Of a DNA stretch of 64,000 nt, positions 1-64,000 are shown piece by piece. Made by a program: the position numbers and the translations under genes. The DNA is from Saliniramus fredricksonii. GTDB lineage: Bacteria > Pseudomonadota > Alphaproteobacteria > Rhizobiales > Beijerinckiaceae. Location: the NCBI RefSeq assembly GCF_900094735.1, contig NZ_FMBM01000003.1, positions 248,001 through 312,000 of the forward strand, given 5' to 3'. Position 1 is the stretch's first letter. Every line of letters begins with the position of its first letter. Under the pieces are notes generated by a model that made no database searches, had not been told where the DNA came from, and saw only the letters and a program-made list of their open reading frames with translations.

Positions 1-770
1 GGTGTCTTGAGATCATGGGCGATGTTGTCGGAGACCTGCCGCATTCCCGCCATCAGTTCCTCGATCCGCCCGAGCATGGTGTTCAGGCTCTCGGCCAGCC
101 GGTCGAGTTCGTCGCCCGTCCCCGCAATGGCGAGGCGCCCGCCGAGATCGCCGGCCATGATCGAGCGTGTCGTCGAGGTCATCGCCTCGACCCGCCCAAG
201 CAGACGCTTGGCCACGATCCAGCCGCCGACGCCGCCGAACAGAAAGACCCAGAAGAGCGACCAGATGAATGCGCGGCGCACCACGTCGCGCATGCGCTCG
301 TTCTCTTCGATGTCACGCCCAACGAGCAGGCGATTGCCACCGGGCAGGTGGTAGACCCGCACCAATGCCCGGTGGATCCGCATCCCGTCCGCGCCGCTCA
401 CCCGTTCGTAACGGATACGATGCTGACCCGGCTGCGCCAGCAGGCGCGGGGAAACCGCCTCGACATTGCCGGCGACGGGGCGTCCGGTGCGGGTCGTGAT
501 CAGGTAGAGCGAGGCGGAGGGGCTGCGCGAGCGACGGTTCACGGTCCGCACCAGTTGCGGCAGCCCGCCACGTTCGAACTGCTCGGCGAGCCCGGTGATT
601 TCCGCCTCGATCGTGGAAACCATCTGCTGGGTGACGAGGCGCTGGGCGTTCCATGTGACGTAGCCCAAAGTGAGGAAGATCGTCACCGCAAACATCACGA
701 GGTAGAAGGCCGAGAGCTTGAAGGCACTCGTGCGCAGAAGCTTGGCGAGACTGTCGAGGAAGGCGCGCAC
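1..770 (-). CDS. Sensor histidine kinase, N-terminal part (runs off window)
   Basis: The frame reads open on the minus strand from a GTG at 770 directly after the TGA of the response regulator, and leaves the window after about 256 codons. It shows an N-terminal membrane segment (about residues 17-37), a sensor region, a second membrane segment near 185-205, a HAMP-like linker and the start of the HisKA domain with the phospho-acceptor in SDNIAHDLKTP (His252). The kinase core is outside the window. It is the evident partner of the OmpR-type regulator upstream; the start codons abut, so the two are probably translationally coupled. The signal sensed is unknown, but the neighbouring periplasmic protease suggests envelope stress (inference). 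Confidence 0.85.
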   Translation of the reverse strand, partial: MRAFLDSLAKLLRTSAFKLSAFYLVMFAVTIFLTLGYVTWNAQRLVTQQMVSTIEAEITGLAEQFERGGLPQLVRTVNRRSRSPSASLYLITTRTGRPVAGNVEAVSPRLLAQPGQHRIRYERVSGADGMRIHRALVRVYHLPGGNRLLVGRDIEENERMRDVVRRAFIWSLFWVFLFGGVGGWIVAKRLLGRVEAMTSTTRSIMAGDLGGRLAIAGTGDELDRLAESLNTMLGRIEELMAGMRQVSDNIAHDLKT

Positions 771-1463
771 TCAGCCGTCCTTCGCCGGATCGCGCAGCAT
801 GTAGCCGGCGCCGCGTATGGTCTGGATCATGGCGTGGTCGAAACCGCGATCGATCTTCCCGCGCAGGCGCGAGACATGCACGTCGATGACATTGGTCTGC
901 GGATCGAAATGATAATCCCAGACATTCTCCAGAAGCATCGTGCGCGTCACCACCTGGCCGGCATGACGCATCAGGTATTCCAGCAGGCGAAACTCGCGCG
1001 GCTGCAGATCGATGGCCTGCCCCGCACGCGCGACCGAGCGCGAGAGTCTGTCGAGGACGAGATCACCGACCGTGAACCGCGTCGGCTCCGCTTCCGCCTT
1101 GCCGGAACCGCGCCGGGCGAGCACCTCGATCCGGGCGAGCAGTTCGGAGAAGGCATAGGGCTTGGGCAGATAATCATCCCCGCCCGCGCGCAACCCCTTG
1201 ACCCGGTCATCCACCTGCCCGAGCGCGGAGAGGATCAGCACCGGCGTGGTGATGGACTGCTCGCGCAGGGAACGGATCAGCGACAGACCGTCGAGCTTGG
1301 GCAGCATGCGATCGACGATCAGCACGTCGTGGTCGCCCGCTTCAGCGAGCGCATAGCCGTCGAGCCCGTCATGGGCGACGTCGACCCCGTGGCCCGCCTC
1401 GCGCAGACCCTTGGCGAGATAGCGCGCAGCCTCGCGATCGTCTTCGATGATGAGTATCTTCAT
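771..1463 (-). CDS. OmpR-family response regulator
   Basis: A 230-residue two-domain regulator. The receiver domain begins MKILIIEDD, with the acidic pocket E7-D9 and the phospho-acceptor Asp51 in LIVDRMLPKLDG; the KPYAF lysine motif follows. The C-terminal half is a winged-helix DNA-binding domain ending with the family's typical IQTIRGAGYML stretch. The ATG at 1463 was chosen because the receiver fold starts there; the frame continues upstream but that part is not receiver-like. It sits between degP and the histidine kinase gene, all on the minus strand, and so forms a two-component system probably co-transcribed with the protease. Confidence 0.92.
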   Translation of the reverse strand: MKILIIEDDREAARYLAKGLREAGHGVDVAHDGLDGYALAEAGDHDVLIVDRMLPKLDGLSLIRSLREQSITTPVLILSALGQVDDRVKGLRAGGDDYLPKPYAFSELLARIEVLARRGSGKAEAEPTRFTVGDLVLDRLSRSVARAGQAIDLQPREFRLLEYLMRHAGQVVTRTMLLENVWDYHFDPQTNVIDVHVSRLRGKIDRGFDHAMIQTIRGAGYMLRDPAKDG

Positions 1464-1574
1464 GCGATCATGATAGCAAAGGCGCATCCGTTTGCGACAG
1501 CGCTTGAAGCAGGGCCGGGCCGCGCACCGGGGGCTGGGGGGCATGATCCCGGATTGCGGCCCGACCTCCTCGGA

Positions 1575-2801
1575 TCAGGCGTCGCTGAGACGCCCGATCT
1601 CGACACTGATTTCGCGCACGTCGCCGCGCCGCACGATCTCCAGCGTGATCGCCGTCCCCGGATCGATATCGGCGATCCGCCGAGACAGCGCCCGGTGGTC
1701 GGCGATGCTTTCGCCATCCACCGAGAGGATGATATCGCCGGATTCGAGCCCGGCTTCGTCGGCGGGGCTGTCCGGCTGTGGCTGAGCCACGAGCGCGCCC
1801 TGCGTATCGTCCCGACCCATGGCCTCGGCGATTTCCTGTGTCACCGGCTGGATCTGCACGCCGAGATAACCCCGGACCACCTCACCCTGTTCCATCAACG
1901 CAGTCACAACGTTGCTGGTGACATGGGCGGGAATGGCGAAGGCGATGCCGATATTGCCACCCGAGGGCGAGAAGATCGCCGTATTCACACCGACGACCTC
2001 ACCGGCCAGATTGAAGGTCGGGCCACCGGAATTGCCGCGATTGATCGGGGCGTCGATCTGCAGGAATTCATCATATGGGCCAGCACCGATATCCCGCGCC
2101 TCTCCCGAGATGATACCGGCCGTCACGCTCCCGCCCAGTCCGAACGGATTGCCGATCGCCACGACCCAGTCGCCGATGCGGCTTCGCTCATCGGCCAGGT
2201 TCAGATAAGGGAAATCCTGTTCGGGGGCATCGATCTTGAGCAAGGCGAGATCCGTGCGCGGATCGTTGCCGACCACTTCGGCCTCGAAACTGCTCCCGTC
2301 ATCGAGCATGACCTCCACCGTGGTGGCGTTGCGCACGACGTGATCATTGGTGACCACGTAGCCGTCACCTGAGATGAAGAAGCCCGAGCCCTGGGATGCG
2401 GCACGACGCGGCGGACGCTGGGGCGCAGGCTCCCCTCCGCGCGGCCCGGGACCGAAGCCGAATTCCTCGAAACGACGAAAGAACTCGTAGAGCGGATGGT
2501 CGGGATCGATGTCGGGCATGCCGAATTGCTGGCCCGGCCCGCCGCGCGGACCGCGCCGCGTCTCACTGCGCTCGGCCTGCTCGGGCTCGATGGTCACGCG
2601 CACCGAGACCACGGCAGGACTGACGCGCTCGACGACATCGGCGAAAGAGGGCATCCGGACGGGCTCTTCGAGACGCAAGGGCTCGGCGCCAGCCTGCGCG
2701 TAGCTGCCGACGAGGCCGATCCCGGACCCCGCTACCAGAGCGCCGAGCGCCGCAGCGGTTGCGATGCCGAGGTTATTGCGGGTAAAGGATTTGATCTGCA
2801 T
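1575..2801 (-). CDS. degP: DegP/HtrA-type periplasmic serine protease
   Basis: A 408-residue secreted chymotrypsin-fold protease that degrades misfolded envelope proteins. An N-terminal hydrophobic signal segment spans about residues 11-37. The catalytic triad is visible: His154 in VTNDHVV, Asp184 in RTDLALLK and Ser258 in GNSGGP. A Gly/Pro/Arg-rich insertion (about 80-135) precedes the protease domain. Only one PDZ domain (about 300-400) is evident, so the protein is shorter than two-PDZ DegP (about 470 residues) and closer to DegS/one-PDZ HtrA forms, although the cleavable-looking signal and the position suit DegP-like use. It heads a minus-strand group with a response regulator and a histidine kinase. 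Confidence 0.9.
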   Translation of the reverse strand: MQIKSFTRNNLGIATAAALGALVAGSGIGLVGSYAQAGAEPLRLEEPVRMPSFADVVERVSPAVVSVRVTIEPEQAERSETRRGPRGGPGQQFGMPDIDPDHPLYEFFRRFEEFGFGPGPRGGEPAPQRPPRRAASQGSGFFISGDGYVVTNDHVVRNATTVEVMLDDGSSFEAEVVGNDPRTDLALLKIDAPEQDFPYLNLADERSRIGDWVVAIGNPFGLGGSVTAGIISGEARDIGAGPYDEFLQIDAPINRGNSGGPTFNLAGEVVGVNTAIFSPSGGNIGIAFAIPAHVTSNVVTALMEQGEVVRGYLGVQIQPVTQEIAEAMGRDDTQGALVAQPQPDSPADEAGLESGDIILSVDGESIADHRALSRRIADIDPGTAITLEIVRRGDVREISVEIGRLSDA

Positions 2802-2981
2802 ACGGTTTCTCTCTCCGTTGAGGTCGATCTGACGAATTCGTTCCTCCGCAATCTACGTATGGCGGCTTACGCGGGTTTCACCGGGGCATGAACTTTTGGT
2901 AATCTGAAGCGTTCACAAGATGTCACGAAAGCCTGCCGCGAAACGGGTTCGGCACCCATCGGTATGTGAGGAGGAGACAGC

Positions 2982-3263
2982 ATGCAAAAGGCAGTATCGG
3001 AATTGCAGGCCGAGGACGACAGGATGCGCATCACCCGCTGGACCTTTGCGCCTGCAACGGAAACAGGCTGGCACCGTCATGCCTGGCCGTATGCGGTCGT
3101 ACCGGTACAGGGTGGCATGCTCACCGTTGTCGATAGTGAAGGCGAGCGCGATTACGAGATCCGGACCGGTGAGAGCTATGCGCGTGCCTGTGGCACGGAA
3201 CACAACATCGTGAACAATTCGAATGCGCCGATCGTCTTCGTGGAGATCGAAATCAAGCGCTGA
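2982..3263 (+). CDS. Small cupin-domain protein
   Basis: A 93-residue protein preceded by a strong GAGGAGA ribosome binding site. It is a single cupin barrel: the first motif is recognisable in TGWHRHAWPYAVVPVQGG (two histidines plus a downstream Gly) and a later histidine sits in CGTEHNIVNN. Small stand-alone cupins of this kind bind a metal or a small ligand and vary widely in function; nothing here defines the substrate. It is divergent from degP and followed by aroQ after about 200 bases, so it may be transcribed alone. Confidence 0.75.
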   Translation: MQKAVSELQAEDDRMRITRWTFAPATETGWHRHAWPYAVVPVQGGMLTVVDSEGERDYEIRTGESYARACGTEHNIVNNSNAPIVFVEIEIKR

Positions 3264-3468
3264 GTGATGCCGTCACGGTGATCGCTGCAGGCCGGTTGAG
3301 GCCCCGCCCGTCCCGCGAGAAACAGCGGGATGGCGGCGCGGTGGTGCGGCTTTGCGGCGAAAAACCCTTTTCGGAAAGCGTTTCAGGGGTTATGGAGAGC
3401 GCGCAGGTCGGCGTGCGGGTTCGCGCGCCCTTGCGCGCAGAGCCGCCCCCGGAGCCCGTAACGCCAGC

Positions 3469-3915
3469 ATGACCGCAATTTTCCTCATCAACGGCCCCAA
3501 TCTGAACCTGCTCGGTCAGCGCGAGCCGCAGATCTACGGGGCGGACACGCTGGCCGATATCGAGGCGATGCTGCAGGCGCACGCAACGGCGCGCGGGGTC
3601 ACGCTCACCTGCCGACAATCCAACCATGAGGGTGATCTGGTGAGCTGGGTGCAGGAAGCGGGGCTCGTCGGGGCGGGGGTGCTCTTGAATGCCGGCGCCT
3701 ATACCCATAGCTCGATCGCCCTGCGCGACGCGATCAGCGGCAGTGGCGCGAAAGTGGTGGAAATTCACCTCTCCAACGTCTATGCCCGCGAGGCATTCCG
3801 CCACAAATCCATGATTGCACCCGTTTGCGCGGGGGTGATCTGCGGCTTTGGCAAGACCGGCTACATCCTGGGATTCGATGCCCTCACCGCCGCTGCCGGC
3901 GCATCACAGACCTGA
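3469..3915 (+). CDS. aroQ: Type II 3-dehydroquinate dehydratase
   Basis: A 148-residue protein of normal type II length that converts 3-dehydroquinate to 3-dehydroshikimate in the shikimate pathway. The N-terminal INGPNLNLLGQREPQIYG block holds the catalytic tyrosine. QSNHEGDLVSW, LNAGAYTHSSIALRDA (active-site His) and EIHLSNVYAREAFRHKS (substrate-binding region) follow. The start is the ATG at 3469; the upstream in-frame extension is Arg-rich and not conserved-looking. The usual alphaproteobacterial order aroQ-accB-accC is kept, which supports all three calls. Confidence 0.97.
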   Translation: MTAIFLINGPNLNLLGQREPQIYGADTLADIEAMLQAHATARGVTLTCRQSNHEGDLVSWVQEAGLVGAGVLLNAGAYTHSSIALRDAISGSGAKVVEIHLSNVYAREAFRHKSMIAPVCAGVICGFGKTGYILGFDALTAAAGASQT

Positions 3916-3951
3916 ATCGACACCACGCGGTCCGACTGGAGTTTGAAGAGA

Positions 3952-4425
3952 ATGGCCACGAAAAACCCCTTCGATCCCGAACTCGTGCGAGAGCTCGCCG
4001 GATTGATTTCGGAAACGGATCTGACCGAGATCGAGGTCGAAAAAGGGGATCTGCGCATCCGCGTGGCGCGCCAGATCACGCAGGCGGTCCATGCCCCCGC
4101 CCCGGTCCCGGCTCCCGCGCCTGCGACAAGCGCGCCCGTCGAAGCCAGGCCAGATCCGGCCCCGGTCCCGGCGCTCAATCCGAAGGACCATCCCGGCATG
4201 GTACCCTCGCCCATGGTCGGCACCGCCTATCGGCGCGCGTCTCCCGACGCCAAGCCCTTCATTGAAATCGGCCAGCATGTGGAGACGGGCGACAAGCTGC
4301 TTCTGGTCGAGGCGATGAAGACCTTCAACGACATTGTCGCTCCGCATGCCGGCACCGTCACGGCCATCCTGTTCGAGGACGGGCAGCCGGTCGAATACGG
4401 CGAACCCCTGCTCATCATCGAGTGA
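3952..4425 (+). CDS. accB: Biotin carboxyl carrier protein of acetyl-CoA carboxylase
   Basis: A 157-residue carrier subunit of acetyl-CoA carboxylase, the first committed step of fatty acid synthesis. A short N-terminal helical region ([13 protein letters not shown]) is followed by an Ala/Pro-rich flexible linker (about residues 45-85) and the biotinyl domain. The biotin-accepting lysine is Lys123 in EAMKTFN, where most bacteria have EAMKMMN. The ATG at 3952 is preferred over an in-frame TTG at 3943. Six bases separate it from accC, as expected for a co-translated pair. Confidence 0.96.
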
Positions 4426-4431
4426 GGCGCC

Positions 4432-5787
4432 ATGTTCGATAAAATCCTGATCGCCAATCGCGGCGAAATCGCACTGCGCATCCTGCGCGCGGCCAAGGAA
4501 CTCGGCATCGCCACGGTCGCGGTCCATTCCACGGCGGATGCGGATGCCATGCATGTGCGCCTCGCCGATGAGAGCGTGTGCATCGGCCCGCCGGCGGCGC
4601 GCGATTCCTATCTCAACGTCCCCGCGCTGATCGCCGCCTGCGAGATCACCGGCGCGGATGCGGTGCATCCGGGATACGGCTTCCTCTCGGAGAATGCCGG
4701 TTTCGCCGAGGTGCTGTCGGATCACAACATTGCCTTCATCGGCCCAAAGGCCGAACATATCCGCATCATGGGCGACAAGATCGAGGCCAAGCGCACCGCG
4801 AAGCGCCTCGGCATTCCCTGCGTACCGGGTTCCGAGGGTGGCATCGAGACGGCGGAAGACGCCGTGAGCATCGCCGCAGGGATCGGCTATCCGGTGCTGA
4901 TCAAGGCGGCATCCGGCGGCGGTGGGCGCGGCATGAAGGTCGCGCGTGACGCCAGCGAACTCGAACACGCCTATACGACGGCGCGCACGGAAGCCGCAGC
5001 GGCTTTCGGCGACGATGCGGTCTATATGGAGAAATATCTGGAGAAGCCGCGCCATATCGAGATCCAGATTCTCGGCGACGGCAAGGGCGACGCCATCCAT
5101 CTCGGCGAGCGCGATTGCTCGCTGCAGCGTCGCCACCAGAAGGTCTGGGAGGAAAGCCCCTCCCCCGCCCTCAATGACGAAGAGCGCGCGCGCATCGGCG
5201 AAATCTGCGCCAGGGCCATGCAGGAGTTGCAATATCGCGGCGCCGGCACGATCGAGTTCCTGTATGAGAACGGCGAATTCTACTTCATCGAGATGAACAC
5301 CCGCATCCAGGTCGAGCATCCGGTCACGGAGATGATAACCGGGGTGGATCTCGTCAACGAGCAGATCCGCATCGCCGCCGGCGCACCGCTCTCGGTGGCG
5401 CAGGAGGAACTCACGCTTTTCGGCCACGCCATCGAATGCCGCGTCAATGCCGAGCATCCGTCGAGTTTCCGGCCCTCGCCGGGCACAATCAGCCAGTTCC
5501 ATACGCCTGGCGGGCTCGGCGTGCGCGTCGATTCCGCGGCCTATCAGGGCTACCGGATCCCGCCGCATTACGATTCGCTCGTCGGCAAGCTGATCGTGCA
5601 CGGGCGAACCCGCAACGAATGCATGATGCGGCTGCGCCGGGCGCTGGACGAATTCGTGGTGGAGGGTGTCGATACCACGCTGCCGCTGTTTCGCACGCTG
5701 GTGCGCAACCAGGATGTCCAGAACGGGCTATACGATATCCACTGGCTCGAGCAATTCCTGGAAAAGGGTGGCCTGGAGGATATCTGA
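4432..5787 (+). CDS. accC: Biotin carboxylase subunit of acetyl-CoA carboxylase
   Basis: A 451-residue ATP-grasp enzyme that carboxylates the biotin on AccB using bicarbonate and ATP. It starts [19 protein letters not shown], the canonical AccC N-terminus. The glycine-rich ATP loop [14 protein letters not shown], the HIEIQILGD strand, [18 protein letters not shown], and [14 protein letters not shown] (metal and bicarbonate site) are all present. A GAGG ribosome binding site lies four bases before the ATG. It uses bicarbonate, the species that the DAB system elsewhere in the window would accumulate. Confidence 0.98.
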
Positions 5788-5841
5788 CCCGTCAGCGGGA
5801 AGCGTGGCGCCGGTCGGCGGGCGAGAGAGGAAATCCAGCGC

Positions 5842-6513
5842 ATGAGCGGCATCGTCGAGATCACGCCGGAAATCGTTCTGCAGGCCTATGCCGCCGGCAT
5901 CTTCCCGATGGCCGAGGGCGCCGACGATCCGGGCCTGTTCTGGGTCGAGCCGCATGAGCGCGGCATCATCCCCCTCGACGATTTCCGGATCTCGCGCCGG
6001 CTCGCGCGCACCGTGCGCGCGGATGTCTTCACCGTGCGCGTCGATCATGATTTCGACGCGGTGATCGCCGGCTGCGCCGAGCCGGCACCGGATCGCGAGA
6101 AGACCTGGATCAACCACCGTATCCGCACTCTTTTCCGCGCCTTGTACGATCAGGGCTATTGCCACACAGTCGAGGTCTATCACGGCGAGGATCTCGTGGG
6201 CGGGCTCTACGGGGTCGATCTGGGGGGCGCGTTCTTCGGCGAGAGCATGTTCCACCGCATGCGTGACGCGTCGAAAGTGGCCCTCGTGCATCTCGTCGCG
6301 CGGTTGATCCGGGGGCGCTACAAGCTGCTCGATACGCAATTCGTCACACCGCATCTGGCGCAATTCGGGGCTCACGAAGTTCCCCGCAGGGCCTACAAGG
6401 CCATGCTGGCGGATGCGCTGACCGATGACGGCCACTGGCATGCGCTGCCCGCCGGTTCGATTCCGGGCGCCCAGGCGCTCGCCATCATCGCCGAGACGGC
6501 CCCGCGCGCCTGA
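5842..6513 (+). CDS. aat: Leucyl/phenylalanyl-tRNA-protein transferase
   Basis: A 223-residue cytoplasmic enzyme that adds Leu or Phe to N-terminal Arg/Lys of proteins, marking them for ClpAP (N-degron pathway). Family signatures: [11 protein letters not shown] near the N-terminus, [40 protein letters not shown], and [18 protein letters not shown]. It lies 54 bases after accC on the same strand, and this linkage is common in alphaproteobacteria. The start at 5842 has an upstream GAGAGGAAA, somewhat far from the ATG. Confidence 0.96.
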
Positions 6514-6557
6514 TCCGCACGGGCTGGGCGGCGCCGGAGATACGAGGCAGGGATATC

Positions 6558-7502
6558 ATGGCACAGCACCGTCTGGACGCAGCGCCGCAGACCGTTCACT
6601 GGGGCTATTTCGATGCGCAGCTCGCGCCGCGCCTGACCATTGCGAGCGGCGAGAGCGTCACCATCTCCACCGTTTCCGGCCCGCCCGAGGTGATGCCGGA
6701 CGCGGGCTTCACCATTCCCGACGCCCTGCCGGCGATCCATGCCACCATGACACCGCGCCTGCCGGGCCATATCTGCACCGGCCCCGTCGCGGTGGCGGGC
6801 CTGCGTGCCGGGCAGGTGCTGGAAGTGCGCATCGATGCGATCGATCTGCATTACGACTGGGGCTACAACACGCTCGGCCCCCTGAAGGGCGCGCTGCCGG
6901 ATGATTTCACCGAGAACCGGCTGATGCACATCCCGCTCGATCGCGCGCGCATGACCGGGCGCCTGCCCTGGGGGCTCGACTTGCCGCTTGCTCCGTTCTT
7001 CGGCGTGATGGCGGTGGCGCCGCCGCCGGCCTGGGGGGCGCTCTCGACCCTGCCGCCCCGGCGCAATGGCGGCAATCTCGACAACAAGGAACTCGTGGCG
7101 GGCACCACGCTCTACCTGCCCTGCTTCGTCGATGGCGGCAACTTCTCCGTCGGCGACGGGCATGGTGCGCAGGGCGATGGCGAGGTCTGCATCACCGCGA
7201 TCGAGACCGGCCTGATCGGACAATTCACGCTCATCGCGCGGCCGGACATGGCACTCGACTGGCCGATGGCCGAGACGCCGACGCATCTGATCACCATGGC
7301 CTTCGATCCCGATCTCGATGATTGCGTCGTCATTGCCCTGCGCCAGATGATCAACGAGATCACCGCGCGCACCGGGCTGTCGCGCGAGGACGCCTATACC
7401 TTGTGCAGCCTCGCGGCGGATCTGCGCATCACCCAGGTGGTCAACGGCAACAAGGGTGTGCATTGCATGCTCGCGAAGGCGCTGATCGAAGGCTCCGCCT
7501 GA
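6558..7502 (+). CDS. Acetamidase/formamidase family protein
   Basis: A 314-residue protein of the FmdA/AmdA amidohydrolase family, which hydrolyses formamide or short amides to ammonia and acid. Consistent features are GHICTGPVAVAGLRAGQVLEV, DWGYNTLGPLKG, FFGVMAVAPP, PPRRNGGNLDNKELVAGTTL with its conserved NGGN-D core, LPCFVDGGNFSVGDGHGAQGDGEV and EDAYTLCSLAADLRITQVV. It has no signal peptide, so it is cytoplasmic. The following gene encodes a DMT-type exporter, but no nitrogen-regulation genes are adjacent, so the natural substrate is undetermined. Confidence 0.85.
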   Translation: MAQHRLDAAPQTVHWGYFDAQLAPRLTIASGESVTISTVSGPPEVMPDAGFTIPDALPAIHATMTPRLPGHICTGPVAVAGLRAGQVLEVRIDAIDLHYDWGYNTLGPLKGALPDDFTENRLMHIPLDRARMTGRLPWGLDLPLAPFFGVMAVAPPPAWGALSTLPPRRNGGNLDNKELVAGTTLYLPCFVDGGNFSVGDGHGAQGDGEVCITAIETGLIGQFTLIARPDMALDWPMAETPTHLITMAFDPDLDDCVVIALRQMINEITARTGLSREDAYTLCSLAADLRITQVVNGNKGVHCMLAKALIEGSA

Positions 7503-7640
7503 GGCGATATCCCGTCGCGCGCGGGGCCCCGCATCGGGCCGTGCGCGTGATCCCCATTCCCTTCCCGCCCGTTTCCCGGCACACTCGCATAAAACCCGGT
7601 GCGCGGTATCACCCGGCGCCGAAAGTCGAGGAAACGGTTG

Positions 7641-8549
7641 ATGACGGGGGCACTGGCGCGGCTGCGGACGGCGCTCGCGACGCCGAGCGCGGCGCTCGGT
7701 ATCGCGGTGATGCTCTTCGGCATATTTCTCTTCGTCGTCAACGACACGCTCGGCAAATGGCTGGTCGCGACCTACTCTGTCGGCCAGGTGCTGCTGATCC
7801 GCTCCGCCGCCGCGCTTCTCATCCTCGTGCCGCTGATCTGGCGCAGCGGCATCGCGCCCCTGTTTCGCGTGGAGCAACCGCGCATGCAGGCGACGCGCGT
7901 GGCCTTCTCGACTTTCGAGGTCTTCTGCTTCTACACGGCGGTGATCTATCTGCCGCTCGCCGATGTGATGACCTTCTGGCTCGCCGCGCCGATCTATGTC
8001 GCGGCGCTGTCGCCGATCTTCCTCGGCGAGCATGTCGGCTGGCGGCGCTGGAGCGCGATCGTGATCGGTTTCATCGGCGTGATCGTCGCACTCCAGCCCT
8101 CGGCCGCGACCCTGACCATGCCGGCCTTCGTCGCCATTGCCGGCAGCTTCGCCTTCGCCTTCATGATGCTCACCGGGCGATCGCTGCGAGCGACACCCGA
8201 CATCACCCTGGTCTTCTGGCAAACCGTCGGTGCGCTGCTTCTGGGTCTCGCGCTTGCGCCGGTCACCTGGGTGATGCCGGACGGATTCGATTTCGCGCTG
8301 CTCGCGCTTCTGGGCGTCGTCGCCATGTTTGCGCATATGTGCATCAACCGGGCGCTGAAACTCGCCGATGCCGCGACGGTCGCGCCGTTTCAATATACGC
8401 TGCTGTTCTGGGCGGTGATCTTCGGCTATCTCGTCTTCGGCGATGTCCCGCGTCTCGCCATGCTCACCGGCGCCGCGATCATCGTGGGGGCGGGGCTGTT
8501 CATCTTCTTTCGCGGCCGGAAAGTCGCCCAGGACCGGGGCAAGGACTGA
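7641..8549 (+). CDS. EamA/DMT-superfamily transporter
   Basis: A 302-residue integral membrane protein with about ten predicted transmembrane helices arranged as two EamA repeats (about residues 15-145 and 160-295). It resembles RhaT/YdcZ-like permeases that export metabolites or amino acids. The ATG at 7641 with GAGG nine bases upstream is preferred; a longer GTG frame at 7599 adds only an Arg/Lys-rich extension. It follows the acetamidase gene by 138 bases. The substrate cannot be read from the sequence. Confidence 0.8.
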   Translation: MTGALARLRTALATPSAALGIAVMLFGIFLFVVNDTLGKWLVATYSVGQVLLIRSAAALLILVPLIWRSGIAPLFRVEQPRMQATRVAFSTFEVFCFYTAVIYLPLADVMTFWLAAPIYVAALSPIFLGEHVGWRRWSAIVIGFIGVIVALQPSAATLTMPAFVAIAGSFAFAFMMLTGRSLRATPDITLVFWQTVGALLLGLALAPVTWVMPDGFDFALLALLGVVAMFAHMCINRALKLADAATVAPFQYTLLFWAVIFGYLVFGDVPRLAMLTGAAIIVGAGLFIFFRGRKVAQDRGKD

Positions 8550-8634
8550 TATGGTGCGAAAAATCGTACGGTGATCCTTACGGCGGCGGCGATCGGGCGC
8601 TAAATCAGAACTGCAACAGACAAGGGAGTCTTCC

Positions 8635-9774
8635 GTGCCGGTCACCGCTCAGGATATCCGCGAAGCCCTCAAGGCCATACGCCTGCCCGCCGGTGGTCAG
8701 AGCCTGCCCGATTCCGGGCGGCTGTCGCAGATCGTGATCGAGGGCGAACGCGTCGCCTTTTCCATCGCCATCGATCAGACGGAAGCGCAGGCCATGGCGT
8801 CCGTGCGCGAGGCGGCGCAGCAATGCGTCGAGGCGATGCCCGGGGTGAGCCGCGCGCTGGTCAGCCTGACCGCTGACAGGCCCGCAGGCGAGAGCGGTGA
8901 CGCGCCGGCGGCGGCCCAACCCCTGCGCGAGCCCGGCAATCGCAAAACCCCCTCTCCCAATGCCCGCGCCCAGAAGATCGAGGGCGTGAAACACGTGGTC
9001 GCCGTGGCCTCCGGCAAGGGCGGCGTCGGCAAGTCCACGACCGCCTGCAACATCGCGCTGGGCCTCGCCGCGCTCGGTTTGAGGGTCGGGGTGATGGATG
9101 CCGATATCTACGGCCCCTCCATGCCCAAGCTCTTCGGGCTGTCGGGCAAGCCGAAGGCGGGGCCGGACCGGAAGATCGTTCCGCTGGAGAATTACGGCGT
9201 CAAGGTCATGTCGATCGGCTTCATGGTCGACGAGGAGACGCCGATGATCTGGCGCGGCCCCATGGTCATGTCGGCGATCACCCAGATGCTGCGTGAGGTG
9301 AACTGGGGCGACCTCGACGTGATGATCGTCGACATGCCGCCGGGCACAGGCGATGCGCAACTGACCATGGCCCAGGCCACGCCGTTATCGGGGGCCGTCA
9401 TCGTCTCGACGCCCCAGGATCTCGCCCTGCTCGATGCGCGACGCGGCGTCGCCATGTTCCAGCGCACCGAAATCCCGGTTCTCGGCATTGTCGAGAACAT
9501 GGCAACCTATATCTGTCCCAATTGCGGCCATGTGGAGCACATTTTCGGCCATGGCGGCGCGCGCGACGAAGCAGAAAAGCTCGGCGTGCCCTTCCTCGGC
9601 GAGGTACCGCTCAACATGGCGATCCGCGAGACCTCCGATGCCGGACGGCCCGTCACCGCATTACAGCCGGATGGTCCGTTTGCGACAGTCTATCGCGGCA
9701 TTGCCGGGGCGCTTTGGGAAAACCTGGAAAGCGGCGGATTCCGGCGAGAGGCGCCGGCGATCGTTTTCGAGTAA
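8635..9774 (+). CDS. apbC: Mrp/ApbC-type Fe-S cluster carrier ATPase
   Basis: A 379-residue P-loop NTPase that carries and delivers Fe-S clusters. An N-terminal MIP18/DUF59-like domain (about 1-80) and a linker precede the ATPase domain, with the deviant Walker A motif SGKGGVGKST near residues 125-134. MDADIYGPSMPKLFGL, DMPPGTGDAQLT and the CPNCG cluster-binding pair near residues 293-296 follow. The start is a GTG with AAGGGAG seven bases upstream. It appears to be a single gene, followed by an AT-richer gap. Confidence 0.94.
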   Translation: MPVTAQDIREALKAIRLPAGGQSLPDSGRLSQIVIEGERVAFSIAIDQTEAQAMASVREAAQQCVEAMPGVSRALVSLTADRPAGESGDAPAAAQPLREPGNRKTPSPNARAQKIEGVKHVVAVASGKGGVGKSTTACNIALGLAALGLRVGVMDADIYGPSMPKLFGLSGKPKAGPDRKIVPLENYGVKVMSIGFMVDEETPMIWRGPMVMSAITQMLREVNWGDLDVMIVDMPPGTGDAQLTMAQATPLSGAVIVSTPQDLALLDARRGVAMFQRTEIPVLGIVENMATYICPNCGHVEHIFGHGGARDEAEKLGVPFLGEVPLNMAIRETSDAGRPVTALQPDGPFATVYRGIAGALWENLESGGFRREAPAIVFE

Positions 9775-10224
9775 CGCGAACCCGAAGTGGTGTTTTCCGC
9801 TGGGTTATACGCAATACCCCGTAGCAAACAGCAAGCCGATCGGCTGGAATCCGGCATGGTGACGCACAGGCAAAGATGGTGATTCGTGCTGACACCTCTC
9901 AACTTCGCACTGTGGGACGAGATGATAGCGCATCGAAACATGTGTAATATTGCACATGCAATAGCGGAAAGTCTCTTACCTTTGGTTTCAATTTGTGGCT
10001 TCTTTACCTTTGTGAATATGGCCGAATGTCTGGTATCCGACTGAACTAGAAGGAAAATTTCGCTTTCAAGAAGAGTTTCGCAGTTGCTGACGGCGCAAAG
10101 GTAGAAAGGTCTGCCAATCCAGCGTTTCCACACATTGCTTCAAAATGTATGCATGGAGCATTTACATTCGAGAGTTTCAGGCTTATGTATACAACACCAC
10201 TCTCAACCAGAAGATGATGCAATC
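9775..10224 (+). other. 450-base gene-free stretch with an imperfect palindrome
   Basis: No convincing gene. The stretch is AT-richer than its surroundings. It holds the near-palindrome TGTGTAATATTGCACA (9941-9956, arms matching at 7 of 8) and the overlapping inverted arms TATTGC/GCAATA (9948-9963). These could be an operator or promoter element for the XRE regulator downstream, but the distance to its start (about 270 bases) is long and the assignment is speculative. Confidence 0.3.
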
Positions 10225-10629
10225 ATGACAACGCGTTGCCCCACAGATATCGACCGTTTCGTCGGACAACGGGTGCGTCTTGCACGGCGGATCGCCAAGA
10301 TGAGCCAACAGAAGCTCGGCGAGATGATCGGCGTGACGTACCAGCAGATTCAGAAATATGAGAACGGCACGGACCGCATCGGCGCAGGCCGTCTGCACCA
10401 GGTTTCGCTCTCGACCGACCAGCCGATCGAATTCTTCTTCAGCTTCTCCGACGATGTCGAACCCCGCGAAACCGGGCGTCAGGACATTCTCGCCGATGAC
10501 GGCGTGCAGCGCCTGATCGTTTCGGCCTCCAAGATCAAGTCACGCAAGTTGCTCGACAATCTGGCCCAGATTGCCGAGACCTTCGCGAGCACGGAATCCG
10601 CCGAGGCCATGTCGAAGCGGGCTGACTGA
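10225..10629 (+). CDS. XRE-family transcriptional regulator
   Basis: A 134-residue DNA-binding protein. The helix-turn-helix is clear at about residues 15-65: RVRLARRIAKMSQQKLGEMI, then GVTYQQIQKYENGTDRI. The C-terminal half carries DDGVQRLIVSASKIKSRKLLDNLAQ, as in the short rhizobial XRE regulators. The ATG at 10225 gives a normal N-terminus; an in-frame start at 10135 would add a 30-residue extension that looks non-coding. A strong terminator lies 80 bases downstream, so it is probably monocistronic. The target genes are unknown. Confidence 0.85.
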   Translation: MTTRCPTDIDRFVGQRVRLARRIAKMSQQKLGEMIGVTYQQIQKYENGTDRIGAGRLHQVSLSTDQPIEFFFSFSDDVEPRETGRQDILADDGVQRLIVSASKIKSRKLLDNLAQIAETFASTESAEAMSKRAD

Positions 10630-10708
10630 ACGACGATGCCCACCGCTTCGTGCAAGCCGGAGTGCCGCCTGACGGTGTTACCCCGGCAATGGTGCGAAAA
10701 TACCGATT

Positions 10709-10740
10709 GATCGCCGGGCCCTGCCCGGCGATCTTTTTTT
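10709..10740 (+). terminator. Rho-independent terminator after the XRE gene
   Basis: An 11-base perfect stem (GATCGCCGGGC / GCCCGGCGATC) closes a three-base loop and is followed at once by seven T. This is the clearest intrinsic terminator in the window and separates the XRE regulator from the deacetylase-like gene. Confidence 0.92.
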
Positions 10741-10823
10741 GGCTGCTCGCCGATAGCGTCGACCTGCCAGGAAAGCGTTCTGCCAGGAAGGCGTTCTGCC
10801 AAGAGAAACGGTGTCGAAAAACC

Positions 10824-11864
10824 ATGCGCGTCTTCCACAGCCCTGCCTCCGCCCGCCATGATCCCGACCGGTATTTCCGCCGCGGCAGCATCGTCACCCA
10901 TCCCGAACAGGCCGACCGCTATGCGATCCTGCGAGAGGCGGTCGGCAGAGCGCACGATGTATCCGAGCCCGGTGATCATGGCCTCGAGCCAATACTCTGC
11001 GTGCATGATGCGGGTTACATCACCTTTCTGCGCGAAACCTGGGACCGGCGTCACGAATTGCCAGGCGTCGCAGACGAGGTGCTCTCGGGCCATTTCTCGC
11101 GCCCGCACATGCACAGGCGCCCCGATGGGCTGCTGGGGCTGCTGGGTTACCATACGGCCGACACCTCGACCCCGATCCGCGCAGGGACATGGGCTGCGAT
11201 CCATGCGGGCGCACAGGTCGCCGTCGAAACAGCCGATGCCGCGCTCGAAGACGGCGTCGCCTATGCCCTGTGCCGCCCGCCGGGACACCATGCCTATGCC
11301 GATTCCGCAGGCGGCTTCTGTTTTCTCAACAATTCCGGCATCGCCGCGCGCCGCATGCAGGCGCGGATGAGCGTCCGCACGGGGCGTCCGGCCAGGGTCG
11401 CGATCCTCGATATCGATGTGCATCACGGCAACGGCACGCAGGGAATCTTCTACGAAGCCGCCGATGTGCTCACGATCTCGATCCATGCCGACCCGGCAAA
11501 CTACTTCCCGTATTACGCGGGTTACGCAGAGGAAACCGGCACCGGCGCCGGGATTGGATACAACGTCAATCTCCCCCTCCCGCACGGCGAGGGTGACGCA
11601 TCCTTTCACGGCGCGATCGAAAAGGGGCTCGCCCGTATTGCAGAATACGCACCCGATGCCCTCGTCGTGGCTCTGGGGCTCGATGCGTCCGAGCACGATC
11701 CCATCGGTGCGCTCAGGGTGACAACGCCGGGCTTCGAACGCGCAGCCGGGCTGATCGCTTCAGCCGGCCTGCCGACGGCACTCGTCCAGGAGGGCGGCTA
11801 TCTCTGCGATGCGCTGCCCGACAATCTCGCCGCCTTCCTCAGTGGTTTCGAGGGCAGCCGCTGA
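10824..11864 (+). CDS. Histone deacetylase-family amidohydrolase (acetylpolyamine type)
   Basis: A 346-residue arginase/deacetylase-fold, zinc-dependent enzyme that removes acetyl groups, in bacteria usually from acetylpolyamines or similar small amides. Motifs: CRPPGHHAY near residue 150 (catalytic His pair), GFCFLNNSGIAARRM, ILDIDVHHGNGTQGIFYE near residue 196 (zinc ligands Asp and His), SIHADPANYFPYYAG, and LVVALGLDASEHDPIG (third zinc ligand region). The start at 10824 gives MRVFHSPASARHDP, the usual N-terminal strand. The length favours the acetylpolyamine amidohydrolase subgroup, but substrate assignment is by resemblance only. Confidence 0.88.
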   Translation: MRVFHSPASARHDPDRYFRRGSIVTHPEQADRYAILREAVGRAHDVSEPGDHGLEPILCVHDAGYITFLRETWDRRHELPGVADEVLSGHFSRPHMHRRPDGLLGLLGYHTADTSTPIRAGTWAAIHAGAQVAVETADAALEDGVAYALCRPPGHHAYADSAGGFCFLNNSGIAARRMQARMSVRTGRPARVAILDIDVHHGNGTQGIFYEAADVLTISIHADPANYFPYYAGYAEETGTGAGIGYNVNLPLPHGEGDASFHGAIEKGLARIAEYAPDALVVALGLDASEHDPIGALRVTTPGFERAAGLIASAGLPTALVQEGGYLCDALPDNLAAFLSGFEGSR

Positions 11865-11889
11865 TACCGGATCGCGTCGCAGGAATGGC

Positions 11890-12213
11890 TTAAGTGGCCC
11901 CGGTTTCGGCCATCAGCCAGGCCCGGGTCGCTGCATCCGCCGTCGTGACGTCGATACGGAAGAAGACGGGCGTGTCATAGGGGTGCGCGTCCCGGATGCG
12001 CGCCTCAACCGCATCGGCCAAAGCCGCGCGCGTCTTGACGATGGCGGCGACTTCCGTGTCCTCGGCAACGGCGCCGTCATGGCGATAGAGCGCATGCATG
12101 CCCGGCAGCAGATTGAGGCAGGCACACAGCTTTTCCGCGACGAGCAGCCCCGCAATGCGCCGGGCTGTCTGCACATCCGGAAAGGTGGTGTAGACGAAAA
12201 GCGGCTGATCCAT
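11890..12213 (-). CDS. cutA: CutA divalent-cation tolerance protein
   Basis: A 107-residue trimeric ferredoxin-like fold protein. Signatures are [40 protein letters not shown] (with the CACLN core), [20 protein letters not shown] and [12 protein letters not shown]. CutA is linked to copper tolerance, though its molecular role is unsettled. The ATG at 12213 gives the standard length. It is convergent with the deacetylase gene and divergent from nadK. Confidence 0.95.
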
Positions 12214-12389
12214 ATGATGCCTCTTGCGAATCGCCGGCCCGAGGCGTCGGGCCTGATTGGTGCATGACGCAGCCGCAGAGGCTGCGCGACGATGAAAACA
12301 GGGCTCCCGACCGGGGGCAAGCCCGCCGGGGCGGACCGGGACCGGAAAGCGCCGGACCTTGCCCGGGCCGGGCGCGACGGGGGGACAGG

Positions 12390-13160
12390 ATGCAGCGCGA
12401 CGCCACCATCGCCTTCGTGGCGAGCTCCGCGAAGGAAGCCCGGCTGGCGCATGCACGCCTGAGCGCGCGCTATGCGCATGTGGCACCAGAGGAGGCCGAT
12501 ATCATCGTCGCCCTGGGCGGCGACGGGCTGATGCTGCAGACGCTCCACCAGTTCATGGGCACGGCCAAGCCGATCTACGGCATGAATCGTGGCTCGGTCG
12601 GCTTCCTGATGAACGATTTCAGCGAGGATGATCTGATGGAGCGCCTTGCCGCCGCCGAGCGCTCCGTGGTGCATCCGCTTTTGCTGAACGTGCGCGACAT
12701 CCAGGGCGAGACGCATACGGCACGCGCCATCAACGAGGTCTCGATGCTGCGCGAGACCCACCAGGCGGCCAAGCTCGCCATCTCGATCGACGGCAAGGAG
12801 CGGCTCGGCGAACTGGTCGCGGACGGCCTGCTCGTCGCCACGCCGGCGGGCTCGACCGCCTACAATCTCTCCGTCGGCGGGCCGATCCTGCCGCTGAACG
12901 CGCCGCTGCTCACATTGATGCCGATTTCCGCCTTTCGCCCGCGGCGCTGGCGCGGCGCGCTCCTGCCCAATTACGCGAAGGTCGCCGTCGAGATCATCGA
13001 ACCGCGTCACCGCGCCGTCGCGGCGGTCGCCGACCACACGGAGTTTCGCGACGTCACGCATGTGGAAATCTCGATGGATCGCTCCCTCGATCTGGTCATG
13101 CTGCACGATCCCGGACACTCTCTGGACGAGCGGATCCTGCGTGAGCAGTTCGGGGTCTGA
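12390..13160 (+). CDS. nadK: NAD kinase
   Basis: A 256-residue enzyme that phosphorylates NAD to NADP. The GGDG nucleotide motif lies at about residue 43 in [41 protein letters not shown] and the Gly-rich [20 protein letters not shown] follow. The ATG at 12390, preceded by GGGGACAGG, gives a normal alphaproteobacterial length. It is followed after 12 bases by a receiver-domain gene. Confidence 0.96.
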
Positions 13161-13172
13161 CGGGAGCACGGC

Positions 13173-13679
13173 ATGCGCCTTGAATTCGATCGTCTCTCGA
13201 TTCTCGTCGCCGAGGACAATGCCTATATGCGCGCCGCCCTCGTGGCGATGCTGGAAGCGTTCGGCACGCAGGCGATCCATCAGGCGACGGATGGCGAGAC
13301 CGCGCTCGCCCTGTTCCATGAAGAGTGCCCCGACATCGTCCTGCTCGACTGGGAGATGCCCGCACCCGACGGGCTGGCCGTGGCGCGCCGGATGCGCGAT
13401 CGTGAATCGAGCCCCGACCCCTTCGTGCCGATCCTGATGATCTCAGCGCATGCCGAGCGGGCGCGGGTGCTGGCGGCGCGCGATGCGGGGGTGAACGATT
13501 ATCTCGTCAAGCCGGTGACGCCGCGCGTGCTCTACGACAAGCTGCTCGGCCTCGCGGTCGATCAGCGGCCCTTCGTGGCGGCACCGGGCTATTTCGGCCC
13601 GCAGCGCCCCGATCCGCAGGCGCGGCGCACGCGCGAAGACGATGACGGCATGACCGGTCATCCGGGGGATCAGGCATGA
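13173..13679 (+). CDS. Single-domain CheY-like response regulator
   Basis: A 168-residue protein: a receiver domain (about 6-128) and a polar, probably disordered C-terminal tail. Acidic pocket E14/D15, phospho-acceptor Asp59 in IVLLDWEMPAPDG, the Ser in MISAHAERA and Lys113 in YLVKPVTP are all present. There is no DNA-binding or enzymatic output domain, so it should act by protein contact. The last codons overlap the start of the next gene (ATGA), implying coupled synthesis with a possible phosphotransfer partner. It starts 12 bases after nadK. Confidence 0.85.
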   Translation: MRLEFDRLSILVAEDNAYMRAALVAMLEAFGTQAIHQATDGETALALFHEECPDIVLLDWEMPAPDGLAVARRMRDRESSPDPFVPILMISAHAERARVLAARDAGVNDYLVKPVTPRVLYDKLLGLAVDQRPFVAAPGYFGPQRPDPQARRTREDDDGMTGHPGDQA

Positions 13680-14203
13680 AGATCATTCCCGCGCCACGCA
13701 AACCCGGCGATCAGGCCGAGACGGTCGAGACGGTCGAGATCGTGGCCAATCCCAACCGCCTCGCGCGCAAGGCGCTGGTGATGGACAGCGATTACGACCG
13801 TGCCGCCACGCCCGCCATCAGCCGGGCGGAGCGCGCCCTCGAACAGGTGCGCCGTCAGCATCGCGCGCAGCTGCCGGCTTTTCTTGATCGGCTCACCGAG
13901 CATCACGCCGCGTGGCGCGCCAGACCGCGGGCTCAGGCGCGTGAACGCCTGCTGCGCGCTGCCCATGATCTGCGCGGTTGCGCCGCTGATCTCGGCCAGC
14001 CGCTGATCGGGCGTATCGCCGGCTCGCTGTCACGCCTGATCGGCTTCGTCGCGAAACCGCCCGCCGCGCTCCTTGATGCCCATATCGCCGCCCTGCGCGC
14101 CGCCGCTCGCCCCGAAGCGGTCGCGGAGGATCCCGTGGCACAGGCCGTGGCACAGGAACTGGAGGACAAGGTCGCACAGGCAATCGCGCGCGAGCCCGGC
14201 TGA
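13676..14203 (+). CDS. Unknown protein, possible HPt-like phosphotransfer protein
   Basis: A 175-residue mainly helical, Ala/Arg-rich protein overlapping the CheY-like gene by four bases. The stretch LRAAHDLRGCAADLGQPLIG (His97) resembles the HPt core AHxLKGxxxxxG of phosphotransfer helical bundles, and predicted helices flank it on both sides. I infer a phosphorelay pair with the upstream receiver. Sequence alone is weak, because HPt proteins diverge strongly and no kinase is adjacent. The gene is convergent with the next one, only 15 bases away. Confidence 0.55.
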   Translation: MKIIPAPRKPGDQAETVETVEIVANPNRLARKALVMDSDYDRAATPAISRAERALEQVRRQHRAQLPAFLDRLTEHHAAWRARPRAQARERLLRAAHDLRGCAADLGQPLIGRIAGSLSRLIGFVAKPPAALLDAHIAALRAAARPEAVAEDPVAQAVAQELEDKVAQAIAREPG

Positions 14204-14218
14204 GGCCGCTCCGCGCAC

Positions 14219-15310
14219 TCAGAACACGTCGTTAGCCTGCCCCGCCTTGGCCTGGAAGAGGGCGCGCAGCACATGCGCATTCGCTTCCGAGCGCTGCATG
14301 AAGCGCAGGCCCTCACCGGCAATGACGAGCCCGTCCGCGCTTTCCGAGAGCGGCCATTCCACGCCCCACATTCCGCGCAGGGCCGCGCCCGGTGAGGCGT
14401 AGCGCATGTCGCCGATGCGCAGATAGAGATCACCCTGCGCGCCTTCCACGATATGCGGGTGGATGAGGCCACGCGCGAAGCGGCGATAGATCGCCCCTTC
14501 CGGGGTGGCGAGCGCGGCATCGACCAGCGCTTCGGCCCGTGGCTCGCGCGCGATACGGGTCCAGTTGATGGCGCGCGGGTTGAGCGTCGAGACGTAGCCG
14601 ACATGCAGGCTGTCGGACTCGCGCGTCACGATCCGGCGCAGCCAGGGCGAGAACATGGTCGTCGTCACCTCGTAATCAGTGACGATGCGTTCCTGCGCGC
14701 CGGGATCGGCGAAGACCAGATCGCGGGCGCGCTCGTTCTGGGCCAGCGCGAGCAGGAGATAGCCGGTGGAAAGCACCAGCGCGCCGAGCGTCATGCCGCG
14801 CGCCTGCGGGCGCGACCAGCCTCGTCGCCAGGCGATGAACAGCCCGGCCAGCAGGATCAGCGTATAGACGGGATCGATCACCGGCACGGCGGGCAGGCCG
14901 AATTGCCGGTCACTGAAGGGGGCAAAGAGCTGGGTGCCGTAAACGGTTGAAAAGTCGTTGAGCACATGGATGACGAGGACGAGGATTGCAAGCAGCACCC
15001 ATGTCTTCGTCACGCTGCGCGCATCATCATCCGCGAGGACGCGCCCGCGCCGGGCCCGCACCGCGCGATGGATGCGCGAAGCGCCATAGCCGATCAGACC
15101 GCCGATGACGGGTGCGAAGAACAGCGAATGCGTGAGCCCGCGATGTACCGTATAGAATTCCACCGCCCGCTCCGGCAGCGGCCAGAAGATGTCGAGATCA
15201 GGCAGGATGGCAATCGCCGCGCCCGCAACGGGAGCGACCCAGCCGAGCCGGCGACCGCCGATGAAATGGCCGACAGCGGCGCCGAGCGCCATATGGGTAA
15301 CGGGATCCAT
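14219..15310 (-). CDS. DUF457-type membrane-bound metal-dependent hydrolase
   Basis: A 363-residue protein. The N-terminal half is membrane-embedded with the family's histidine/aspartate signature: MDPVTHMALGAAVGHFIG, ILPDLDIFWP and FYTVHRGLTHSLFFAPV. Further membrane helices occur at about 85-110, 135-155 and 165-185. The C-terminal 170 residues are soluble, with no recognisable fold. The family (YdjM-like) is assumed to be hydrolytic from conserved metal ligands, but no substrate is known. The gene converges with the HPt-like gene and lies 35 bases downstream of the sugar dehydrogenase gene on the same strand. Confidence 0.8.
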   Translation of the reverse strand: MDPVTHMALGAAVGHFIGGRRLGWVAPVAGAAIAILPDLDIFWPLPERAVEFYTVHRGLTHSLFFAPVIGGLIGYGASRIHRAVRARRGRVLADDDARSVTKTWVLLAILVLVIHVLNDFSTVYGTQLFAPFSDRQFGLPAVPVIDPVYTLILLAGLFIAWRRGWSRPQARGMTLGALVLSTGYLLLALAQNERARDLVFADPGAQERIVTDYEVTTTMFSPWLRRIVTRESDSLHVGYVSTLNPRAINWTRIAREPRAEALVDAALATPEGAIYRRFARGLIHPHIVEGAQGDLYLRIGDMRYASPGAALRGMWGVEWPLSESADGLVIAGEGLRFMQRSEANAHVLRALFQAKAGQANDVF

Positions 15311-15345
15311 GATGTCTCGCGGTCGGGACGCGTTGTCCCGTGTCG

Positions 15346-16545
15346 TCAGGGGGCTGGCACGAGACGCAGGATACGCCCGTTTTCAGCATCGGTCAGGAGA
15401 TAAAGTGCCCCGTCGGGCCCGTTGCGCACATCGCGAATGCGTTCGCCGAGCCCGCCCAGCATCCGCTCCTCCGCGATCACGGCATCGCCGGCGAATGTCA
15501 GGCGCGACAGGAGCCGCCCGGCAAGCGCGCCGACGAAGAGATCGCCCCGCCATTGCGGAAAGGCATCACCCTCATAGAACGCCATGCCCGAGGGCGCGAT
15601 CGAGGGGTCCCAGTAGAAGACCGGCTGCGTCATCCCCTCTTCATGTGTGCCCAGACCGATCGGCGCGCCGGAATAATGCACCCCGTAAGCAATGACCGGC
15701 CAGCCGTAATTCAGCCCCGGTTCGATCAGATTGATCTCGTCGCCCCCGCGTGCACCGTGTTCATGGGCCCAGAGCTGCTCCGTTCCGGGACGCATGGCGG
15801 CGCCCTGGACGTTACGATGTCCGATCGACCAGATTTCCGGCGCCCAGCCCGGCATGCTTTCATGCGGATTGCCGGCCGGGATCGAACCGTCGGGATTGAT
15901 GCGCATGATCGCGCCGATATGGTTGGCCGGCTCCTGCGATTCGTCGGAATGGGAGCCGCGATCGCCGGCGGTGATGAACAGCGTCCCGTCGGGATGGAAG
16001 ACGAGCCGCGAACCGAAATGACGCCCGCCGGATAAAGCCGGCATCTGACGGAAGATCACCTGCGGTGTCGCGAAAGCCTCGGCCTCCCGGTCCAGCGCCG
16101 CCCGCGCGACACTCAGCCCGATGCCGCCACCGCGCTCCTCCGCATAAGCCATGTAGACGCGGCGGTTTTCCGCGAAATCCGGGTCGAGGGCGATGTCGAG
16201 CATACCGCCCTGGTTGATGTCGGCGACCGGCGGCGTGCCGGCGAGCGGATCCGAGACGCGCCCATCGGGCGTGACGAGACGGACCGTGCCGGCGCGCTCG
16301 GTGACGAGCATGGCGCCATCGGGGAGGAAGGCGAGGCTCCAGGGGTGCCTGAGACCCGAGGCCACGGTCTCGACGAGAAGTTCGTAGTCCTGCGTGGCGA
16401 CACGCTCGGGCGCCGGATTGGCCTGTGCCTGGGCGCTCCCGGTCAAGGCCGGCCCCGCCAGGGCAGCGATCCCGGCGAACGACAGGGCCAGCGCAACCTT
16501 GCGCATGCGCCGATATTGCAGAAATCGCAACGTCACATCCGCCAT
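15346..16545 (-). CDS. Secreted PQQ-dependent aldose sugar dehydrogenase-like protein
   Basis: A 399-residue six-bladed beta-propeller of the soluble glucose dehydrogenase/YliI family, which oxidises sugars in the periplasm with pyrroloquinoline quinone. Motifs: GLRHPWSLAFLPDGAMLVTE (the catalytic His region), GGRHFGSRLVFHPDGTLFIT, GDRGSHSDESQEP, IWSIGHRNVQGAAM, HEHGARGGDEINLIEPGLNYGWP and RIRDVRNGPDGALYLLTD. A signal peptide ends near AQAQA. The ATG at 16545 has GGAG eight bases upstream; a second ATG at 16506 would also keep the signal peptide. No PQQ synthesis genes are in the window. Confidence 0.87.
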   Translation of the reverse strand: MADVTLRFLQYRRMRKVALALSFAGIAALAGPALTGSAQAQANPAPERVATQDYELLVETVASGLRHPWSLAFLPDGAMLVTERAGTVRLVTPDGRVSDPLAGTPPVADINQGGMLDIALDPDFAENRRVYMAYAEERGGGIGLSVARAALDREAEAFATPQVIFRQMPALSGGRHFGSRLVFHPDGTLFITAGDRGSHSDESQEPANHIGAIMRINPDGSIPAGNPHESMPGWAPEIWSIGHRNVQGAAMRPGTEQLWAHEHGARGGDEINLIEPGLNYGWPVIAYGVHYSGAPIGLGTHEEGMTQPVFYWDPSIAPSGMAFYEGDAFPQWRGDLFVGALAGRLLSRLTFAGDAVIAEERMLGGLGERIRDVRNGPDGALYLLTDAENGRILRLVPAP

Positions 16546-16576
16546 CGTATCATCTCCGATTCCTACACGCCGCCGC

Positions 16577-16590
16577 TTGATGATCATCAA
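16577..16590. promoter_or_regulatory. Perfect 14-base palindrome upstream of the sugar dehydrogenase gene
   Basis: TTGATGATCATCAA is a perfect palindrome 32 bases before the ATG at 16545, a position suited to an operator. The surrounding gap (16546-16874, about 330 bases) holds no gene that I can support. The core ATGATCAT recurs in the lysR-dabB spacer at 31277-31284. Confidence 0.4.
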
Positions 16591-16874
16591 ACGGCACGCT
16601 TGTCGAGCGAGGTACCGTTTCGCAGCCAGGTGTCAAGATCGGGAGCGGGGAAAGGGTGGGAGTGCGAGGCTGAACAGTTGATTGGTCAGCCCTGCATCTG
16701 TCTGACGCGAAAGCGTTACCCACATCCATGTCAACCGGAGCCGCCGACAGAGCGCCGGCTTTCTTCAAGGCAGGCAAAGCTGCCATCCTCACATTCGAAC
16801 ACCGACCATGACATCTGCACCGGTTTCATTGCGAGCAACCGGCCTGGCACCCGATAGGCATCCTTGCTGCCGGA

Positions 16875-17747
16875 TCACGCGGAAAGCCTGCGATGCCGAA
16901 AGCGTTCGACAAGGAGCATATGGGGCACTGTCAGTGCCGCCAGACCGATAAACACGACACGCAGCACAGAGCTTTCGAGATCAACCCCGTCAACATGCAG
17001 GAACAGCCCCAATGCGATGCTCGCGCCGAGCAGGGATACGACCATGATACCCGCCGCCGCGCGCAAGGCAGCCTTGCGTTCCGGCAATGCCTGCAGCGTA
17101 TCACGCATGTGTCGCAGCGAGTGAAGCAGACAGAAATAGGCGATAAAGTAGAGGAGTGGCGGCAGGATTGCCGCCCCGATCCAGATTCCGACAAGTTCGA
17201 GCAGCGCTTCGCGCGCGTGCCGCGACATCTGCAGGAGCGCAATCAGGCCAAGGCTTGCGCCGATCAGTCCGGCCACGGCGATGGCATATGCTATCGGCTC
17301 GGCCCAGACTCCATGGCTCAGCACGGAAAAGATCGACACGACATCCGTGACATGAAACAGCGCCGGAGCTCCGATGACCGATAACCCGCCCGCAATACGC
17401 AAGAGCAGCCCGTCCATCTCCCAGTCGCCCGAGAAATGCAATGCAGAATAGGCCAGAAAGGCGATCAGGGCCAGTCCGGGGGCAAGCCACCACAAGGCCG
17501 CGACTGCGCCGGCAATGCCGATATAGGCGCCATAAAACAGCATGTGATCAGCCGCACCGGTCAGCGGCCACAGCACGCGTGCCATTGGCAGATCCAGCGC
17601 GCCGTGCGGCAGCCCGAGCAGCGCGACCGCCGGCGCAAGCAGGAGTGCCTGCGTCAGGGGGCCGGGCGCAAAGACCATGTCGAGCGCCGCCAGCACGAGC
17701 AGGCCCGCGAGAAATATCCCGCTCTGGACAGGCCGGTCCAGGGTCAT
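16875..17747 (-). CDS. blh: Brp/Blh-type beta-carotene 15,15'-dioxygenase
   Basis: A 290-residue integral membrane enzyme that splits beta-carotene into two retinal molecules. Many hydrophobic helices carry conserved histidines of the Brp/Blh family: LGLPHGALDLPMAR, YSALHFSGDWEMD, LHSLRHMRDTL and VPHMLLVERF. The ATG at 17747 overlaps the crtY stop (ATGA), and this sets the start. It is the last gene of the rhodopsin operon and completes retinal synthesis. The family's reaction is established by biochemical work on Blh; the assignment here rests on motifs and context. Confidence 0.93.
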   Translation of the reverse strand: MTLDRPVQSGIFLAGLLVLAALDMVFAPGPLTQALLLAPAVALLGLPHGALDLPMARVLWPLTGAADHMLFYGAYIGIAGAVAALWWLAPGLALIAFLAYSALHFSGDWEMDGLLLRIAGGLSVIGAPALFHVTDVVSIFSVLSHGVWAEPIAYAIAVAGLIGASLGLIALLQMSRHAREALLELVGIWIGAAILPPLLYFIAYFCLLHSLRHMRDTLQALPERKAALRAAAGIMVVSLLGASIALGLFLHVDGVDLESSVLRVVFIGLAALTVPHMLLVERFRHRRLSA

Positions 17748-18847
17748 GTCAGGCCCGATGCGGCGCGCAGGAACGGCATGGAGGGCAGCGCCCACATCAC
17801 CGAAAGACGATCATCGCTGCGGGTCGATCCCGACAGAAAGCGCTCGAGCCGATCGGCCGGCGTGTTGCGAAACAGGGCCTCGAACAGGGCCGGCCCGCGT
17901 TCCGGCGCAGCCGCGAGAACCCGCAGGAAGACCCGGTCCATGAAGCGGCTGACGGCACTGTCTTGTGGTATACGCGGATTCTCCCCGCGCAGAAGCTGAC
18001 CCGCGACATGATCCGCATGCATCTGGATGCGCTGAAACGCATATCCCGTCGATGGGCGCGCCGCTCCTCCCGCAAGGCCGATATGGCAAATGCCGGGAAC
18101 CTCAGGTGCCCGATAGCCGACCTCCATGGGAAGGGCGCCGGCCTCTTCGCGAACCAGATCATGGTCACAAGCGCCCAGAGCGACGATTTCCGCGTCCAGC
18201 CAGGCGCGCATATCCGCTCGCTCCGGAGGCTGGGGGGCGAAGGACGTCACCTCTATCAGGGCACGATCTCGGGCAAAGGGCAGAATGTAGAGGAAATCGA
18301 TACCCGTGCTGTAGCCGCGCCTGAAATGCATCAACGGCACGGTATCGGCATCGAAGATTGCCTGCGCTGTGACGATTTCGCGCCCCACGAAGAACTGGCC
18401 GTAGGCGGGGCGGCGCGTGGGCGGTCGGGCATCGCATACATGGCGGGCACTGAAACCGCCATCCGATGTCTCGATCCACATGCCGTCACCCTTCGGCCTG
18501 ACCGATCCCGCCGTCGATCCAGGCGCGATGCTCCCGCTGCGCGCATCGTCGATCAGATCAAGGGCCCGATCGTAGAAGGCGCCGGAGGCGACGGATTGGT
18601 AGGGGAACCGGCGCGAGCCCCGCAGGACGGCCCCACCCGGCCCGGATACCGTCCATCGCGTCCAGCTGGCGCGCACGCAATCCTCGAACGGATCGGGGCC
18701 CGTGCGCCAGAATGACCATGTCCGGTCATCGTCGTATCGGCGGCGTGGCTCGATGACGCGGAAGGAAAGTCTCGTCGGCGCAAGTCTCGCGGCCAGGCTC
18801 AGCCCCGCGCATCCGCCGCCGAGAATGGCCACGTCGACATCAGGCAT
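17744..18847 (-). CDS. crtY: Lycopene beta-cyclase
   Basis: A 367-residue flavoprotein that cyclises both ends of lycopene to give beta-carotene. N-terminal dinucleotide-binding motif AILGGGCAGLSLAARL, then DDDRTWSFW, a central IDFLYILPFARDRALIEVTSF block, and VGYRAPEVPGICHIGLAGGAARPSTGYAF near the C-terminus, all typical of CrtY. The start at 18847 lies eight bases inside the end of crtB, and the stop overlaps the blh start. No hydroxylase or ketolase gene lies nearby, so the product is expected to be beta-carotene. Confidence 0.95.
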   Translation of the reverse strand: MPDVDVAILGGGCAGLSLAARLAPTRLSFRVIEPRRRYDDDRTWSFWRTGPDPFEDCVRASWTRWTVSGPGGAVLRGSRRFPYQSVASGAFYDRALDLIDDARSGSIAPGSTAGSVRPKGDGMWIETSDGGFSARHVCDARPPTRRPAYGQFFVGREIVTAQAIFDADTVPLMHFRRGYSTGIDFLYILPFARDRALIEVTSFAPQPPERADMRAWLDAEIVALGACDHDLVREEAGALPMEVGYRAPEVPGICHIGLAGGAARPSTGYAFQRIQMHADHVAGQLLRGENPRIPQDSAVSRFMDRVFLRVLAAAPERGPALFEALFRNTPADRLERFLSGSTRSDDRLSVMWALPSMPFLRAASGLT

Positions 18848-19718
18848 GCACGTCTCCCGCGCGCGCGGATCCCGTTCCCGCCGCGCCCTGCCGGGCAAGC
18901 GCGAGAACCGCGCCGCATGCCAGTCGCAGCTTGCGCGGCCCGTTGACATAGACACGTCCGGTCAGGGGGTCGTGGTCACGTTCACGCAGCTCCGCACCGA
19001 TGCCGCGATAAATGGCGGAAGATGCCGCTACGGCAAGGCGGAGGCGCAGGGGAAGGGCCCCGAGCCCGGCGCGCCCCGAGGCATAGAGGTATTCCGCGCG
19101 GTGCAGGAGCGTGGCGACTGCGGCGCGGATATCGGCGCGAATGCGTGGCGTGGGATCTGCAATGTCTTCCGGCTGCCAGCGACAGAGCGCAGCCGGCAGA
19201 TATCGCCGCCCGGCGCGGGCGTCCTCGGCCACATCCCGGCAGATATTGGTCAGCTGCATGGCCTTGCCGAGATCCGCTGCGGCGCCGTGAAAACGTTTTT
19301 CGACGTCGAAAAGATCGGCGATCATGATGCCGACCGTGCCTGCAACGGCATGGGTATAGGCATCGAGGGCAGCGTAATCCGCAATCCGGACCGCGCCGAT
19401 ATCACCACGAACGCCATCCACCAGCATGGCGAAAGCATCGAGGCCGCAGGGCCGCCCCGCAAACAGCGCGCGCGCCCTGTCCACGATCGGATCCGCGTCG
19501 TGAGCCTCCGAATCGCCGTGACGCAAGGCGAAGCTGATTGCCTCAAGGCGGGCCGCAGCAGCGTCACTTCCGTCTTCATCGGCCAGATCATCGACGAACC
19601 GGCAAAGCGCATAGAGTTGTGCGACTCTCGACCGGTCGGCACGGGCCAGAATGCGCGCCGCCGGTGCGAAGCTGCGTGCGTGTCGTGCCATGATCGCTTC
19701 TGCCTCGGCGCCGGTCAT
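18840..19718 (-). CDS. crtB: Phytoene synthase
   Basis: A 292-residue squalene/phytoene synthase-family enzyme that condenses two geranylgeranyl diphosphates head to head. The first Asp-rich site is in LYALCRFVDDLADE and the second in QLTNICRDVAEDARAGRRYLP. ARSFAPAARIL near the N-terminus carries the conserved SF pair. The ATG at 19718 overlaps the crtI stop by ATGA. A longer frame exists upstream but runs through crtI and is not coding. Confidence 0.96.
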   Translation of the reverse strand: MTGAEAEAIMARHARSFAPAARILARADRSRVAQLYALCRFVDDLADEDGSDAAAARLEAISFALRHGDSEAHDADPIVDRARALFAGRPCGLDAFAMLVDGVRGDIGAVRIADYAALDAYTHAVAGTVGIMIADLFDVEKRFHGAAADLGKAMQLTNICRDVAEDARAGRRYLPAALCRWQPEDIADPTPRIRADIRAAVATLLHRAEYLYASGRAGLGALPLRLRLAVAASSAIYRGIGAELRERDHDPLTGRVYVNGPRKLRLACGAVLALARQGAAGTGSARAGDVHA

Positions 19719-21220
19719 GCATCCAGCTCCACCTTCGGCAGCAGCTGGTCGAGCACCTTGGCCGATGAGATCACACCCGGAAGCCCGGCACCCGGATGCG
19801 TACCGGCGCCGACGAAGTAGAGCCCCTTCACGCCCTCGCCCCGGTTGTGGAAGCGGAAAAAGGCGGATTGGGTAAAATCTGGTGAAAGCGAGAATCCGGC
19901 CCCGTCGACCGACAGGTAATCGTCGCGAAAATCTTCTGGAGTCATGGCGAATTCGGCGGTGATCGTCTCGGCCAGCCCCGGCAGCATGGTTGCATCCAGC
20001 GCCGCGACGATCCGGTCGCGCAGGCGCGGCCCCTCGATGGCCCAATCCTGCCCGCCGGACAGGTTGGGCACCGGGCAGAGCACGTAGAAGCTGTCACATC
20101 CTTGCGGTGCAAAAGAAGGGTCTGTCGCCGTGGGACGATGGACGTAGAGGGAAAAATCCTCCGCCAGGTGCTTGTGGTGGAAGATGTCGGCCAAGAGCTC
20201 CCGATAGCGTTCGCCGAACCAGACGGTGTGGTGCGCGACATCCGGCCAGGTTTTGCGGGCACCGAAATACAACACGTAGAGCCCCATCGACAGGCGCGCT
20301 GTCTTCTGACGCAGCCGCGCCACTTTGGACTGCACATGCGTGGGCAGCATTTTCCGATAGACATGCATCGGATCCATGTTGGAGACGACGATATCCGCAG
20401 GCAGGTGGCGACCGTCATCCAGATCGACACCCGTGGCCTGGTTGCCGTTCAGGCTGATCCGCTCGACCGTGGTCCCCAACGATATCGCGATGCCCTGTTC
20501 GATCATGAGCCGGTGCAGCGCATCGATGAGGGCACCGGTGCCGCCCATGGCGAACCAGACACCATGTTCGCGTTCGAGATAGTTGATCATCCCGTAGATC
20601 GCGGTCGTATCGAACGGGTTGCCGCCGACCAGAAGAGGCTGGATCGAGAACGCGCGCCGTATCCGGTCATCCTTGAGGTGGCGCGAAACCATCTGCCAGA
20701 CGCTCTCATAGCCCCGCAGCCGGATCAGCTCCGGTATCTGCCGCGCCATGAATGCCGGCGAATGAAAGGGCGCGGAGGCGAGTTTCGTAAAGCCGACATC
20801 ATAAATCCGCTTTGACCAGGCACCCATGCGCCGATAGCCCTCGACGTCATCCGGTGACAACCGCGCGATCTCGGCCTCGGTACGCGCCTCGGTCGGCCCG
20901 TAATCGAAGGTTTCGCCGTCAGGATACCAGAAACGATACCACGGGTCGGGCTGGACCAGCGTGACGTAATCGCCGATATCCTTGCCGAACAGGCCAAAAA
21001 GCTCTTCGAAGAGCCCAGGCGCCGTCAGGACCGTCGGCCCGGCATCATGGCGGAAGCCGTCCTTCTCGAAGACCTGTGCGCGACCACCGAGCCGCGGGCA
21101 GCGATCAATGAGATGCACGGAATAACCCAGCGCGCGCAAGCGCAACGCCGCGGAAATCCCTCCGAAACCGGCGCCGGCCACGATGGCATGCGCAGTGGAG
21201 AAGCGCGTTTCATGTCGCAT
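19715..21220 (-). CDS. crtI: Phytoene desaturase
   Basis: A 501-residue FAD-dependent desaturase that converts phytoene to lycopene. The N-terminus has a Rossmann motif AIVAGAGFGGISAALRLRAL and GGRAQVFEKDGFRHDAGPTV. PLLVGGNPFDTTAIYGMINYLE and YFVGAGTHPGAGLPGVI near the C-terminus are bacterial CrtI signatures. The start at 21220 is 11 bases inside crtE. Another ATG at 21213, which would overlap the crtE stop, is out of frame and was not used. Confidence 0.97.
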   Translation of the reverse strand: MRHETRFSTAHAIVAGAGFGGISAALRLRALGYSVHLIDRCPRLGGRAQVFEKDGFRHDAGPTVLTAPGLFEELFGLFGKDIGDYVTLVQPDPWYRFWYPDGETFDYGPTEARTEAEIARLSPDDVEGYRRMGAWSKRIYDVGFTKLASAPFHSPAFMARQIPELIRLRGYESVWQMVSRHLKDDRIRRAFSIQPLLVGGNPFDTTAIYGMINYLEREHGVWFAMGGTGALIDALHRLMIEQGIAISLGTTVERISLNGNQATGVDLDDGRHLPADIVVSNMDPMHVYRKMLPTHVQSKVARLRQKTARLSMGLYVLYFGARKTWPDVAHHTVWFGERYRELLADIFHHKHLAEDFSLYVHRPTATDPSFAPQGCDSFYVLCPVPNLSGGQDWAIEGPRLRDRIVAALDATMLPGLAETITAEFAMTPEDFRDDYLSVDGAGFSLSPDFTQSAFFRFHNRGEGVKGLYFVGAGTHPGAGLPGVISSAKVLDQLLPKVELDA

Positions 21221-22079
21221 GATCGGCCTCCATGACGCGCATCCCGGCAAGGCCGGTTTCGACGCGATCCGCCAGCGCCGCGAGCGGGAGGCCTGCCCTT
21301 CGGGGAACGGTCCGGGCTGCATCGCGTGAAGCAGCGAGTTGGGCACGCGCATACGCGGCCGCCCTCGCCCGCGCGCTGCTCACAGAATGACCAGCATTGA
21401 TCGAGGTCGCGACGATGTTTGTCGTTCCCGCCAGCCTGTCCCCTTCCAGATCGGACAGATCATCCGCGATCTGATAGCCTGATGCCAGGAGCGTGGCAGC
21501 GCGCATGACGTGGCGGTCGTCTTCGATCTCAGCCAGAATCAGGCAAAGCCGCACGGGGAGCGCGATCAACGGCCCCGACTTCGCGCCGGCAATGTCGATG
21601 GCGCGCTCGAACGACAAATCCGATGTCGCAGAAAGATCATCGACCTGGCCGGCAATGGTTGCGGCCACGGCCTCGTGCATGACCGCAACAGCGCGGCCCG
21701 TGCGCGATGTCGCGGCAGATACGAGTGCGGCATAAGCGGCGGATAACAGCAAATCCCCCGCGCATAATGCCGAAGCGGCGCCGAAGCGGGCCCAGAGCGC
21801 AGGTTGCCCGCGACGCGTGGTGTCCCCATCCTGCAAGTCATCATGCACAAGCGAAGCATTGTGGAGCAGTTCCGACGCAGCAGCAACGGCGATGTTCGTG
21901 GCTTCCGGCAGGCCCAGAATGCGGGCGGTGTCGAGGGCGAGGCGCGCGCGCACCCTGTTCCCTCCTGCATCCAGGTGACGACATGCATGCGATGCAGCGG
22001 TTCCGTGACCCAGCATCTCCCGCATCCTGATCTCGACCGACGGCATCACGTCGACAGCGAAACTGTTATCGTGTTTCAT
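21210..22079 (-). CDS. crtE: Polyprenyl (geranylgeranyl) diphosphate synthase
   Basis: A 289-residue trans-prenyltransferase expected to make the C20 precursor for phytoene. The first Asp-rich motif is LVHDDLQDGDTTRRGQP and the second YQIADDLSDLEGD. GQVDDLSAT and KSGPLIALP lie between. The first motif is DDxxD rather than the DDxxxxD often seen in bacterial short-chain synthases, so chain length is less certain than the operon suggests. The ATG at 22079 follows a GGAAGG ribosome site. A 226-base spacer with a hairpin separates it from the rhodopsin gene. Confidence 0.92.
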   Translation of the reverse strand: MKHDNSFAVDVMPSVEIRMREMLGHGTAASHACRHLDAGGNRVRARLALDTARILGLPEATNIAVAAASELLHNASLVHDDLQDGDTTRRGQPALWARFGAASALCAGDLLLSAAYAALVSAATSRTGRAVAVMHEAVAATIAGQVDDLSATSDLSFERAIDIAGAKSGPLIALPVRLCLILAEIEDDRHVMRAATLLASGYQIADDLSDLEGDRLAGTTNIVATSINAGHSVSSARARAAAYARAQLAASRDAARTVPRRAGLPLAALADRVETGLAGMRVMEADHAT

Positions 22080-22104
22080 TTCGTGCCTTCCACCCGCGAG
22101 AGAA

Positions 22105-22118
22105 AAAACAGATGTTTT
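22105..22118. promoter_or_regulatory. Small palindrome in the crtE leader
   Basis: AAAACA and TGTTTT are exact inverted arms around GA, 26-39 bases before the crtE ATG in an AT-rich leader. This could be an operator for a separate crtE promoter or a short leader hairpin. No regulator can be named from the sequence. Confidence 0.3.
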
Positions 22119-22268
22119 CTTGTTGTAAAATATCTCCGGAATGAAAACCGTTTCGCTGAATCTGGCCGGCATGACGATTTTCAACGCATGATGACTTTGG
22201 ATGAACGAGACACATTTTCGGCAAAATTCTGTTCTGGCGTTGACGTCTTGTCGAAGCCCGGATGAAAT

Positions 22269-22298
22269 ATCGCTCGCCAGACTGGTCTGGCGAGCGAT
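22269..22298 (-). terminator. Strong hairpin between rhodopsin and crtE (attenuator or 3' stabiliser)
   Basis: Perfect inverted arms ATCGCTCGCCAGAC and GTCTGGCGAGCGAT are separated by two bases, starting eight bases past the rhodopsin stop. On the minus strand the stem is followed by only a weak T-containing stretch (ATTTCAT), so it is not a textbook terminator. It would fit partial termination, or protection of the rhodopsin mRNA 3' end, so that far more rhodopsin than carotenoid enzyme is made. Confidence 0.65.
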
Positions 22299-22305
22299 GC
22301 AGGCC

Positions 22306-23133
22306 TTATTTCGCTGTTTTGGCGGATCCGCCGGCACTGCTCGGTTCTTTGGCAGTTCCGGTGCCCGGGACAGCAACCCTTTCGCCGGTCTCGTTTTCCG
22401 ATTTGCGGATCGCGATTGCCAGGATCAGAAGCCCGAATACGGCTTTCGCCACGATATCGGCAATGGTGTAACCGACCTCGACAGCCACGATTGCTGCGCC
22501 CCCGGTGAGACCGATGAGCGGGAAAAGGAAGACGATCGGGTAGAACAACCACGACACAACAACAAGATAGGCGGCCCCGTTGATGAGCCCGCGAACGTTC
22601 TCAGGCTGCTTGTCAATCGAGCCACGAAGGCCGATCACCAGCTGATAGACGATGTAGAGGAACGGGATCATCGACAGGACCCAGAAGGTGAACCTCACGC
22701 CTGCCGTATCCGCCACTTCGCCGGGATATCCGAGGATGATCATCAAGGCCGCTGCACCACCGAGCCACACGCTCTTGGAGATGGTCTCGCCGCGCGCGAG
22801 CTTCATGACGAGGATGAGTTCAACGAGAAGAAGCGGGACAGTCAGCAACCAGTCGACGTAGCGATACGCCTGGTTGAATGGCGATCCGGTGGTTTCAATC
22901 GTGTCCACGGTAACGGAAAATGCTGATTGCCATGACAGCATGATCTGGAGGTAGTGATACCCGGCAATGGCCGTTACGAGGCCTGAAATTGTTATCGCCA
23001 TTCTGTAATTGGGCGTAACAAGACCCCGGGAAAACCAGAGAAACAAAGTCGTTGCGGCCATTACGGCCAAACCGAACGAGAATGCGTTCTGGACAAATTC
23101 ATATTGCCCGATCGTGAGTGATTCCAGTTCCAT
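22306..23133 (-). CDS. Microbial rhodopsin, predicted light-driven proton pump
   Basis: A 275-residue seven-helix retinal protein. Helix C reads RYVDWLLTVPLLLVE: Arg91, Schiff-base counterion Asp94, Thr98 and proton donor Glu105, the DTE set of proton pumps. Leu102 sits at the proteorhodopsin spectral-tuning position, where Leu gives green absorption. The retinal-binding lysine is Lys230 in YTIADIVAK. His60 in GYHYLQIM is 34 residues before Asp94, a xanthorhodopsin-like spacing with a longer B-C loop than in proteorhodopsin. Near the carotenoid-antenna window in helix E (FWVLSMIPF) I align a bulky Trp151 instead of Gly, so no antenna is predicted. The ATG at 23133 has GGGAGGG six to seven bases upstream. 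All retinal genes lie downstream on the same strand. Confidence 0.95.
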   Translation of the reverse strand: MELESLTIGQYEFVQNAFSFGLAVMAATTLFLWFSRGLVTPNYRMAITISGLVTAIAGYHYLQIMLSWQSAFSVTVDTIETTGSPFNQAYRYVDWLLTVPLLLVELILVMKLARGETISKSVWLGGAAALMIILGYPGEVADTAGVRFTFWVLSMIPFLYIVYQLVIGLRGSIDKQPENVRGLINGAAYLVVVSWLFYPIVFLFPLIGLTGGAAIVAVEVGYTIADIVAKAVFGLLILAIAIRKSENETGERVAVPGTGTAKEPSSAGGSAKTAK

Positions 23134-23803
23134 TGGATACCCTCCCAGAGGTTCTTCCATACAGCCTTGCTTGCATGGAGCTTGGTCAAAGCAACTGGCG
23201 AGAATTGCTCGAATGCGCCCGCGACCCATGCCGCGCGGCATCCGATCAACTGTGGCACGTTCTAAAAATTGCCATAATGTGCGACGGTTTGGCACAGATG
23301 TTCCGGAAACGAGGCCTGCGACGAAATGTTGCTGCGCGCATTTGTAACTGCGTCGCGCCATTCATTTGCGACGGGCGCGCGCACCGCGCCATTCCGGGCC
23401 GCCGGCTCTTGCATCAACGCCGCCGGCTCTTGCATCAACGGATCGATCTGCGGAAATCGCGGCGTTCACTTGCCAGCCATGCACGTGGTACAATAATGCC
23501 TTGCTTGTCGGACGGTGCACCGTGACGCGGGTATCTTCTGCTCCGCGCCCGGAGCCAATCGCAGGCATATTCAAGCCGCTGGATGACCCTTTGGCCCATG
23601 CGGATGCGCAGGGGCAACGCGGCAGGGGGAACCAACGGCTGGCGTTTCGTTCCGTCAGCCGGGCACCCGCTGCCAGAGAAAACGATGCGTCGTACATCTT
23701 TTTCGGGCGCCTGCCCTGACTCCGTCCGGTCGGCATGCGTTATAAAATCGTGCTTCAGGAATTCAGCGCGCCGCTGGCGCTCTCGCGAGGAAATCAGCCC
23801 ACC
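23134..23803. promoter_or_regulatory. 670-base divergent spacer between rhodopsin and exoD-like gene
   Basis: It holds no gene that I can support and must contain the promoters of the rhodopsin operon (minus) and probably of the ExoD gene (plus). I could not assign -35/-10 boxes with confidence. A TGT...ACA pair lies on the rhodopsin side, but its 13-base gap does not match the 12-base PpsR/CrtJ site. The exact 21-base tandem duplication at 23398-23439 is listed separately. Confidence 0.45.
23398..23439. repeat. Exact 21-base tandem duplication
   Basis: The unit beginning GCCGCCGGCTCTTG is present twice head to tail without mismatch (23398-23418 and 23419-23439). It lies about 265 bases upstream of the rhodopsin start. 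On the minus strand it would read VDARAGG twice within an open frame (23362-23736) that I consider non-coding. Confidence 0.95.
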
Positions 23804-24454
23804 ATGTCAAGCCATGATTCCGGCCTTCCGGTACCGCAGCAGAATGATGGCCTCTCGCAGCCGCTATCGCTGAGTGCCCTGGTCTCGCGCCTCGAATCCC
23901 TCGTGGGGCGCAAGCGCGTCAGCATGCGCGCGGTCGTCGAAGTCGCCGGCCAGGCCGCCTTGCTGCCCGCCCTGACGCTTCTGGCGCTGATGATCGTGTC
24001 GCCGATCAGCGGTATTCCGTTCTTCTCGTCGATCAGCGGCCTTGTCATCGTCCTGCTCTCGGCGCAGTTGCTCATGAACAAGAGCGAGCTCTGGCTGCCG
24101 GATTTCCTGATGCGGCGCGAGATCCCCGGCAAGCGGCTTGCCACCGCGCTGCGCTGGATGAAACGGGCGGCGGATTTTCTGGAGCGGTTCACACGCGGCG
24201 GGCGGCTTGCCTTTCTCGTCAGCGGCAAGATGCTGAAGCCGCGTCTTGCCATCTGCCTGATCGCCGGGCTCTGCATGCCGATTTTCGAGATCGTGCCGTT
24301 CTCCTCGACATTGCTGGCAGCGATCGTGCTGATGTTCGCCCTGAGCATCATGACCAGTGACGGTCTTTTCGCATTGCTCGGGAGTGGCATGCTCGCCATC
24401 GTTCTCGCCCTTGCCCTGACCTTCGGTATCACCGTCGCCGAAGCGCTGGATTGA
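23804..24454 (+). CDS. ExoD-family membrane protein
   Basis: A 216-residue membrane protein of the ExoD (exopolysaccharide synthesis) family. SLSALVSRLESLVGRKRVSM leads into four or so hydrophobic helices, with the family core PISGIPFFSSISGLVIVLLS and LWLPDFLMRREI between them. ExoD was named from rhizobial mutants with altered exopolysaccharide and alkali sensitivity; its molecular role is unknown. The start at 23804 is chosen for its soluble N-terminus; an ATG at 23735 would add 23 residues. The next gene follows after 27 bases. Confidence 0.8.
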   Translation: MSSHDSGLPVPQQNDGLSQPLSLSALVSRLESLVGRKRVSMRAVVEVAGQAALLPALTLLALMIVSPISGIPFFSSISGLVIVLLSAQLLMNKSELWLPDFLMRREIPGKRLATALRWMKRAADFLERFTRGGRLAFLVSGKMLKPRLAICLIAGLCMPIFEIVPFSSTLLAAIVLMFALSIMTSDGLFALLGSGMLAIVLALALTFGITVAEALD

Positions 24455-24481
24455 GACGCCGGACAGGCGGCAGGAGACATC

Positions 24482-25525
24482 ATGCTCGCGCAATGGCCCA
24501 TGATCGCCTTGCTGGCCGGCTTCGCTCTGGCGGCGGCAATCATCTTCTTCAGCGGTCTGCGACTCACGATACTCACCGACAGGCTTGCGGACAGGACGGG
24601 GTTCGGCGAGGCAATTACCGGCGGCGTGCTGCTGGGCGCAGCCACGTCGATCAGCGGCACGATGGTCTCGATCACGGCGGCCTTGGACGGGCACGCCTCG
24701 CTGGCCTTTTCCAACAGCATCGGTGGAATCGCCGTGCAGACGGCCTTTCTCGCGATCGCGGATGTGACCTATCGCAAGGCCAATCTCGAACATGCGGCTG
24801 CCGAACTCGCCAATATCTTCCAGGCGCTGGTGCTGATCGGCCTGCTGGCATTGCCGCTGAGCGCGATGGTGCTGCCGGAGGTCACGGTCTTCGCGGTGCA
24901 TCCGGTCTCGTTCCTGATTCCGCTGGTTTATGCCGGTTCCCTGGTCGCCAGCCGGATCGTGCGCGAGACGCCGATGTGGCACCCGGTTTCCACGAACGAG
25001 ACACGTGACGACGTGCCCGAAGAGGAAAGCGACGCGGCACGCAAGCAATTAACCTTGCGGCTGTTTGCGATGTTCCTCGTCTTCATGGCCATCATGGGCT
25101 GCGCCGGCTGGGCGATCGCGAAGATCGCAGCCGAGATGACCATCCGCTTCGACCTGTCGGCATCGCTCGTCGGCGCCCTCATGACCGCCGTCACCACCTC
25201 CCTTCCGGAACTGGTGACCACGCTGGCCGCCGTGCGGCGCGGCGCGTTGCAGCTGGCGGTTGGCGGAATCATCGGCGGCAATACGTTCGACACGCTGTTC
25301 CTGACCGCTGCGGATGTATCCTACCGCGACGGCTCGCTGTATCACGCCGTCGGCATGGCCGATTACTTCTGGGTCGTCGTCTCCATCCTGATGACCGTGA
25401 TTCTCATGGCCGGGCTGCTGATGCGCGAACGCAAGGGACCGATCGGCATCGGGCTCGAAAGCACGCTTCTCCTGATGATCTATGCGGGCGCGGTGGTGTT
25501 GCAGGTCATCGTGCTGAATGGCTGA
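24482..25525 (+). CDS. CaCA-family sodium/calcium-type cation exchanger
   Basis: A 347-residue membrane protein with about ten helices and two inverted alpha-repeat signatures. The second is canonical (AVTTSLPELVTTLAAV with GGIIGGNTFDTLF). The first is divergent: GAATSISGTMVSITAAL with FSNSIGGIAVQ lacks the usual Pro-Glu pair. A charged loop (about 165-185) separates the halves. CaCA proteins exchange Ca2+ or other cations for Na+ or H+. The degenerate first repeat makes ion choice uncertain. GGAG lies five bases before the ATG, and the gene is probably co-transcribed with exoD. Confidence 0.82.
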   Translation: MLAQWPMIALLAGFALAAAIIFFSGLRLTILTDRLADRTGFGEAITGGVLLGAATSISGTMVSITAALDGHASLAFSNSIGGIAVQTAFLAIADVTYRKANLEHAAAELANIFQALVLIGLLALPLSAMVLPEVTVFAVHPVSFLIPLVYAGSLVASRIVRETPMWHPVSTNETRDDVPEEESDAARKQLTLRLFAMFLVFMAIMGCAGWAIAKIAAEMTIRFDLSASLVGALMTAVTTSLPELVTTLAAVRRGALQLAVGGIIGGNTFDTLFLTAADVSYRDGSLYHAVGMADYFWVVVSILMTVILMAGLLMRERKGPIGIGLESTLLLMIYAGAVVLQVIVLNG

Positions 25526-25545
25526 TCCGCAGGTCGCAAGGCAAT

Positions 25546-26025
25546 TCAGTGCCGTTCGCGCTCGAACTTCCGCTCGACCCAGCCGAGAAGCGTGAGAATG
25601 CTGATGCCCAGACCGGCAGCGAGGATGGCCACGGCATAGGCTCCCAGCCCGCAGGCGAGACCGACCGCGCCGGCCAGCCACATTCCGGCACCCGTCGTCA
25701 GCCCCTTGACGCCCCCGCGCGCGCGGATGATCGTTCCGGCTGCGAGAAAGGCGACGCCGGCGGTGACCGCTTCGATGATGCGGATCGGATCGGTCGTGAC
25801 ACCATCGCTTTCGCCCCGGGTCTGTTCGACGATCTCGAAGGTGAGAACGGCGAAGGTCGCGGCTGCCAGCGAAATCAGCATATGCGTGCGCAATCCCGCC
25901 GGGCGGGAGCGATATTCCCGATCGAGCCCGATCAGCAATCCCAGAGCCGCAGCCGCAAGCAAGCGCAATGCGATGGTGGTGAAACCCGTCTGCGTCACCA
26001 GCACCGACATGCCGACCTGTTCCAT
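25546..26025 (-). CDS. MgtC/SapB-family membrane protein
   Basis: A 159-residue protein. Its N-terminal hydrophobic domain carries RLLAAAALGLLIGLDREYRSRPAGLRTHML and, later, ITAGVAFLAAGTIIRARGGVKGLTTGAG-like blocks, typical of MgtC/SapB. Four helices are visible; the C-terminal soluble domain of virulence-type MgtC is missing. The family is tied to growth in low Mg2+ and to ATP synthase control, but short forms are uncharacterised. The ATG at 26025 has AAGGAG five bases upstream. It converges with the exchanger gene, 20 bases away. Confidence 0.85.
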   Translation of the reverse strand: MEQVGMSVLVTQTGFTTIALRLLAAAALGLLIGLDREYRSRPAGLRTHMLISLAAATFAVLTFEIVEQTRGESDGVTTDPIRIIEAVTAGVAFLAAGTIIRARGGVKGLTTGAGMWLAGAVGLACGLGAYAVAILAAGLGISILTLLGWVERKFERERH

Positions 26026-26391
26026 GGAAGCTCCTTTCGCCACTCCAGCAACGGCTGGTGCGCGGACATCGTTCCCCCGATCGGGTGCAATGCCGTGCGT
26101 TGCGGGTTGCGGTCGGGCGGGGAAGGCCATTGCCGGTTTTTCGCCTGAGCGAGAAACCATGCAGCATTCAAATCGTATTCACACAATAAAACTGTTTAGA
26201 ATCATTATATAAAACGTATATCCAGATTAGAATGAATATAAATTTAGGTTTTTACTGCAAAATTATTTGACGACCGCCGTCTTTTTGCGTACCCGTCACG
26301 CGTCGCATTCGTTCAAAGGCGCTCGCTCAAACCGTGTCGTCTTGAATTGAATACCGCTGATTTTGAACCTTCGAGTCAAGGGAGTGAACAC
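26026..26391. promoter_or_regulatory. 366-base AT-rich divergent promoter region with repeated TTAGAAT
   Basis: The spacer between mgtC and the iron-type binding protein gene is the most AT-rich part of the window (about 26160-26275). TTAGAAT occurs at 26196-26202 and again at 26227-26233, exactly 31 bases apart, about three helical turns. Such half-sites resemble those of alphaproteobacterial iron regulators (Irr-type boxes contain TTTAGAA), so iron control is a fair guess, but only that. No gene is seen here. Confidence 0.4.
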
Positions 26392-27402
26392 ATGTTGCGG
26401 CTTTCTGCTGCCTCTGTACTGGCCATCACGATGGCCTTTCCGGCATTCGCCGACGAGCTGAATCTCTATTCGGCGCGCCATTACGACACCGATCTGCAGC
26501 TTTATGATGGCTTCACGGAAGCGACCGGCATCGAGATCAACCTGATCGAGGGTTCCGGCGACGAGTTGCTGGCGCGCATCCAGGCCGAGGGCGCCAACAG
26601 CCCGGCAGATATTCTGTTGACCGTGGATGGCGGGCGCCTGCACCGCGCCGTCGAAGCCGGGGTGTTCCAGCCGGTCGAGAGCGATGTTCTCACCGAGCGC
26701 GTTCCGGAAGCCCTGCGCCATCCGGACAATCTCTGGTACGGTCTGACGACACGCGCGCGGGTGATCTTCTACAATGCCGAGAAGGGTCTGCCCGAGGGTA
26801 TCGCGGATTACGAGGACCTGGCCGATCCCGCCTATGAAGGCATGATCTGCATGCGCACATCCTCGAACATCTATAATGTCTCGCTGATGGCCGAGCTCGT
26901 CGAGGTTCTCGGCGAGGAGGCTGCCGAGGAATGGGCGCGCGGCGTCGGCAACAATCTGGCGCGGGCACCGCAGGGTGGTGATACGGACCAGATCCGCGCC
27001 GTCGCGGCGGGCGAGTGCGACCTGGCCATCGCCAATACCTATTACTGGGGTCGCCTGAAGGCCTCGGCGAATCCGGAAGACAACGCCGTCGCTGACGCCA
27101 CGGCCTTCATCTTCCCCAACCAGGACAACCGCGGCACGCATATCAACGTGTCGGGTGCGGGTGTGCTGACCACGGCCCCGAATGCCGAGAACGCGGTTGC
27201 GTTCCTGGAGTATCTGGTCTCCGACGAGGCGCAGATCATCCTCGCCGACGGCAACAACGAATATCCGGTGGTCGAGGGCGTCGAACCGACCGGCCCGATG
27301 TCCGAGCATACCGACTTCGAGTCGAGCGGCGTCAATGCCACGGTCTATGGCTTGAACGCATCCGATGCGGTGGCCGTGTGGGATCGCGCCGGGGTTCCGT
27401 GA
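26392..27402 (+). CDS. Iron(III)-type ABC transporter substrate-binding protein
   Basis: A 336-residue periplasmic protein. A signal peptide (residues 1-19, ending AFPAFA) is followed by DELNLYSARHYDTD, the usual start of FbpA/FutA ferric-binding proteins. NSPADILLTVDGGRLHRAVEAG and CDLAIANTYYWGRL are family blocks; the paired tyrosines in the latter are typical iron ligands, and Tyr in LYSARHY is another. AAGGGAG precedes the ATG. The permease gene follows after 245 bases, separated by a stable hairpin. Confidence 0.9.
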   Translation: MLRLSAASVLAITMAFPAFADELNLYSARHYDTDLQLYDGFTEATGIEINLIEGSGDELLARIQAEGANSPADILLTVDGGRLHRAVEAGVFQPVESDVLTERVPEALRHPDNLWYGLTTRARVIFYNAEKGLPEGIADYEDLADPAYEGMICMRTSSNIYNVSLMAELVEVLGEEAAEEWARGVGNNLARAPQGGDTDQIRAVAAGECDLAIANTYYWGRLKASANPEDNAVADATAFIFPNQDNRGTHINVSGAGVLTTAPNAENAVAFLEYLVSDEAQIILADGNNEYPVVEGVEPTGPMSEHTDFESSGVNATVYGLNASDAVAVWDRAGVP

Positions 27403-27410
27403 GGATCTGC

Positions 27411-27438
27411 GATGCCCGGCCCCGCAGCGCCGGGCATC
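27411..27438 (+). terminator. Intercistronic hairpin after the binding-protein gene
   Basis: Ten-base exact arms GATGCCCGGC / GCCGGGCATC around an eight-base loop begin eight bases after the stop. No T-run follows, so it likely protects the mRNA 3' end or only partly terminates, leaving more binding protein than permease. The rest of the 245-base gap shows no gene. Confidence 0.55.
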
Positions 27439-27647
27439 ACCATGCGTGATTGGGCGCAAGGCTTCCCGCCGGGGCGGGGCGTCTTGCGCCCGCATGCGTT
27501 CCGGTGAACGGGCGCGACAGGCACCGGATTCCGTCGCGCGCCGAGCGCGACCGCGCCGACGCACACGACCCGCTTCGCAGAATGCCGATCCCTGCTTCGG
27601 CACCCGGAATCCATGACCCGGAAGCATCTGCATGGTGATACGCTCTC

Positions 27648-29438
27648 ATGAAGGCGACAGGACGCATGGACACGCAGGCACGACAGTCCTATCAGTCCGG
27701 GCTCGGCATGCGGGACACGGGCATGAGGCAGAGGACGGCATTGGAACAGGGGTCGGAACACGGTCCTGAATCGCAGAACGGTCCTGGATCGCAAAACGCG
27801 CTTCAAAAACGATGGCGCGGGCCGCTTCCCTCGATCTGGACGGTGCTCGCTTTCATCGTCATCGCCGTGATTCTCCTGCCCGTGGCGACGGTCGCGAGCC
27901 GCGTCTTCGTACCGTCCGAAGGCGTCTGGGCGCATCTCTTCGACACGGTCCTGCCGCTCTACGTGCAAAACAGCCTGATTCTCGTCACCGGCGTGACCCT
28001 GCTGGCGATCATGATCGGGGTGACCACGGGATGGCTGATCGCCGCCTACGAGTTTCCCGGGCGGAGGGTGCTCGAATGGGCGCTGATGCTGCCGCTGGCG
28101 ATGCCGGGCTATGTCATCGCCTATGTCTATTTCGACCGGCTGAGCTATTGGGGGCCGATCCAGAGCGGGTTGCGCAGCGTGTTCGGCTGGGGGCGCGCGG
28201 ATTACTGGTTTCCGCAGATCGCCTCGCTGCCCGGCGCAATGATCCTGCTCGCCCTCGTTCTCTACCCCTACGTCTATCTGCTGTCGCGAGCGGCCTTTCT
28301 CGGCCAGTCACTGCATCTCATGGAGACGGCCCGCTCCCTCGGCCAGGGCCGCGTTGCCGCCTTCCGGCGTGTGGCGCTGCCACTGGCCTGGCCAGCAATC
28401 GCCGCCGGCGCCGCTTTCGTCGCGATGGAGACGCTCGCTGATTACGGCACGGTGCTGCATCTGGGCGTCCAGACGCTGACCACGGGCATCTTCCGGACAT
28501 GGTTTGCGCGCGGTGCGCCGGTCGCGGCGGCCCAGCTCGCGGCCCTGCTCGTCTGCTTCGTGGCCGTGGCCTTCCTCGTCGAGCGGATGGTACGTGGCGA
28601 CAGACGTTTCGCCAGCAATGCCGGCGGGCGGGCGCGGATGATGGGGCGCGTGCGGCTGAAGCCGGGTTACGCGATTCTCGCCATGGTCGCCTGCAGCCTG
28701 CCGGTCGTCCTGGGGTTCGTCTTTCCCGCCGCAGAACTGTTACGGCTGTCGCTGATCGCGGGCGATCCGCTCTGGGGTGCGCGCTTCTTCGCCTTTGCCC
28801 AGAACAGCCTCGTCATGGCCGGCGGCGCGGCGATCCTTCTGGTCTGCATCGCCGTTTTCCTCAGCTACGCGCAGCGCCTGCAGGGTGGCCCCGTGATCGA
28901 TTCCGCCATGCAGGCGGCGAGCTTCGGCTATGCGATCCCGGGTGCGGTGATTGCGATCGGCGTGCTGATTCCGCTGGCGACCTTCGACAATGCGCTCGAC
29001 GCCTTCATGCGCGCGCGCTTTGGTATCTCGACCGGGCTGTTGCTGACGGGATCGATCGCGGCCCTGATGTTCGCCTATACCGTGCGCTATCTCGCCGTGG
29101 CCCTGAAGACCGTACAGGCGAGTTTCACGCGGGTGCCGCGCAGCATGGACGAGGCCGCGCGCAATCTCGGGGCGGGATCCGTGCGGGTCCTGTGGCGGGT
29201 GCATCTGCCCCTGCTGCGCCCGGGCCTGCTCACCGCAGCCATCTTCGTCTTCGCCGACGTGATGAAGGAATTGCCGGCGACGCTGATCGTGCGGCCCTTC
29301 AATTTCGACACGCTGGCCATCCGCACCTTCCGGCTGGCTTCCGACGGGCGGCTTGAGGAAGCCGCGACCTCCGCCCTGCTGATCGTCGCCGTCGGCATCC
29401 TGCCGGTGATCATTCTCAGCCGCGCCATGAACCGCTGA
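27648..29438 (+). CDS. Iron-type ABC transporter permease, fused two-domain
   Basis: A 596-residue membrane protein with two MetI-type permease domains, as in FbpB/SfuB. About 12 helices are seen. The EAA loops that contact the ATPase are METARSLGQGRVAAFRRVAL (first half) and MDEAARNLGAGSVRVLWRVH (second half). The N-terminal 55 residues are Gln/Gly/Ser/Asn-rich and contain a short near-repeat (GPESQN, GPGSQN), so the true start may be at or after the second ATG (27666). No ATP-binding subunit gene is adjacent; it must be supplied from elsewhere. Confidence 0.9.
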   Translation: MKATGRMDTQARQSYQSGLGMRDTGMRQRTALEQGSEHGPESQNGPGSQNALQKRWRGPLPSIWTVLAFIVIAVILLPVATVASRVFVPSEGVWAHLFDTVLPLYVQNSLILVTGVTLLAIMIGVTTGWLIAAYEFPGRRVLEWALMLPLAMPGYVIAYVYFDRLSYWGPIQSGLRSVFGWGRADYWFPQIASLPGAMILLALVLYPYVYLLSRAAFLGQSLHLMETARSLGQGRVAAFRRVALPLAWPAIAAGAAFVAMETLADYGTVLHLGVQTLTTGIFRTWFARGAPVAAAQLAALLVCFVAVAFLVERMVRGDRRFASNAGGRARMMGRVRLKPGYAILAMVACSLPVVLGFVFPAAELLRLSLIAGDPLWGARFFAFAQNSLVMAGGAAILLVCIAVFLSYAQRLQGGPVIDSAMQAASFGYAIPGAVIAIGVLIPLATFDNALDAFMRARFGISTGLLLTGSIAALMFAYTVRYLAVALKTVQASFTRVPRSMDEAARNLGAGSVRVLWRVHLPLLRPGLLTAAIFVFADVMKELPATLIVRPFNFDTLAIRTFRLASDGRLEEAATSALLIVAVGILPVIILSRAMNR

Positions 29439-29589
29439 TCGGCGGCGCCCTCGCGCCGACTCCGTACGAGACCGGACGAGTTTGCGGGCTTTACAAGCCG
29501 GAACGCCGCTCCCATGTGAACGGTCACGCCGTCGGCTGTCGCGCAGATAGCCGTCGTCCCGCCATTGACCGTATTCTGCGGAGTCATTC

Positions 29590-30333
29590 ATGGAAATATC
29601 GCTGTTGATCGTGATTGCCGCGGCCTTCGTCACGGCGATCATGACAGGCGTCGGTGCGCTTCCGTTTCTTTTCGTGAAGAAGCTCAGCGAGAGGACCGTC
29701 GGCTGGGCGAATGCCGCTGCCGCCGGCCTGATGCTGGCTGCGAGCCACAGCCTGATCGCGGAAGGCGTCGCCCTCGATGTCATCCTCACGCTGGCAGGGG
29801 TGTTGATCGGCCTCGTGGCGATTGTTCTCGCCAACCGGCTGCTGTCGCGTTCCGGCGAGGTGGATGTGGCCGAACTCCACGGCGCCAATGCGACCAAGGC
29901 ATTGCTGATCCTTGGTATCATGACGGCGCATTCCTTTGCGGAAGGTGTCGGCGTCGGCGTTTCCTTTGCCGGCACCGAGGGGCTCGGTGTCTTCATCACC
30001 ACGGCCATTGCCTTCCACAACGTCCCGGAAGGTCTCGCCATTGCGCTGGTGCTGGTACCGCGCGGCACGCCGGTCTGGAAAGCGGCCCTCTGGGCGATCT
30101 TCACGAGCCTGCCCCAGCCGCTGATGGCGGCGCCATCCTATCTCTTCGTCGAGATCTTCCGGCCCTTCCTCCCCCTCGGGCTCGGCCTGGCGGCAGGCGC
30201 CATGATCTGGATGGTTTTCTCCGAGCTGTTTCCGGAGGCGCAGGAAAAGACCGATAGCAGCTCGGCAGCGACGGTGGTGACTCTGGCCTTTGCCGCGATG
30301 ATGGCGTTCCAGATGCTGGTTCTGGCGCATTGA
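29590..30333 (+). CDS. ZIP-family metal transporter
   Basis: A 247-residue inner-membrane protein with eight likely helices. The metal-binding helices are clear: TAHSFAEGVGVGVSFAG and AIAFHNVPEGLAIALVLV, the two His/Glu signatures of ZIP proteins (Zn2+, Fe2+, Mn2+ uptake). A further acidic site EVDVAELHGANATK lies in the cytoplasmic loop. It stands 150 bases after the iron-type permease gene, but the ORFs need not share a promoter. Metal choice cannot be read from the sequence. Confidence 0.9.
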   Translation: MEISLLIVIAAAFVTAIMTGVGALPFLFVKKLSERTVGWANAAAAGLMLAASHSLIAEGVALDVILTLAGVLIGLVAIVLANRLLSRSGEVDVAELHGANATKALLILGIMTAHSFAEGVGVGVSFAGTEGLGVFITTAIAFHNVPEGLAIALVLVPRGTPVWKAALWAIFTSLPQPLMAAPSYLFVEIFRPFLPLGLGLAAGAMIWMVFSELFPEAQEKTDSSSAATVVTLAFAAMMAFQMLVLAH

Positions 30334-30357
30334 CGCGCCACGCCGCGCCCGTATCGG

Positions 30358-31254
30358 CTATACGGGTACGTCGTGCTGCGCGCCTTTCGCCAGCAATTCC
30401 GCGACCAGCGGATTGGGAAAACGCCGCTCCCGGGTGATGGCGAAGAATGTCTCGCGGATGTTGTCGAGTCGCGCTGCCTCGACCAGGATCCCCGCCTCGA
30501 GCTCGTCGCGCACGACGATGGGCGGGATCACGGCGAGGCCCGCATCCTCGCGGGCGAGCAGACGCAGCATGGCCATGTCATCGGCTTCCGCCGCCACCAT
30601 CGGCGTGATGCCCAGCCGGGCCGTCATCGCATCGAAGGCGGCGCGCAAGGCGGTGTCGGGAACCGGGAGGATCACGGGTTCGCGCCCGAGCAACGTCGCC
30701 AGCGAAGGCCGATCCGAGCCGCATCGCGATGGCGTCCCGATCAGACTGACCGGCTGTTCGGCAAGCCGGTGAATCAGCCAGGGGCTGGCGCTGTCGCGCG
30801 CCGGGGCGAGATTGGTCAGCACGATATCGAGGGCGAGCGCATCAAGCGCGTTCAACAATTCCGCCTGGGAGCCCGAGCGCAGGATGACCTCGACATCGGC
30901 TCTGCCCACGAGCGGGCGCACGAAGGCCATCTGGAAATTGCGTGACAGCGTCGCGAGCGCACCGATGCGCAGGGCGCGGCGCGCGAAGCCGGTCTCCCGC
31001 AGCGTCGCCGTCAGATCCTCAGCGGTCCGAAAGATCGCTTCCGCGTGGTCGAGGGCAATCCGACCGGCTTCCGTCAGAACCAGTCCCCGCCCCCGGCGCT
31101 CGAACAGATCATGTCCGAGCGCGGCCTCCAGAGCCCTGATCTGGGTCGAGAGCGCTGATTGCGACAGGTTGAGCCGTGTGGCGGCTCCGGTGAGCGTGCC
31201 CTCGGTCGCGACGGCCCGGAAGAGGCGCAGATGGTGCAGGTTCAAAAGCGACAT
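30358..31254 (-). CDS. LysR-type regulator of the dab genes (predicted)
   Basis: A 298-residue LysR protein. The winged helix-turn-helix spans residues 1-60 (LHHLRLFRAVATEGTLTGAA, then LNLSQSALSTQIRALEAALG). A periplasmic-binding-like effector domain follows from about 90. It is transcribed away from dabB with 101 bases between the two start codons, the usual layout for a LysR protein controlling its divergent neighbour. Palindromic sites lie in the spacer. Many carbon-assimilation operons are LysR-controlled (CbbR, CmpR), which fits a role in sensing carbon status, but the ligand is unknown. Confidence 0.88.
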   Translation of the reverse strand: MSLLNLHHLRLFRAVATEGTLTGAATRLNLSQSALSTQIRALEAALGHDLFERRGRGLVLTEAGRIALDHAEAIFRTAEDLTATLRETGFARRALRIGALATLSRNFQMAFVRPLVGRADVEVILRSGSQAELLNALDALALDIVLTNLAPARDSASPWLIHRLAEQPVSLIGTPSRCGSDRPSLATLLGREPVILPVPDTALRAAFDAMTARLGITPMVAAEADDMAMLRLLAREDAGLAVIPPIVVRDELEAGILVEAARLDNIRETFFAITRERRFPNPLVAELLAKGAQHDVPV

Positions 31255-31256
31255 CG

Positions 31257-31286
31257 TTCTATTTTATAGAATGTTTATGATCATAA
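31257..31286. promoter_or_regulatory. Two palindromes in the lysR-dabB spacer
   Basis: TTCTATTTTATAGAA (31257-31271) is a perfect inverted repeat with a TTT centre and matches the T-N11-A form of LysR boxes. It starts three bases from the LysR ATG, well placed for autorepression. TTATGATCATAA (31275-31286) is a second perfect palindrome four bases further on. The whole spacer is AT-rich against a GC-rich background. Confidence 0.6.
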
Positions 31287-31355
31287 TATGTATTTTTCTG
31301 AAAGTCAGCTACGCGTTATTCCGGAGCGGCCTTACAACGCACCGGAGCCTCGTCC

Positions 31356-32918
31356 ATGAGTTCATCGCCATCTTTGAGCATGCTTGCTCCCATATTCATT
31401 CTTCTGATTGCGGGTTACGCTGCATTTTACCCGGGTCGCCGACCCGGCGGCCTGCCGCTCCTGACCGAACGTGTCGCGATCGCGGCCCTGGTGGCGGCGG
31501 TCGCGGGTGGCATCCAGCTTGTTTTCGCGGGCCCGCAGAGCTTCGCGCTTGGCGGTGATGCGTTGATGATCGCGTTCCGCCTTGATGCGCTGAGTGTGAC
31601 CATGACGATCCTCGTGGCCTTCATCGGCTGGATCGTCGTGCGTTACGCGCGCACCTATCTGGATGGCGAGCAGCGCGAAGGCGCCTTTCACGGCTGGATG
31701 GCCGTCACCCTGGCCAGCGTGCTTCTGCTCGTTCAGGCGGGCAGTCTCGTCACGCTGGTTCTGGCATTCGTGGCGATCGGCTTCGGCTTGCGCCAGCTGC
31801 TGCTGTTCTATCCCGACCGTCCTGAAGCACAGCGGGCAGCCGCGAAATTCACGCTGGTCTGGGCCGGCGGCGATATCGCGCTGGCGCTCGCCTCGATCCT
31901 GCTCTGGATCGCATTCGGCACGAGCGACATCGCGTCGATCGCGGCGCAGGCGGAGGGTGGCGCGGGCTTCGCGATGCATGCAGCCATCGCGCTTCTGGTG
32001 CTCACCGCCGCTCTCAAGACAGCGGCCTTCCCGCTGCATGGCTGGCTGACGGAGGTCATGGAGGCGCCCACTCCCGTCTCCGCCCTGCTGCATGCGGGCA
32101 TCATCAATGCCGGCGGCTTCCTCTTGATCCGCATGGCCGATCTGATCCAGACCAGCACGGCGGCCATGGCGGCCCTGCTGATGCTCGGCGGGTTCACCGC
32201 GCTTTTCGCGGCTGCAGTGATGCTGACGCAGAGCGCGATCAAGACGGCGCTGGCCTGGTCGACCATCGCGCAGATGGGCTTCATGCTTCTGCAATGCGGG
32301 CTGGGTCTGTGGACTCTGGCGCTTTTGCACATCGTCGCCCACTCGCTCTACAAGGCGCATGCCTTCCTCGCTTCCGGCGGTGCCGTGAAGGCCGTGGCCG
32401 AAATCCGGCGCCCGGGACCCGTCGCGGTGCCGGGCCTCGGCGCAGTCCTGCGGGCCTTCTCGCTCGCGCTCGTGCTCTATGCGCTGGTGGCGACCTTGTT
32501 CGGCTTCGTCTTCGGTGCGAAATCAGCGCAGGCCCTGTCGCTCGGCGCCATCCTGATCTTCGGTGTCGCCTATCTGGTGGCGCAGGGCATGGCCGATACC
32601 GCGCCGCGTGAGCTCACGCGACGCACGGTGATGGCGTCTTTCGCCGCCACGCTCGCCTATTTCGGATTTCATCTCGTGGCCGATCTGGTCTGGGGAGCGC
32701 ACCTGCCCGCCGCGCCGGCGCCGGGTCCGCTGGAATGGGGGCTGATCGTGCTGATGCTGTTCTCCTTCGGTCTGATCGCCGTGGCCCAAGCGCTGTTTCC
32801 GCTCTGGGCCCACCATCCCGCAGCGGCGGGACTGCGCGTGCATCTGGCGAACGGCCTTTATCTCAACGCCGTCCTCGATCGCATGATCGGCGGTTTCACA
32901 ACCCCGAAATCCCGTTGA
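31356..32918 (+). CDS. dabB: DabB: proton-channel subunit of the DAB inorganic carbon system
   Basis: A 520-residue membrane protein of the NuoL/MrpA antiporter-like family with about 13-14 helices. The proton-channel core LKTAAFPLHGWLTEVMEAPTPVSALLHAG is split by lysine and proline as in complex I subunits, and KTALAWSTIAQMGFMLLQ and HIVAHSLYKAHAFLASGG follow. It sits alone with dabA and not in a nuo or mrp operon, which marks it as DabB, the pmf-coupling half of the DAB (DIC accumulation) complex. The ATG at 31356 has GGAG eight bases upstream. In this organism cation flow might be H+ or Na+; the sequence does not decide. Confidence 0.9.
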   Translation: MSSSPSLSMLAPIFILLIAGYAAFYPGRRPGGLPLLTERVAIAALVAAVAGGIQLVFAGPQSFALGGDALMIAFRLDALSVTMTILVAFIGWIVVRYARTYLDGEQREGAFHGWMAVTLASVLLLVQAGSLVTLVLAFVAIGFGLRQLLLFYPDRPEAQRAAAKFTLVWAGGDIALALASILLWIAFGTSDIASIAAQAEGGAGFAMHAAIALLVLTAALKTAAFPLHGWLTEVMEAPTPVSALLHAGIINAGGFLLIRMADLIQTSTAAMAALLMLGGFTALFAAAVMLTQSAIKTALAWSTIAQMGFMLLQCGLGLWTLALLHIVAHSLYKAHAFLASGGAVKAVAEIRRPGPVAVPGLGAVLRAFSLALVLYALVATLFGFVFGAKSAQALSLGAILIFGVAYLVAQGMADTAPRELTRRTVMASFAATLAYFGFHLVADLVWGAHLPAAPAPGPLEWGLIVLMLFSFGLIAVAQALFPLWAHHPAAAGLRVHLANGLYLNAVLDRMIGGFTTPKSR

Positions 32919-32945
32919 TTTCCTCGATTGCAGGCAGATAACACC

Positions 32946-35351
32946 ATGCTCATCCAAGATCATCATCCTGACGACATGAACGCCGGCGCGTTGCTCACTG
33001 CCGTGGAGGGTGCCGCTCGCGCCATCCCGCCGGCATTTCCCCTTGATGCGACGGTTGCCGTGAATCCCTTCCTCGGCCAGACCCGTGAGGATCTGGCCAC
33101 AGCCTCGGCCCGGCTGGCGCGGGTCGCAGGCGTGCGCCTCGTTCGTGAGCGCGCTACCTATCGCGGCGAGATCGAATCCGGAGCGATCACGCGCGAGGAC
33201 CTCGCGGGAGCGCTCGCGGCCTGCTCGTCGACCTCGAAGCCGGCTGATCTCGCGGAACTGGAACAGGCGCTGCTGTCACAGAGCCCGGCTCCCGGGGCGC
33301 TGCCCACCCTTGCCGAGCTGGCTGCCGGTGCAAGCGGCACGGACTGGCCGGAACTGATCAAGCGCAGCTTCGGCCTCTGGGCTGCCGGCCATTTCGATCG
33401 CGGGCAGGCGCTCTGGTCCCCGGCTCCGGGGCGCGCCGCGCTCGACGCCTGGCGGGACTGGGCGCGCCATGACCTGACCCCCGAGATTGCGGGCCTCACG
33501 GGTTTTTGCAGCCATGCCATCGATGCGCCGGACACCGCCGACCGGGTGATCCTGCGCGCAGCCGAGCGGCTGGGCATCACCGAGGCCAATGCGCAGACGA
33601 TTTTCCACCGGCTGCTGGTCGATCTGGGTGGATGGGCCCAGCATGCGCGCTGGCTGCTCTGGGAAGCGGAACTCGCCGGGGAGACGGATGCGACGATCGC
33701 GGAATTGCTGGCGATCCGGCTGATCTGGGAAGAAGCGCTGCTTGCGCAATATCCCCAGCTCGCCTCAGCCTGGGAAGAGACGCGCGCCGCACATGAGCAA
33801 CCCGTCGCGCCCACGCGCGATCAGGTGATCGACGCCATCCTCCAGGAGGCCGCCGAGCGGGCCCGTCAGCGGCGGATCGAAGCCATGCTGCCAGGCGCCC
33901 AGCCCCGTGAGGGCCGGCCCGCAATCCAGGCCGCCTTCTGCATCGACGTGCGCTCGGAAGTCTTCCGGCGCGCGCTGGAAAGCCTCGATACCGACATCGC
34001 GACGATCGGCTTTGCCGGGTTCTTCGGCCTGCCCGTATCACATTGCGGCCACGGTACCGACAGGCGCGAGGCGCATCTGCCGGTGCTGTTGACCCCGGCT
34101 CTCGAGGCCTGCAGCCACAGCGACGCCCACACCGAACAGGATGTCCGGATCCGGGCGCGGGCGCGGCGCGCCTGGGGACGCTTCCGGCAGGCGGCGGTGT
34201 CTTCCTTCGCCTTCATCGAGGCCGCGGGACCGATCTATGGCTGGAAGCTCGTCAAGGATACCCTGGCGCTCGATCACGGCGGCAATCATGGTACCACGGC
34301 GGCATCCGCGGACTCGACCAATCCGCCGCCGCGCTTCGAGGAGCCGCTGACGGCAGAGGCCAAGGCCGCCACCGGCGCAGCAGTTCTCCAGGCGATGAGC
34401 ATGACCGAAGGCCATGCCCGCCTCGTCCTGCTCGTTGGCCATGGCGCGCATGTCACCAACAACCCGCATGAGAGCGCCTATCATTGCGGCGCCTGTGGCG
34501 GACAGACCGGCGAAGTATCCGCACGCCTTCTCGCGAGCCTGCTCAACGACCCCGAAACCCGTGCCGGCCTGCCCGGGCACGGCATCGATTTGCCGGAGGA
34601 TACCGTCTTCGTGGCGGGTCTGCACGACACCACGACCGATACGGTCACGCTCTACGAGGACGAACCCGCGCCGGCACATTCCGCCGATCTGGAGCAGGCG
34701 CGCAGCTGGCTCGCGCGGGCGGGCGATCTGGCCCGCACGGAACGGGCCGCGCGTCTGCCGGGGGCTGATGCCGCGCGCATTGCGCAACGTGCCTTCAACT
34801 GGGCGGAGGTGCGCCCCGAATGGGGGCTGGCCGGGTGTGCCGCCTTCATCGCGGCGCCGCGTGCGGCGACGACCGGAACCGACCTTCAGGGGCGCAGCTT
34901 CCTGCACAGCTATGACTGGCGCACGGATGCACAATTCAAGACGCTGGAGCTGATCCTCACGGCTCCCGTCGTCGTGGCGAGCTGGATCAGCCTGCAATAT
35001 TACGGGTCGAGCGTGGCGCCGGAGCTGTTCGGCGGCGGCAACAAGCTGATCCACAACGTCGTCGGCGGCATCGGCGTCGTGCAGGGCAATGGCGGGATGA
35101 TGCGCCCGGGCCTGCCCTGGCAGGCGGTTCACGATGGCGTCAACCTCGCCCACGAACCGCTGCGGCTGTCGATCTATATCGAGGCGCCGCAGGAGGCGAT
35201 CAGCGCGATCCTGGCACGCCATGATGAGGTGCGCGCCCTGTTCGACAACGGCTGGCTCCACCTGTTCACCCTGGAGGGCGGGCGTGTCGCGGGGCGCTAT
35301 CGCCCGGGGCTCGTCTGGGAGAATGACACGCCCCGTTCCGTCGCCGCGTGA
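32946..35351 (+). CDS. dabA: DabA: carbonic-anhydrase-like subunit of the DAB system (DUF2309)
   Basis: An 801-residue soluble/peripheral protein of the DUF2309/UPF0753 family, which works with DabB to turn CO2 into trapped bicarbonate, powered by the ion gradient. The zinc-site residues established for Halothiobacillus DabA are all present with the same spacing: Cys332 and Asp334 in FCIDVRSE, and His499 and Cys514 (15 apart) in VGHGAHV and [16 protein letters not shown] near the N-terminus and [20 protein letters not shown] near the C-terminus are further family blocks. The ATG at 32946 is chosen over an in-frame TTG at 32928. It lies 27 bases after dabB. Confidence 0.95.
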
Positions 35352-35364
35352 GCCCCTTCCTCAT

Positions 35365-35397
35365 CCGATGCCGTGACGGCTTGAAGCGCGGCATCGG
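35365..35397 (+). terminator. Hairpin after dabA
   Basis: Nine-base arms CCGATGCCG / CGGCATCGG flank a 15-base loop, 14 bases beyond the dabA stop. No T-run follows, so this may be a 3'-end stabiliser or a rho-dependent end. Confidence 0.4.
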
Positions 35398-35447
35398 GTC
35401 CCCATGTATCATTCAGCTCAATACGTCCTCGCATCAGGGAAAAAACC

Positions 35448-36233
35448 ATGTTCGACGCACGCCGGCTCCTGGATCAAGTCCTCAATTCCGCCCAGACCGG
35501 CGATCTGTCGCAGGTCATGGGTCAGTTCGGTCAGCAAGGCCAGGGCCAGGGACAGGCTCCGACCGGGCCGGCGGGCGGGGCGACAAGCGGTGGCACGGGC
35601 ATGGGCAAACTCGCCACGGGCGCCCTGGCTGGCGGTGTCGTCGGCATGCTCATGGGCAACAAGAAAGCACGCAAGATGGTCGGTCGCACGGCAGGCACGG
35701 CGCTCACCCTTGGCGGGCTCGCTGCTGTCGGTGCATTGGCTTATACCGCCTGGCAACGTCGGAGCGGGGGAGGCCAGCCTGCACCGGCGCAGGCAGCGCC
35801 GGCACAGGCCCACTCTGGCCCGGCCTTGCTGACGCCGCCCGCCGACAGCCCGTTCTCCCCGGCGCAGGCGCCGGGCGGAGAGGACAATCTCGCCCGCGGC
35901 GTCCTCGTCGCCATGATCCAGGGCGCGAAGGCCGACGGGCATATCGATGCCGAAGAGCAGACCCGCATTTTCGGCCATCTCGACAATCTCGGGCTGGATG
36001 CCGAGGCCAAGGCCTTCGTCATGGATGAACTCGCAGCACCCCAGGACATCAACCGCGTGCGCCATTATGCGGATCGGCCCGAAGTCGGCGCGGAACTCTA
36101 TGCCGCCTCGCTTCTGGCCATGGATCCGGATACGCCCACCGAGCGGCGCTATCTGACCGAACTCGCGGCCGCGCTCGGCATCGACCCCGGCCTCGCGGCC
36201 GAAATCGAACAGACTGTCGCAGTGCATGCGTGA
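35448..36233 (+). CDS. DUF533/TerB-like membrane-associated protein
   Basis: A 261-residue protein resembling E. coli YebE. A Gln/Gly-rich N-terminal region (about 20-50) leads to a Gly-rich hydrophobic stretch (KLATGALAGGVVGMLMG and LTLGGLAAVGALAYTAW), then an Ala/Pro/Gln linker and a C-terminal helical TerB-like domain (about 145-258) with acidic AKADGHIDAEEQTRIF, an EF-hand-like loop typical of the fold. No function is established; the family is stress-linked. It seems to be transcribed alone. Confidence 0.82.
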   Translation: MFDARRLLDQVLNSAQTGDLSQVMGQFGQQGQGQGQAPTGPAGGATSGGTGMGKLATGALAGGVVGMLMGNKKARKMVGRTAGTALTLGGLAAVGALAYTAWQRRSGGGQPAPAQAAPAQAHSGPALLTPPADSPFSPAQAPGGEDNLARGVLVAMIQGAKADGHIDAEEQTRIFGHLDNLGLDAEAKAFVMDELAAPQDINRVRHYADRPEVGAELYAASLLAMDPDTPTERRYLTELAAALGIDPGLAAEIEQTVAVHA

Positions 36234-36427
36234 CCGACTGTCCGTCCGTCCGTCACCTGACCCCGGATCCGGGTCGTTGCAACCCAGCCACGGCGCATCT
36301 CCCGCAAACCGCCTGGAAAAAGGCTGGGGCTGGTGCGCAAAAGCGGCTTTCCGATTGCCGGCATTGAATTAGGCTATCGGAAAACGGGCGATTCGGGACG
36401 ACCTATGCCACTGGAAAGCAATCGGCC

Positions 36428-36772
36428 ATGAAGGGCCACCGTTCCCGACATCCCTGGCTGCTTGCCGGCTTTGTTCTCGCGCTGGTCCTGACCGGTTTTT
36501 TTGCGATCCGCCTTGTCGTCTCGACGATTTACTGGTCGGGAAATCAGGATCGACCGATCGAAGGCTGGATGCCGATCGGATACATCGCGCAATCGTGGGA
36601 CGTTCCGCGTGACAGGCTCGCAGAAGCAATCCAGCATGAACCCGGTGCGCTTTCCCGCAAGAGTCTCGCGCATATCGCGGAGGAGCGCGGTGAATCGGTT
36701 GAAACCCTGATCGCACGCATTGAAAACGCAATAGCGGATGCGCGGGAAGAAGCGGTCGACGGTGATGACTGA
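36428..36772 (+). CDS. Small membrane-anchored protein of unknown function
   Basis: A 114-residue protein with one N-terminal membrane helix (about residues 9-32) and a soluble C-terminal part rich in charged residues. WMPIGYIAQSWDVPRDRLAEAI resembles a small helical DNA-binding-like or LysM-like motif seen next to DedA genes, but I cannot name the family. It overlaps the DedA start by eight bases, so the two are probably made together. Confidence 0.65.
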   Translation: MKGHRSRHPWLLAGFVLALVLTGFFAIRLVVSTIYWSGNQDRPIEGWMPIGYIAQSWDVPRDRLAEAIQHEPGALSRKSLAHIAEERGESVETLIARIENAIADAREEAVDGDD

Positions 36773-37355
36773 GCTCTTCTTCGCTCTCGTCAGCGACTGG
36801 GGCGCGCCGGCCCTCGCATTTGCGACGTTTCTCTCCTGCCTTGCCGTTCCCGTACCGACATCCATGATGATGCTGGCTGCAGGCGCCTTCGTCGCTTCCG
36901 GAGATCTGCAACTCGCCCCCGTTGTCATGGCAGCTTTCTTCGGGGCGATCGCGGGTGATCAGGCGGGGTTCGGGATCGGCCGCACTGCCAGCATCGCGCT
37001 GATCGGCTGGCTGCGAGCAAACCCGTCGCGAGCGAAATTTCTTGATCAGGCACAAGGCACGATCGACAGACGCGGCGCTCCGGCGGTCTTTCTCAGTCGT
37101 TGGTTGTTTTCTCCGCTGGGGCCCTATGTCAACCTTCTGACTGGCGCCGCGCAGATGCGCTGGCCAACCTTCACCATCATGTCAGCCCTCGGCGAAGCCG
37201 TCTGGGTCACCATTTATGTCGGGCTTGGTTTCGTTTTCTACGATAATCTCGGCACCATCTCTGCCGTTCTGGCAGATTCGGTCGGTTTCATGACCTCTGC
37301 CCTGATCGCCCTCCTCACCGGCTACGCCCTGTTTCGGCGAAAGCGCGCTCACTGA
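36765..37355 (+). CDS. DedA/SNARE-associated family membrane protein
   Basis: A 196-residue membrane protein of the DedA family (lipid-carrier flippase-like). SCLAVPVPTSMMMLAAGAF has the amphipathic re-entrant signature. GAIAGDQAGFGIGR and the FLSRWLFSPLGPYVNLLTGAAQM block, with its conserved Arg and Pro, are typical; G-E near LGEAVWVTIYVGLG also fits. The ATG at 36765 lies inside the end of the preceding small membrane protein gene. Some DedA proteins recycle undecaprenyl phosphate; the substrate here is unknown. Confidence 0.85.
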   Translation: MTELFFALVSDWGAPALAFATFLSCLAVPVPTSMMMLAAGAFVASGDLQLAPVVMAAFFGAIAGDQAGFGIGRTASIALIGWLRANPSRAKFLDQAQGTIDRRGAPAVFLSRWLFSPLGPYVNLLTGAAQMRWPTFTIMSALGEAVWVTIYVGLGFVFYDNLGTISAVLADSVGFMTSALIALLTGYALFRRKRAH

Positions 37356-37571
37356 AAAACGCCTTGCGGATATGCCGGCATCGGGCGTCGCCGACGACAT
37401 GCACTTCATGGTCCTGGCGCCAGGGCATCAATGCCGGACAATCTTCGATGGAAGAAGACGCCATCGCCGTTCCCGGCGAACTGGCATTTCTGCACGGCTC
37501 GCGACCGGCCCGCCGGATTGCCCGCGACATGCGCCGTCCCACACGGCAAAGCGTATGCGTTTTTCCAGAGA

Positions 37572-38513
37572 TCAGGAATACGTCAAGTCGTGCCGCCCCA
37601 ACCTCTCCAACCCGTCCCGCGTCGTCTGGGCCGGCTGCCACCCGGTCGCGGCGAGACCGGTCGGTGCCAGGACGAGTGATCCCGTCAGACGCTCTGCCAT
37701 CTCCTGTCGCCCGGCAAACCGCAATGCCGTGCCGACGACGACTGGCGGCACCGGGATCAACCCGGGGCCGCGTCCAAGCCCCCTGCGATAGAACGTGATG
37801 ATCTGCGCCAGAGAGACCGGCTCGGGATCGGCCACGAGGAAAGCACGATTCAAAGGATCGTCCAGCGTCAGCACATGGGCGACCGCTCCGGCGAGCGTCT
37901 CCAGCCCGACCATTGAACGCTTTGTATGAAATGCGCCGAATGGCAAGGGCCAGGGTTTGCGCGCGAGGGCGAGTAAAGCCGCGAGATTGCCCTTGAGGTT
38001 CGGCCCGTAGACGAGGGTCGGGCGCAAGGCGGCAAAAGGAATACCGATATCACTGAGAACTTTTTCGGCCTCAAGCTTGGATCGCCCATAGGGATCGGTC
38101 GGCTCCGGTGCCTCGTCATCACCGACACTGTGATTCGATACCGGCCCACATTGCGCCCGTACCGACGAGAGGAAAACGAAACGACGCACTCCGGCATGCC
38201 GGGCGGCAATCGCAAGTGCCCGCGTCGCATCGCGATTGATCAGCCGGTAATCGTCCTCCGGGCGTCCCGACATGGCATGGGCGATACCGGCAGAATGGAT
38301 CACGTAATCGACACCACGCATGGCCTCGGTGAGATTGATCGGCGAGGCGAGATCGCCGATCAATACTTGTTCACCCGTGGTGAATTCCGGAACGGGCCGG
38401 CGCAACAGCACACGCAGCCGGTAACCGCGACGGGACAGATCCTCCATCAGATGGCGTCCGATGAAACCCGTTGCTCCAGTGAGTGCAATCAGAGACCCTT
38501 CATTCATTCTCAT
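37572..38513 (-). CDS. NAD-dependent epimerase/dehydratase (extended SDR)
   Basis: A 313-residue Rossmann-fold protein. The N-terminus has the TGATGFIGRHL dinucleotide motif, followed by GVDYVIHSAGIAHA, FVFLSSVRAQ and YGRSKLEAE (the catalytic YxxxK). These mark an extended SDR related to nucleotide-sugar epimerases or UDP-glucose 4-epimerases of outer-sugar pathways. No polysaccharide genes are adjacent, so the substrate is open. Two in-frame ATGs (38513, 38507) are possible. It lies downstream of the BVMO gene on the same strand, 228 bases away. Confidence 0.82.
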   Translation of the reverse strand: MRMNEGSLIALTGATGFIGRHLMEDLSRRGYRLRVLLRRPVPEFTTGEQVLIGDLASPINLTEAMRGVDYVIHSAGIAHAMSGRPEDDYRLINRDATRALAIAARHAGVRRFVFLSSVRAQCGPVSNHSVGDDEAPEPTDPYGRSKLEAEKVLSDIGIPFAALRPTLVYGPNLKGNLAALLALARKPWPLPFGAFHTKRSMVGLETLAGAVAHVLTLDDPLNRAFLVADPEPVSLAQIITFYRRGLGRGPGLIPVPPVVVGTALRFAGRQEMAERLTGSLVLAPTGLAATGWQPAQTTRDGLERLGRHDLTYS

Positions 38514-38741
38514 ATGCTTGCCCCAGACGGATGACCAATCCCCTCAGCGCCGTTTCGCGCAAGATGCGGCGCGCCGGACAACCTGACGCCATCATGTGCC
38601 CGCCCGCCTCGTCAGCAAAGTACGATTGGCGCCGTCGCATGGCCAGTGGGGTTTCGCTTGCCGGAAATCGGCGCCGGCCGGGCGGATCCGGCACCTCTTT
38701 ACCGAGCCGCCCTGCGGGCCGCTGCGGCGGGACGGCAATTC

Positions 38742-40412
38742 TCACACACCCGGCGTATAAACCGGCGCGTCGAAATCAGCCGCGACCGGCGGGGGTTGCG
38801 TCGTCTCGTCGAGGGTGAAGCCGGGATAACCGCGCGCGGCGATGTCCTCGCAGATGGCGCGGTAGCGTCCCATGCCGCCGGTATAGGGCATGAAGACGCG
38901 CGGCTTGCCGGGCACGTTCGCCCCCAGATACCAGGAATGGGGCACCTGCGGCAGCAATGTGCGCCCCGCCGCGTTTTCCACATGCGCGCCCCAGGCCGTT
39001 GCCGCCTCCATGCGCGGTTCGATCCGCGTCACGCCACGCTCGCGCATGAACGCGATGCACTCGGTGATCCATTCCACATGTTGCTCGATCGCGACCGGCA
39101 GGTTCACCAGCACGGAGGGACTGCCCGGGCCGGTCACCGTGAAGAGATTGGGAAAGCCCGGGATCTGCAGGCCCAGATACGTCACTGGCCCCGCCGCCCA
39201 CGCCTCTTCGAGGCTCAATCCGTCGCGCCCGGTCAGGCCGAGCCGCAGGAGCGGCCCGGTCATCGCGTCAAAGCCGGTGGCGAAGACGATCACGTCGAGG
39301 GGATATTCAGCCTCCTCCGTCCGGATTCCGTTTTCGGTGATCCGCTTGATCGGTTCAGCCCGCAGGTCGACAAGATCGACATTATCGCGGTTGAAGGTCT
39401 CGAAATACTGCGTATCGACCGGCGGGCGCTTGGCGGCATAGGGATGGTCGATATCGGACAATATCCGTGCCTTGCGCGGATCATGCACGATCTGCCGGAT
39501 CTTGCGCTTGATGAACTCCGCCGCAGTGGCGTTGGCCTCTTCGCTCGCGAGCAGATCCTGAAACACCGCGCGAAAGCGCAAGCCGCCCGTCTCCCAGGCT
39601 TCCTCGTAGAGCGCGAGGCGCGCTTCCTCATCGACATCGAAGACCTTGCGCTTGGCGATCTCGAAGGGATGGCCGTTGGGCGTGCGCTGCACGATGCCGC
39701 GGATTTCCTCGAAATTCTCCTTGAAATAGCGCTTGCGCGCCTCATCGAGGGGCGCGTTGCGGGCGGGGACGGAGTAATTCGCCGTGCGCTGGAACACGGT
39801 CAGATGCCCCGCCTCCCCGGCAATGACCGGGGCTGCCTGAATACCGGTCGAACCGGTGCCGATCTGACCGACACGCTTGCCGACGAGATCCACGCCCTCG
39901 TGCGGCCATTGCCCGGTATGGTACCATTCGCCCTCGAAGCCGTTCAGGCCGGGAATGTCGGGAATGTTGGCGCTCGACAGGCAGCCCACGGCGGTGATCA
40001 GCCAGGTGCAGGTGAGGCTCTCGCCGCGATCCGTCTCGACGATCCAGCGATTGCCCGCATCGTCGAAACGCGCGCCGGTGACCTTCACGCCCACGCTGAT
40101 ATCGCGCATCAGGTCGAGGCGCTCAGCTACGAATTGGAGATAGCGCAGGATCTCCGCCTGCCCGGGATAGCGCTCGCTCCATTCCCATTCGCGGTAGATC
40201 TCCGGCGAGAAGAAATAGCAATAGGAATGGCTTTCCGAATCGCAGCGCGCCCCGGGATAGCGGTTCGCCTGCCAGGTCCCGCCGATCCCCGGCTGCGCCT
40301 CGAGCACGCGCACCGACAGGCCCAGCCGGTCCCGCAGCAGATGCAGCTGGTAGAGCCCGGCGAAACCCGCCCCGATGATCAGCGCGTCGAATTCCGTCTC
40401 TTGATCGCTCAC
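38742..40412 (-). CDS. Flavin-containing Baeyer-Villiger monooxygenase
   Basis: A 556-residue FAD- and NADPH-dependent enzyme of the cyclohexanone monooxygenase class, which inserts oxygen next to ketones to form esters or lactones. FAD motif IIGAGFAGLYQLHLL, NADPH motif QIGTGSTGIQAAP, and the class fingerprint FEGEWYHTGQWP, matching FxGxxxHxxxW. GTWQANRYPGARCDSESHSY is typical of BVMOs. The start is a GTG with GGGGAGG five bases upstream. It follows an SDR gene by 42 bases, suggesting an alcohol-to-ketone-to-ester route; no esterase is nearby. Confidence 0.93.
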   Translation of the reverse strand: MSDQETEFDALIIGAGFAGLYQLHLLRDRLGLSVRVLEAQPGIGGTWQANRYPGARCDSESHSYCYFFSPEIYREWEWSERYPGQAEILRYLQFVAERLDLMRDISVGVKVTGARFDDAGNRWIVETDRGESLTCTWLITAVGCLSSANIPDIPGLNGFEGEWYHTGQWPHEGVDLVGKRVGQIGTGSTGIQAAPVIAGEAGHLTVFQRTANYSVPARNAPLDEARKRYFKENFEEIRGIVQRTPNGHPFEIAKRKVFDVDEEARLALYEEAWETGGLRFRAVFQDLLASEEANATAAEFIKRKIRQIVHDPRKARILSDIDHPYAAKRPPVDTQYFETFNRDNVDLVDLRAEPIKRITENGIRTEEAEYPLDVIVFATGFDAMTGPLLRLGLTGRDGLSLEEAWAAGPVTYLGLQIPGFPNLFTVTGPGSPSVLVNLPVAIEQHVEWITECIAFMRERGVTRIEPRMEAATAWGAHVENAAGRTLLPQVPHSWYLGANVPGKPRVFMPYTGGMGRYRAICEDIAARGYPGFTLDETTQPPPVAADFDAPVYTPGV

Positions 40413-40454
40413 GCGAACCTCCCCTTCATTCCATGTGATCCGGTCGACAGAGCC

Positions 40455-41225
40455 TCAAGCCCGGCGCACGCCGCCATGCGTCGTCCAGGACGTGCCCGCG
40501 AGCCAGCCGCAATCGACGGGCAGGTTCGCCCCGGTAATCGCCGAGGCTTCCCGCGAGAGCAGGAACGCGACCGCCTGCGCGATTTCATCGGGCCGCACCA
40601 GACGCCCCAATGCCGCCTGCGCCTCCGCGAGGGAAAGATCCCGCCTCCCGGCATCGACTTCGGCCTGCAGGGCCGGGGTCAGGGTGAAGCCGGGGGAGAC
40701 CGCGTTGACGCGGATGCCCGACGGCCCCCATTCGGCGGCGAGGCAGGCCGTCATCGCAATCACGGCGGCTTTCGTCGGCGAGTAGGAATGCAGCGGCATC
40801 GAGCGCATTCCCGCCACCGAAGCGATATTGACGATCGCGCCGCCCCCGCGCCCGATCATGGCCCGCGCAAAGATCGCGCTGGCGAGATAGGTGCCGCGCT
40901 GGTTGACCGCGACGACGTCGTCATAGCTTTCCATGAACAATTCTTCGGGCGATACCGGTCGCTGCAGGATACCGGCGCTGTTGACGAGCCCCGTCACCGC
41001 GCCGAATTCCGTCTCGATGCGCGACACCGCTTCCTCGAGCGAGGCCTGCACCGCGACATCGCCGACGCAGCCATACCCGCCGATCTCCTCGGCGAGATCC
41101 TTGGCCGCCTCGCCGTCGCGGTCGAGAACGACGACCTTGCCCCCGTGCGCCGCGAGAAGCTGGCAGCATGCCGCGCCGATACCGCTCGCCCCGCCCGTCA
41201 CCACCGTGATGTCGTCCTTGCTCAT
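40455..41225 (-). CDS. Short-chain dehydrogenase/reductase paired with the BVMO
   Basis: A 256-residue classical SDR. TGGASGIGAACCQLL (cofactor motif), VNSAGILQR, IVNIASVAGM (catalytic Ser) and YSPTKAAVIAM (catalytic Tyr/Lys) are complete, and GIRVNAVSPGF follows. The Asp of VVLDRDG after the second strand suggests NAD(H) over NADP(H). Transcribed just before the Baeyer-Villiger enzyme, it likely oxidises an alcohol to the ketone that the monooxygenase uses (inference from context). Confidence 0.88.
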   Translation of the reverse strand: MSKDDITVVTGGASGIGAACCQLLAAHGGKVVVLDRDGEAAKDLAEEIGGYGCVGDVAVQASLEEAVSRIETEFGAVTGLVNSAGILQRPVSPEELFMESYDDVVAVNQRGTYLASAIFARAMIGRGGGAIVNIASVAGMRSMPLHSYSPTKAAVIAMTACLAAEWGPSGIRVNAVSPGFTLTPALQAEVDAGRRDLSLAEAQAALGRLVRPDEIAQAVAFLLSREASAITGANLPVDCGWLAGTSWTTHGGVRRA

Positions 41226-41388
41226 TGTTCCGATCCTCCCGGCTCAGCATCTGTGTTTTTTGCTGATCTTCCGGGATGGAGGCGATCCGATCAACGCGCG
41301 CTTTGCCTGAGGGGGATGGGCGCGTCTCGGCATCCGCCCCACGACACCAGCGGGCACCATCACGCGGGATCCCGTCCCAAACGGCCAC

Positions 41389-42903
41389 TCAACCGTTTTG
41401 CAGCATCCCGGCGATCTCGCGGAACGGGTCGCGGCTGCGCGGTGAGGACGGGTCCTGGCGCAGGGCGTCGTAGAGGCGCGGCACGATGGTCACGGCCTGG
41501 TCGAGATCGGCATCGTGACCGGGCTGGTAGCCGCCCATCAGGCGCAGATCGCGCGTTTCCTCGAAACGGGCGACGAGGGCGAGGAAGCGGCGCACCACGC
41601 CCTGCTCCTCCGCACTCCAGACCTTGCGCGCCAGCCGCGAGATCGAGCCGAGCGGATCCATGGCGGGAAAACGTCCACGATCGGCAATGGTGCGATCGAG
41701 CACGATATGGCCGTCCAGCGTGCCCCGGATGTTGTCGGCCACGGGATCGTTGTGGTCGTCGCCGTCGACGAGCACCGAGAACAGCCCGGTGATCGTGCCG
41801 GCGCCCTCGCATCCGGGACCGGCGCGCTCCAGCAGGCGCGGCAGGTCGCTGAACACGCTCGGGGGAAAGCCGCGCGAGACGGCGGGTTCGCCGGCCGCCA
41901 GCGCCACGTCGCGGGCGGCATGGGCGTAGCGCGTGACCGAATCGACGATCATCAGCACCTTCTCGCCGCGATCGCGGAAATACTCGGCGATGGCCATGGC
42001 GGTATTGGGGGCGAGGCGGCGCATCATCGGGCTCTCGTCCCCGGTCGAAACCACCATCACGGCCTTGGAGCGGGCCTCGCCCAGCGTTTCCTCGAGGAAC
42101 TCGCGGACTTCCCGCCCGCGCTCGCCAACCAGCGCGATCACCACCGTGTCGAAACCTTCCGCGCCGGCGAGCATCGAGAGCATGGTGGATTTGCCGACGC
42201 CCGAGCCGGCGAAGATGCCGATGCGCTGCCCGGCACAGAGCGGCGTGAACAGATCGACCATGCGCACGCCCGTGCGGATATGCGCGCCGACGCGGGCGCG
42301 ATGCATGGCCGGCGGCGGTTCGGCGAAGGGGAAGACGCGCCGCTCACCCAGGGGAAGGGCGCCGCCATCGTCAATGGGCTTGCCCAGCGCATCAAGGACG
42401 CGCCCGCGCCAGCCCGCATGCGGATGCAGCGAGACCGCCTCCATGCGATGCACCTCGGCACCGAGCCGGGCGTCGATCGCGCCCTCGAAAGGCTTGACCG
42501 TGGCCCCGCCCGCATCAATGCGCACCACCTCGCCGATCTGGGGCCGGGCATCCCCATTTGCGGGAAGGACGACGCGCTCCCCCAGTTTGAGGAAGGGGGA
42601 GAGCCCCCCGACGCGGTAGAAAGCCGGCGTCACCGCGCTGACCCGCCCCCCGATACGCACAAGAGGCAGATCCTGCGTGGCGCGGGCCATGGCGTCGCCC
42701 AGCCCGTCGAGGGCATCGGGCGCCGATTCCGCGCGATCTCCCCTCTCCCGCCGTGGAGAGGAGCCGGGGGTGAGGGGCGGCGCAGAAGAATCGTCGCCGT
42801 TGATTTCCGTCGCCTGCTTCATCCCGGTTTCGCTCAATTCTGATACCTCCTCACCCCCAACCCCTCTCCACCCCGGAGAGGGGAGTTCTGTCTTAAGCTT
42901 CAT
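41389..42903 (-). CDS. fliI: Flagellar export ATPase FliI with a repeat-derived N-terminal extension
   Basis: The catalytic ATPase of the flagellar type III export apparatus, with F1-beta-like fold. Walker A GIFAGSGVGKSTML, ALVGERGREVREFLE, Walker B VLMIVDSVTRYAHAARDV and GTLDGHIVLDR are intact. The ORF is 504 residues, about 60 longer than usual. The extra N-terminus (residues about 4-62) is translated from two inverted REP-like palindromes (LPSPGWRGVGG and PPLTPGSSPRRERG). The ATG at 42903 overlaps the upstream stop (ATGA) and so looks real; the conserved protein begins near MARATQDLPLVRIGGRV (ATG at 42690). Confidence 0.93.
   Translation of the reverse strand: MKLKTELPSPGWRGVGGEEVSELSETGMKQATEINGDDSSAPPLTPGSSPRRERGDRAESAPDALDGLGDAMARATQDLPLVRIGGRVSAVTPAFYRVGGLSPFLKLGERVVLPANGDARPQIGEVVRIDAGGATVKPFEGAIDARLGAEVHRMEAVSLHPHAGWRGRVLDALGKPIDDGGALPLGERRVFPFAEPPPAMHRARVGAHIRTGVRMVDLFTPLCAGQRIGIFAGSGVGKSTMLSMLAGAEGFDTVVIALVGERGREVREFLEETLGEARSKAVMVVSTGDESPMMRRLAPNTAMAIAEYFRDRGEKVLMIVDSVTRYAHAARDVALAAGEPAVSRGFPPSVFSDLPRLLERAGPGCEGAGTITGLFSVLVDGDDHNDPVADNIRGTLDGHIVLDRTIADRGRFPAMDPLGSISRLARKVWSAEEQGVVRRFLALVARFEETRDLRLMGGYQPGHDADLDQAVTIVPRLYDALRQDPSSPRSRDPFREIAGMLQNG
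42739..42885. repeat. Inverted pair of REP-like palindromic units inside the fliI frame
   Basis: Unit B on the plus strand (42846-42885) reads CTCCTCACCCCC, then CCTCTCCACCCCGGAGAGG. Unit A (42739-42779) carries the same order on the minus strand: CCCCTCACCCCC, then CCTCTCCACGGCGGGAGAGG. Each holds a CCTCTCC/GGAGAGG stem. About 66 bases separate them, giving a head-to-head, BIME-like arrangement. The CCCTCACCC...CCTCTCC type is common between genes in Hyphomicrobiales, but here the reading frame runs straight through it. Confidence 0.85.
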
Positions 42904-43478
42904 GGAGGCGCAGGCCAGCCGTTTGCGGTAGCGGTCTGCGCCTCGCGAGCGAGGTGGCGCTGATGCAGATCTTCGAGCACGTCAGCCGGCAGCTGATTCG
43001 CGTCGGCCCGGGCCAGCCCCTCGACGGATGGCAGTGATCTCCCCACACGATCGGCATCGAGCATCGCGCTGAGCGCGGCGATCTCGTCCGCCCGCGCGAC
43101 ATCGGGCGCAGGGCCCTGCGCGGCGTCGCGTTCGCGCGGCAGATCGGGCAGAGGCGGCAGCGCGTTCGGATCGGGATTGAAGCCGCCCGGCTGCGAGACA
43201 TGGCCACGCAGGATGCTGGTGCGCAGAAAATCGAGACGCGGCTTGTCCGCCGTGGCGGGATCGGTCGCTGCGTCCACGTCCGCGGTTTTCTGCCCGCTCT
43301 CGTCGAGCCTGTCGGAGAGTGTTGCGGTGAAATCCTGCACCGGCTCGGCGTTCAGCGCCTGGCGGGCGTGGTTGAGGGCATTCACGAGGCGCAGGCTGTG
43401 ATCGCTGCGCGCGAGCACCACGCGATCAGGCGAAGCCGCGCCGCTTGCAGCACCGATGACGGCGGGCGCCTCACTCAT
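42900..43478 (-). CDS. Unknown protein in the flagellar block
   Basis: A 192-residue protein, hydrophilic, without signal peptide or membrane helix, rich in Ala, Asp and Pro. Helical stretches at about 25-60 (LVNALNHARQALNA) and 130-185. I recognise no domain. Its start and stop each overlap its neighbours by ATGA (flgF before, fliI after), so it is translated as part of the flagellar operon and probably has a flagellar assembly role. The rhizobial flagellar cluster has small unknown proteins at this place. Confidence 0.7.
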   Translation of the reverse strand: MSEAPAVIGAASGAASPDRVVLARSDHSLRLVNALNHARQALNAEPVQDFTATLSDRLDESGQKTADVDAATDPATADKPRLDFLRTSILRGHVSQPGGFNPDPNALPPLPDLPRERDAAQGPAPDVARADEIAALSAMLDADRVGRSLPSVEGLARADANQLPADVLEDLHQRHLAREAQTATANGWPAPP

Positions 43479-44200
43479 CGCGTATCCCCGAGGGTGCGGA
43501 TTGCATCCTGCAGGGTGCGGTCGTTCTGCTCGACCGCCGTGGATGCGCTCTCGAAGGCGCGGCTGACCGCGATCAGCCTGGTCAGTTCCAGCATCGGGTT
43601 GACATTGGCGCTCTCGGTATAGCCCTGCACCACGCCGTTATCGACGAAATCGAGCACCGGCTCTGGGGGGATGCTCGGGATCAGAGCGGAATTGGAAAAC
43701 CGCGTGAGATCGGCGTCAGAATCGATGGCGAAGAGCCCGATCGCACCCATCTGCGCCCCGTTTTGCGTGATCATGCCGTCGCGCGAGATCGCCGGTGGTC
43801 CGCCATTGGGATCGAGCTGGATCGGCGCGAGCCCGGCATCGAGCACGAGATGGCCCGCCACCGTGCGCAATTCGCCGAATTCGTCGATCTGCAAGCGCCC
43901 GTCGCGGGTATAGGCCGGGCCGTTACCGGTCTCGATGGCGAAGAAGGCATCGCCATTCACGGCGATGTCGAGGGGGTTGCCGGTCTGATCGAGGCTGCCG
44001 GCCTGGCGCGATATATGGGTTTCCCCGACACTGGCGAAGGCGACGCGTTCGCGGCCCGCCGCCGAGAAGATCGATTCAAAGGTCACCTCATCGGCGCGAT
44101 AGCCCACCGTCGACATGTTGGCGACGTTGCGGGCGATGGTCTCCATGCGTCGCTCGAGGGCGACCTGGCCGGAAACGGCGACATAGATCGGGCTCTGCAT
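43475..44200 (-). CDS. flgF: Flagellar basal-body rod protein FlgF
   Basis: A 241-residue proximal rod component. The N-terminal rod signature is present (YVAVSGQVALERRMETIARNVANMSTVGYRA), as is the DIAVNGDAFFAIETGNGPAYTRDG block. The C-terminal coiled segment (NPMLELTRLIAVSRAFESAS) matches flagellar rod/hook family proteins. The small size and INVNGDGFFAI-like block fit FlgF rather than FlgG. It lies four bases after the DUF1217 gene and overlaps the next gene by ATGA. Confidence 0.92.
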   Translation of the reverse strand: MQSPIYVAVSGQVALERRMETIARNVANMSTVGYRADEVTFESIFSAAGRERVAFASVGETHISRQAGSLDQTGNPLDIAVNGDAFFAIETGNGPAYTRDGRLQIDEFGELRTVAGHLVLDAGLAPIQLDPNGGPPAISRDGMITQNGAQMGAIGLFAIDSDADLTRFSNSALIPSIPPEPVLDFVDNGVVQGYTESANVNPMLELTRLIAVSRAFESASTAVEQNDRTLQDAIRTLGDTR

Positions 44201-44204
44201 GGCC

Positions 44205-44987
44205 TCAGAAGCCTCCGCGCTTGATGGATTGAATGCTGGTCAGGAGATTGATCCCGATCCCCTGCGGTGTCGGCCCGCCGATCAGGATGTTGGGCGCGCT
44301 CGCCGGGGCGGTCGGGTTGTCGAGTTCATAGAGCGAGGTGAAGCGCGTGAGGAACCTGGACAGCGCGTCGGGATCCTTGAAATCCGCGATATCGAGCCGG
44401 CCCTCGATGAACGCCGCCTGCTGCTCGACACTCGCCCCGCCGGTCTGCGGCGAGAGGCCGAGCGCCGTCTGCACGACCTTGAGCAAGGCCGGATCGGCCA
44501 GGATCTCGTAGACGTTCTCGATGCCCGGCGCCTTGCGCTCGAAATACAGGGCCAGCCTTACGCCTTCGTTCTGCGCGCCCTGGGTTTCCTCCAGCGTCTG
44601 GCGCACGAATTTCTCGATCGTGCCCGATTGCGCGCGCGAGAAACTCGTCGTCGCGCTATCGTAGCGCTTGAAGTTGAAGGTCTCCACGAGATCGCGATAA
44701 CGCTTGTCGGCGAGGCGGTTGGCGAAGGAATCGCGCTCGTCGGTACCCTCCTCCAGCGCCTTGCGAATAAAAGCCTTGGCATAGGCCATGTCTTCGAGTC
44801 CGTGCGCCTTGAGCGCGAAACGGTAGATCCGCTCGTCGCTCATGAAATCGTCGATCGAGCGGATCTTGCTGATATTCTCTTCGTAATAGGCGATGTCGCG
44901 CGCCGCCATCGGCTCCTGCGCGGTGCGCTCCAGTGAGCGTGGCAGATCACGCGCGACGAGATTGAAGGCGAGCGGTGTCGAGAGCAT
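44205..44987 (-). CDS. DUF1217 flagellar-region protein
   Basis: A 260-residue protein of the DUF1217 family, found in alphaproteobacterial flagellar clusters. Helical throughout, with repeated short blocks such as MAYAKAFIRKALEEGT, DKRYRDLVETFNFKRY, GVRLALYFERKAPGIENVYEILAD and LLKVVQTALGL. A Gly/Pro-rich tail follows (about 235-250). Its role is unproven, but linkage to flgF supports a part in basal body or hook assembly. It appears to be the first gene of the DUF1217-flgF-unknown-fliI operon. Confidence 0.85.
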   Translation of the reverse strand: MLSTPLAFNLVARDLPRSLERTAQEPMAARDIAYYEENISKIRSIDDFMSDERIYRFALKAHGLEDMAYAKAFIRKALEEGTDERDSFANRLADKRYRDLVETFNFKRYDSATTSFSRAQSGTIEKFVRQTLEETQGAQNEGVRLALYFERKAPGIENVYEILADPALLKVVQTALGLSPQTGGASVEQQAAFIEGRLDIADFKDPDALSRFLTRFTSLYELDNPTAPASAPNILIGGPTPQGIGINLLTSIQSIKRGGF

Positions 44988-45096
44988 GGTCTTCCCTCAC
45001 AGGCAGCCCGCGATGCGCCTGATGGCCATCGCGGTCGTGCCGTGACAGTGAGGCAGAAGCCTTGCGTGTGGCTTGCGACCCGCGCAGGCCGTGCGC

Positions 45097-46440
45097 TCAG
45101 GGACCACTGAGCGAGGGCGACCAGGTCGGATCGGAAGCGAAATTCGGTGTCGGGATCGGCGTCTCGACCCGACCCGTCACGTCAACCATGAAGAGCTGTC
45201 CACCCCCCTCGCCCCGGGGCTCGCGGAAAAAGACGAGATATTGTCCGTTCGGCGCCCAGGCCGGGCTTTCATTGTGATAGCCCTCCGTCAGGATGCGCTC
45301 GCCGGATCCGTCGGGCCGCATCACGCCGATCGAGAACTGCCCGCCCGACATCCGGGTGAAGGCGATCAGATCCCCGCGCGGCGACCAGACCGGCTGCGAA
45401 TAGGAGCCGTCGCCGAAGGAAATCCGCTCCGCGTCCGAACCATCCGCGTTCATTACATAGAGCTGCTGGCGCCCGCCGCGATCGCTCTCGAAAACGATCC
45501 GGTCGCCATCGGGCGAAAACGACGGCGAGGTGTCGATGGCGCCGGTGGAGGTGAGGCGGGTGGTGGTGCGTGAATGCAGGTCGATCTGATAGAGATTGGC
45601 GTTCCCGCCCTGCTGCAATGCCATCAGGATGGAGCGCCCGTCCGGCGAGAAACGCGGGCTCGAGGTCATGTCGGGGAAATTGCCCACCGCCTGGCGCGCG
45701 CCGGTCTCGATATTGAGCACCTGCACCCGCGGCTGCTCGCCGCGCGCCTGGGCCATGAAGGCAATTTCCTGGTTGCGCGGGGAGAAGCGCGGCGTCACCA
45801 CGGCGTTGTCTCCCGGCGTGAGATAGCGCACATTCGCCCCGTCCTGGTCCATGATGGCGAGGCGCTTGCGCCGGTCGTCGCGCGAGCCGGTCTCATCGAC
45901 GAAGACGATGCGCGTATCGAAGAAACCGGGAATACCCGTGATTTCAGTGTAGATCGCATCCGAGATGATATGGGCGATGCGCCGCCAGTTGGCCGGTTCG
46001 GTGAAATATTGCTGGCCGACCGTCTGGCGCCCGGTGGTCACGTCCCAGAGCCGGAATTCCGCCCGCAGCCTGCCCCCGGAATCGCGGGTGACGCGCCCGG
46101 TGACGATGGCCTCGATCTCGGTATCGCGCCAGGCATCGAATTGCGGGGTCGCATCGAAGGCCGGCGCGCGCTCGGGAAACCGATCCGGATCGGCCGGGCT
46201 GAAATAGCCCGATCGCTGCAGGTTGCTGGAGATCACCCGGGTGATCTCCATCCCGAGATTGCCGTCTCCGGTGAAATCGATCACGGCGATCGGCATCGGT
46301 GCGAACTGGCCGCCACGCACATCGATGACGAGTTCCGCCGCAGCAGGACGCGGCAGGGCCAGCGCGGCCATGATCAGTCCGATCGCGGCAATCAGGAAGC
46401 GCGCATCACGCAGGGTCGGGAAGGGGACAAGGCGTTGCAT
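45097..46440 (-). CDS. tolB: TolB beta-propeller of the Tol system
   Basis: A 447-residue periplasmic protein. A signal peptide (residues 1-35, ending PRPAAA) precedes an N-terminal alpha/beta domain and a six-bladed propeller with repeated [44 protein letters not shown] and [14 protein letters not shown] strands. It works with TolQRA in outer-membrane constriction during cell division. The next gene is flagellar, so pal, the usual neighbour after tolB, is missing from this locus. Confidence 0.96.
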
Positions 46441-46452
46441 CAGCGACGCTCC

Positions 46453-47583
46453 TCATGCGTCTCGCGGATCGAAATTGACGACCATCGTCTTCCAATCCTC
46501 ATAGAACGGTGCGAATTCGGCGGGGATCGACAGGGGAGCACAGCGCTGTGTCGCCCGTGAGGCGGAATCGGCCACGGCCTGGAAGAGGCGGTCCGCTTCC
46601 GCATTGACGATCTGTGGCCGGTCCGCGAGCGAGCCATCGGCATTGAGCGCGATGCGCAGGGTGGCCACCGGTGGCTGCGGCAGGGATTGCGCGGCCAGGG
46701 GCGCATCCCAGCAGCGGCGCAGCTGCGCCTGGATGATGCCGATCAGCGCATCCTTCTGGCTCGGTGCGAGCTGCGCGGCGCGCCCGGTTTCGGTGCCGAG
46801 CGACGCCGTCTGCGAGACCTGCTCGCCGGTGGCGCCGCGCGCAGCCGGATCCTCGGTGGAGCGCAGCAGCGCGGCGATGCCGTCGGGATCGAAGCGTTCG
46901 GCAATCTCTGCCTCGGGCGGTGCACTCTGCTGGCGCTCAACCTCACGTCTTCGGGTTTCTTCTCTGGGCGCTTCTTCGCGCCGCGATTCTTCACGCCGCG
47001 CCTGTTCGGCGCGGGCGGCGGCCTGACGCTGCGCCTCGGCGCGGGCAGTGCGCGCCGGCGGCAGCGGTGTCGGGGCTTCGGCGATCTCGGCGACGGGCTC
47101 CGCCTCCGGTTCCGGTGCGGGCTCAGATTCGGTCACCGCTTGCGGCTCGGGCTCAAGCTCGGTAACGGGCTCTGGCTCGGTAACGGGTTCTGGCTCGGTA
47201 ACGGGTTCAGAGACGTTCTCCGAAGCCGGTTCCGGCTCGGGCGGCGTGTCCTGTGCGACGGGCGCGTCTTGCGGGCGTGTCGGCGGGGCCGGCGTGTTGC
47301 GGGCATCGTCGCCGACGGGATTGACCTCGCGGGTCTCGGCTTCGCGATCGGCGCGCAGGCGCGGCTCCTCAAGGATTTCCGGGGCGTCGGTCTCGCCCTG
47401 GCTGATCTGCGAGAACTGGTTTTCGGTGATGAATTCGACGGGAATGCCCTCATCGGCCTCGGGCAGGGGCGCGATCTGCGAAAACGAGACGAGCCCCGCC
47501 GTCAGCAGCGTGACATGCGCCACCGTGCTGAGCAGAAGTCCCGGTTCGCGAAACCACGAGGCCAAGGCCGTCATCCCTTGCAT
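46453..47583 (-). CDS. tolA: TolA energy-transducing protein
   Basis: A 376-residue inner-membrane protein. One N-terminal helix (about 14-36) anchors it. A Pro/Glu-rich segment with the EPVTEP repeat (about 120-160) and an Arg/Glu/Ala-rich helical segment (about 175-215) span the periplasm. The C-terminal domain IIQAQLRRCWDAPLAAQS and VATLRIALNADGSL is the TolA/TonB-like binding domain. It links TolQR motor energy to TolB and Pal at the outer membrane. It lies one base after tolR and 12 bases before tolB. Confidence 0.9.
   Translation of the reverse strand: MQGMTALASWFREPGLLLSTVAHVTLLTAGLVSFSQIAPLPEADEGIPVEFITENQFSQISQGETDAPEILEEPRLRADREAETREVNPVGDDARNTPAPPTRPQDAPVAQDTPPEPEPASENVSEPVTEPEPVTEPEPVTELEPEPQAVTESEPAPEPEAEPVAEIAEAPTPLPPARTARAEAQRQAAARAEQARREESRREEAPREETRRREVERQQSAPPEAEIAERFDPDGIAALLRSTEDPAARGATGEQVSQTASLGTETGRAAQLAPSQKDALIGIIQAQLRRCWDAPLAAQSLPQPPVATLRIALNADGSLADRPQIVNAEADRLFQAVADSASRATQRCAPLSIPAEFAPFYEDWKTMVVNFDPRDA
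47157..47210 (-). repeat. Three 18-base tandem units coding EPVTEP in tolA
   Basis: Units of 18 bases (plus-strand GCTCGGTAACGGGYTCTG-type) lie at 47157-47174, 47175-47192 and 47193-47210 with one or two mismatches. On the coding strand they give Glu/Pro/Val/Thr repeats in the extended periplasmic part, where length can change without harm. Confidence 0.9.
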
Positions 47584-48039
47584 TCACTGTTGCGATTGCG
47601 GCAATGTCACCAGTGCCACGCGTCGGTAGCCGCCATCCGTGACGATCGACATCACCTCCGCGACCCGCCCGTAATCGACCCGCCGGTCACCGCGCACATA
47701 GACGCGATCCTGCGCACCCGCGCTCACCCGCTCACCGATCGCCGAGACGATATCCGCATCGGGAATTTCGTCATCGTCGAGGAAGACGCGGCCCTGCGCA
47801 TCGATCGAGAGCGTGATCGGTCGGCTCTCGACATTCAGCGCGCCGGCCCGGCTCTCGGGCAGATCGAGGGGCACCCCTGCCGAGAGCAGCGGGGCCGAGA
47901 CCATGAAGACGATCAGCAGAACCAGCATGACGTCGATGAACGGCGTCATGTTGATCTCGTTGATGGCGCGCTTGCGCCCGCGCCGGCGCCGGCGCGCGCC
48001 GCCACCGACATTGCCCGGCCCGCCGTGAGACATCACCAT
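47584..48039 (-). CDS. tolR: TolR stator protein of the Tol motor
   Basis: A 151-residue ExbD/TolR protein. A Gly/Arg-rich cytoplasmic N-terminus precedes one helix with the channel aspartate in TPFIDVMLVLLIVFMVSAP. The periplasmic domain follows, with RVYVRGDRRVDYGRVAEVM near the end. Together with TolQ it uses the proton gradient to drive TolA. The ATG at 48039 has GAGG seven bases upstream; an ATG two codons later is less well placed. It lies nine bases after tolQ. Confidence 0.95.
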   Translation of the reverse strand: MVMSHGGPGNVGGGARRRRRGRKRAINEINMTPFIDVMLVLLIVFMVSAPLLSAGVPLDLPESRAGALNVESRPITLSIDAQGRVFLDDDEIPDADIVSAIGERVSAGAQDRVYVRGDRRVDYGRVAEVMSIVTDGGYRRVALVTLPQSQQ

Positions 48040-48048
48040 CGCAACACC

Positions 48049-48771
48049 TCACGCCGCCTGGGCCATGCGCTCGTCGACCTGGCGTACCAGGATCGCCGAG
48101 AACTCGTCGGCGAAGCCCTCCATCCGGGCCTGGGCCCGCGAAACTTCGCTCTGCAGCTTGTTGTAGGCGATCACTGCCGGAATTGCGGCGAACAGCCCGA
48201 TCGCGGTGGCAAACAGCGCCTCGGCAATGCCCGGCGCCACCACGGCCAGGCTGGTATTGTTGGAGCCCGCGATCGCCGTGAAGGCGGTCATCACACCCCA
48301 AACCGTACCGAACAGGCCGAGATAGGGGCCGGCGGAGCCGATCGAGGCCAGAAAGATCAGCCGGTTGTCCAGCCGGTCCACCTCGCGCTGGATGGTCACG
48401 TCGAGGACCTTGTCGATGCGCTGGGGCAGGCTGGCGAAGGACCGCGCCGCGCCTTCGAAGGAACGGCGCCATTCATGCATGGCCGAGACGAAGACCGAGG
48501 CCATGCCCGTCGTCGGGCGGTCCTGCAACGAGCGATACAGCTCTTCCAGCGACTGGCCCGACCAGAACACCTCCTCGAACCGGTCCATCGCCCGGTTCAG
48601 GCGGCGGAAGGTCAGGGTCTTGTCGATGATGATGGCCCAGCTGTAGATCGAGGCGACCGCGAGCCCGACCATCACCAGCTGCACCACGATATGGGCCTGC
48701 CAGAACAGGCCCCAGAGCGAGAGATCATGGGAAGCCAGCGGCACGGCCTCGATCGCATCGGCGGGGTTCAT
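48049..48771 (-). CDS. tolQ: TolQ proton-channel protein of the Tol motor
   Basis: A 240-residue MotA/TolQ/ExbB-family protein with three helices. WGLFWQAHIVVQLVMVGLAV (helix 1), and the conserved pair LASIGSAGPYLGLFGTVWGVM and EALFATAIGLFAAIPAVIAY (helices 2 and 3) are diagnostic. The ATG at 48771 has AGAGG eight bases upstream. It starts the minus-strand tolQRAB operon. No ybgC precedes it; the 275 bases before it (48772-49046) show no gene. Confidence 0.95.
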   Translation of the reverse strand: MNPADAIEAVPLASHDLSLWGLFWQAHIVVQLVMVGLAVASIYSWAIIIDKTLTFRRLNRAMDRFEEVFWSGQSLEELYRSLQDRPTTGMASVFVSAMHEWRRSFEGAARSFASLPQRIDKVLDVTIQREVDRLDNRLIFLASIGSAGPYLGLFGTVWGVMTAFTAIAGSNNTSLAVVAPGIAEALFATAIGLFAAIPAVIAYNKLQSEVSRAQARMEGFADEFSAILVRQVDERMAQAA

Positions 48772-49046
48772 CGAACGGTCCTCTCTGGAGCAGCCAGCGG
48801 GCAATCGCGTCCCGCCGGGCTCGAACGGCATTCACGACGGATGCGCCGCGCGGACATGGCGTGGCCCGCAGGCACATCCGGTCCGATCCTTCGTTCGCCG
48901 CCGATTCTGTCGAAAGTATGAGCGGATTCGGGCGGTTGCGAAGTTCGGATCGTCGTGTTGCGATTAAGGACCTGTCAGGGTTAACGGGGGGTTATGAAAG
49001 CCCGCGCGCGGCGATGACGAAAGCGTGTGCCGCGCGCGGGGCGCCC

Positions 49047-49376
49047 TCAGCCCCGCGCGGGCGCGGCGAAGAAATCGACCGGTTTCATCAGCTTGTTTTC
49101 CTGGTGCTCCAGCGCGCCGAGCTCCGCACTCGCGGCGAGATAGGCCTGCCAGTCGGGATCGGCCTGCATGGCGGCGCGCCGGCGCTCGCGGTCAGCGGCG
49201 TCCTGGTACATCCACATATGCACATATTCGTTGGGGTTACCCGTCTCGGTCGTGAGATAGGCCAGCGGCTCCCCCAGATGACGCGTCTGCGGCGCCTTGC
49301 CGCGTTCTTCATAGAGGGCGAGATGCGCCTTCAGGCGCCCCGGTTGGCAGCGATAGATGCGCATGTCGATCAGCAT
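49047..49376 (-). CDS. NIPSNAP-family protein
   Basis: A 109-residue alpha/beta barrel-like protein. DMRIYRCQPGRLKAHLALYEE, NEYVHMWMYQDAADRERRRA and DPDWQAYLAA are typical NIPSNAP blocks. The family's function is unknown. The ATG at 49376 has GGAGGAAACC upstream. It is divergent from the SQR gene across a 230-base AT-rich spacer. Confidence 0.82.
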   Translation of the reverse strand: MLIDMRIYRCQPGRLKAHLALYEERGKAPQTRHLGEPLAYLTTETGNPNEYVHMWMYQDAADRERRRAAMQADPDWQAYLAASAELGALEHQENKLMKPVDFFAAPARG

Positions 49377-49538
49377 GGTTTCCTCCATTCCTGGGCCATG
49401 GCCCGACATTGGGCGCGCGGATCGGTCGCGGCAAGGCCGCGCGATCCCCGTGTCGCCTTGCATCGATGCGCGTCCCGCACAGATGCAGGCGCGGCAGAAT
49501 ACCGGTTTCAACGGATGGTAAAGGGGTTGTGCCTTTCG

Positions 49539-49562
49539 TATAATTGTTCAATAATTTAAGAA
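49539..49562 (+). promoter_or_regulatory. Candidate SQR promoter and operator
   Basis: A perfect TATAAT at 49539-49544 sits about 60 bases before the SQR ATG in an AT-rich patch. Directly downstream, TTC-N10-GAA (49547-49562) is an imperfect inverted repeat covering the likely transcription start. That is a good place for a repressor such as a sulfide-sensing ArsR protein, but no regulator gene is adjacent and no clear -35 box is seen. Confidence 0.4.
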
Positions 49563-49606
49563 TAAGCTAATATAAGACAACCGCGCCGGTTGAGAGAGGA
49601 AACCCG

Positions 49607-50968
49607 ATGCGTAACGACCGTCCCGATCACAATGCCTCGAAGCAGACTGAATCCGGCAGCGTCGCCCCGACCCGCCGTCAGGCGTTGTTGGGCCTCGCAG
49701 CAGCCGGTGCCGCCTCCGGGTTTGCGCTGAACGCATCCCGCGAAGCCAATGCCCAGAGCGCGGCACAGGCGCATGTCGTGATTGCCGGCGCCGGGGCCGG
49801 CGGCCTCACCGCCGCCTCGCAGCTCTCCCGCCGCATGCCCAATGCCCGCATCACCATCATCGATCGTCAGGAACGCCACTATTTCCAGCCCGGCTACACG
49901 CTGGTCGGTTCAGGTGTGTGGAATGAAGGCCAGGTGATTGATTCGACCGAGCGCTTTCTGCCGCGCAATGTCGATTGGGTGCGCGCCGATATCGCGGAAT
50001 TCGATCCGGACGGCGACCGCGTCGTGACCAGCACGGGACAGGAGATCGCCTATGACTATCTTGTCGTGGCGACCGGATTGCATCTCGATTACGAGGCGGT
50101 CGAGGGAATGGAACGCAGCCTGATCGGCAGCCACGGCATCGCCTCGATCTATGCCGGCCCCGCCGAGGCGGCGGCCTCCTGGGAGTTGATGGAGGCCTTC
50201 ATCGAGAATGGCGGCCAGGGGCATTTCGGTCGCCCGGCGAGCGAAATGAAATGCGCCGGCGCGCCGCTCAAATTCGCGCTCCTGACCGAAGACAGGCTGA
50301 CCACGCGCGGGCGCCGCAGCGGCGCGGAACTGCATTATCACGCCCATAATCAGGGCCTGTTCGCAGTGCCGCCCGTGAATGACAAGGTGAAACAGATCTT
50401 CGACGACCGGGGCATCGCGGCGCGCTGGGAGCATGTCATCCACGCCATCGATCCCGGCAGCAAACGCGTGACCTACCGTACGCCGGACGGGCTCACGGAA
50501 TTTGACTACGACTTCATCCATCTCATCCCGCCGATGCGCGCGCCGGATGCGGTCGTCGACAGTCCGCTGGGCTGGCAGGACGGCCCCTATGCCGCCGATT
50601 CGTGGCTTGAAGTCGACATGTACACGATGCAGCACCGCCGCTACGCCAACATCTTCGGCATCGGCGACATCAACGGCGTGCCCAAGGGCAAGACCGCCGC
50701 CAGCGTGAAATGGCAGGCGCCGGTCGCGGTCGCCAACCTGATCGACGTGATCGAGGGACGCGAGATGAGCGCGCGCTATAACGGCTACACCTCCTGCCCG
50801 CTGGTGACCCGTGTCGGCACGGCGATGCTGGTGGAGTTCGATTACGACGACAATCTCACGCCGTCCTTCCCCTTCATCGACCCGCTGACGGAGAGCTGGA
50901 TCTCCTGGGTGATCGAGGAAAAGGCACTCAAGCCCACCTACCACGCCATGCTGCGCGGCTACGCGTGA
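49607..50968 (+). CDS. sqr: Tat-exported sulfide:quinone oxidoreductase
   Basis: A 453-residue flavoprotein that oxidises sulfide and passes electrons to the quinone pool. A twin-arginine signal (PTRRQALLGLAAAGAASGFA) is followed by the FAD motif VVIAGAGAGGLTAAS and the SQR blocks DRQERHYFQPGYTLVGSG and FIHLIPPMRAPDAV. Only two cysteines exist: Cys216 in MKCAGAP and Cys397 in TSCPLV, the conserved redox pair. The third Cys of classical bacterial SQRs is replaced (GIASIY where GxCSx is usual). GAGAGG lies seven bases before the ATG. A small membrane protein gene follows 16 bases later. Confidence 0.93.
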   Translation: MRNDRPDHNASKQTESGSVAPTRRQALLGLAAAGAASGFALNASREANAQSAAQAHVVIAGAGAGGLTAASQLSRRMPNARITIIDRQERHYFQPGYTLVGSGVWNEGQVIDSTERFLPRNVDWVRADIAEFDPDGDRVVTSTGQEIAYDYLVVATGLHLDYEAVEGMERSLIGSHGIASIYAGPAEAAASWELMEAFIENGGQGHFGRPASEMKCAGAPLKFALLTEDRLTTRGRRSGAELHYHAHNQGLFAVPPVNDKVKQIFDDRGIAARWEHVIHAIDPGSKRVTYRTPDGLTEFDYDFIHLIPPMRAPDAVVDSPLGWQDGPYAADSWLEVDMYTMQHRRYANIFGIGDINGVPKGKTAASVKWQAPVAVANLIDVIEGREMSARYNGYTSCPLVTRVGTAMLVEFDYDDNLTPSFPFIDPLTESWISWVIEEKALKPTYHAMLRGYA

Positions 50969-50984
50969 ACCGGGAGGAACGACC

Positions 50985-51368
50985 ATGCAGGATTTTCATC
51001 CCGCCACACTCTTCGTGATCGCACAGGAAACGCTGGGCTTCCTGCTCTGGCTCGGCATCGGGCTCGCGGTGATCGTGCTCGCGCTCTACGCCATCGCGCT
51101 GATGCGCGGGCTCGCCCTGCGCGGCGCACCGATGCGGATCGCGGCGATTCTGGGCATCCTCGTCGGCATCGTCGCGATGGCGGCGGCGCCCGCCATGACG
51201 GATGCGGGTTTCGCGCATCTCGTCGCCGGGATCGATTACGTCTTCATCGCCCTGATCGGGATCGGCGGTTTCGTCGCGAGCGTGATCGCGCTGACGCCAC
51301 TTCTGGTGCTGCTCGGTCTCGGTGGGGCGCGCGAGGAGCGGGTTTCGCTCACGGCGCCGGCGGAGTGA
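50985..51368 (+). CDS. Small four-helix membrane protein next to SQR
   Basis: A 127-residue protein made almost wholly of four membrane helices (about 10-40, 50-70, 80-105 and 103-115) with short loops. It resembles the DUF5368-type proteins found beside SQR genes, though I cannot confirm this by eye. Its place 16 bases after sqr suggests it anchors SQR or delivers sulfide or quinone. The last 20 bases overlap the 3' end of glpK on the other strand. Confidence 0.7.
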
Positions 51369-52866
51369 GGGTGCGCCGCAGCGCATCTTCCCAGCCGGCG
51401 CGTTTTTCGGCGCGCCGGGCATCCGCCATTGTCGGCGTGAAACGGCGTTCGCGCGACCAGCTGCGCGCGAATTCCGCCGGCTGCGGATAGAGATCGGCGG
51501 CCAGTCCTGCGAGATAGGCCGCCCCCAGCGCCGTCGTCTCCGCGACGCGGGGGCGATCAACGGGTCTTGCAAGTATGTCGGCGAGGTTCTGCAGCAGCCA
51601 GTCATTGGCCACCATGCCACCATCGACGCGCAGGACCGACCCGTCACCGCCGGCATCGGGGATGTTCGCCGCCGCGATATCCGCCGTCATCGCTGCCAGC
51701 AGATCGGCGGTCTGGTGCGAGACGCTCTCCAGCGCCGCGCGGGCGATCTCGGCACGTCCCGTGCCGCGCGTCATGCCCGAGAGCGTGGCGCGCGCCTGCG
51801 AATCCCACCAGGGTGCGCCAAGCCCCACGAAGGCCGGCACCAGATAGACCGCCTGATCGGGATCGGCGCGCTCGGCGAGTGTCTGCGTTTCCTGCGCCGA
51901 GGCGACGATGCCCAGCCCGTCGCGCAGCCATTGCACTGCCGCGCCCGCCACGAAGATCGCGCCCTCCAGCGCGTAATGGCGAACGCCCGCGATCTGATAG
52001 GCCACCGTCGTGAGCAGGCGGTTCTGCGAGGGGGCCGGCGTGGTGCCGATATTGACCAGCGCGAAGGCGCCGGTCCCGTAGGTCACCTTCGCCATACCGG
52101 GCGTGAAGCAGGCCTGGCCCACCGTCGCCGCCTGCTGATCGCCCGCCACGCCGCGAATCGGGATGCCCCCCCCGAACAGATCATCGCGCACCCGGCCGAA
52201 ATCGCCGGCGCTGTCGCGCACTTGCGGCAGCCAGTCGCGGGCGATGCCGAAGGCGGCGAGGCAATCCTCGTCCCAATCCCCGCGCGCGATATCGTAGAGC
52301 AGCGTGCGCGAGGCATTGGTCGCATCGGTGGCGAAGACCTCCCCGCCGGTCAGCCGCCAGATCAGGAAGGTATCGACCGTTCCGAAGGCGAGTTCGCCGG
52401 CCTGCGCGGCGGCCCGGATGCCGGGATCATTCTCCAGAAGCCAGGCGTATTTCGTCGCGGTAAAATACGAATCGAGCAACAGCCCGGTCTTTTCCCGCAG
52501 GGCGGGTTCCTCCCCGGCGGCGACGCGGCGTGCGCAATCGGGGGCGGTGCGGCGATCCTGCCAGACGATGGCGTTGTGAACGGCGCGCCCGGTACGCCGG
52601 TTCCATACGATCCCGGTCTCGCGCTGGTTGGTGATGCCGAGCGCGGCGATGTCACCGGCATGCAACCCGGCGCGGGCCAGCACCTCGGAGATCACCGCGA
52701 CGCAGGAGGCCCAGATCTCCTCCGGATCGTGCTCCACCCAGCCAGGGCGCGGATAGATCTGCGGAAACTCGCGCTGCGCCACGGCGACGGGAGAGAGCTT
52801 GCCATCGAAGATGATGGCCCGGCTCGACGTCGTGCCCTGATCGAGGGCGATGGTGTATCCGCTCAT
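51349..52866 (-). CDS. glpK: Glycerol kinase
   Basis: A 505-residue FGGY-family kinase that makes glycerol 3-phosphate from glycerol and [16 protein letters not shown] (phosphate loop), [69 protein letters not shown] and [14 protein letters not shown] are all canonical. The length is normal. No glycerol facilitator or GlpD gene is adjacent. The 3' end overlaps the SQR-linked membrane protein by 20 bases, tail to tail. Confidence 0.97.
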
Positions 52867-53081
52867 CCGGCTCTCCCTGACAATTTTTCCGTTGCAATGC
52901 TCAACCGATCCCGAACCGCAGGTTAGCCGTGAAGCCGCGCGGGGAAAAGCCCGCCGCGGCGCCGTGCGGGCATCGCACCTCACCGGAAAGCGCCCTTCGT
53001 CACGGTTTCATCACTGGCCCATCGCGGGCTTTCGGTGCTCCTATGGCGTGGCAGAAGAACGATCAATTCAGGGAGGAAGAC

Positions 53082-54065
53082 ATGGGCGGTTACGTCCCCG
53101 TCGCCGAGGTGCGCCGCGTTGCGGTGCTGGGAACCGGCACGATCGGTGCGAGCTGGGCTTCGTGGTTTCTCGCACGCGGCTACGACGTCGTCGCCTGGGA
53201 TCCCGCCGAGGGCTGGCGCGCGCGGCTTGAAGCCTTCACCGCCCATGCCATGCCGCAGGTCGAACAGACCGGCGCCGCGCGTGACCCCGCCGGCCGGCTC
53301 ACCTGCGTCGACACGCCCGAGGAGGCGGTGGCGCAGGCGGATTTCGTGCAGGAGAATGCGACGGAGCGCCTCGGGATCAAGCAGGCGCTCTACAAGCGCA
53401 TCGACAAGGCCCTGCCTGCCCGCAGCATCCTCGCCACCTCGACCTCGGGGCTGATCCTCAGCGATCTGGTCGCGGGGCTGGAAAGCGCGCCGCGTTTTGT
53501 CGTCGGCCATCCCTTCAACCCGCCGCATCTGATCCCGCTGGTCGAGGTCGTGGCCTCGCGATTCACCGATCCGGAAGCGGCGCAATGGGCGCATGCCTTC
53601 TACGCGCATATCGGCAAGCATCCGATCATGCTCAGGAAGGAGGTGCCCGGCCATCTCGCCAACCGGCTCCAGGTCGCGCTCTGGCGCGAGGCCTTCAACT
53701 GTCTCCAGGACGGACTCGCCGATGCCGCCGATATCGATGCGGCGATCGCCCAGGGGCCCGGCCTGCGCTACGCGCTCTACGGCCCCAACATGATCTTCAA
53801 CATGACCGGCGGGCGCGGCGGTATCCGCGCCTCGGTGGAGCAGTTCGGCCCCGCCTTCGAGGCCTGGTGGGCGACGATGCAGCGCACGCCCGTCTTCGAC
53901 GACGCCCTCAAGAGCGCCCTGATCGAAGGCGTCGACGCGCTGATGGCGGGGCGCTCGATGGAAGAGCTCGAAGCCGAACGCGACGCGCGGCTGATCGCGC
54001 TTCTGAAGCTGCTGGGTGAGCAGAAAGGCGAAGAGGCAGCGGATATGGAGGAAAGCAAGCCATGA
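53082..54065 (+). CDS. 3-hydroxyacyl-CoA dehydrogenase-family enzyme (carnitine dehydrogenase-like)
   Basis: A 327-residue NAD-dependent dehydrogenase. VAVLGTGTIGASWASWFLA is the Rossmann motif, ENATERLGIKQALYKRID the next block, and VVGHPFNPPHLIPLVEVV carries the catalytic His region. KHPIMLRKEVPGHLANRLQ and the C-terminal all-helical domain follow. Single-domain length and FNPPHLIPLVE are as in L-carnitine dehydrogenase/lambda-crystallin types rather than fatty-acid FadB. The ATG at 53082 has GGGAGG upstream. It overlaps the next SDR gene by ATGA; the substrate is undetermined. Confidence 0.85.
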   Translation: MGGYVPVAEVRRVAVLGTGTIGASWASWFLARGYDVVAWDPAEGWRARLEAFTAHAMPQVEQTGAARDPAGRLTCVDTPEEAVAQADFVQENATERLGIKQALYKRIDKALPARSILATSTSGLILSDLVAGLESAPRFVVGHPFNPPHLIPLVEVVASRFTDPEAAQWAHAFYAHIGKHPIMLRKEVPGHLANRLQVALWREAFNCLQDGLADAADIDAAIAQGPGLRYALYGPNMIFNMTGGRGGIRASVEQFGPAFEAWWATMQRTPVFDDALKSALIEGVDALMAGRSMEELEAERDARLIALLKLLGEQKGEEAADMEESKP

Positions 54066-54829
54066 TCCGTTATGATCTCACCGGGCGCACGGCGCTGGTG
54101 ACCGGCGGCGCCTCCGGAATCGGCCTCGCCACGGTGACGCTGCTTGCCAGTTCGGGGTGCCGCGTGGCGCTCAACCATCTGGAAGATGATCCACGCGGGC
54201 CCGACGAGGTGGCGCGGCTGCGCGATCTCGGGCACGACGTCATCGCCGCGCCGGGCAATGTCGGGGATGGCGATGACGGGCCGCGCATGGTGCGCGAGGC
54301 GGTCGCCGCTCTGGGTGGGCTCGACTGGCTCGTCAACAATGCCGGCACGCCGGGCACGACGCGCCTGATCCCGCCGGCGGAGCTCGACGCCCTGAGCGAA
54401 GAACTCTGGGAGAGTGTCCTCCAGGTCAATCTGCGCGGGCTGTTTCGCTGTACGCGTGCCGCGGCGGAGGCTTTGCGCGAACGCAATGGCGCCGTGGTGA
54501 ACGTCGCCTCGATCGCCGGGCTCGACAGCCCCGGCTCCTCGATGGCCTATGGCGCCACCAAGGCCGGCGTGATCAGCCTGACCAGGAATCTCGCGCGCGG
54601 GCTCGCGCCACAGGTGCGCGTCAACGCGGTGGCGCCGGGTGCGGTGGATTCGCCCTGGATGGTGGAATGGACGCCGGAAAAACGCCGGGCCAGTGCCGAG
54701 AAGGCGCTGCTGGAGCGGCGTTGCACGCCGGAGGATATCGCGGAAGTGATGGTCTATCTGCTGGCCGGCGCGGCCATGGTGACGGGCCAGACAGTGACGG
54801 TAGATGGCGGCCTCATGCTCTCGCGCTGA
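54062..54829 (+). CDS. Short-chain dehydrogenase/reductase
   Basis: A 255-residue classical SDR with TGGASGIGLATVTLL, LVNNAGTPGTT, VVNVASIAGL (Ser) and YGATKAGVISL (Tyr/Lys). RVNAVAPGAVDSPWM and TGQTVTVDGG end the fold. An insertion after the second strand (LEDDPRGPDE) is unusual but fits the loop that holds the cofactor ribose. It is translated with the preceding dehydrogenase (four-base overlap), so both act on related intermediates. Confidence 0.86.
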   Translation: MIRYDLTGRTALVTGGASGIGLATVTLLASSGCRVALNHLEDDPRGPDEVARLRDLGHDVIAAPGNVGDGDDGPRMVREAVAALGGLDWLVNNAGTPGTTRLIPPAELDALSEELWESVLQVNLRGLFRCTRAAAEALRERNGAVVNVASIAGLDSPGSSMAYGATKAGVISLTRNLARGLAPQVRVNAVAPGAVDSPWMVEWTPEKRRASAEKALLERRCTPEDIAEVMVYLLAGAAMVTGQTVTVDGGLMLSR

Positions 54830-54926
54830 TGATGCGGTGCAAACGGCGCTTCACAGGCGGGCCGGATTTGACTATTGAACGCCCCGTGTCGATGTACAGT
54901 CGACAGACAGTTTTCAGGGGATGATG

Positions 54927-55943
54927 ATGAGCGCCTCCAACCAGCAGCCGCACCCCGTGACCGGGAAGCTCGTGACCGTCTTCGGCGGATCGGGCTTTCT
55001 CGGTCGGTTCGTCGTGCAGACACTGGCCAGACGCGGCTACCGGGTGCGCGTCGCCGTGCGCCGGCCCGATCTCGCGCAGAATCTGCAGCCGCTCGGTGCC
55101 GTCGGCCAGATCCATGCGGTCCAGGCCAATCTGCGTTATCCCGAATCGGTGCGCGCGGCGGCGCAGGGCGCGGATGCGGTGGTCAATCTCGTCGGCATCC
55201 TGCAGCAGGGCGGCCGTCAGACCTTCGAGGCGCTCCAGACCGTCGGCGCCGAGACAGTGGCGCGGGCGGCGAGCGAGAATGGCGCACGCATGGTGCAGAT
55301 ATCCGCCATCGGCGCCGATCCCGAGAGCCCCGCGCAATACGGGCGCACCAAGGCCGAGGGCGAGGCGCGGGTCCTGGCCGTGGCGCCGCAGGCGGTGATC
55401 CTGCGTCCCTCCATCGTCTTCGGTCCGGGTGATTCCTTCTTCAACCGTTTCGCGGCGCTGGCGCGGGTCTTCCCCGTCCTGCCCATTGCCAGCGCCGATA
55501 CGCGTTTCCAGCCGGTCTATGCCGGTGACGTGGCCGAGGCGGTGGCGCGGGCCGTGGACGGCGCGGTCGAAGGCGGCAGGATCTACGAACTCGGCGGTCC
55601 GGGCGTCTACAGCTTCCGTGAATTGCTCGCCTATGTGCTGACCGTGACCGAGCGCAAGCGCATCATCGCGGCGATGCCTCCGGCCCTCGCGCGGCTTCAG
55701 GCCAGCATCACCGAAACCCTCGACCGCTTCACCTTCGGCCTGATGCCGGACGAGATCGTGCTCACCCGCGACCAGCTTCTGATGCTCGCGCAAGACAATG
55801 TCGTCTCAGCGCAAGCCGAGGCGGAGGGGCGCACATTCGCGGCTCTGGGGATCACGCCGACCTCGCTCGAGGCGATCGTGCCGGGCTATCTCAAGCGTTT
55901 TCGCAAGCATGGACAATACGAAAAGCGCAAGACCGCCGCGTGA
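54927..55943 (+). CDS. NDUFA9-like SDR-fold protein
   Basis: A 338-residue atypical SDR of the NDUFA9/complex I-associated NAD(P)H-binding type. TVFGGSGFLGRFVVQTLARRG binds dinucleotide; VNLVGILQQGGRQTFEA, ISAIGADPESPAQYGRTKAEGE and ILRPSIVFGPGDSFFNRFA are the family blocks. Three in-frame ATGs occur at 54921, 54924 and 54927; AGGGG abuts the first, so the last gives workable spacing. In bacteria this protein may bind complex I or act in lipid or quinone chemistry. Confidence 0.85.
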   Translation: MSASNQQPHPVTGKLVTVFGGSGFLGRFVVQTLARRGYRVRVAVRRPDLAQNLQPLGAVGQIHAVQANLRYPESVRAAAQGADAVVNLVGILQQGGRQTFEALQTVGAETVARAASENGARMVQISAIGADPESPAQYGRTKAEGEARVLAVAPQAVILRPSIVFGPGDSFFNRFAALARVFPVLPIASADTRFQPVYAGDVAEAVARAVDGAVEGGRIYELGGPGVYSFRELLAYVLTVTERKRIIAAMPPALARLQASITETLDRFTFGLMPDEIVLTRDQLLMLAQDNVVSAQAEAEGRTFAALGITPTSLEAIVPGYLKRFRKHGQYEKRKTAA

Positions 55944-56036
55944 TCGCGCCGGGAGCCATGCATGGATTTCGCCGCAGAAGACGGCGCACCTGCCATCGGC
56001 ACACTGCAAAAGCAGCATCGAAGGGGAGGATTGATC

Positions 56037-56726
56037 GTGCAGAAGACGGCTCTGGTCACGGCGGCGAGCGGGGGTATCGGCGGCGCGGTGGCGCGCGCGC
56101 TGGCGGCGGAAGGGTATCTTGTGGGTATCATGGCGCGCTCTGACAAGACCGAGGCGCTGGCGGCGGAGATCGGCGGCTTCGCATTCATCGGCGATGTCAG
56201 CAAGGCCGAAGATCTCGCCGGTTTCGTCGAGGCGGCGCTCGCGAAGAGCGGGCGGATCGATGCGATCGTGCCAAATTCCGGCCATGCCGCAAAAAAGCCC
56301 GTGCTCGATATCACCGATGAAGACTGGCACGGCGCCCTCGACATGATGATGCTGCCCACGGTTCGCCTCGTGCGCCATGCCCGTGCTGCGCTGGCCGAGA
56401 GCAAGGGCGCGATCTGCGCCCTGTCGAGCTTCGCCATCGCCCGGACCGATCAGGATTTCGCCCCCTCTGTCGCCCAGCGCGCCGCCCTCGACGGCTATAT
56501 CCGCCTCGCGGCCAGGCCGCTGGCAGCGGATGGCATCCGCATCAACGCCGTCGCGCCCGGCTTCGTTGATACCCGCGATCCCACCGAGACCCGCCTCGCA
56601 CGCATCCCCATGGGCCGCTATGGCGCGGCCCACGAGATCGCCGAAGCGGTGACCTGGCTGATCTCCCCCAGGGCATCCTATGTGACCGGCCAGACCCTGA
56701 TCGTCGATGGCGGCCTCGCAGCCTGA
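56037..56726 (+). CDS. SDR-like protein lacking the catalytic YxxxK
   Basis: A 229-residue Rossmann protein with TAASGGIGGAVARALA and RINAVAPGFVDTRDPTET at both ends of the SDR fold. The active-site region reads FAPSVAQRAALDGYI: where classical SDRs have Tyr and Lys there is Ser144 and Arg148, and NNAG is replaced by PNSG. The Ser of ALSS remains. It may be non-catalytic, or use a different mechanism. The GTG at 56037 has AAGGGGAGGA six bases upstream and is preferred; an in-frame ATG at 55962 also exists. Confidence 0.78.
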   Translation: MQKTALVTAASGGIGGAVARALAAEGYLVGIMARSDKTEALAAEIGGFAFIGDVSKAEDLAGFVEAALAKSGRIDAIVPNSGHAAKKPVLDITDEDWHGALDMMMLPTVRLVRHARAALAESKGAICALSSFAIARTDQDFAPSVAQRAALDGYIRLAARPLAADGIRINAVAPGFVDTRDPTETRLARIPMGRYGAAHEIAEAVTWLISPRASYVTGQTLIVDGGLAA

Positions 56727-56744
56727 CGCCCGGTCGCGGCGCCC

Positions 56745-57476
56745 TCAGGCGCTGTTGCGGTGGATTTCGTAGATGGCGAGGCCCACTGCGCGGGTGGCGT
56801 CGGCGAGGCGCCATTCGATATGCTCGCGCATCAGGGCGGTGGCCCGGTCGGTATCGCGCGCCACGATCGCCGCGAGAATCGCGGCGTGATCGGCTCGGCT
56901 CTGACGCACAACGCGCGAATCCTGCACCACCCCGTTCCCGGCTGCCGCGCCACTCCCGGCGCGAGCGCGCTCGTAGAAATCCTTGAGCCCGATCATGCGC
57001 ACATAGCGGATGCGTCCGTGGATATTGTCGAGCAGGCGCGCGAGTTCGCCATTGCCGGACAGCGCCATGATCCGGGCATGGAATTCCTCGTCGATGGCGA
57101 GCTGGCGCAACGGGTCGGTGCAGCCGGCATATTCATCAAGCGTCTCGTCATGAAAGCGCGCAAGCGACGCGATATCGGCATCACTGCCACGCGTGACGGC
57201 GAGCCGCAGCCCCTCGCATTCGATCGCCGCGCGGGCCTCGTAGAGATCGAGCAATTGCTGCGGATCGAGGGCACGGCAGAAGAAGCCGTGATTGCTCTGG
57301 AAGGTCAGGAAGCCCTCGGCGACGAGGCGGTTGAGCGCTTCGCGCAGGGGCGTGCGGCTGACGCCGAGTTCGGTTGCCATGCGCGCCTCGTTGATGCGCG
57401 TTGCCGGTCTGATCTCGAAATCGGCCGCCATGCGCCGCAGCTGCGCATGAATCCGGTCGACATTGCCTCGCGCCAT
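56745..57476 (-). CDS. GntR-family (FCD) regulator
   Basis: A 243-residue repressor-type protein. The winged helix has INEARMATELGVSRTPLREALNRLVAEG, and the C-terminal all-helical FCD ligand domain (about 90-225) carries the metal-binding pattern with DEEFHARIMALSGN and RADHAAILAAIVARD. It is transcribed away from the ThDP enzyme gene and tail-to-tail with the atypical SDR gene. The ATG at 57476 removes an improbable N-terminal extension. It likely controls the catabolic and transport genes that follow on the plus strand. Confidence 0.88.
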   Translation of the reverse strand: MARGNVDRIHAQLRRMAADFEIRPATRINEARMATELGVSRTPLREALNRLVAEGFLTFQSNHGFFCRALDPQQLLDLYEARAAIECEGLRLAVTRGSDADIASLARFHDETLDEYAGCTDPLRQLAIDEEFHARIMALSGNGELARLLDNIHGRIRYVRMIGLKDFYERARAGSGAAAGNGVVQDSRVVRQSRADHAAILAAIVARDTDRATALMREHIEWRLADATRAVGLAIYEIHRNSA

Positions 57477-57556
57477 CCTCACCCCCGCACGCCCGCACCG
57501 GCACATCCGGATGGGCCGTTTCACACGCCATGCATCGCTTTTCACACTTGCACAGC

Positions 57557-57584
57557 TTATTGCATGCCGTACTGTATACAATAA
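57557..57584. promoter_or_regulatory. Candidate GntR operator with TGTATACA core
   Basis: TGTATACA (57573-57580) is a perfect eight-base palindrome of the kind bound by FCD GntR proteins. Outer arms TTATTG (57557-57562) and CAATAA (57579-57584) are also inverted repeats. It lies about 95 bases before the ThDP enzyme start and about 80 bases before the GntR start, so one bound repressor could close both promoters. Confidence 0.55.
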
Positions 57585-57677
57585 ACAAGGCGAAAAAACC
57601 CTGCATTGGCAGAAACTTTCGCCGCCTGATGCAACCGTGTCGCAGATCGACTGTGACCGGCCAGCCGGAGATCGCGC

Positions 57678-59369
57678 GTGTCAAACCGGATGAATGGCGC
57701 CGAGGCCGTGGTGCGCATGTTGCAGGCACATGACGTGAAACACGTCTTCGGCCTGTGCGGCGATACCAGCCTGCCGCTCTATGATGCCATGCTTCAGCTC
57801 GATCACGGCATCACCCATGTGCTCACCCGCGACGAGCGCTCGGCGACCTACATGGCCGATGCCTATGCCCGCGTCACCGGCAAGGTCGGTGTCTGCGAGG
57901 GCCCCTCGGGCGGTGGCGCGACCTATATCCTGCCCGGCCTGATCGAGGCGGGGGAGAGCTCGATCCCCGTGCTCGCCATCACCACCGACATCTCGGTCTC
58001 CACCTATGGCAAGTTTCCGCTGACCGAAGTCGATCAGGAGGCGCTGATGCGGCCCCTGACCAAGTGGAACACGGTGATCCGCAAGGCCGAACACATTCCG
58101 CGCATGATGCGCGCAGCGTTTCGCGCCATGACCACGGGGCGCCCCGGCTCGTCGCATCTCGGCCTGCCCTACGACATCCAGTATGACGACGTCGATTCCG
58201 CCGATATCTGGGCGGATCGCAAGCTCGGCCATTATCCGGCCTATCCGCAGGCGCCGGAACCGGGGGCGGCCGAGGCCGCGCTCGATGCGATCCTCTCGGC
58301 CAAACGCCCGCTGATCGTCTGCGGCGGCGGCGTGGTGATCGCCGGGGCGATGGATGCGCTGGAGCGTTTCGCGAACCGGCTCGACATCCCCGTCGCCACC
58401 TCGATTTCCGGCCAGGGCTCGCTCGCGGAGACAAATCCCGTCTGCGTCGGCGTGGTCGGCTCCAATGGCGGCACCGACGAGACCTGGGAGGCGATGACCA
58501 GTGCTGATCTCGTCGTCTTCATGGGCTGCCGCGCCGGCTCGACCACCACCGCGCGCTGGGAGGCCCCGGATCCGGGCTCGCGCATCGTGCATTTCGACAG
58601 CGACCCGATGGTGCTGGGTGCCAATTACCAGGCCGAAGTCGCGGTGCTGGGCGATCTGCGCCTTGCCCTCGACCAGCTCAACGCAGCGCTCGATGCGCGC
58701 GAGGATGAAAGCGCCCGCTTTCGCGGGGCGGAAATCGCCTCCGATATCCGCCGGCGCAAATTTGAAGCCTTCATGCGCCATGCCGAGACCAGCGAGACGC
58801 CGCTGCGGCCCGAACGTGTCGTCGCCACCTTGCAGAAGATTCTGCCCGAGACCGCGACACTCGTCTCCGATCCGGGCACGACCTGCCCGTATTTCTCGGC
58901 CTATTTCACCCTGCCGCGTGCTGGCCGCCATTTCATCACCAACCGCGCCCACGGGGCGCTCGGCTATGCGCTCTCGGCCTCGCTCGGGGCCTGGTACGGG
59001 CGGCCCGAGAGCAAGGTCGTGGCGCTGATGGGCGACGGCTCCTTCGGCTTCACGGCAGGCGAGCTCGAAACCATCTGCCGCGCGCGGGCGCCGATCACCT
59101 TCGTGGTGATGTCGAATTCCGCCTATGGCTGGATCAAGGCGAGCCAGAAGGCGGACAAGGGCGCGCGTTATTACAATGTGGATTTCGGGCGCACCGATCA
59201 CGCCGCCGTCGCCGCCGCCTATGGCGTGAAATCCTGGTGCGTCGAGCGGCCGGAGGATCTGGAGCGCGTCTTGCGCGAGGCGGTGGAGACGGACGGGCCG
59301 ACCCTCGTCGATGTCATTGCCCAGCCCCTGGAAGAAGCCGCCGCGCCGGTGCGGCGCTGGATGGGGTGA
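57678..59369 (+). CDS. Thiamine diphosphate-dependent enzyme (acetolactate synthase-like)
   Basis: A 563-residue three-domain ThDP enzyme. The cofactor glutamate is Glu53 in TRDERSATYMADAYARVTG. A central domain (about 190-320) with SISGQGSLAETNP follows. The C-terminal ThDP-binding motif starts at GDGSFGF (residues 452-458) and ends with SNSAYGW. It belongs to the acetolactate synthase/2-oxo acid decarboxylase superfamily, but active-site residues do not tell me which reaction it performs. The GTG at 57678 has GGAG seven bases before it; an ATG four codons later is possible. First gene of the GntR-linked operon. Confidence 0.87.
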   Translation: MSNRMNGAEAVVRMLQAHDVKHVFGLCGDTSLPLYDAMLQLDHGITHVLTRDERSATYMADAYARVTGKVGVCEGPSGGGATYILPGLIEAGESSIPVLAITTDISVSTYGKFPLTEVDQEALMRPLTKWNTVIRKAEHIPRMMRAAFRAMTTGRPGSSHLGLPYDIQYDDVDSADIWADRKLGHYPAYPQAPEPGAAEAALDAILSAKRPLIVCGGGVVIAGAMDALERFANRLDIPVATSISGQGSLAETNPVCVGVVGSNGGTDETWEAMTSADLVVFMGCRAGSTTTARWEAPDPGSRIVHFDSDPMVLGANYQAEVAVLGDLRLALDQLNAALDAREDESARFRGAEIASDIRRRKFEAFMRHAETSETPLRPERVVATLQKILPETATLVSDPGTTCPYFSAYFTLPRAGRHFITNRAHGALGYALSASLGAWYGRPESKVVALMGDGSFGFTAGELETICRARAPITFVVMSNSAYGWIKASQKADKGARYYNVDFGRTDHAAVAAAYGVKSWCVERPEDLERVLREAVETDGPTLVDVIAQPLEEAAAPVRRWMG

Positions 59370-59374
59370 GGCAG

Positions 59375-60634
59375 ATGGCACAGGCGGGGCGCGAGGAAAA
59401 GCATGTCGTGGTGATCGGCGCCGGAATCGTCGGCGTTTCCACCGGTATCTGGCTGCGCCGCGCCGGCATCCCCGTCACCCTGATCGACCGCGCCCCTCCC
59501 GGACAGGGCACCTCCTATGGCAATGCCGGGGTGCTCGCCGCATGTTCCATGGCACCCGTCACTGCACCGGGGCTGATCGGCAAGGCGCCGCGCATGCTGA
59601 TGAACCCGGATTTTCCGCTGTTTCTGCGCTGGTCCTATCTGCCCAGGCTCGCCCCCTGGCTGATGCGCTATCTCTCCCACGCCAATGACAGCGATACGCA
59701 GCGCATCGCCCGGGGCCTCACCCCGATCGTCACCGACAGCCTCGAACAGCATCACGCCCTCGCCGACGGCACGCCCGCCGCTGCGCTCGTACAGGACAGC
59801 GATTATTGCTTCGCCTATGCCGACCGCGCGGCTTTCGAGGCCGATTCCTATACCTGGCGGATCCGCGAGGAGGCAGGCTTTCGCCCGGTGGTGCGCGAGG
59901 GCGCGCAATTGCGCGAATACGAGCCGTCGCTGGGGCGCGATATCGGCTGCCTGGTGAGCGTGAGCGATCATGGTTTCGTGCGCGATCCCGGCGGCTACGT
60001 GGCGCGGCTGGCAAATGTCTTCGCAGGCATGGGCGGCACCATCGTGGCGGCGAGCGCCGAGAATTTCGATCTCTCCGGCGGGCGCATCCGTGCGGTGGAG
60101 ACGGATGCCGGGCGATTTGCGTGCAGCGATTGCGTCATCGCCACCGGCGTCTGGTCGAAGCCCCTGATGAAGAAGCTCGGGCTCAATGTGCCGCTGGAGA
60201 GCGAGCGCGGCTATCACATCGTTTTCGAGAATGCGCAAAACGGCCCGCATCTGCCGATCATGGTGGCGAGTGGAAAATTCGTGGCGACGCCGATGCAAGG
60301 CGGTCTGCGTTGTGCCGGAATCGTCGAATTCGGCGGTCTCGAAGCCGGACCCTCGCAAAGCCCGCTGGCGCTGTTGCGGCGTCAGGTGCGCCGCGCCTTC
60401 CCCGATCTGGAGGCGACCGGCGAGGCGGAATGGCTCGGCCATCGCCCGGCCCCCGCCGACAGCCTGCCGCTGATCGGCGAGGTGGGCGGCACGCGGGTCT
60501 ATACCGCCTTCGGCCACCACCATATCGGCCTCACCGGCGGCCCCAAGACCGGGCGTCTGCTCGCGGGCATGCTGACGGGGACGCCGTCCAATATCGATCC
60601 GGCGCCCTACGCGCCTGACAGGTTTCGCGCATGA
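59375..60634 (+). CDS. DadA-like FAD amino-acid dehydrogenase
   Basis: A 419-residue FAD-dependent oxidoreductase of the DAO/DadA family. VVVIGAGIVGVSTGIWLRRAG binds FAD; GTSYGNAGVLAACSMAP, YEPSLGRDIGCLVSVSDHGFVRDPGGY and YTAFGHHHIGLTGGPKTGRLLAGM are typical. It should oxidise a D-amino acid or secondary amine to a 2-oxo acid with electrons to quinone. The ATG at 59375 has GAGG upstream, five bases after the ThDP gene stop, so the two are co-translated and may act in sequence on one substrate. Confidence 0.88.
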   Translation: MAQAGREEKHVVVIGAGIVGVSTGIWLRRAGIPVTLIDRAPPGQGTSYGNAGVLAACSMAPVTAPGLIGKAPRMLMNPDFPLFLRWSYLPRLAPWLMRYLSHANDSDTQRIARGLTPIVTDSLEQHHALADGTPAAALVQDSDYCFAYADRAAFEADSYTWRIREEAGFRPVVREGAQLREYEPSLGRDIGCLVSVSDHGFVRDPGGYVARLANVFAGMGGTIVAASAENFDLSGGRIRAVETDAGRFACSDCVIATGVWSKPLMKKLGLNVPLESERGYHIVFENAQNGPHLPIMVASGKFVATPMQGGLRCAGIVEFGGLEAGPSQSPLALLRRQVRRAFPDLEATGEAEWLGHRPAPADSLPLIGEVGGTRVYTAFGHHHIGLTGGPKTGRLLAGMLTGTPSNIDPAPYAPDRFRA

Positions 60635-60755
60635 GGGTCGCATGCGCAAGCGGGATGCCGGTCGCGATCCGGGAACAGAGCATCGACGCAGGAGAGAAGA
60701 CCCGTAATCGCGTTGCGTAAACGAGAATCATGACAACAACAGGGGAACCAGAATC

Positions 60756-61724
60756 ATGCAGGGAATTCGCAGTCTATCCATTCTCGGCGCCGGCCTGATG
60801 GCCGGGGCGCTCGTCCTGGCCGGACCGGCACAGGCCGAGTATCCCGAATCCGATCGCGAAGTGCGTCACATCATGCCCTGGGGCGCAGGTGGCGGCACCG
60901 ACACGGTGATGCGCGGCTTCGTCGAGTACATGCAGAAGCATCTTGGCACGTCGATCTATACCGATAACGTCACCGGCGGCGTCGGCTCCGTCGGCTGGAT
61001 GACGCTCAAGGGCGCGCCGTCTGACGGCTATACGATCGGCACCCTGACCTACGATATTCTCACCGTCGAATATCAGAACATGGCCCCGGTCTCGTGGGAG
61101 GATTTCGAGATCATCGGCATGGTGACCGAACATGCCAGCGCCCTCGTGGTGCGTGCGGAGGATTTCGACAACCTCGACGAATTCATCGCTGCAGCCGAGG
61201 CCGAACCCGGCAGCGTGACCGTCTCGAACGCTTCCACCGGGGGCGTCTGGCACCAGCACGCAGTGGCCATGGAGCAGGAAATCGGCATCGAGCTCAACCA
61301 TGTGCCTTACGAGAGCGCCGCACCGCAGGTCACCTCGCTGCTCGGCGGTGAGACCATGGCTGCCGTGATCAGCCTGCCGCCCGTGATGGAATATGTCCGC
61401 TCGGGGGAGATGCGTGTGCTGGCGGTGATGGGTGACGAGCGCGTCGAGATGGCGCCCGACGTGCCGACCTTCGTCGAACTCGGTCACGATGTCGTCTATG
61501 GCAGCTTCCGCTTGCTCGCGGCGCCTCCCGGCACGCCGGTCGAGATCGTGGAAGTGCTCGAACAGGCCATGTACGACACCTTCCAGGATCCGGAATTTCT
61601 CGCCTGGGCCGAAGAGGCCGGCATCGGTGAGCGCTGGCTCGATCGGGAGGCCTCCATTGCCTATATGGCGGCCATCGCTCCGGTGATCGGGCAGCTCATG
61701 GCCGATCTCGGCCTGACCGACTGA
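60756..61724 (+). CDS. tctC: TctC-type periplasmic substrate-binding protein
   Basis: A 322-residue extracytoplasmic binding protein of the tripartite tricarboxylate transporter family. A signal peptide ends at AGPAQA (about residue 27). IMPWGAGGGTDTVMRGFVEYM and TDNVTGGVGSVGWMTLKGA are the usual N-lobe blocks; SNASTGGVWHQHAVAMEQ and VPYESAAPQVTSLLGG follow. Family ligands are often carboxylates. Here the adjacent amino-acid oxidase and ThDP enzyme suggest an amino- or oxo-acid, not citrate. Tandem hairpins separate it from tctB. Confidence 0.9.
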   Translation: MQGIRSLSILGAGLMAGALVLAGPAQAEYPESDREVRHIMPWGAGGGTDTVMRGFVEYMQKHLGTSIYTDNVTGGVGSVGWMTLKGAPSDGYTIGTLTYDILTVEYQNMAPVSWEDFEIIGMVTEHASALVVRAEDFDNLDEFIAAAEAEPGSVTVSNASTGGVWHQHAVAMEQEIGIELNHVPYESAAPQVTSLLGGETMAAVISLPPVMEYVRSGEMRVLAVMGDERVEMAPDVPTFVELGHDVVYGSFRLLAAPPGTPVEIVEVLEQAMYDTFQDPEFLAWAEEAGIGERWLDREASIAYMAAIAPVIGQLMADLGLTD

Positions 61725-61732
61725 ACGGATAT

Positions 61733-61794
61733 GCCGGCGCTGCGGCGCCGGCCTGCTTTTCATGCGGTTGCGCGCGGATCGCCTGCAACCGCAT
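61733..61794 (+). terminator. Two hairpins between tctC and tctB
   Basis: The first has eight-base arms GCCGGCGC/GCGCCGGC around TGCG (61733-61752), followed by CTGCTTTT. The second has ten-base arms ATGCGGTTGC/GCAACCGCAT (61762-61771 and 61785-61794), followed by a CCCCCTTTCTTT tract. The pair probably acts as an attenuator, so that the binding protein outnumbers the membrane subunits. Confidence 0.7.
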
Positions 61795-61856
61795 GCCCCC
61801 TTTCTTTCGTCATCGCCATCAGGTCGCGGGTTACCCGTGATTCAGAGGGGACGTGA

Positions 61857-62351
61857 ATGCAGTTGCCGCGCAAGCTTTTGAGGGGCGACGCCGTCATCGG
61901 CATCCTCCTGCTCGCAATCGCGATCTGGTACGGGCTGGAGGCGCAGTCGTTCCGCCCCGGGCGCTCCGGCGATCCGGGTGCAGGCATGTTTCCCACATTG
62001 CTGGCCCTGTTTCTGGGTGTGTTGTCGCTCTGGCTGATAGCCGGGGCTGCGCTCTCGCCGCCGGAACCGCAGGAACAGGGAGGGCAGGAAACGATGCGCG
62101 CGCGCGTCTCGGCCCGGGCGGGTCTGGTGCGGGCATTGATCGCCGCCGGCCTCTCCCTGGCCTTCGTCGCCGTGTTCGAGACCCTCGGCTACGTGATCGC
62201 CACGGCGCTCTATGCGGGCGCGATATCGCTCCTGTTTCGCCGCGACAACCTCTGGGTTACCCTGCTCGCGGCAATCGGGGCCGTCGGTTTCATGTATCTG
62301 CTCTTCGGTGTGCTGCTGAATGCACGCCTTCCGCTCGGGCTCCTGTCATGA
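61857..62351 (+). CDS. tctB: TctB small membrane subunit
   Basis: A 164-residue protein with four predicted helices (about 8-25, 42-62, 90-110 and 130-158). RSGDPGAGMFPTLLALFLGVLSL is the usual TctB block. It forms the membrane complex with TctA. AGAGGGG lies six to seven bases before the ATG. The gene lies 70 bases before the tctA start codon. Confidence 0.87.
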   Translation: MQLPRKLLRGDAVIGILLLAIAIWYGLEAQSFRPGRSGDPGAGMFPTLLALFLGVLSLWLIAGAALSPPEPQEQGGQETMRARVSARAGLVRALIAAGLSLAFVAVFETLGYVIATALYAGAISLLFRRDNLWVTLLAAIGAVGFMYLLFGVLLNARLPLGLLS

Positions 62352-62420
62352 GACCGGCAATGTGCATGGCATCCTGCGATCCACTTGGCATCATTCTCCC
62401 GTTTTGCAGCGGAGTATCTC

Positions 62421-63959
62421 ATGCTGGCTGAACTGCCTGGCGCGATCGGCCTCTTCGCCGGCGATCTGCAATTGCTCGGTGTCGTCTGCCTCGGCGTTCT
62501 GCTGGGCGTTTTCGTGGGGGCCGTACCGGGGCTGACGGCCACGCTGGCCATCGCCTTGCTCCTGCCCTTCACCTTCGGCATGCCGGCCCTCGAGGCGATC
62601 CTGCTGATGACCGGGATTTTCGTTGGCGGCATCTATGGCGGCTCGGCGACGGCGATCATGGTGCGCGTGCCCGGTGCGCCAGCCAACACCATGACGATGC
62701 TCGATGGCCACGAGATGCTCAAGCAGGGAAAGCCCGAGCTGGCCCTCGGGCTGGCCACTGCCGCATCCGTCTTCGGCGGGCTGGTCGGGGGCGTCCTTCT
62801 GATTCTCTTTGCGCCACAGCTCGCGCGCTTCTCGCTGGAATTCCAGTCGCCCGAAATCTTCGCGCTGGTCGTCCTCGCACTCGTCGCCGTCGCGGCGGTC
62901 AGCCAGGAATCCCTGGTGAAGGGCCTGATCGCCACGGTGATCGGCCTGATGATCTCCACGATCGGCATCGATCTCGCGGGTGTGCCGCGCTACACTTTCG
63001 AGGTTTTTCGCCTCTATACCGGCGTGCCGCTGATCCCGCTGGTGATCGGTCTGTTCGCCCTCGCGGAGGTGCTGCGCCGGCTCGAAGAGCCGCTGTCGCG
63101 CCCCAGACAGGTGGCCTGGATTTCGTTTTGGCGGATCTTCGCCTTCGTGCCGGTCTGGCGCCAGGTCGGCTGGAAACTGCCGATCAAGTCCTCTCTGATC
63201 GGCGCCGTGATCGGTGCCCTGCCTGGTGCCGGTGCGGCCATGGCCGCCTTTCTCGCCTATGCCGAGGCGAAGCGGTCCTCGCCGCATCCGGAAAAGTTCG
63301 GCACGGGCATTCCAGAGGGCATCGTCGCGCCGGAATCGGCCAACAACGCCATGACCGGGGGCGCCTTCATCCCGATGCTGGCTTTCGGCATTCCCGGTGA
63401 TTCGGTGACGGCGGTCATTCTGGGCGCGCTGGTCATCCAGGGGATCGTGCCCGGCCCGCAATTGTTCACGCAGGCCGGCGATCTCGTGCTGCCCTTGATG
63501 GTGGGTTTCCTCTTCGCCTATCTGGTGCTGATGGTGCTCGGCCTGCTGCTGTTGCCGTGGTTTGCCCGTGTCGCGGTGATCGATCACGCCGTTCTGTTTC
63601 CCATGATCGCAGCCGTTGCCGTGGTGGCCGCCTATGTGTCCGAACGCAGCCTCTTCGCCATGGGGGCCATGGTGGTGATCGGGATCGGCGCCTGGCTGTT
63701 GCAGCGCCTGCAATTCTCGCTGGTCCCCGTCCTGCTGGGCGTCATCCTGGGACCTTTGCTGGAGCGCAATTTCAGGCGGGCGCTGGGCATTTCGGGCGGC
63801 GACCCGACCATTCTCGTCAGCTCCTGGATCGCCGTATTGCTGCTGCTCACCGCCGCCCTGCTGGCTTTCTACTTCGCCTGGATCCAGCCGCGCCAGCAGC
63901 GCCGCAGGGCACGTGAGCGCGCGGCTTCGGGTGCATCGCAAGAGGAGAACGACGCATGA
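62421..63959 (+). CDS. tctA: TctA large membrane subunit
   Basis: A 512-residue permease with about 12 helices. GAVPGLTATLAIALLLPFTFGM and GIYGGSATAIMVRVPGAPANTMTMLDG (with the conserved GxPGxxA pair), and later PEGIVAPESANNAMTGGAFIPMLAFGIPG, are TctA signatures. The ATG at 62421 follows GGAG by six bases and is preferred over a TTG at 62385. Its stop overlaps the next gene's ATG (ATGA). Confidence 0.93.
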   Translation: MLAELPGAIGLFAGDLQLLGVVCLGVLLGVFVGAVPGLTATLAIALLLPFTFGMPALEAILLMTGIFVGGIYGGSATAIMVRVPGAPANTMTMLDGHEMLKQGKPELALGLATAASVFGGLVGGVLLILFAPQLARFSLEFQSPEIFALVVLALVAVAAVSQESLVKGLIATVIGLMISTIGIDLAGVPRYTFEVFRLYTGVPLIPLVIGLFALAEVLRRLEEPLSRPRQVAWISFWRIFAFVPVWRQVGWKLPIKSSLIGAVIGALPGAGAAMAAFLAYAEAKRSSPHPEKFGTGIPEGIVAPESANNAMTGGAFIPMLAFGIPGDSVTAVILGALVIQGIVPGPQLFTQAGDLVLPLMVGFLFAYLVLMVLGLLLLPWFARVAVIDHAVLFPMIAAVAVVAAYVSERSLFAMGAMVVIGIGAWLLQRLQFSLVPVLLGVILGPLLERNFRRALGISGGDPTILVSSWIAVLLLLTAALLAFYFAWIQPRQQRRRARERAASGASQEENDA

Positions 63960-64000
63960 GCGGGCCGATGCATGGCGCGGCGATGCATGGCGGGGCGATG
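63956..64000 (+). CDS. Start of a further gene after tctA, cut by the window edge
   Basis: An ATG at 63956 overlaps the tctA stop, with AGAGGAG nine bases upstream, an excellent ribosome binding site. The 15 visible codons give a Met/His/Gly/Ala-rich start with a 15-base unit repeated (MHGAA, MHGGA). The product cannot be named; it is likely part of the same catabolic operon. Confidence 0.55.
   Translation, partial: MSGPMHGAAMHGGAM

Follow-up and report, generated by a model that had tools for sequence, protein, structure and literature searches.

Marine proteorhodopsin cassettes that include crt genes and blh combine, as a single unit, a proton pump with the full pathway to retinal. The same logic is found in the gene clusters that surround the opsins of xanthorhodopsin subgroup II (Vollmers et al., PMC3646047), whose likeness to the marine cassettes was noted in that study. 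Opsins of this subgroup occur in conserved clusters with retinal genes and do not bind keto-carotenoids. Most of them have a Trp at the antenna position, and a Trp at the position of Gly156 in Salinibacter xanthorhodopsin (XR) abolishes such binding. The subgroup II opsins that were tested did not bind salinixanthin, proton pumping was demonstrated for those of Octadecabacter, and examples of the subgroup have their absorption maximum at 533-535 nm (PMC3646047). The genome paper of Spiribacter also put its opsins in subgroup II and showed the same gene cluster (PMC3832224). This kind of light-energy operon and its function are already known. Here, we analyzed an operon of this type that adds a new detail: judged from its gene trees, the pump gene comes from a salt-loving gammaproteobacterial lineage and the pigment genes are of different ancestry. 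For this locus we computed the gene content, the motifs, the opsin clade, the mosaicism, the synteny break, and a stem-loop.

The window, i.e., the whole stretch of 64,000 nucleotides under analysis, carries six intact minus-strand genes between 16875 and 23133, in the order rho-crtE-crtI-crtB-crtY-blh (Table 1), where the first-pass annotation had placed them. The four start/stop overlaps that it described are real and measure 11 bp (crtE/crtI), 4 bp (crtI/crtB), 8 bp (crtB/crtY), and 4 bp (crtY/blh), while rho and crtE do not overlap and are separated by a gap of 226 bp. CrtE has both Asp-rich motifs (DDLQD and DDLSD), and Blh has the conserved His48, His104, His209, His213, and His276. Hence, with crtE, crtI, crtB, crtY, and blh all present, a complete route through beta-carotene to retinal is encoded, and the genes of the operon include neither a hydroxylase nor a ketolase, as had been proposed. 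The description of the operon as self-sufficient stands for the full retinal route, but not beyond it: isoprenoid precursors must be supplied by the host, which already has another Blh-family gene (see below). No RNA families or tRNAs were found in the window. Upstream of rho, a 21-nt sequence is present in two exact head-to-tail copies (23398-23439).

Table 1. Coordinates of the operon genes and associated features in the window.
Feature	Positions	Strand	Length	Description
rho	22306-23133	minus	275 aa	xanthorhodopsin subgroup II opsin; Bac_rhodopsin 143 bits
crtE	21210-22079	minus	289 aa	GGPP synthase; polyprenyl_synt 134 bits
crtI	19715-21220	minus	501 aa	phytoene desaturase; crtI_fam TIGR02734 566 bits (cut-off 238)
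crtB	18840-19718	minus	292 aa	phytoene synthase; SQS_PSY 172 bits
crtY	17744-18847	minus	367 aa	lycopene cyclase; Lycopene_cycl 190 bits
blh	16875-17747	minus	290 aa	beta-carotene 15,15'-dioxygenase; BCD 145 bits, blh_monoox TIGR03753 172 bits (cut-off 95)
stem-loop	22269..22298	minus		13-bp perfect stem between rho and crtE, 7 nt after the stop codon of rho
left synteny break	16429..16874	none		last position collinear with congener G003 at ~16428, within the adjacent GSDH gene (5' part)

The opsin carries exactly the set D94/T98/E105/K230 from which an outward proton pump had been predicted, together with H60 and L102. Among its relatives of solved structure, psXR, Gloeobacter rhodopsin, Kin4B8, and Salinibacter xanthorhodopsin rank first (E 8e-68 to 9e-62); the solved relatives cover nearly the entire protein in the alignment. 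In the same ranking, proteorhodopsin stands far lower than the xanthorhodopsins, and so do chloride and sodium pumps. The operon thus shares the logic of the marine cassettes, but its opsin is of the xanthorhodopsin group, from which proteorhodopsin is much more distant. The phylogeny places the opsin in the XR group, among proton pumps. Together, the DTE motif and the clade support an outward proton pump. That the protein instead senses light, or pumps chloride or sodium, seems extremely unlikely to us, given this motif with K230, its placement among proton pumps, the far lower rank of the chloride and sodium pumps, and, for a sensor, that none of the adjacent genes scanned encodes a transducer.

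Relative to Salinibacter xanthorhodopsin, Gloeobacter rhodopsin, and Kin4B8, which belong to subgroup I, the opsin shares the fold family and the proton-pump residues, but the site of the carotenoid antenna differs. Residue 151 is a Trp, where the aligned residue in three references is the carotenoid-pocket Gly (XR Gly156), and a Trp is found at this position in all 24 of the related loci compared, among them the Spiribacter ones. The residues at XR positions 160, 194, 197, 198, and 201 (Met, Tyr, Val, Val, and Leu in the opsin) are all changed with respect to Salinibacter XR, and position 205 is an unchanged Ile. A tree with the window opsin and the subgroup I references as one clade was rejected (AU p=0.0007). 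Since the opsin has Trp151 and changed slot residues along helix F, the marks of a lost antenna site, lies in the XR group outside subgroup I, and is nested among Spiribacter opsins, we conclude from sequence and phylogeny that it is a member of subgroup II, the antenna-less class already published. The crtE-crtI-crtB-crtY-blh cluster next to it is also characteristic of that subgroup, and both content and gene order are like those of the clusters in Spiribacter (PMC3832224) and Octadecabacter (PMC3646047), where no antenna is expected either. One might nevertheless imagine that the opsin binds a light-harvesting carotenoid made by the host, like Salinibacter xanthorhodopsin does, because it falls within the xanthorhodopsin group and a carotenoid cluster, apparently of the C30 type and with a glycosyltransferase, is present elsewhere in the host genome. 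We regard this as very unlikely: a Trp in place of the pocket Gly abolishes keto-carotenoid binding and the tested subgroup II opsins bound no salinixanthin (PMC3646047), five further positions differ from Salinibacter, and the operon has no hydroxylase or ketolase.

Taken as an antenna-less pump with its own chromophore, the operon would work as follows. CrtE would turn isoprenoid precursors of the host into GGPP, CrtB would convert GGPP to phytoene, and CrtI phytoene to lycopene; CrtY would then make beta-carotene, which Blh would cleave into two retinals. Retinal would bind Lys230 and, as Trp151 would close the antenna pocket, be the sole pigment of a probably green-absorbing opsin. Upon light-driven isomerisation, the proton of the Schiff base would pass to Asp94 (with His60) and leave the cell, and Glu105 would reprotonate the Schiff base from the cytoplasm. 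Such pumping, predicted from motif and clade, may aid the growth or survival of a heterotroph in the light. We hold it to be very probable that the locus encodes a light-driven outward proton pump that makes its own chromophore, in an operon of mosaic origin.

Two other genomes of the same order carry opsins that differ from this arrangement. In one (G409, L069:988-7115), the same six-gene operon has an opsin that is 62% identical and whose antenna residue is a Gly instead of the Trp, a feature also reported for Octadecabacter. In the other (G150, L071:8270-10040), an opsin (63%) is directly followed by blh; no crt genes were detected nearby, and beta-carotene would need another origin.

The evidence for mosaicism comes from the comparison of the opsin with the five retinal genes. 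The closest opsins found were those of Spiribacter and other Ectothiorhodospiraceae (Gammaproteobacteria), with 80-85% identity over the best segment, in a set of relatives that was collected via short conserved stretches of the window opsin and is biased to its own subgroup. In the opsin tree, the window is nested in the Spiribacter group as the sister of one of its loci, L004 (99/97), and comparisons with the Spiribacter/Ectothiorhodospiraceae loci give 81-83% identity. The retinal genes of the window are of another lineage, with identities to these loci of 31-34% for crtE, 60-61% for crtI, 32-39% for crtB, 34-38% for crtY, and 33-36% for blh. For comparison, two loci of the Spiribacter group (L003 and L004) whose opsins are also 83% identical share 52% in crtE, 79% in crtI, 56% in crtB, 49% in crtY, and 56% in blh. 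At the DNA level, the window resembles the Spiribacter group over the opsin ORF (22390-23133) and, beyond it, in conserved stretches of crtI only, at levels seen in other loci too. The GC content is 0.557 in the opsin and 0.62-0.67 in the crt genes.

The concatenated tree of the five retinal genes unites the Spiribacter group (100/100) without the window, which pairs with a MAG labelled as Variovorax (L015; 96/95). Forcing the window together with L004 in this tree costs 293 log-likelihood units and is rejected (AU p=6e-38). Conversely, a tree that pairs the opsin of the window with that of the Variovorax-labelled MAG is rejected as well (AU p=1e-4). That the retinal block of the window lies outside the entire Spiribacter group has moderate support (p=0.028). 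The six genes do not share one history, and as the phylogenies of the opsin and of crtE-blh differ significantly, at least two exchanges must have built the operon. Hence, on the evidence of these trees, the operon is a mosaic, with an opsin from the Spiribacter/Ectothiorhodospiraceae lineage and a crtE-crtI-crtB-crtY-blh block of different ancestry. The host would have received the pump from a hypersaline gammaproteobacterial lineage without that lineage's pigment genes.

The whole operon could instead have moved as one cassette from a Spiribacter-like donor, with the retinal genes alone diverging fast thereafter. This would account for a gene order identical to that of the donor group, for the long branch of the window in the retinal-block tree (1.2, against ~0.4 in the Spiribacter loci), and for the limited significance of its exclusion from the entire Spiribacter group. 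It would also require that the signal of the long stem of the Spiribacter group (length 1.06, 100/100) vanished from all five genes but not from the opsin; the firm rejection of the window with L004, the pairing of the block with the Variovorax-labelled MAG, and the differing GC contents argue against it too. We consider such a single transfer improbable and retain the mosaic. Accordingly, when the first-pass annotation spoke of a portable cassette, it was right about horizontal acquisition, which the synteny data below support, but not about transfer as one unit, with which the conflict between the opsin and crtE-blh phylogenies is at odds.

The locus is a clear example that opsin and retinal-pathway trees may disagree inside one tight operon. 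The same conflict separates the operons of Spiribacter and of Halomonas/Marinobacter, whose opsins form one group (100/99) while a corresponding clade in the retinal block is rejected (p=0.008). This recurrence underlies a broader reading, in which the opsin and crtE-blh are exchangeable modules and opsins were repeatedly swapped, at the rho/crtE gap, before unrelated blocks; to us the chances that it holds or fails are evenly balanced. If it does hold, phototrophy might spread by recombining parts as well as by moves of whole cassettes, a consequence on which we are equally divided. Were such disagreement between trees general, surveys of phototrophy based on opsins only would give a wrong picture of its spread, and recombination could be sought at the rho/crtE junction. 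We found no report of opsin swapping in such operons in the open-access literature. A published study reportedly treats the evolution and lateral transfer of haloarchaeal rhodopsins.

The gap between rho and crtE contains a stem-loop (Table 1) that folds better than expected (z -4.13), none of 200 shuffled sequences folding as well. We found significant folds in the same 70-nt stretch of 7 of the 11 related operons (z -2.5 to -6.0), with differing sequences; the other four, three Marinobacter loci and one alphaproteobacterial MAG, have no significant fold. The recurrence of a fold whose sequence is not conserved suggests that selection acts on the structure. The U-run of the window's stem-loop is weak, and a scan for terminators did not call it. 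The stem-loop likely stabilises the opsin mRNA or ends part of the transcripts; either way, it would probably hold the opsin mRNA above that of the enzymes and so favour the opsin over them.

The host is an alphaproteobacterium, as first proposed: its rpoB groups with those of two alphaproteobacterial MAGs (98/99), with 71-73% identity to them versus 58-61% to beta- and gammaproteobacteria. The placement was made by rpoB only, because no 16S was found in the assembly. There is no opsin match in three congeners (one of which is only 74% complete), and 60 relatives yielded only four distant opsins besides the window's own. Within the order, 12 of 397 genomes, counting that of the window, have a relative of Blh.

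The DNA is syntenic with that of congener G003 between 5.3 and 16.43 kb, and the synteny is lost ~450 bp short of the blh stop codon. On the right side, extended DNA similarity, now to congener G002, begins again at ~30.4 kb. The synteny break and the absence of opsin matches in the three congeners argue for horizontal acquisition. No joined empty site was found in G003 and G002, because the two flanks match different congeners. The stretch between the congener-matching flanks also carries ExoD, Na/Ca exchanger, MgtC, ABC-transporter, and ZIP genes, and looks accessory. A search of PLSDB gave no near DNA match for the 14-30 kb region, and the best opsin identity among plasmid matches was only 56%. 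Between the operon and ExoD lies an uncharacterised dispersed repeat of ~95 bp (23647-23746), copies of which (70-77% identity) occur in at least 8 other places of the host genome and in congeners. A further stretch of the window, 42730-42915, has many short matches (75-95%) spread over the congeners and is probably a second dispersed repeat.

Elsewhere in the host genome, the second Brp/Blh-family gene lies on contig C2 (L074:9685-10629; G000:C2:616685-617629). It scores 104 bits against an NCBIfam cut-off of 95, keeps the five conserved histidines, and is common to congeners G003 (81%) and G002 (47%), both without a rhodopsin match. This gene is resident in the host. On contig C1, at 226-236 kb (L042:8431-18082; G000:C1:226431-236082), we found two CrtI-family desaturases, a glycosyltransferase, and a tandem squalene/phytoene-synthase frame. 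We take the latter to be HpnC/HpnD-like and, by reading, further genes to be an HpnE-like oxidase and ispH; another, without Pfam match, is presumably an acyltransferase. The region looks like a C30-type carotenoid cluster and resembles the one that has reportedly been described for Methylobacterium extorquens. The additional CrtI-family genes raised the idea of dual phototrophy, which we discarded as the host genome (99% complete) has no match for the reaction-centre genes pufL/pufM (Photo_RC). Finally, a Proton_antipo_M gene and, after it, DabA (31356-35351) lie 8 kb away from the rhodopsin operon; they are partly conserved in congener G002 (71%) and probably form a DAB-type pair for the uptake of inorganic carbon.
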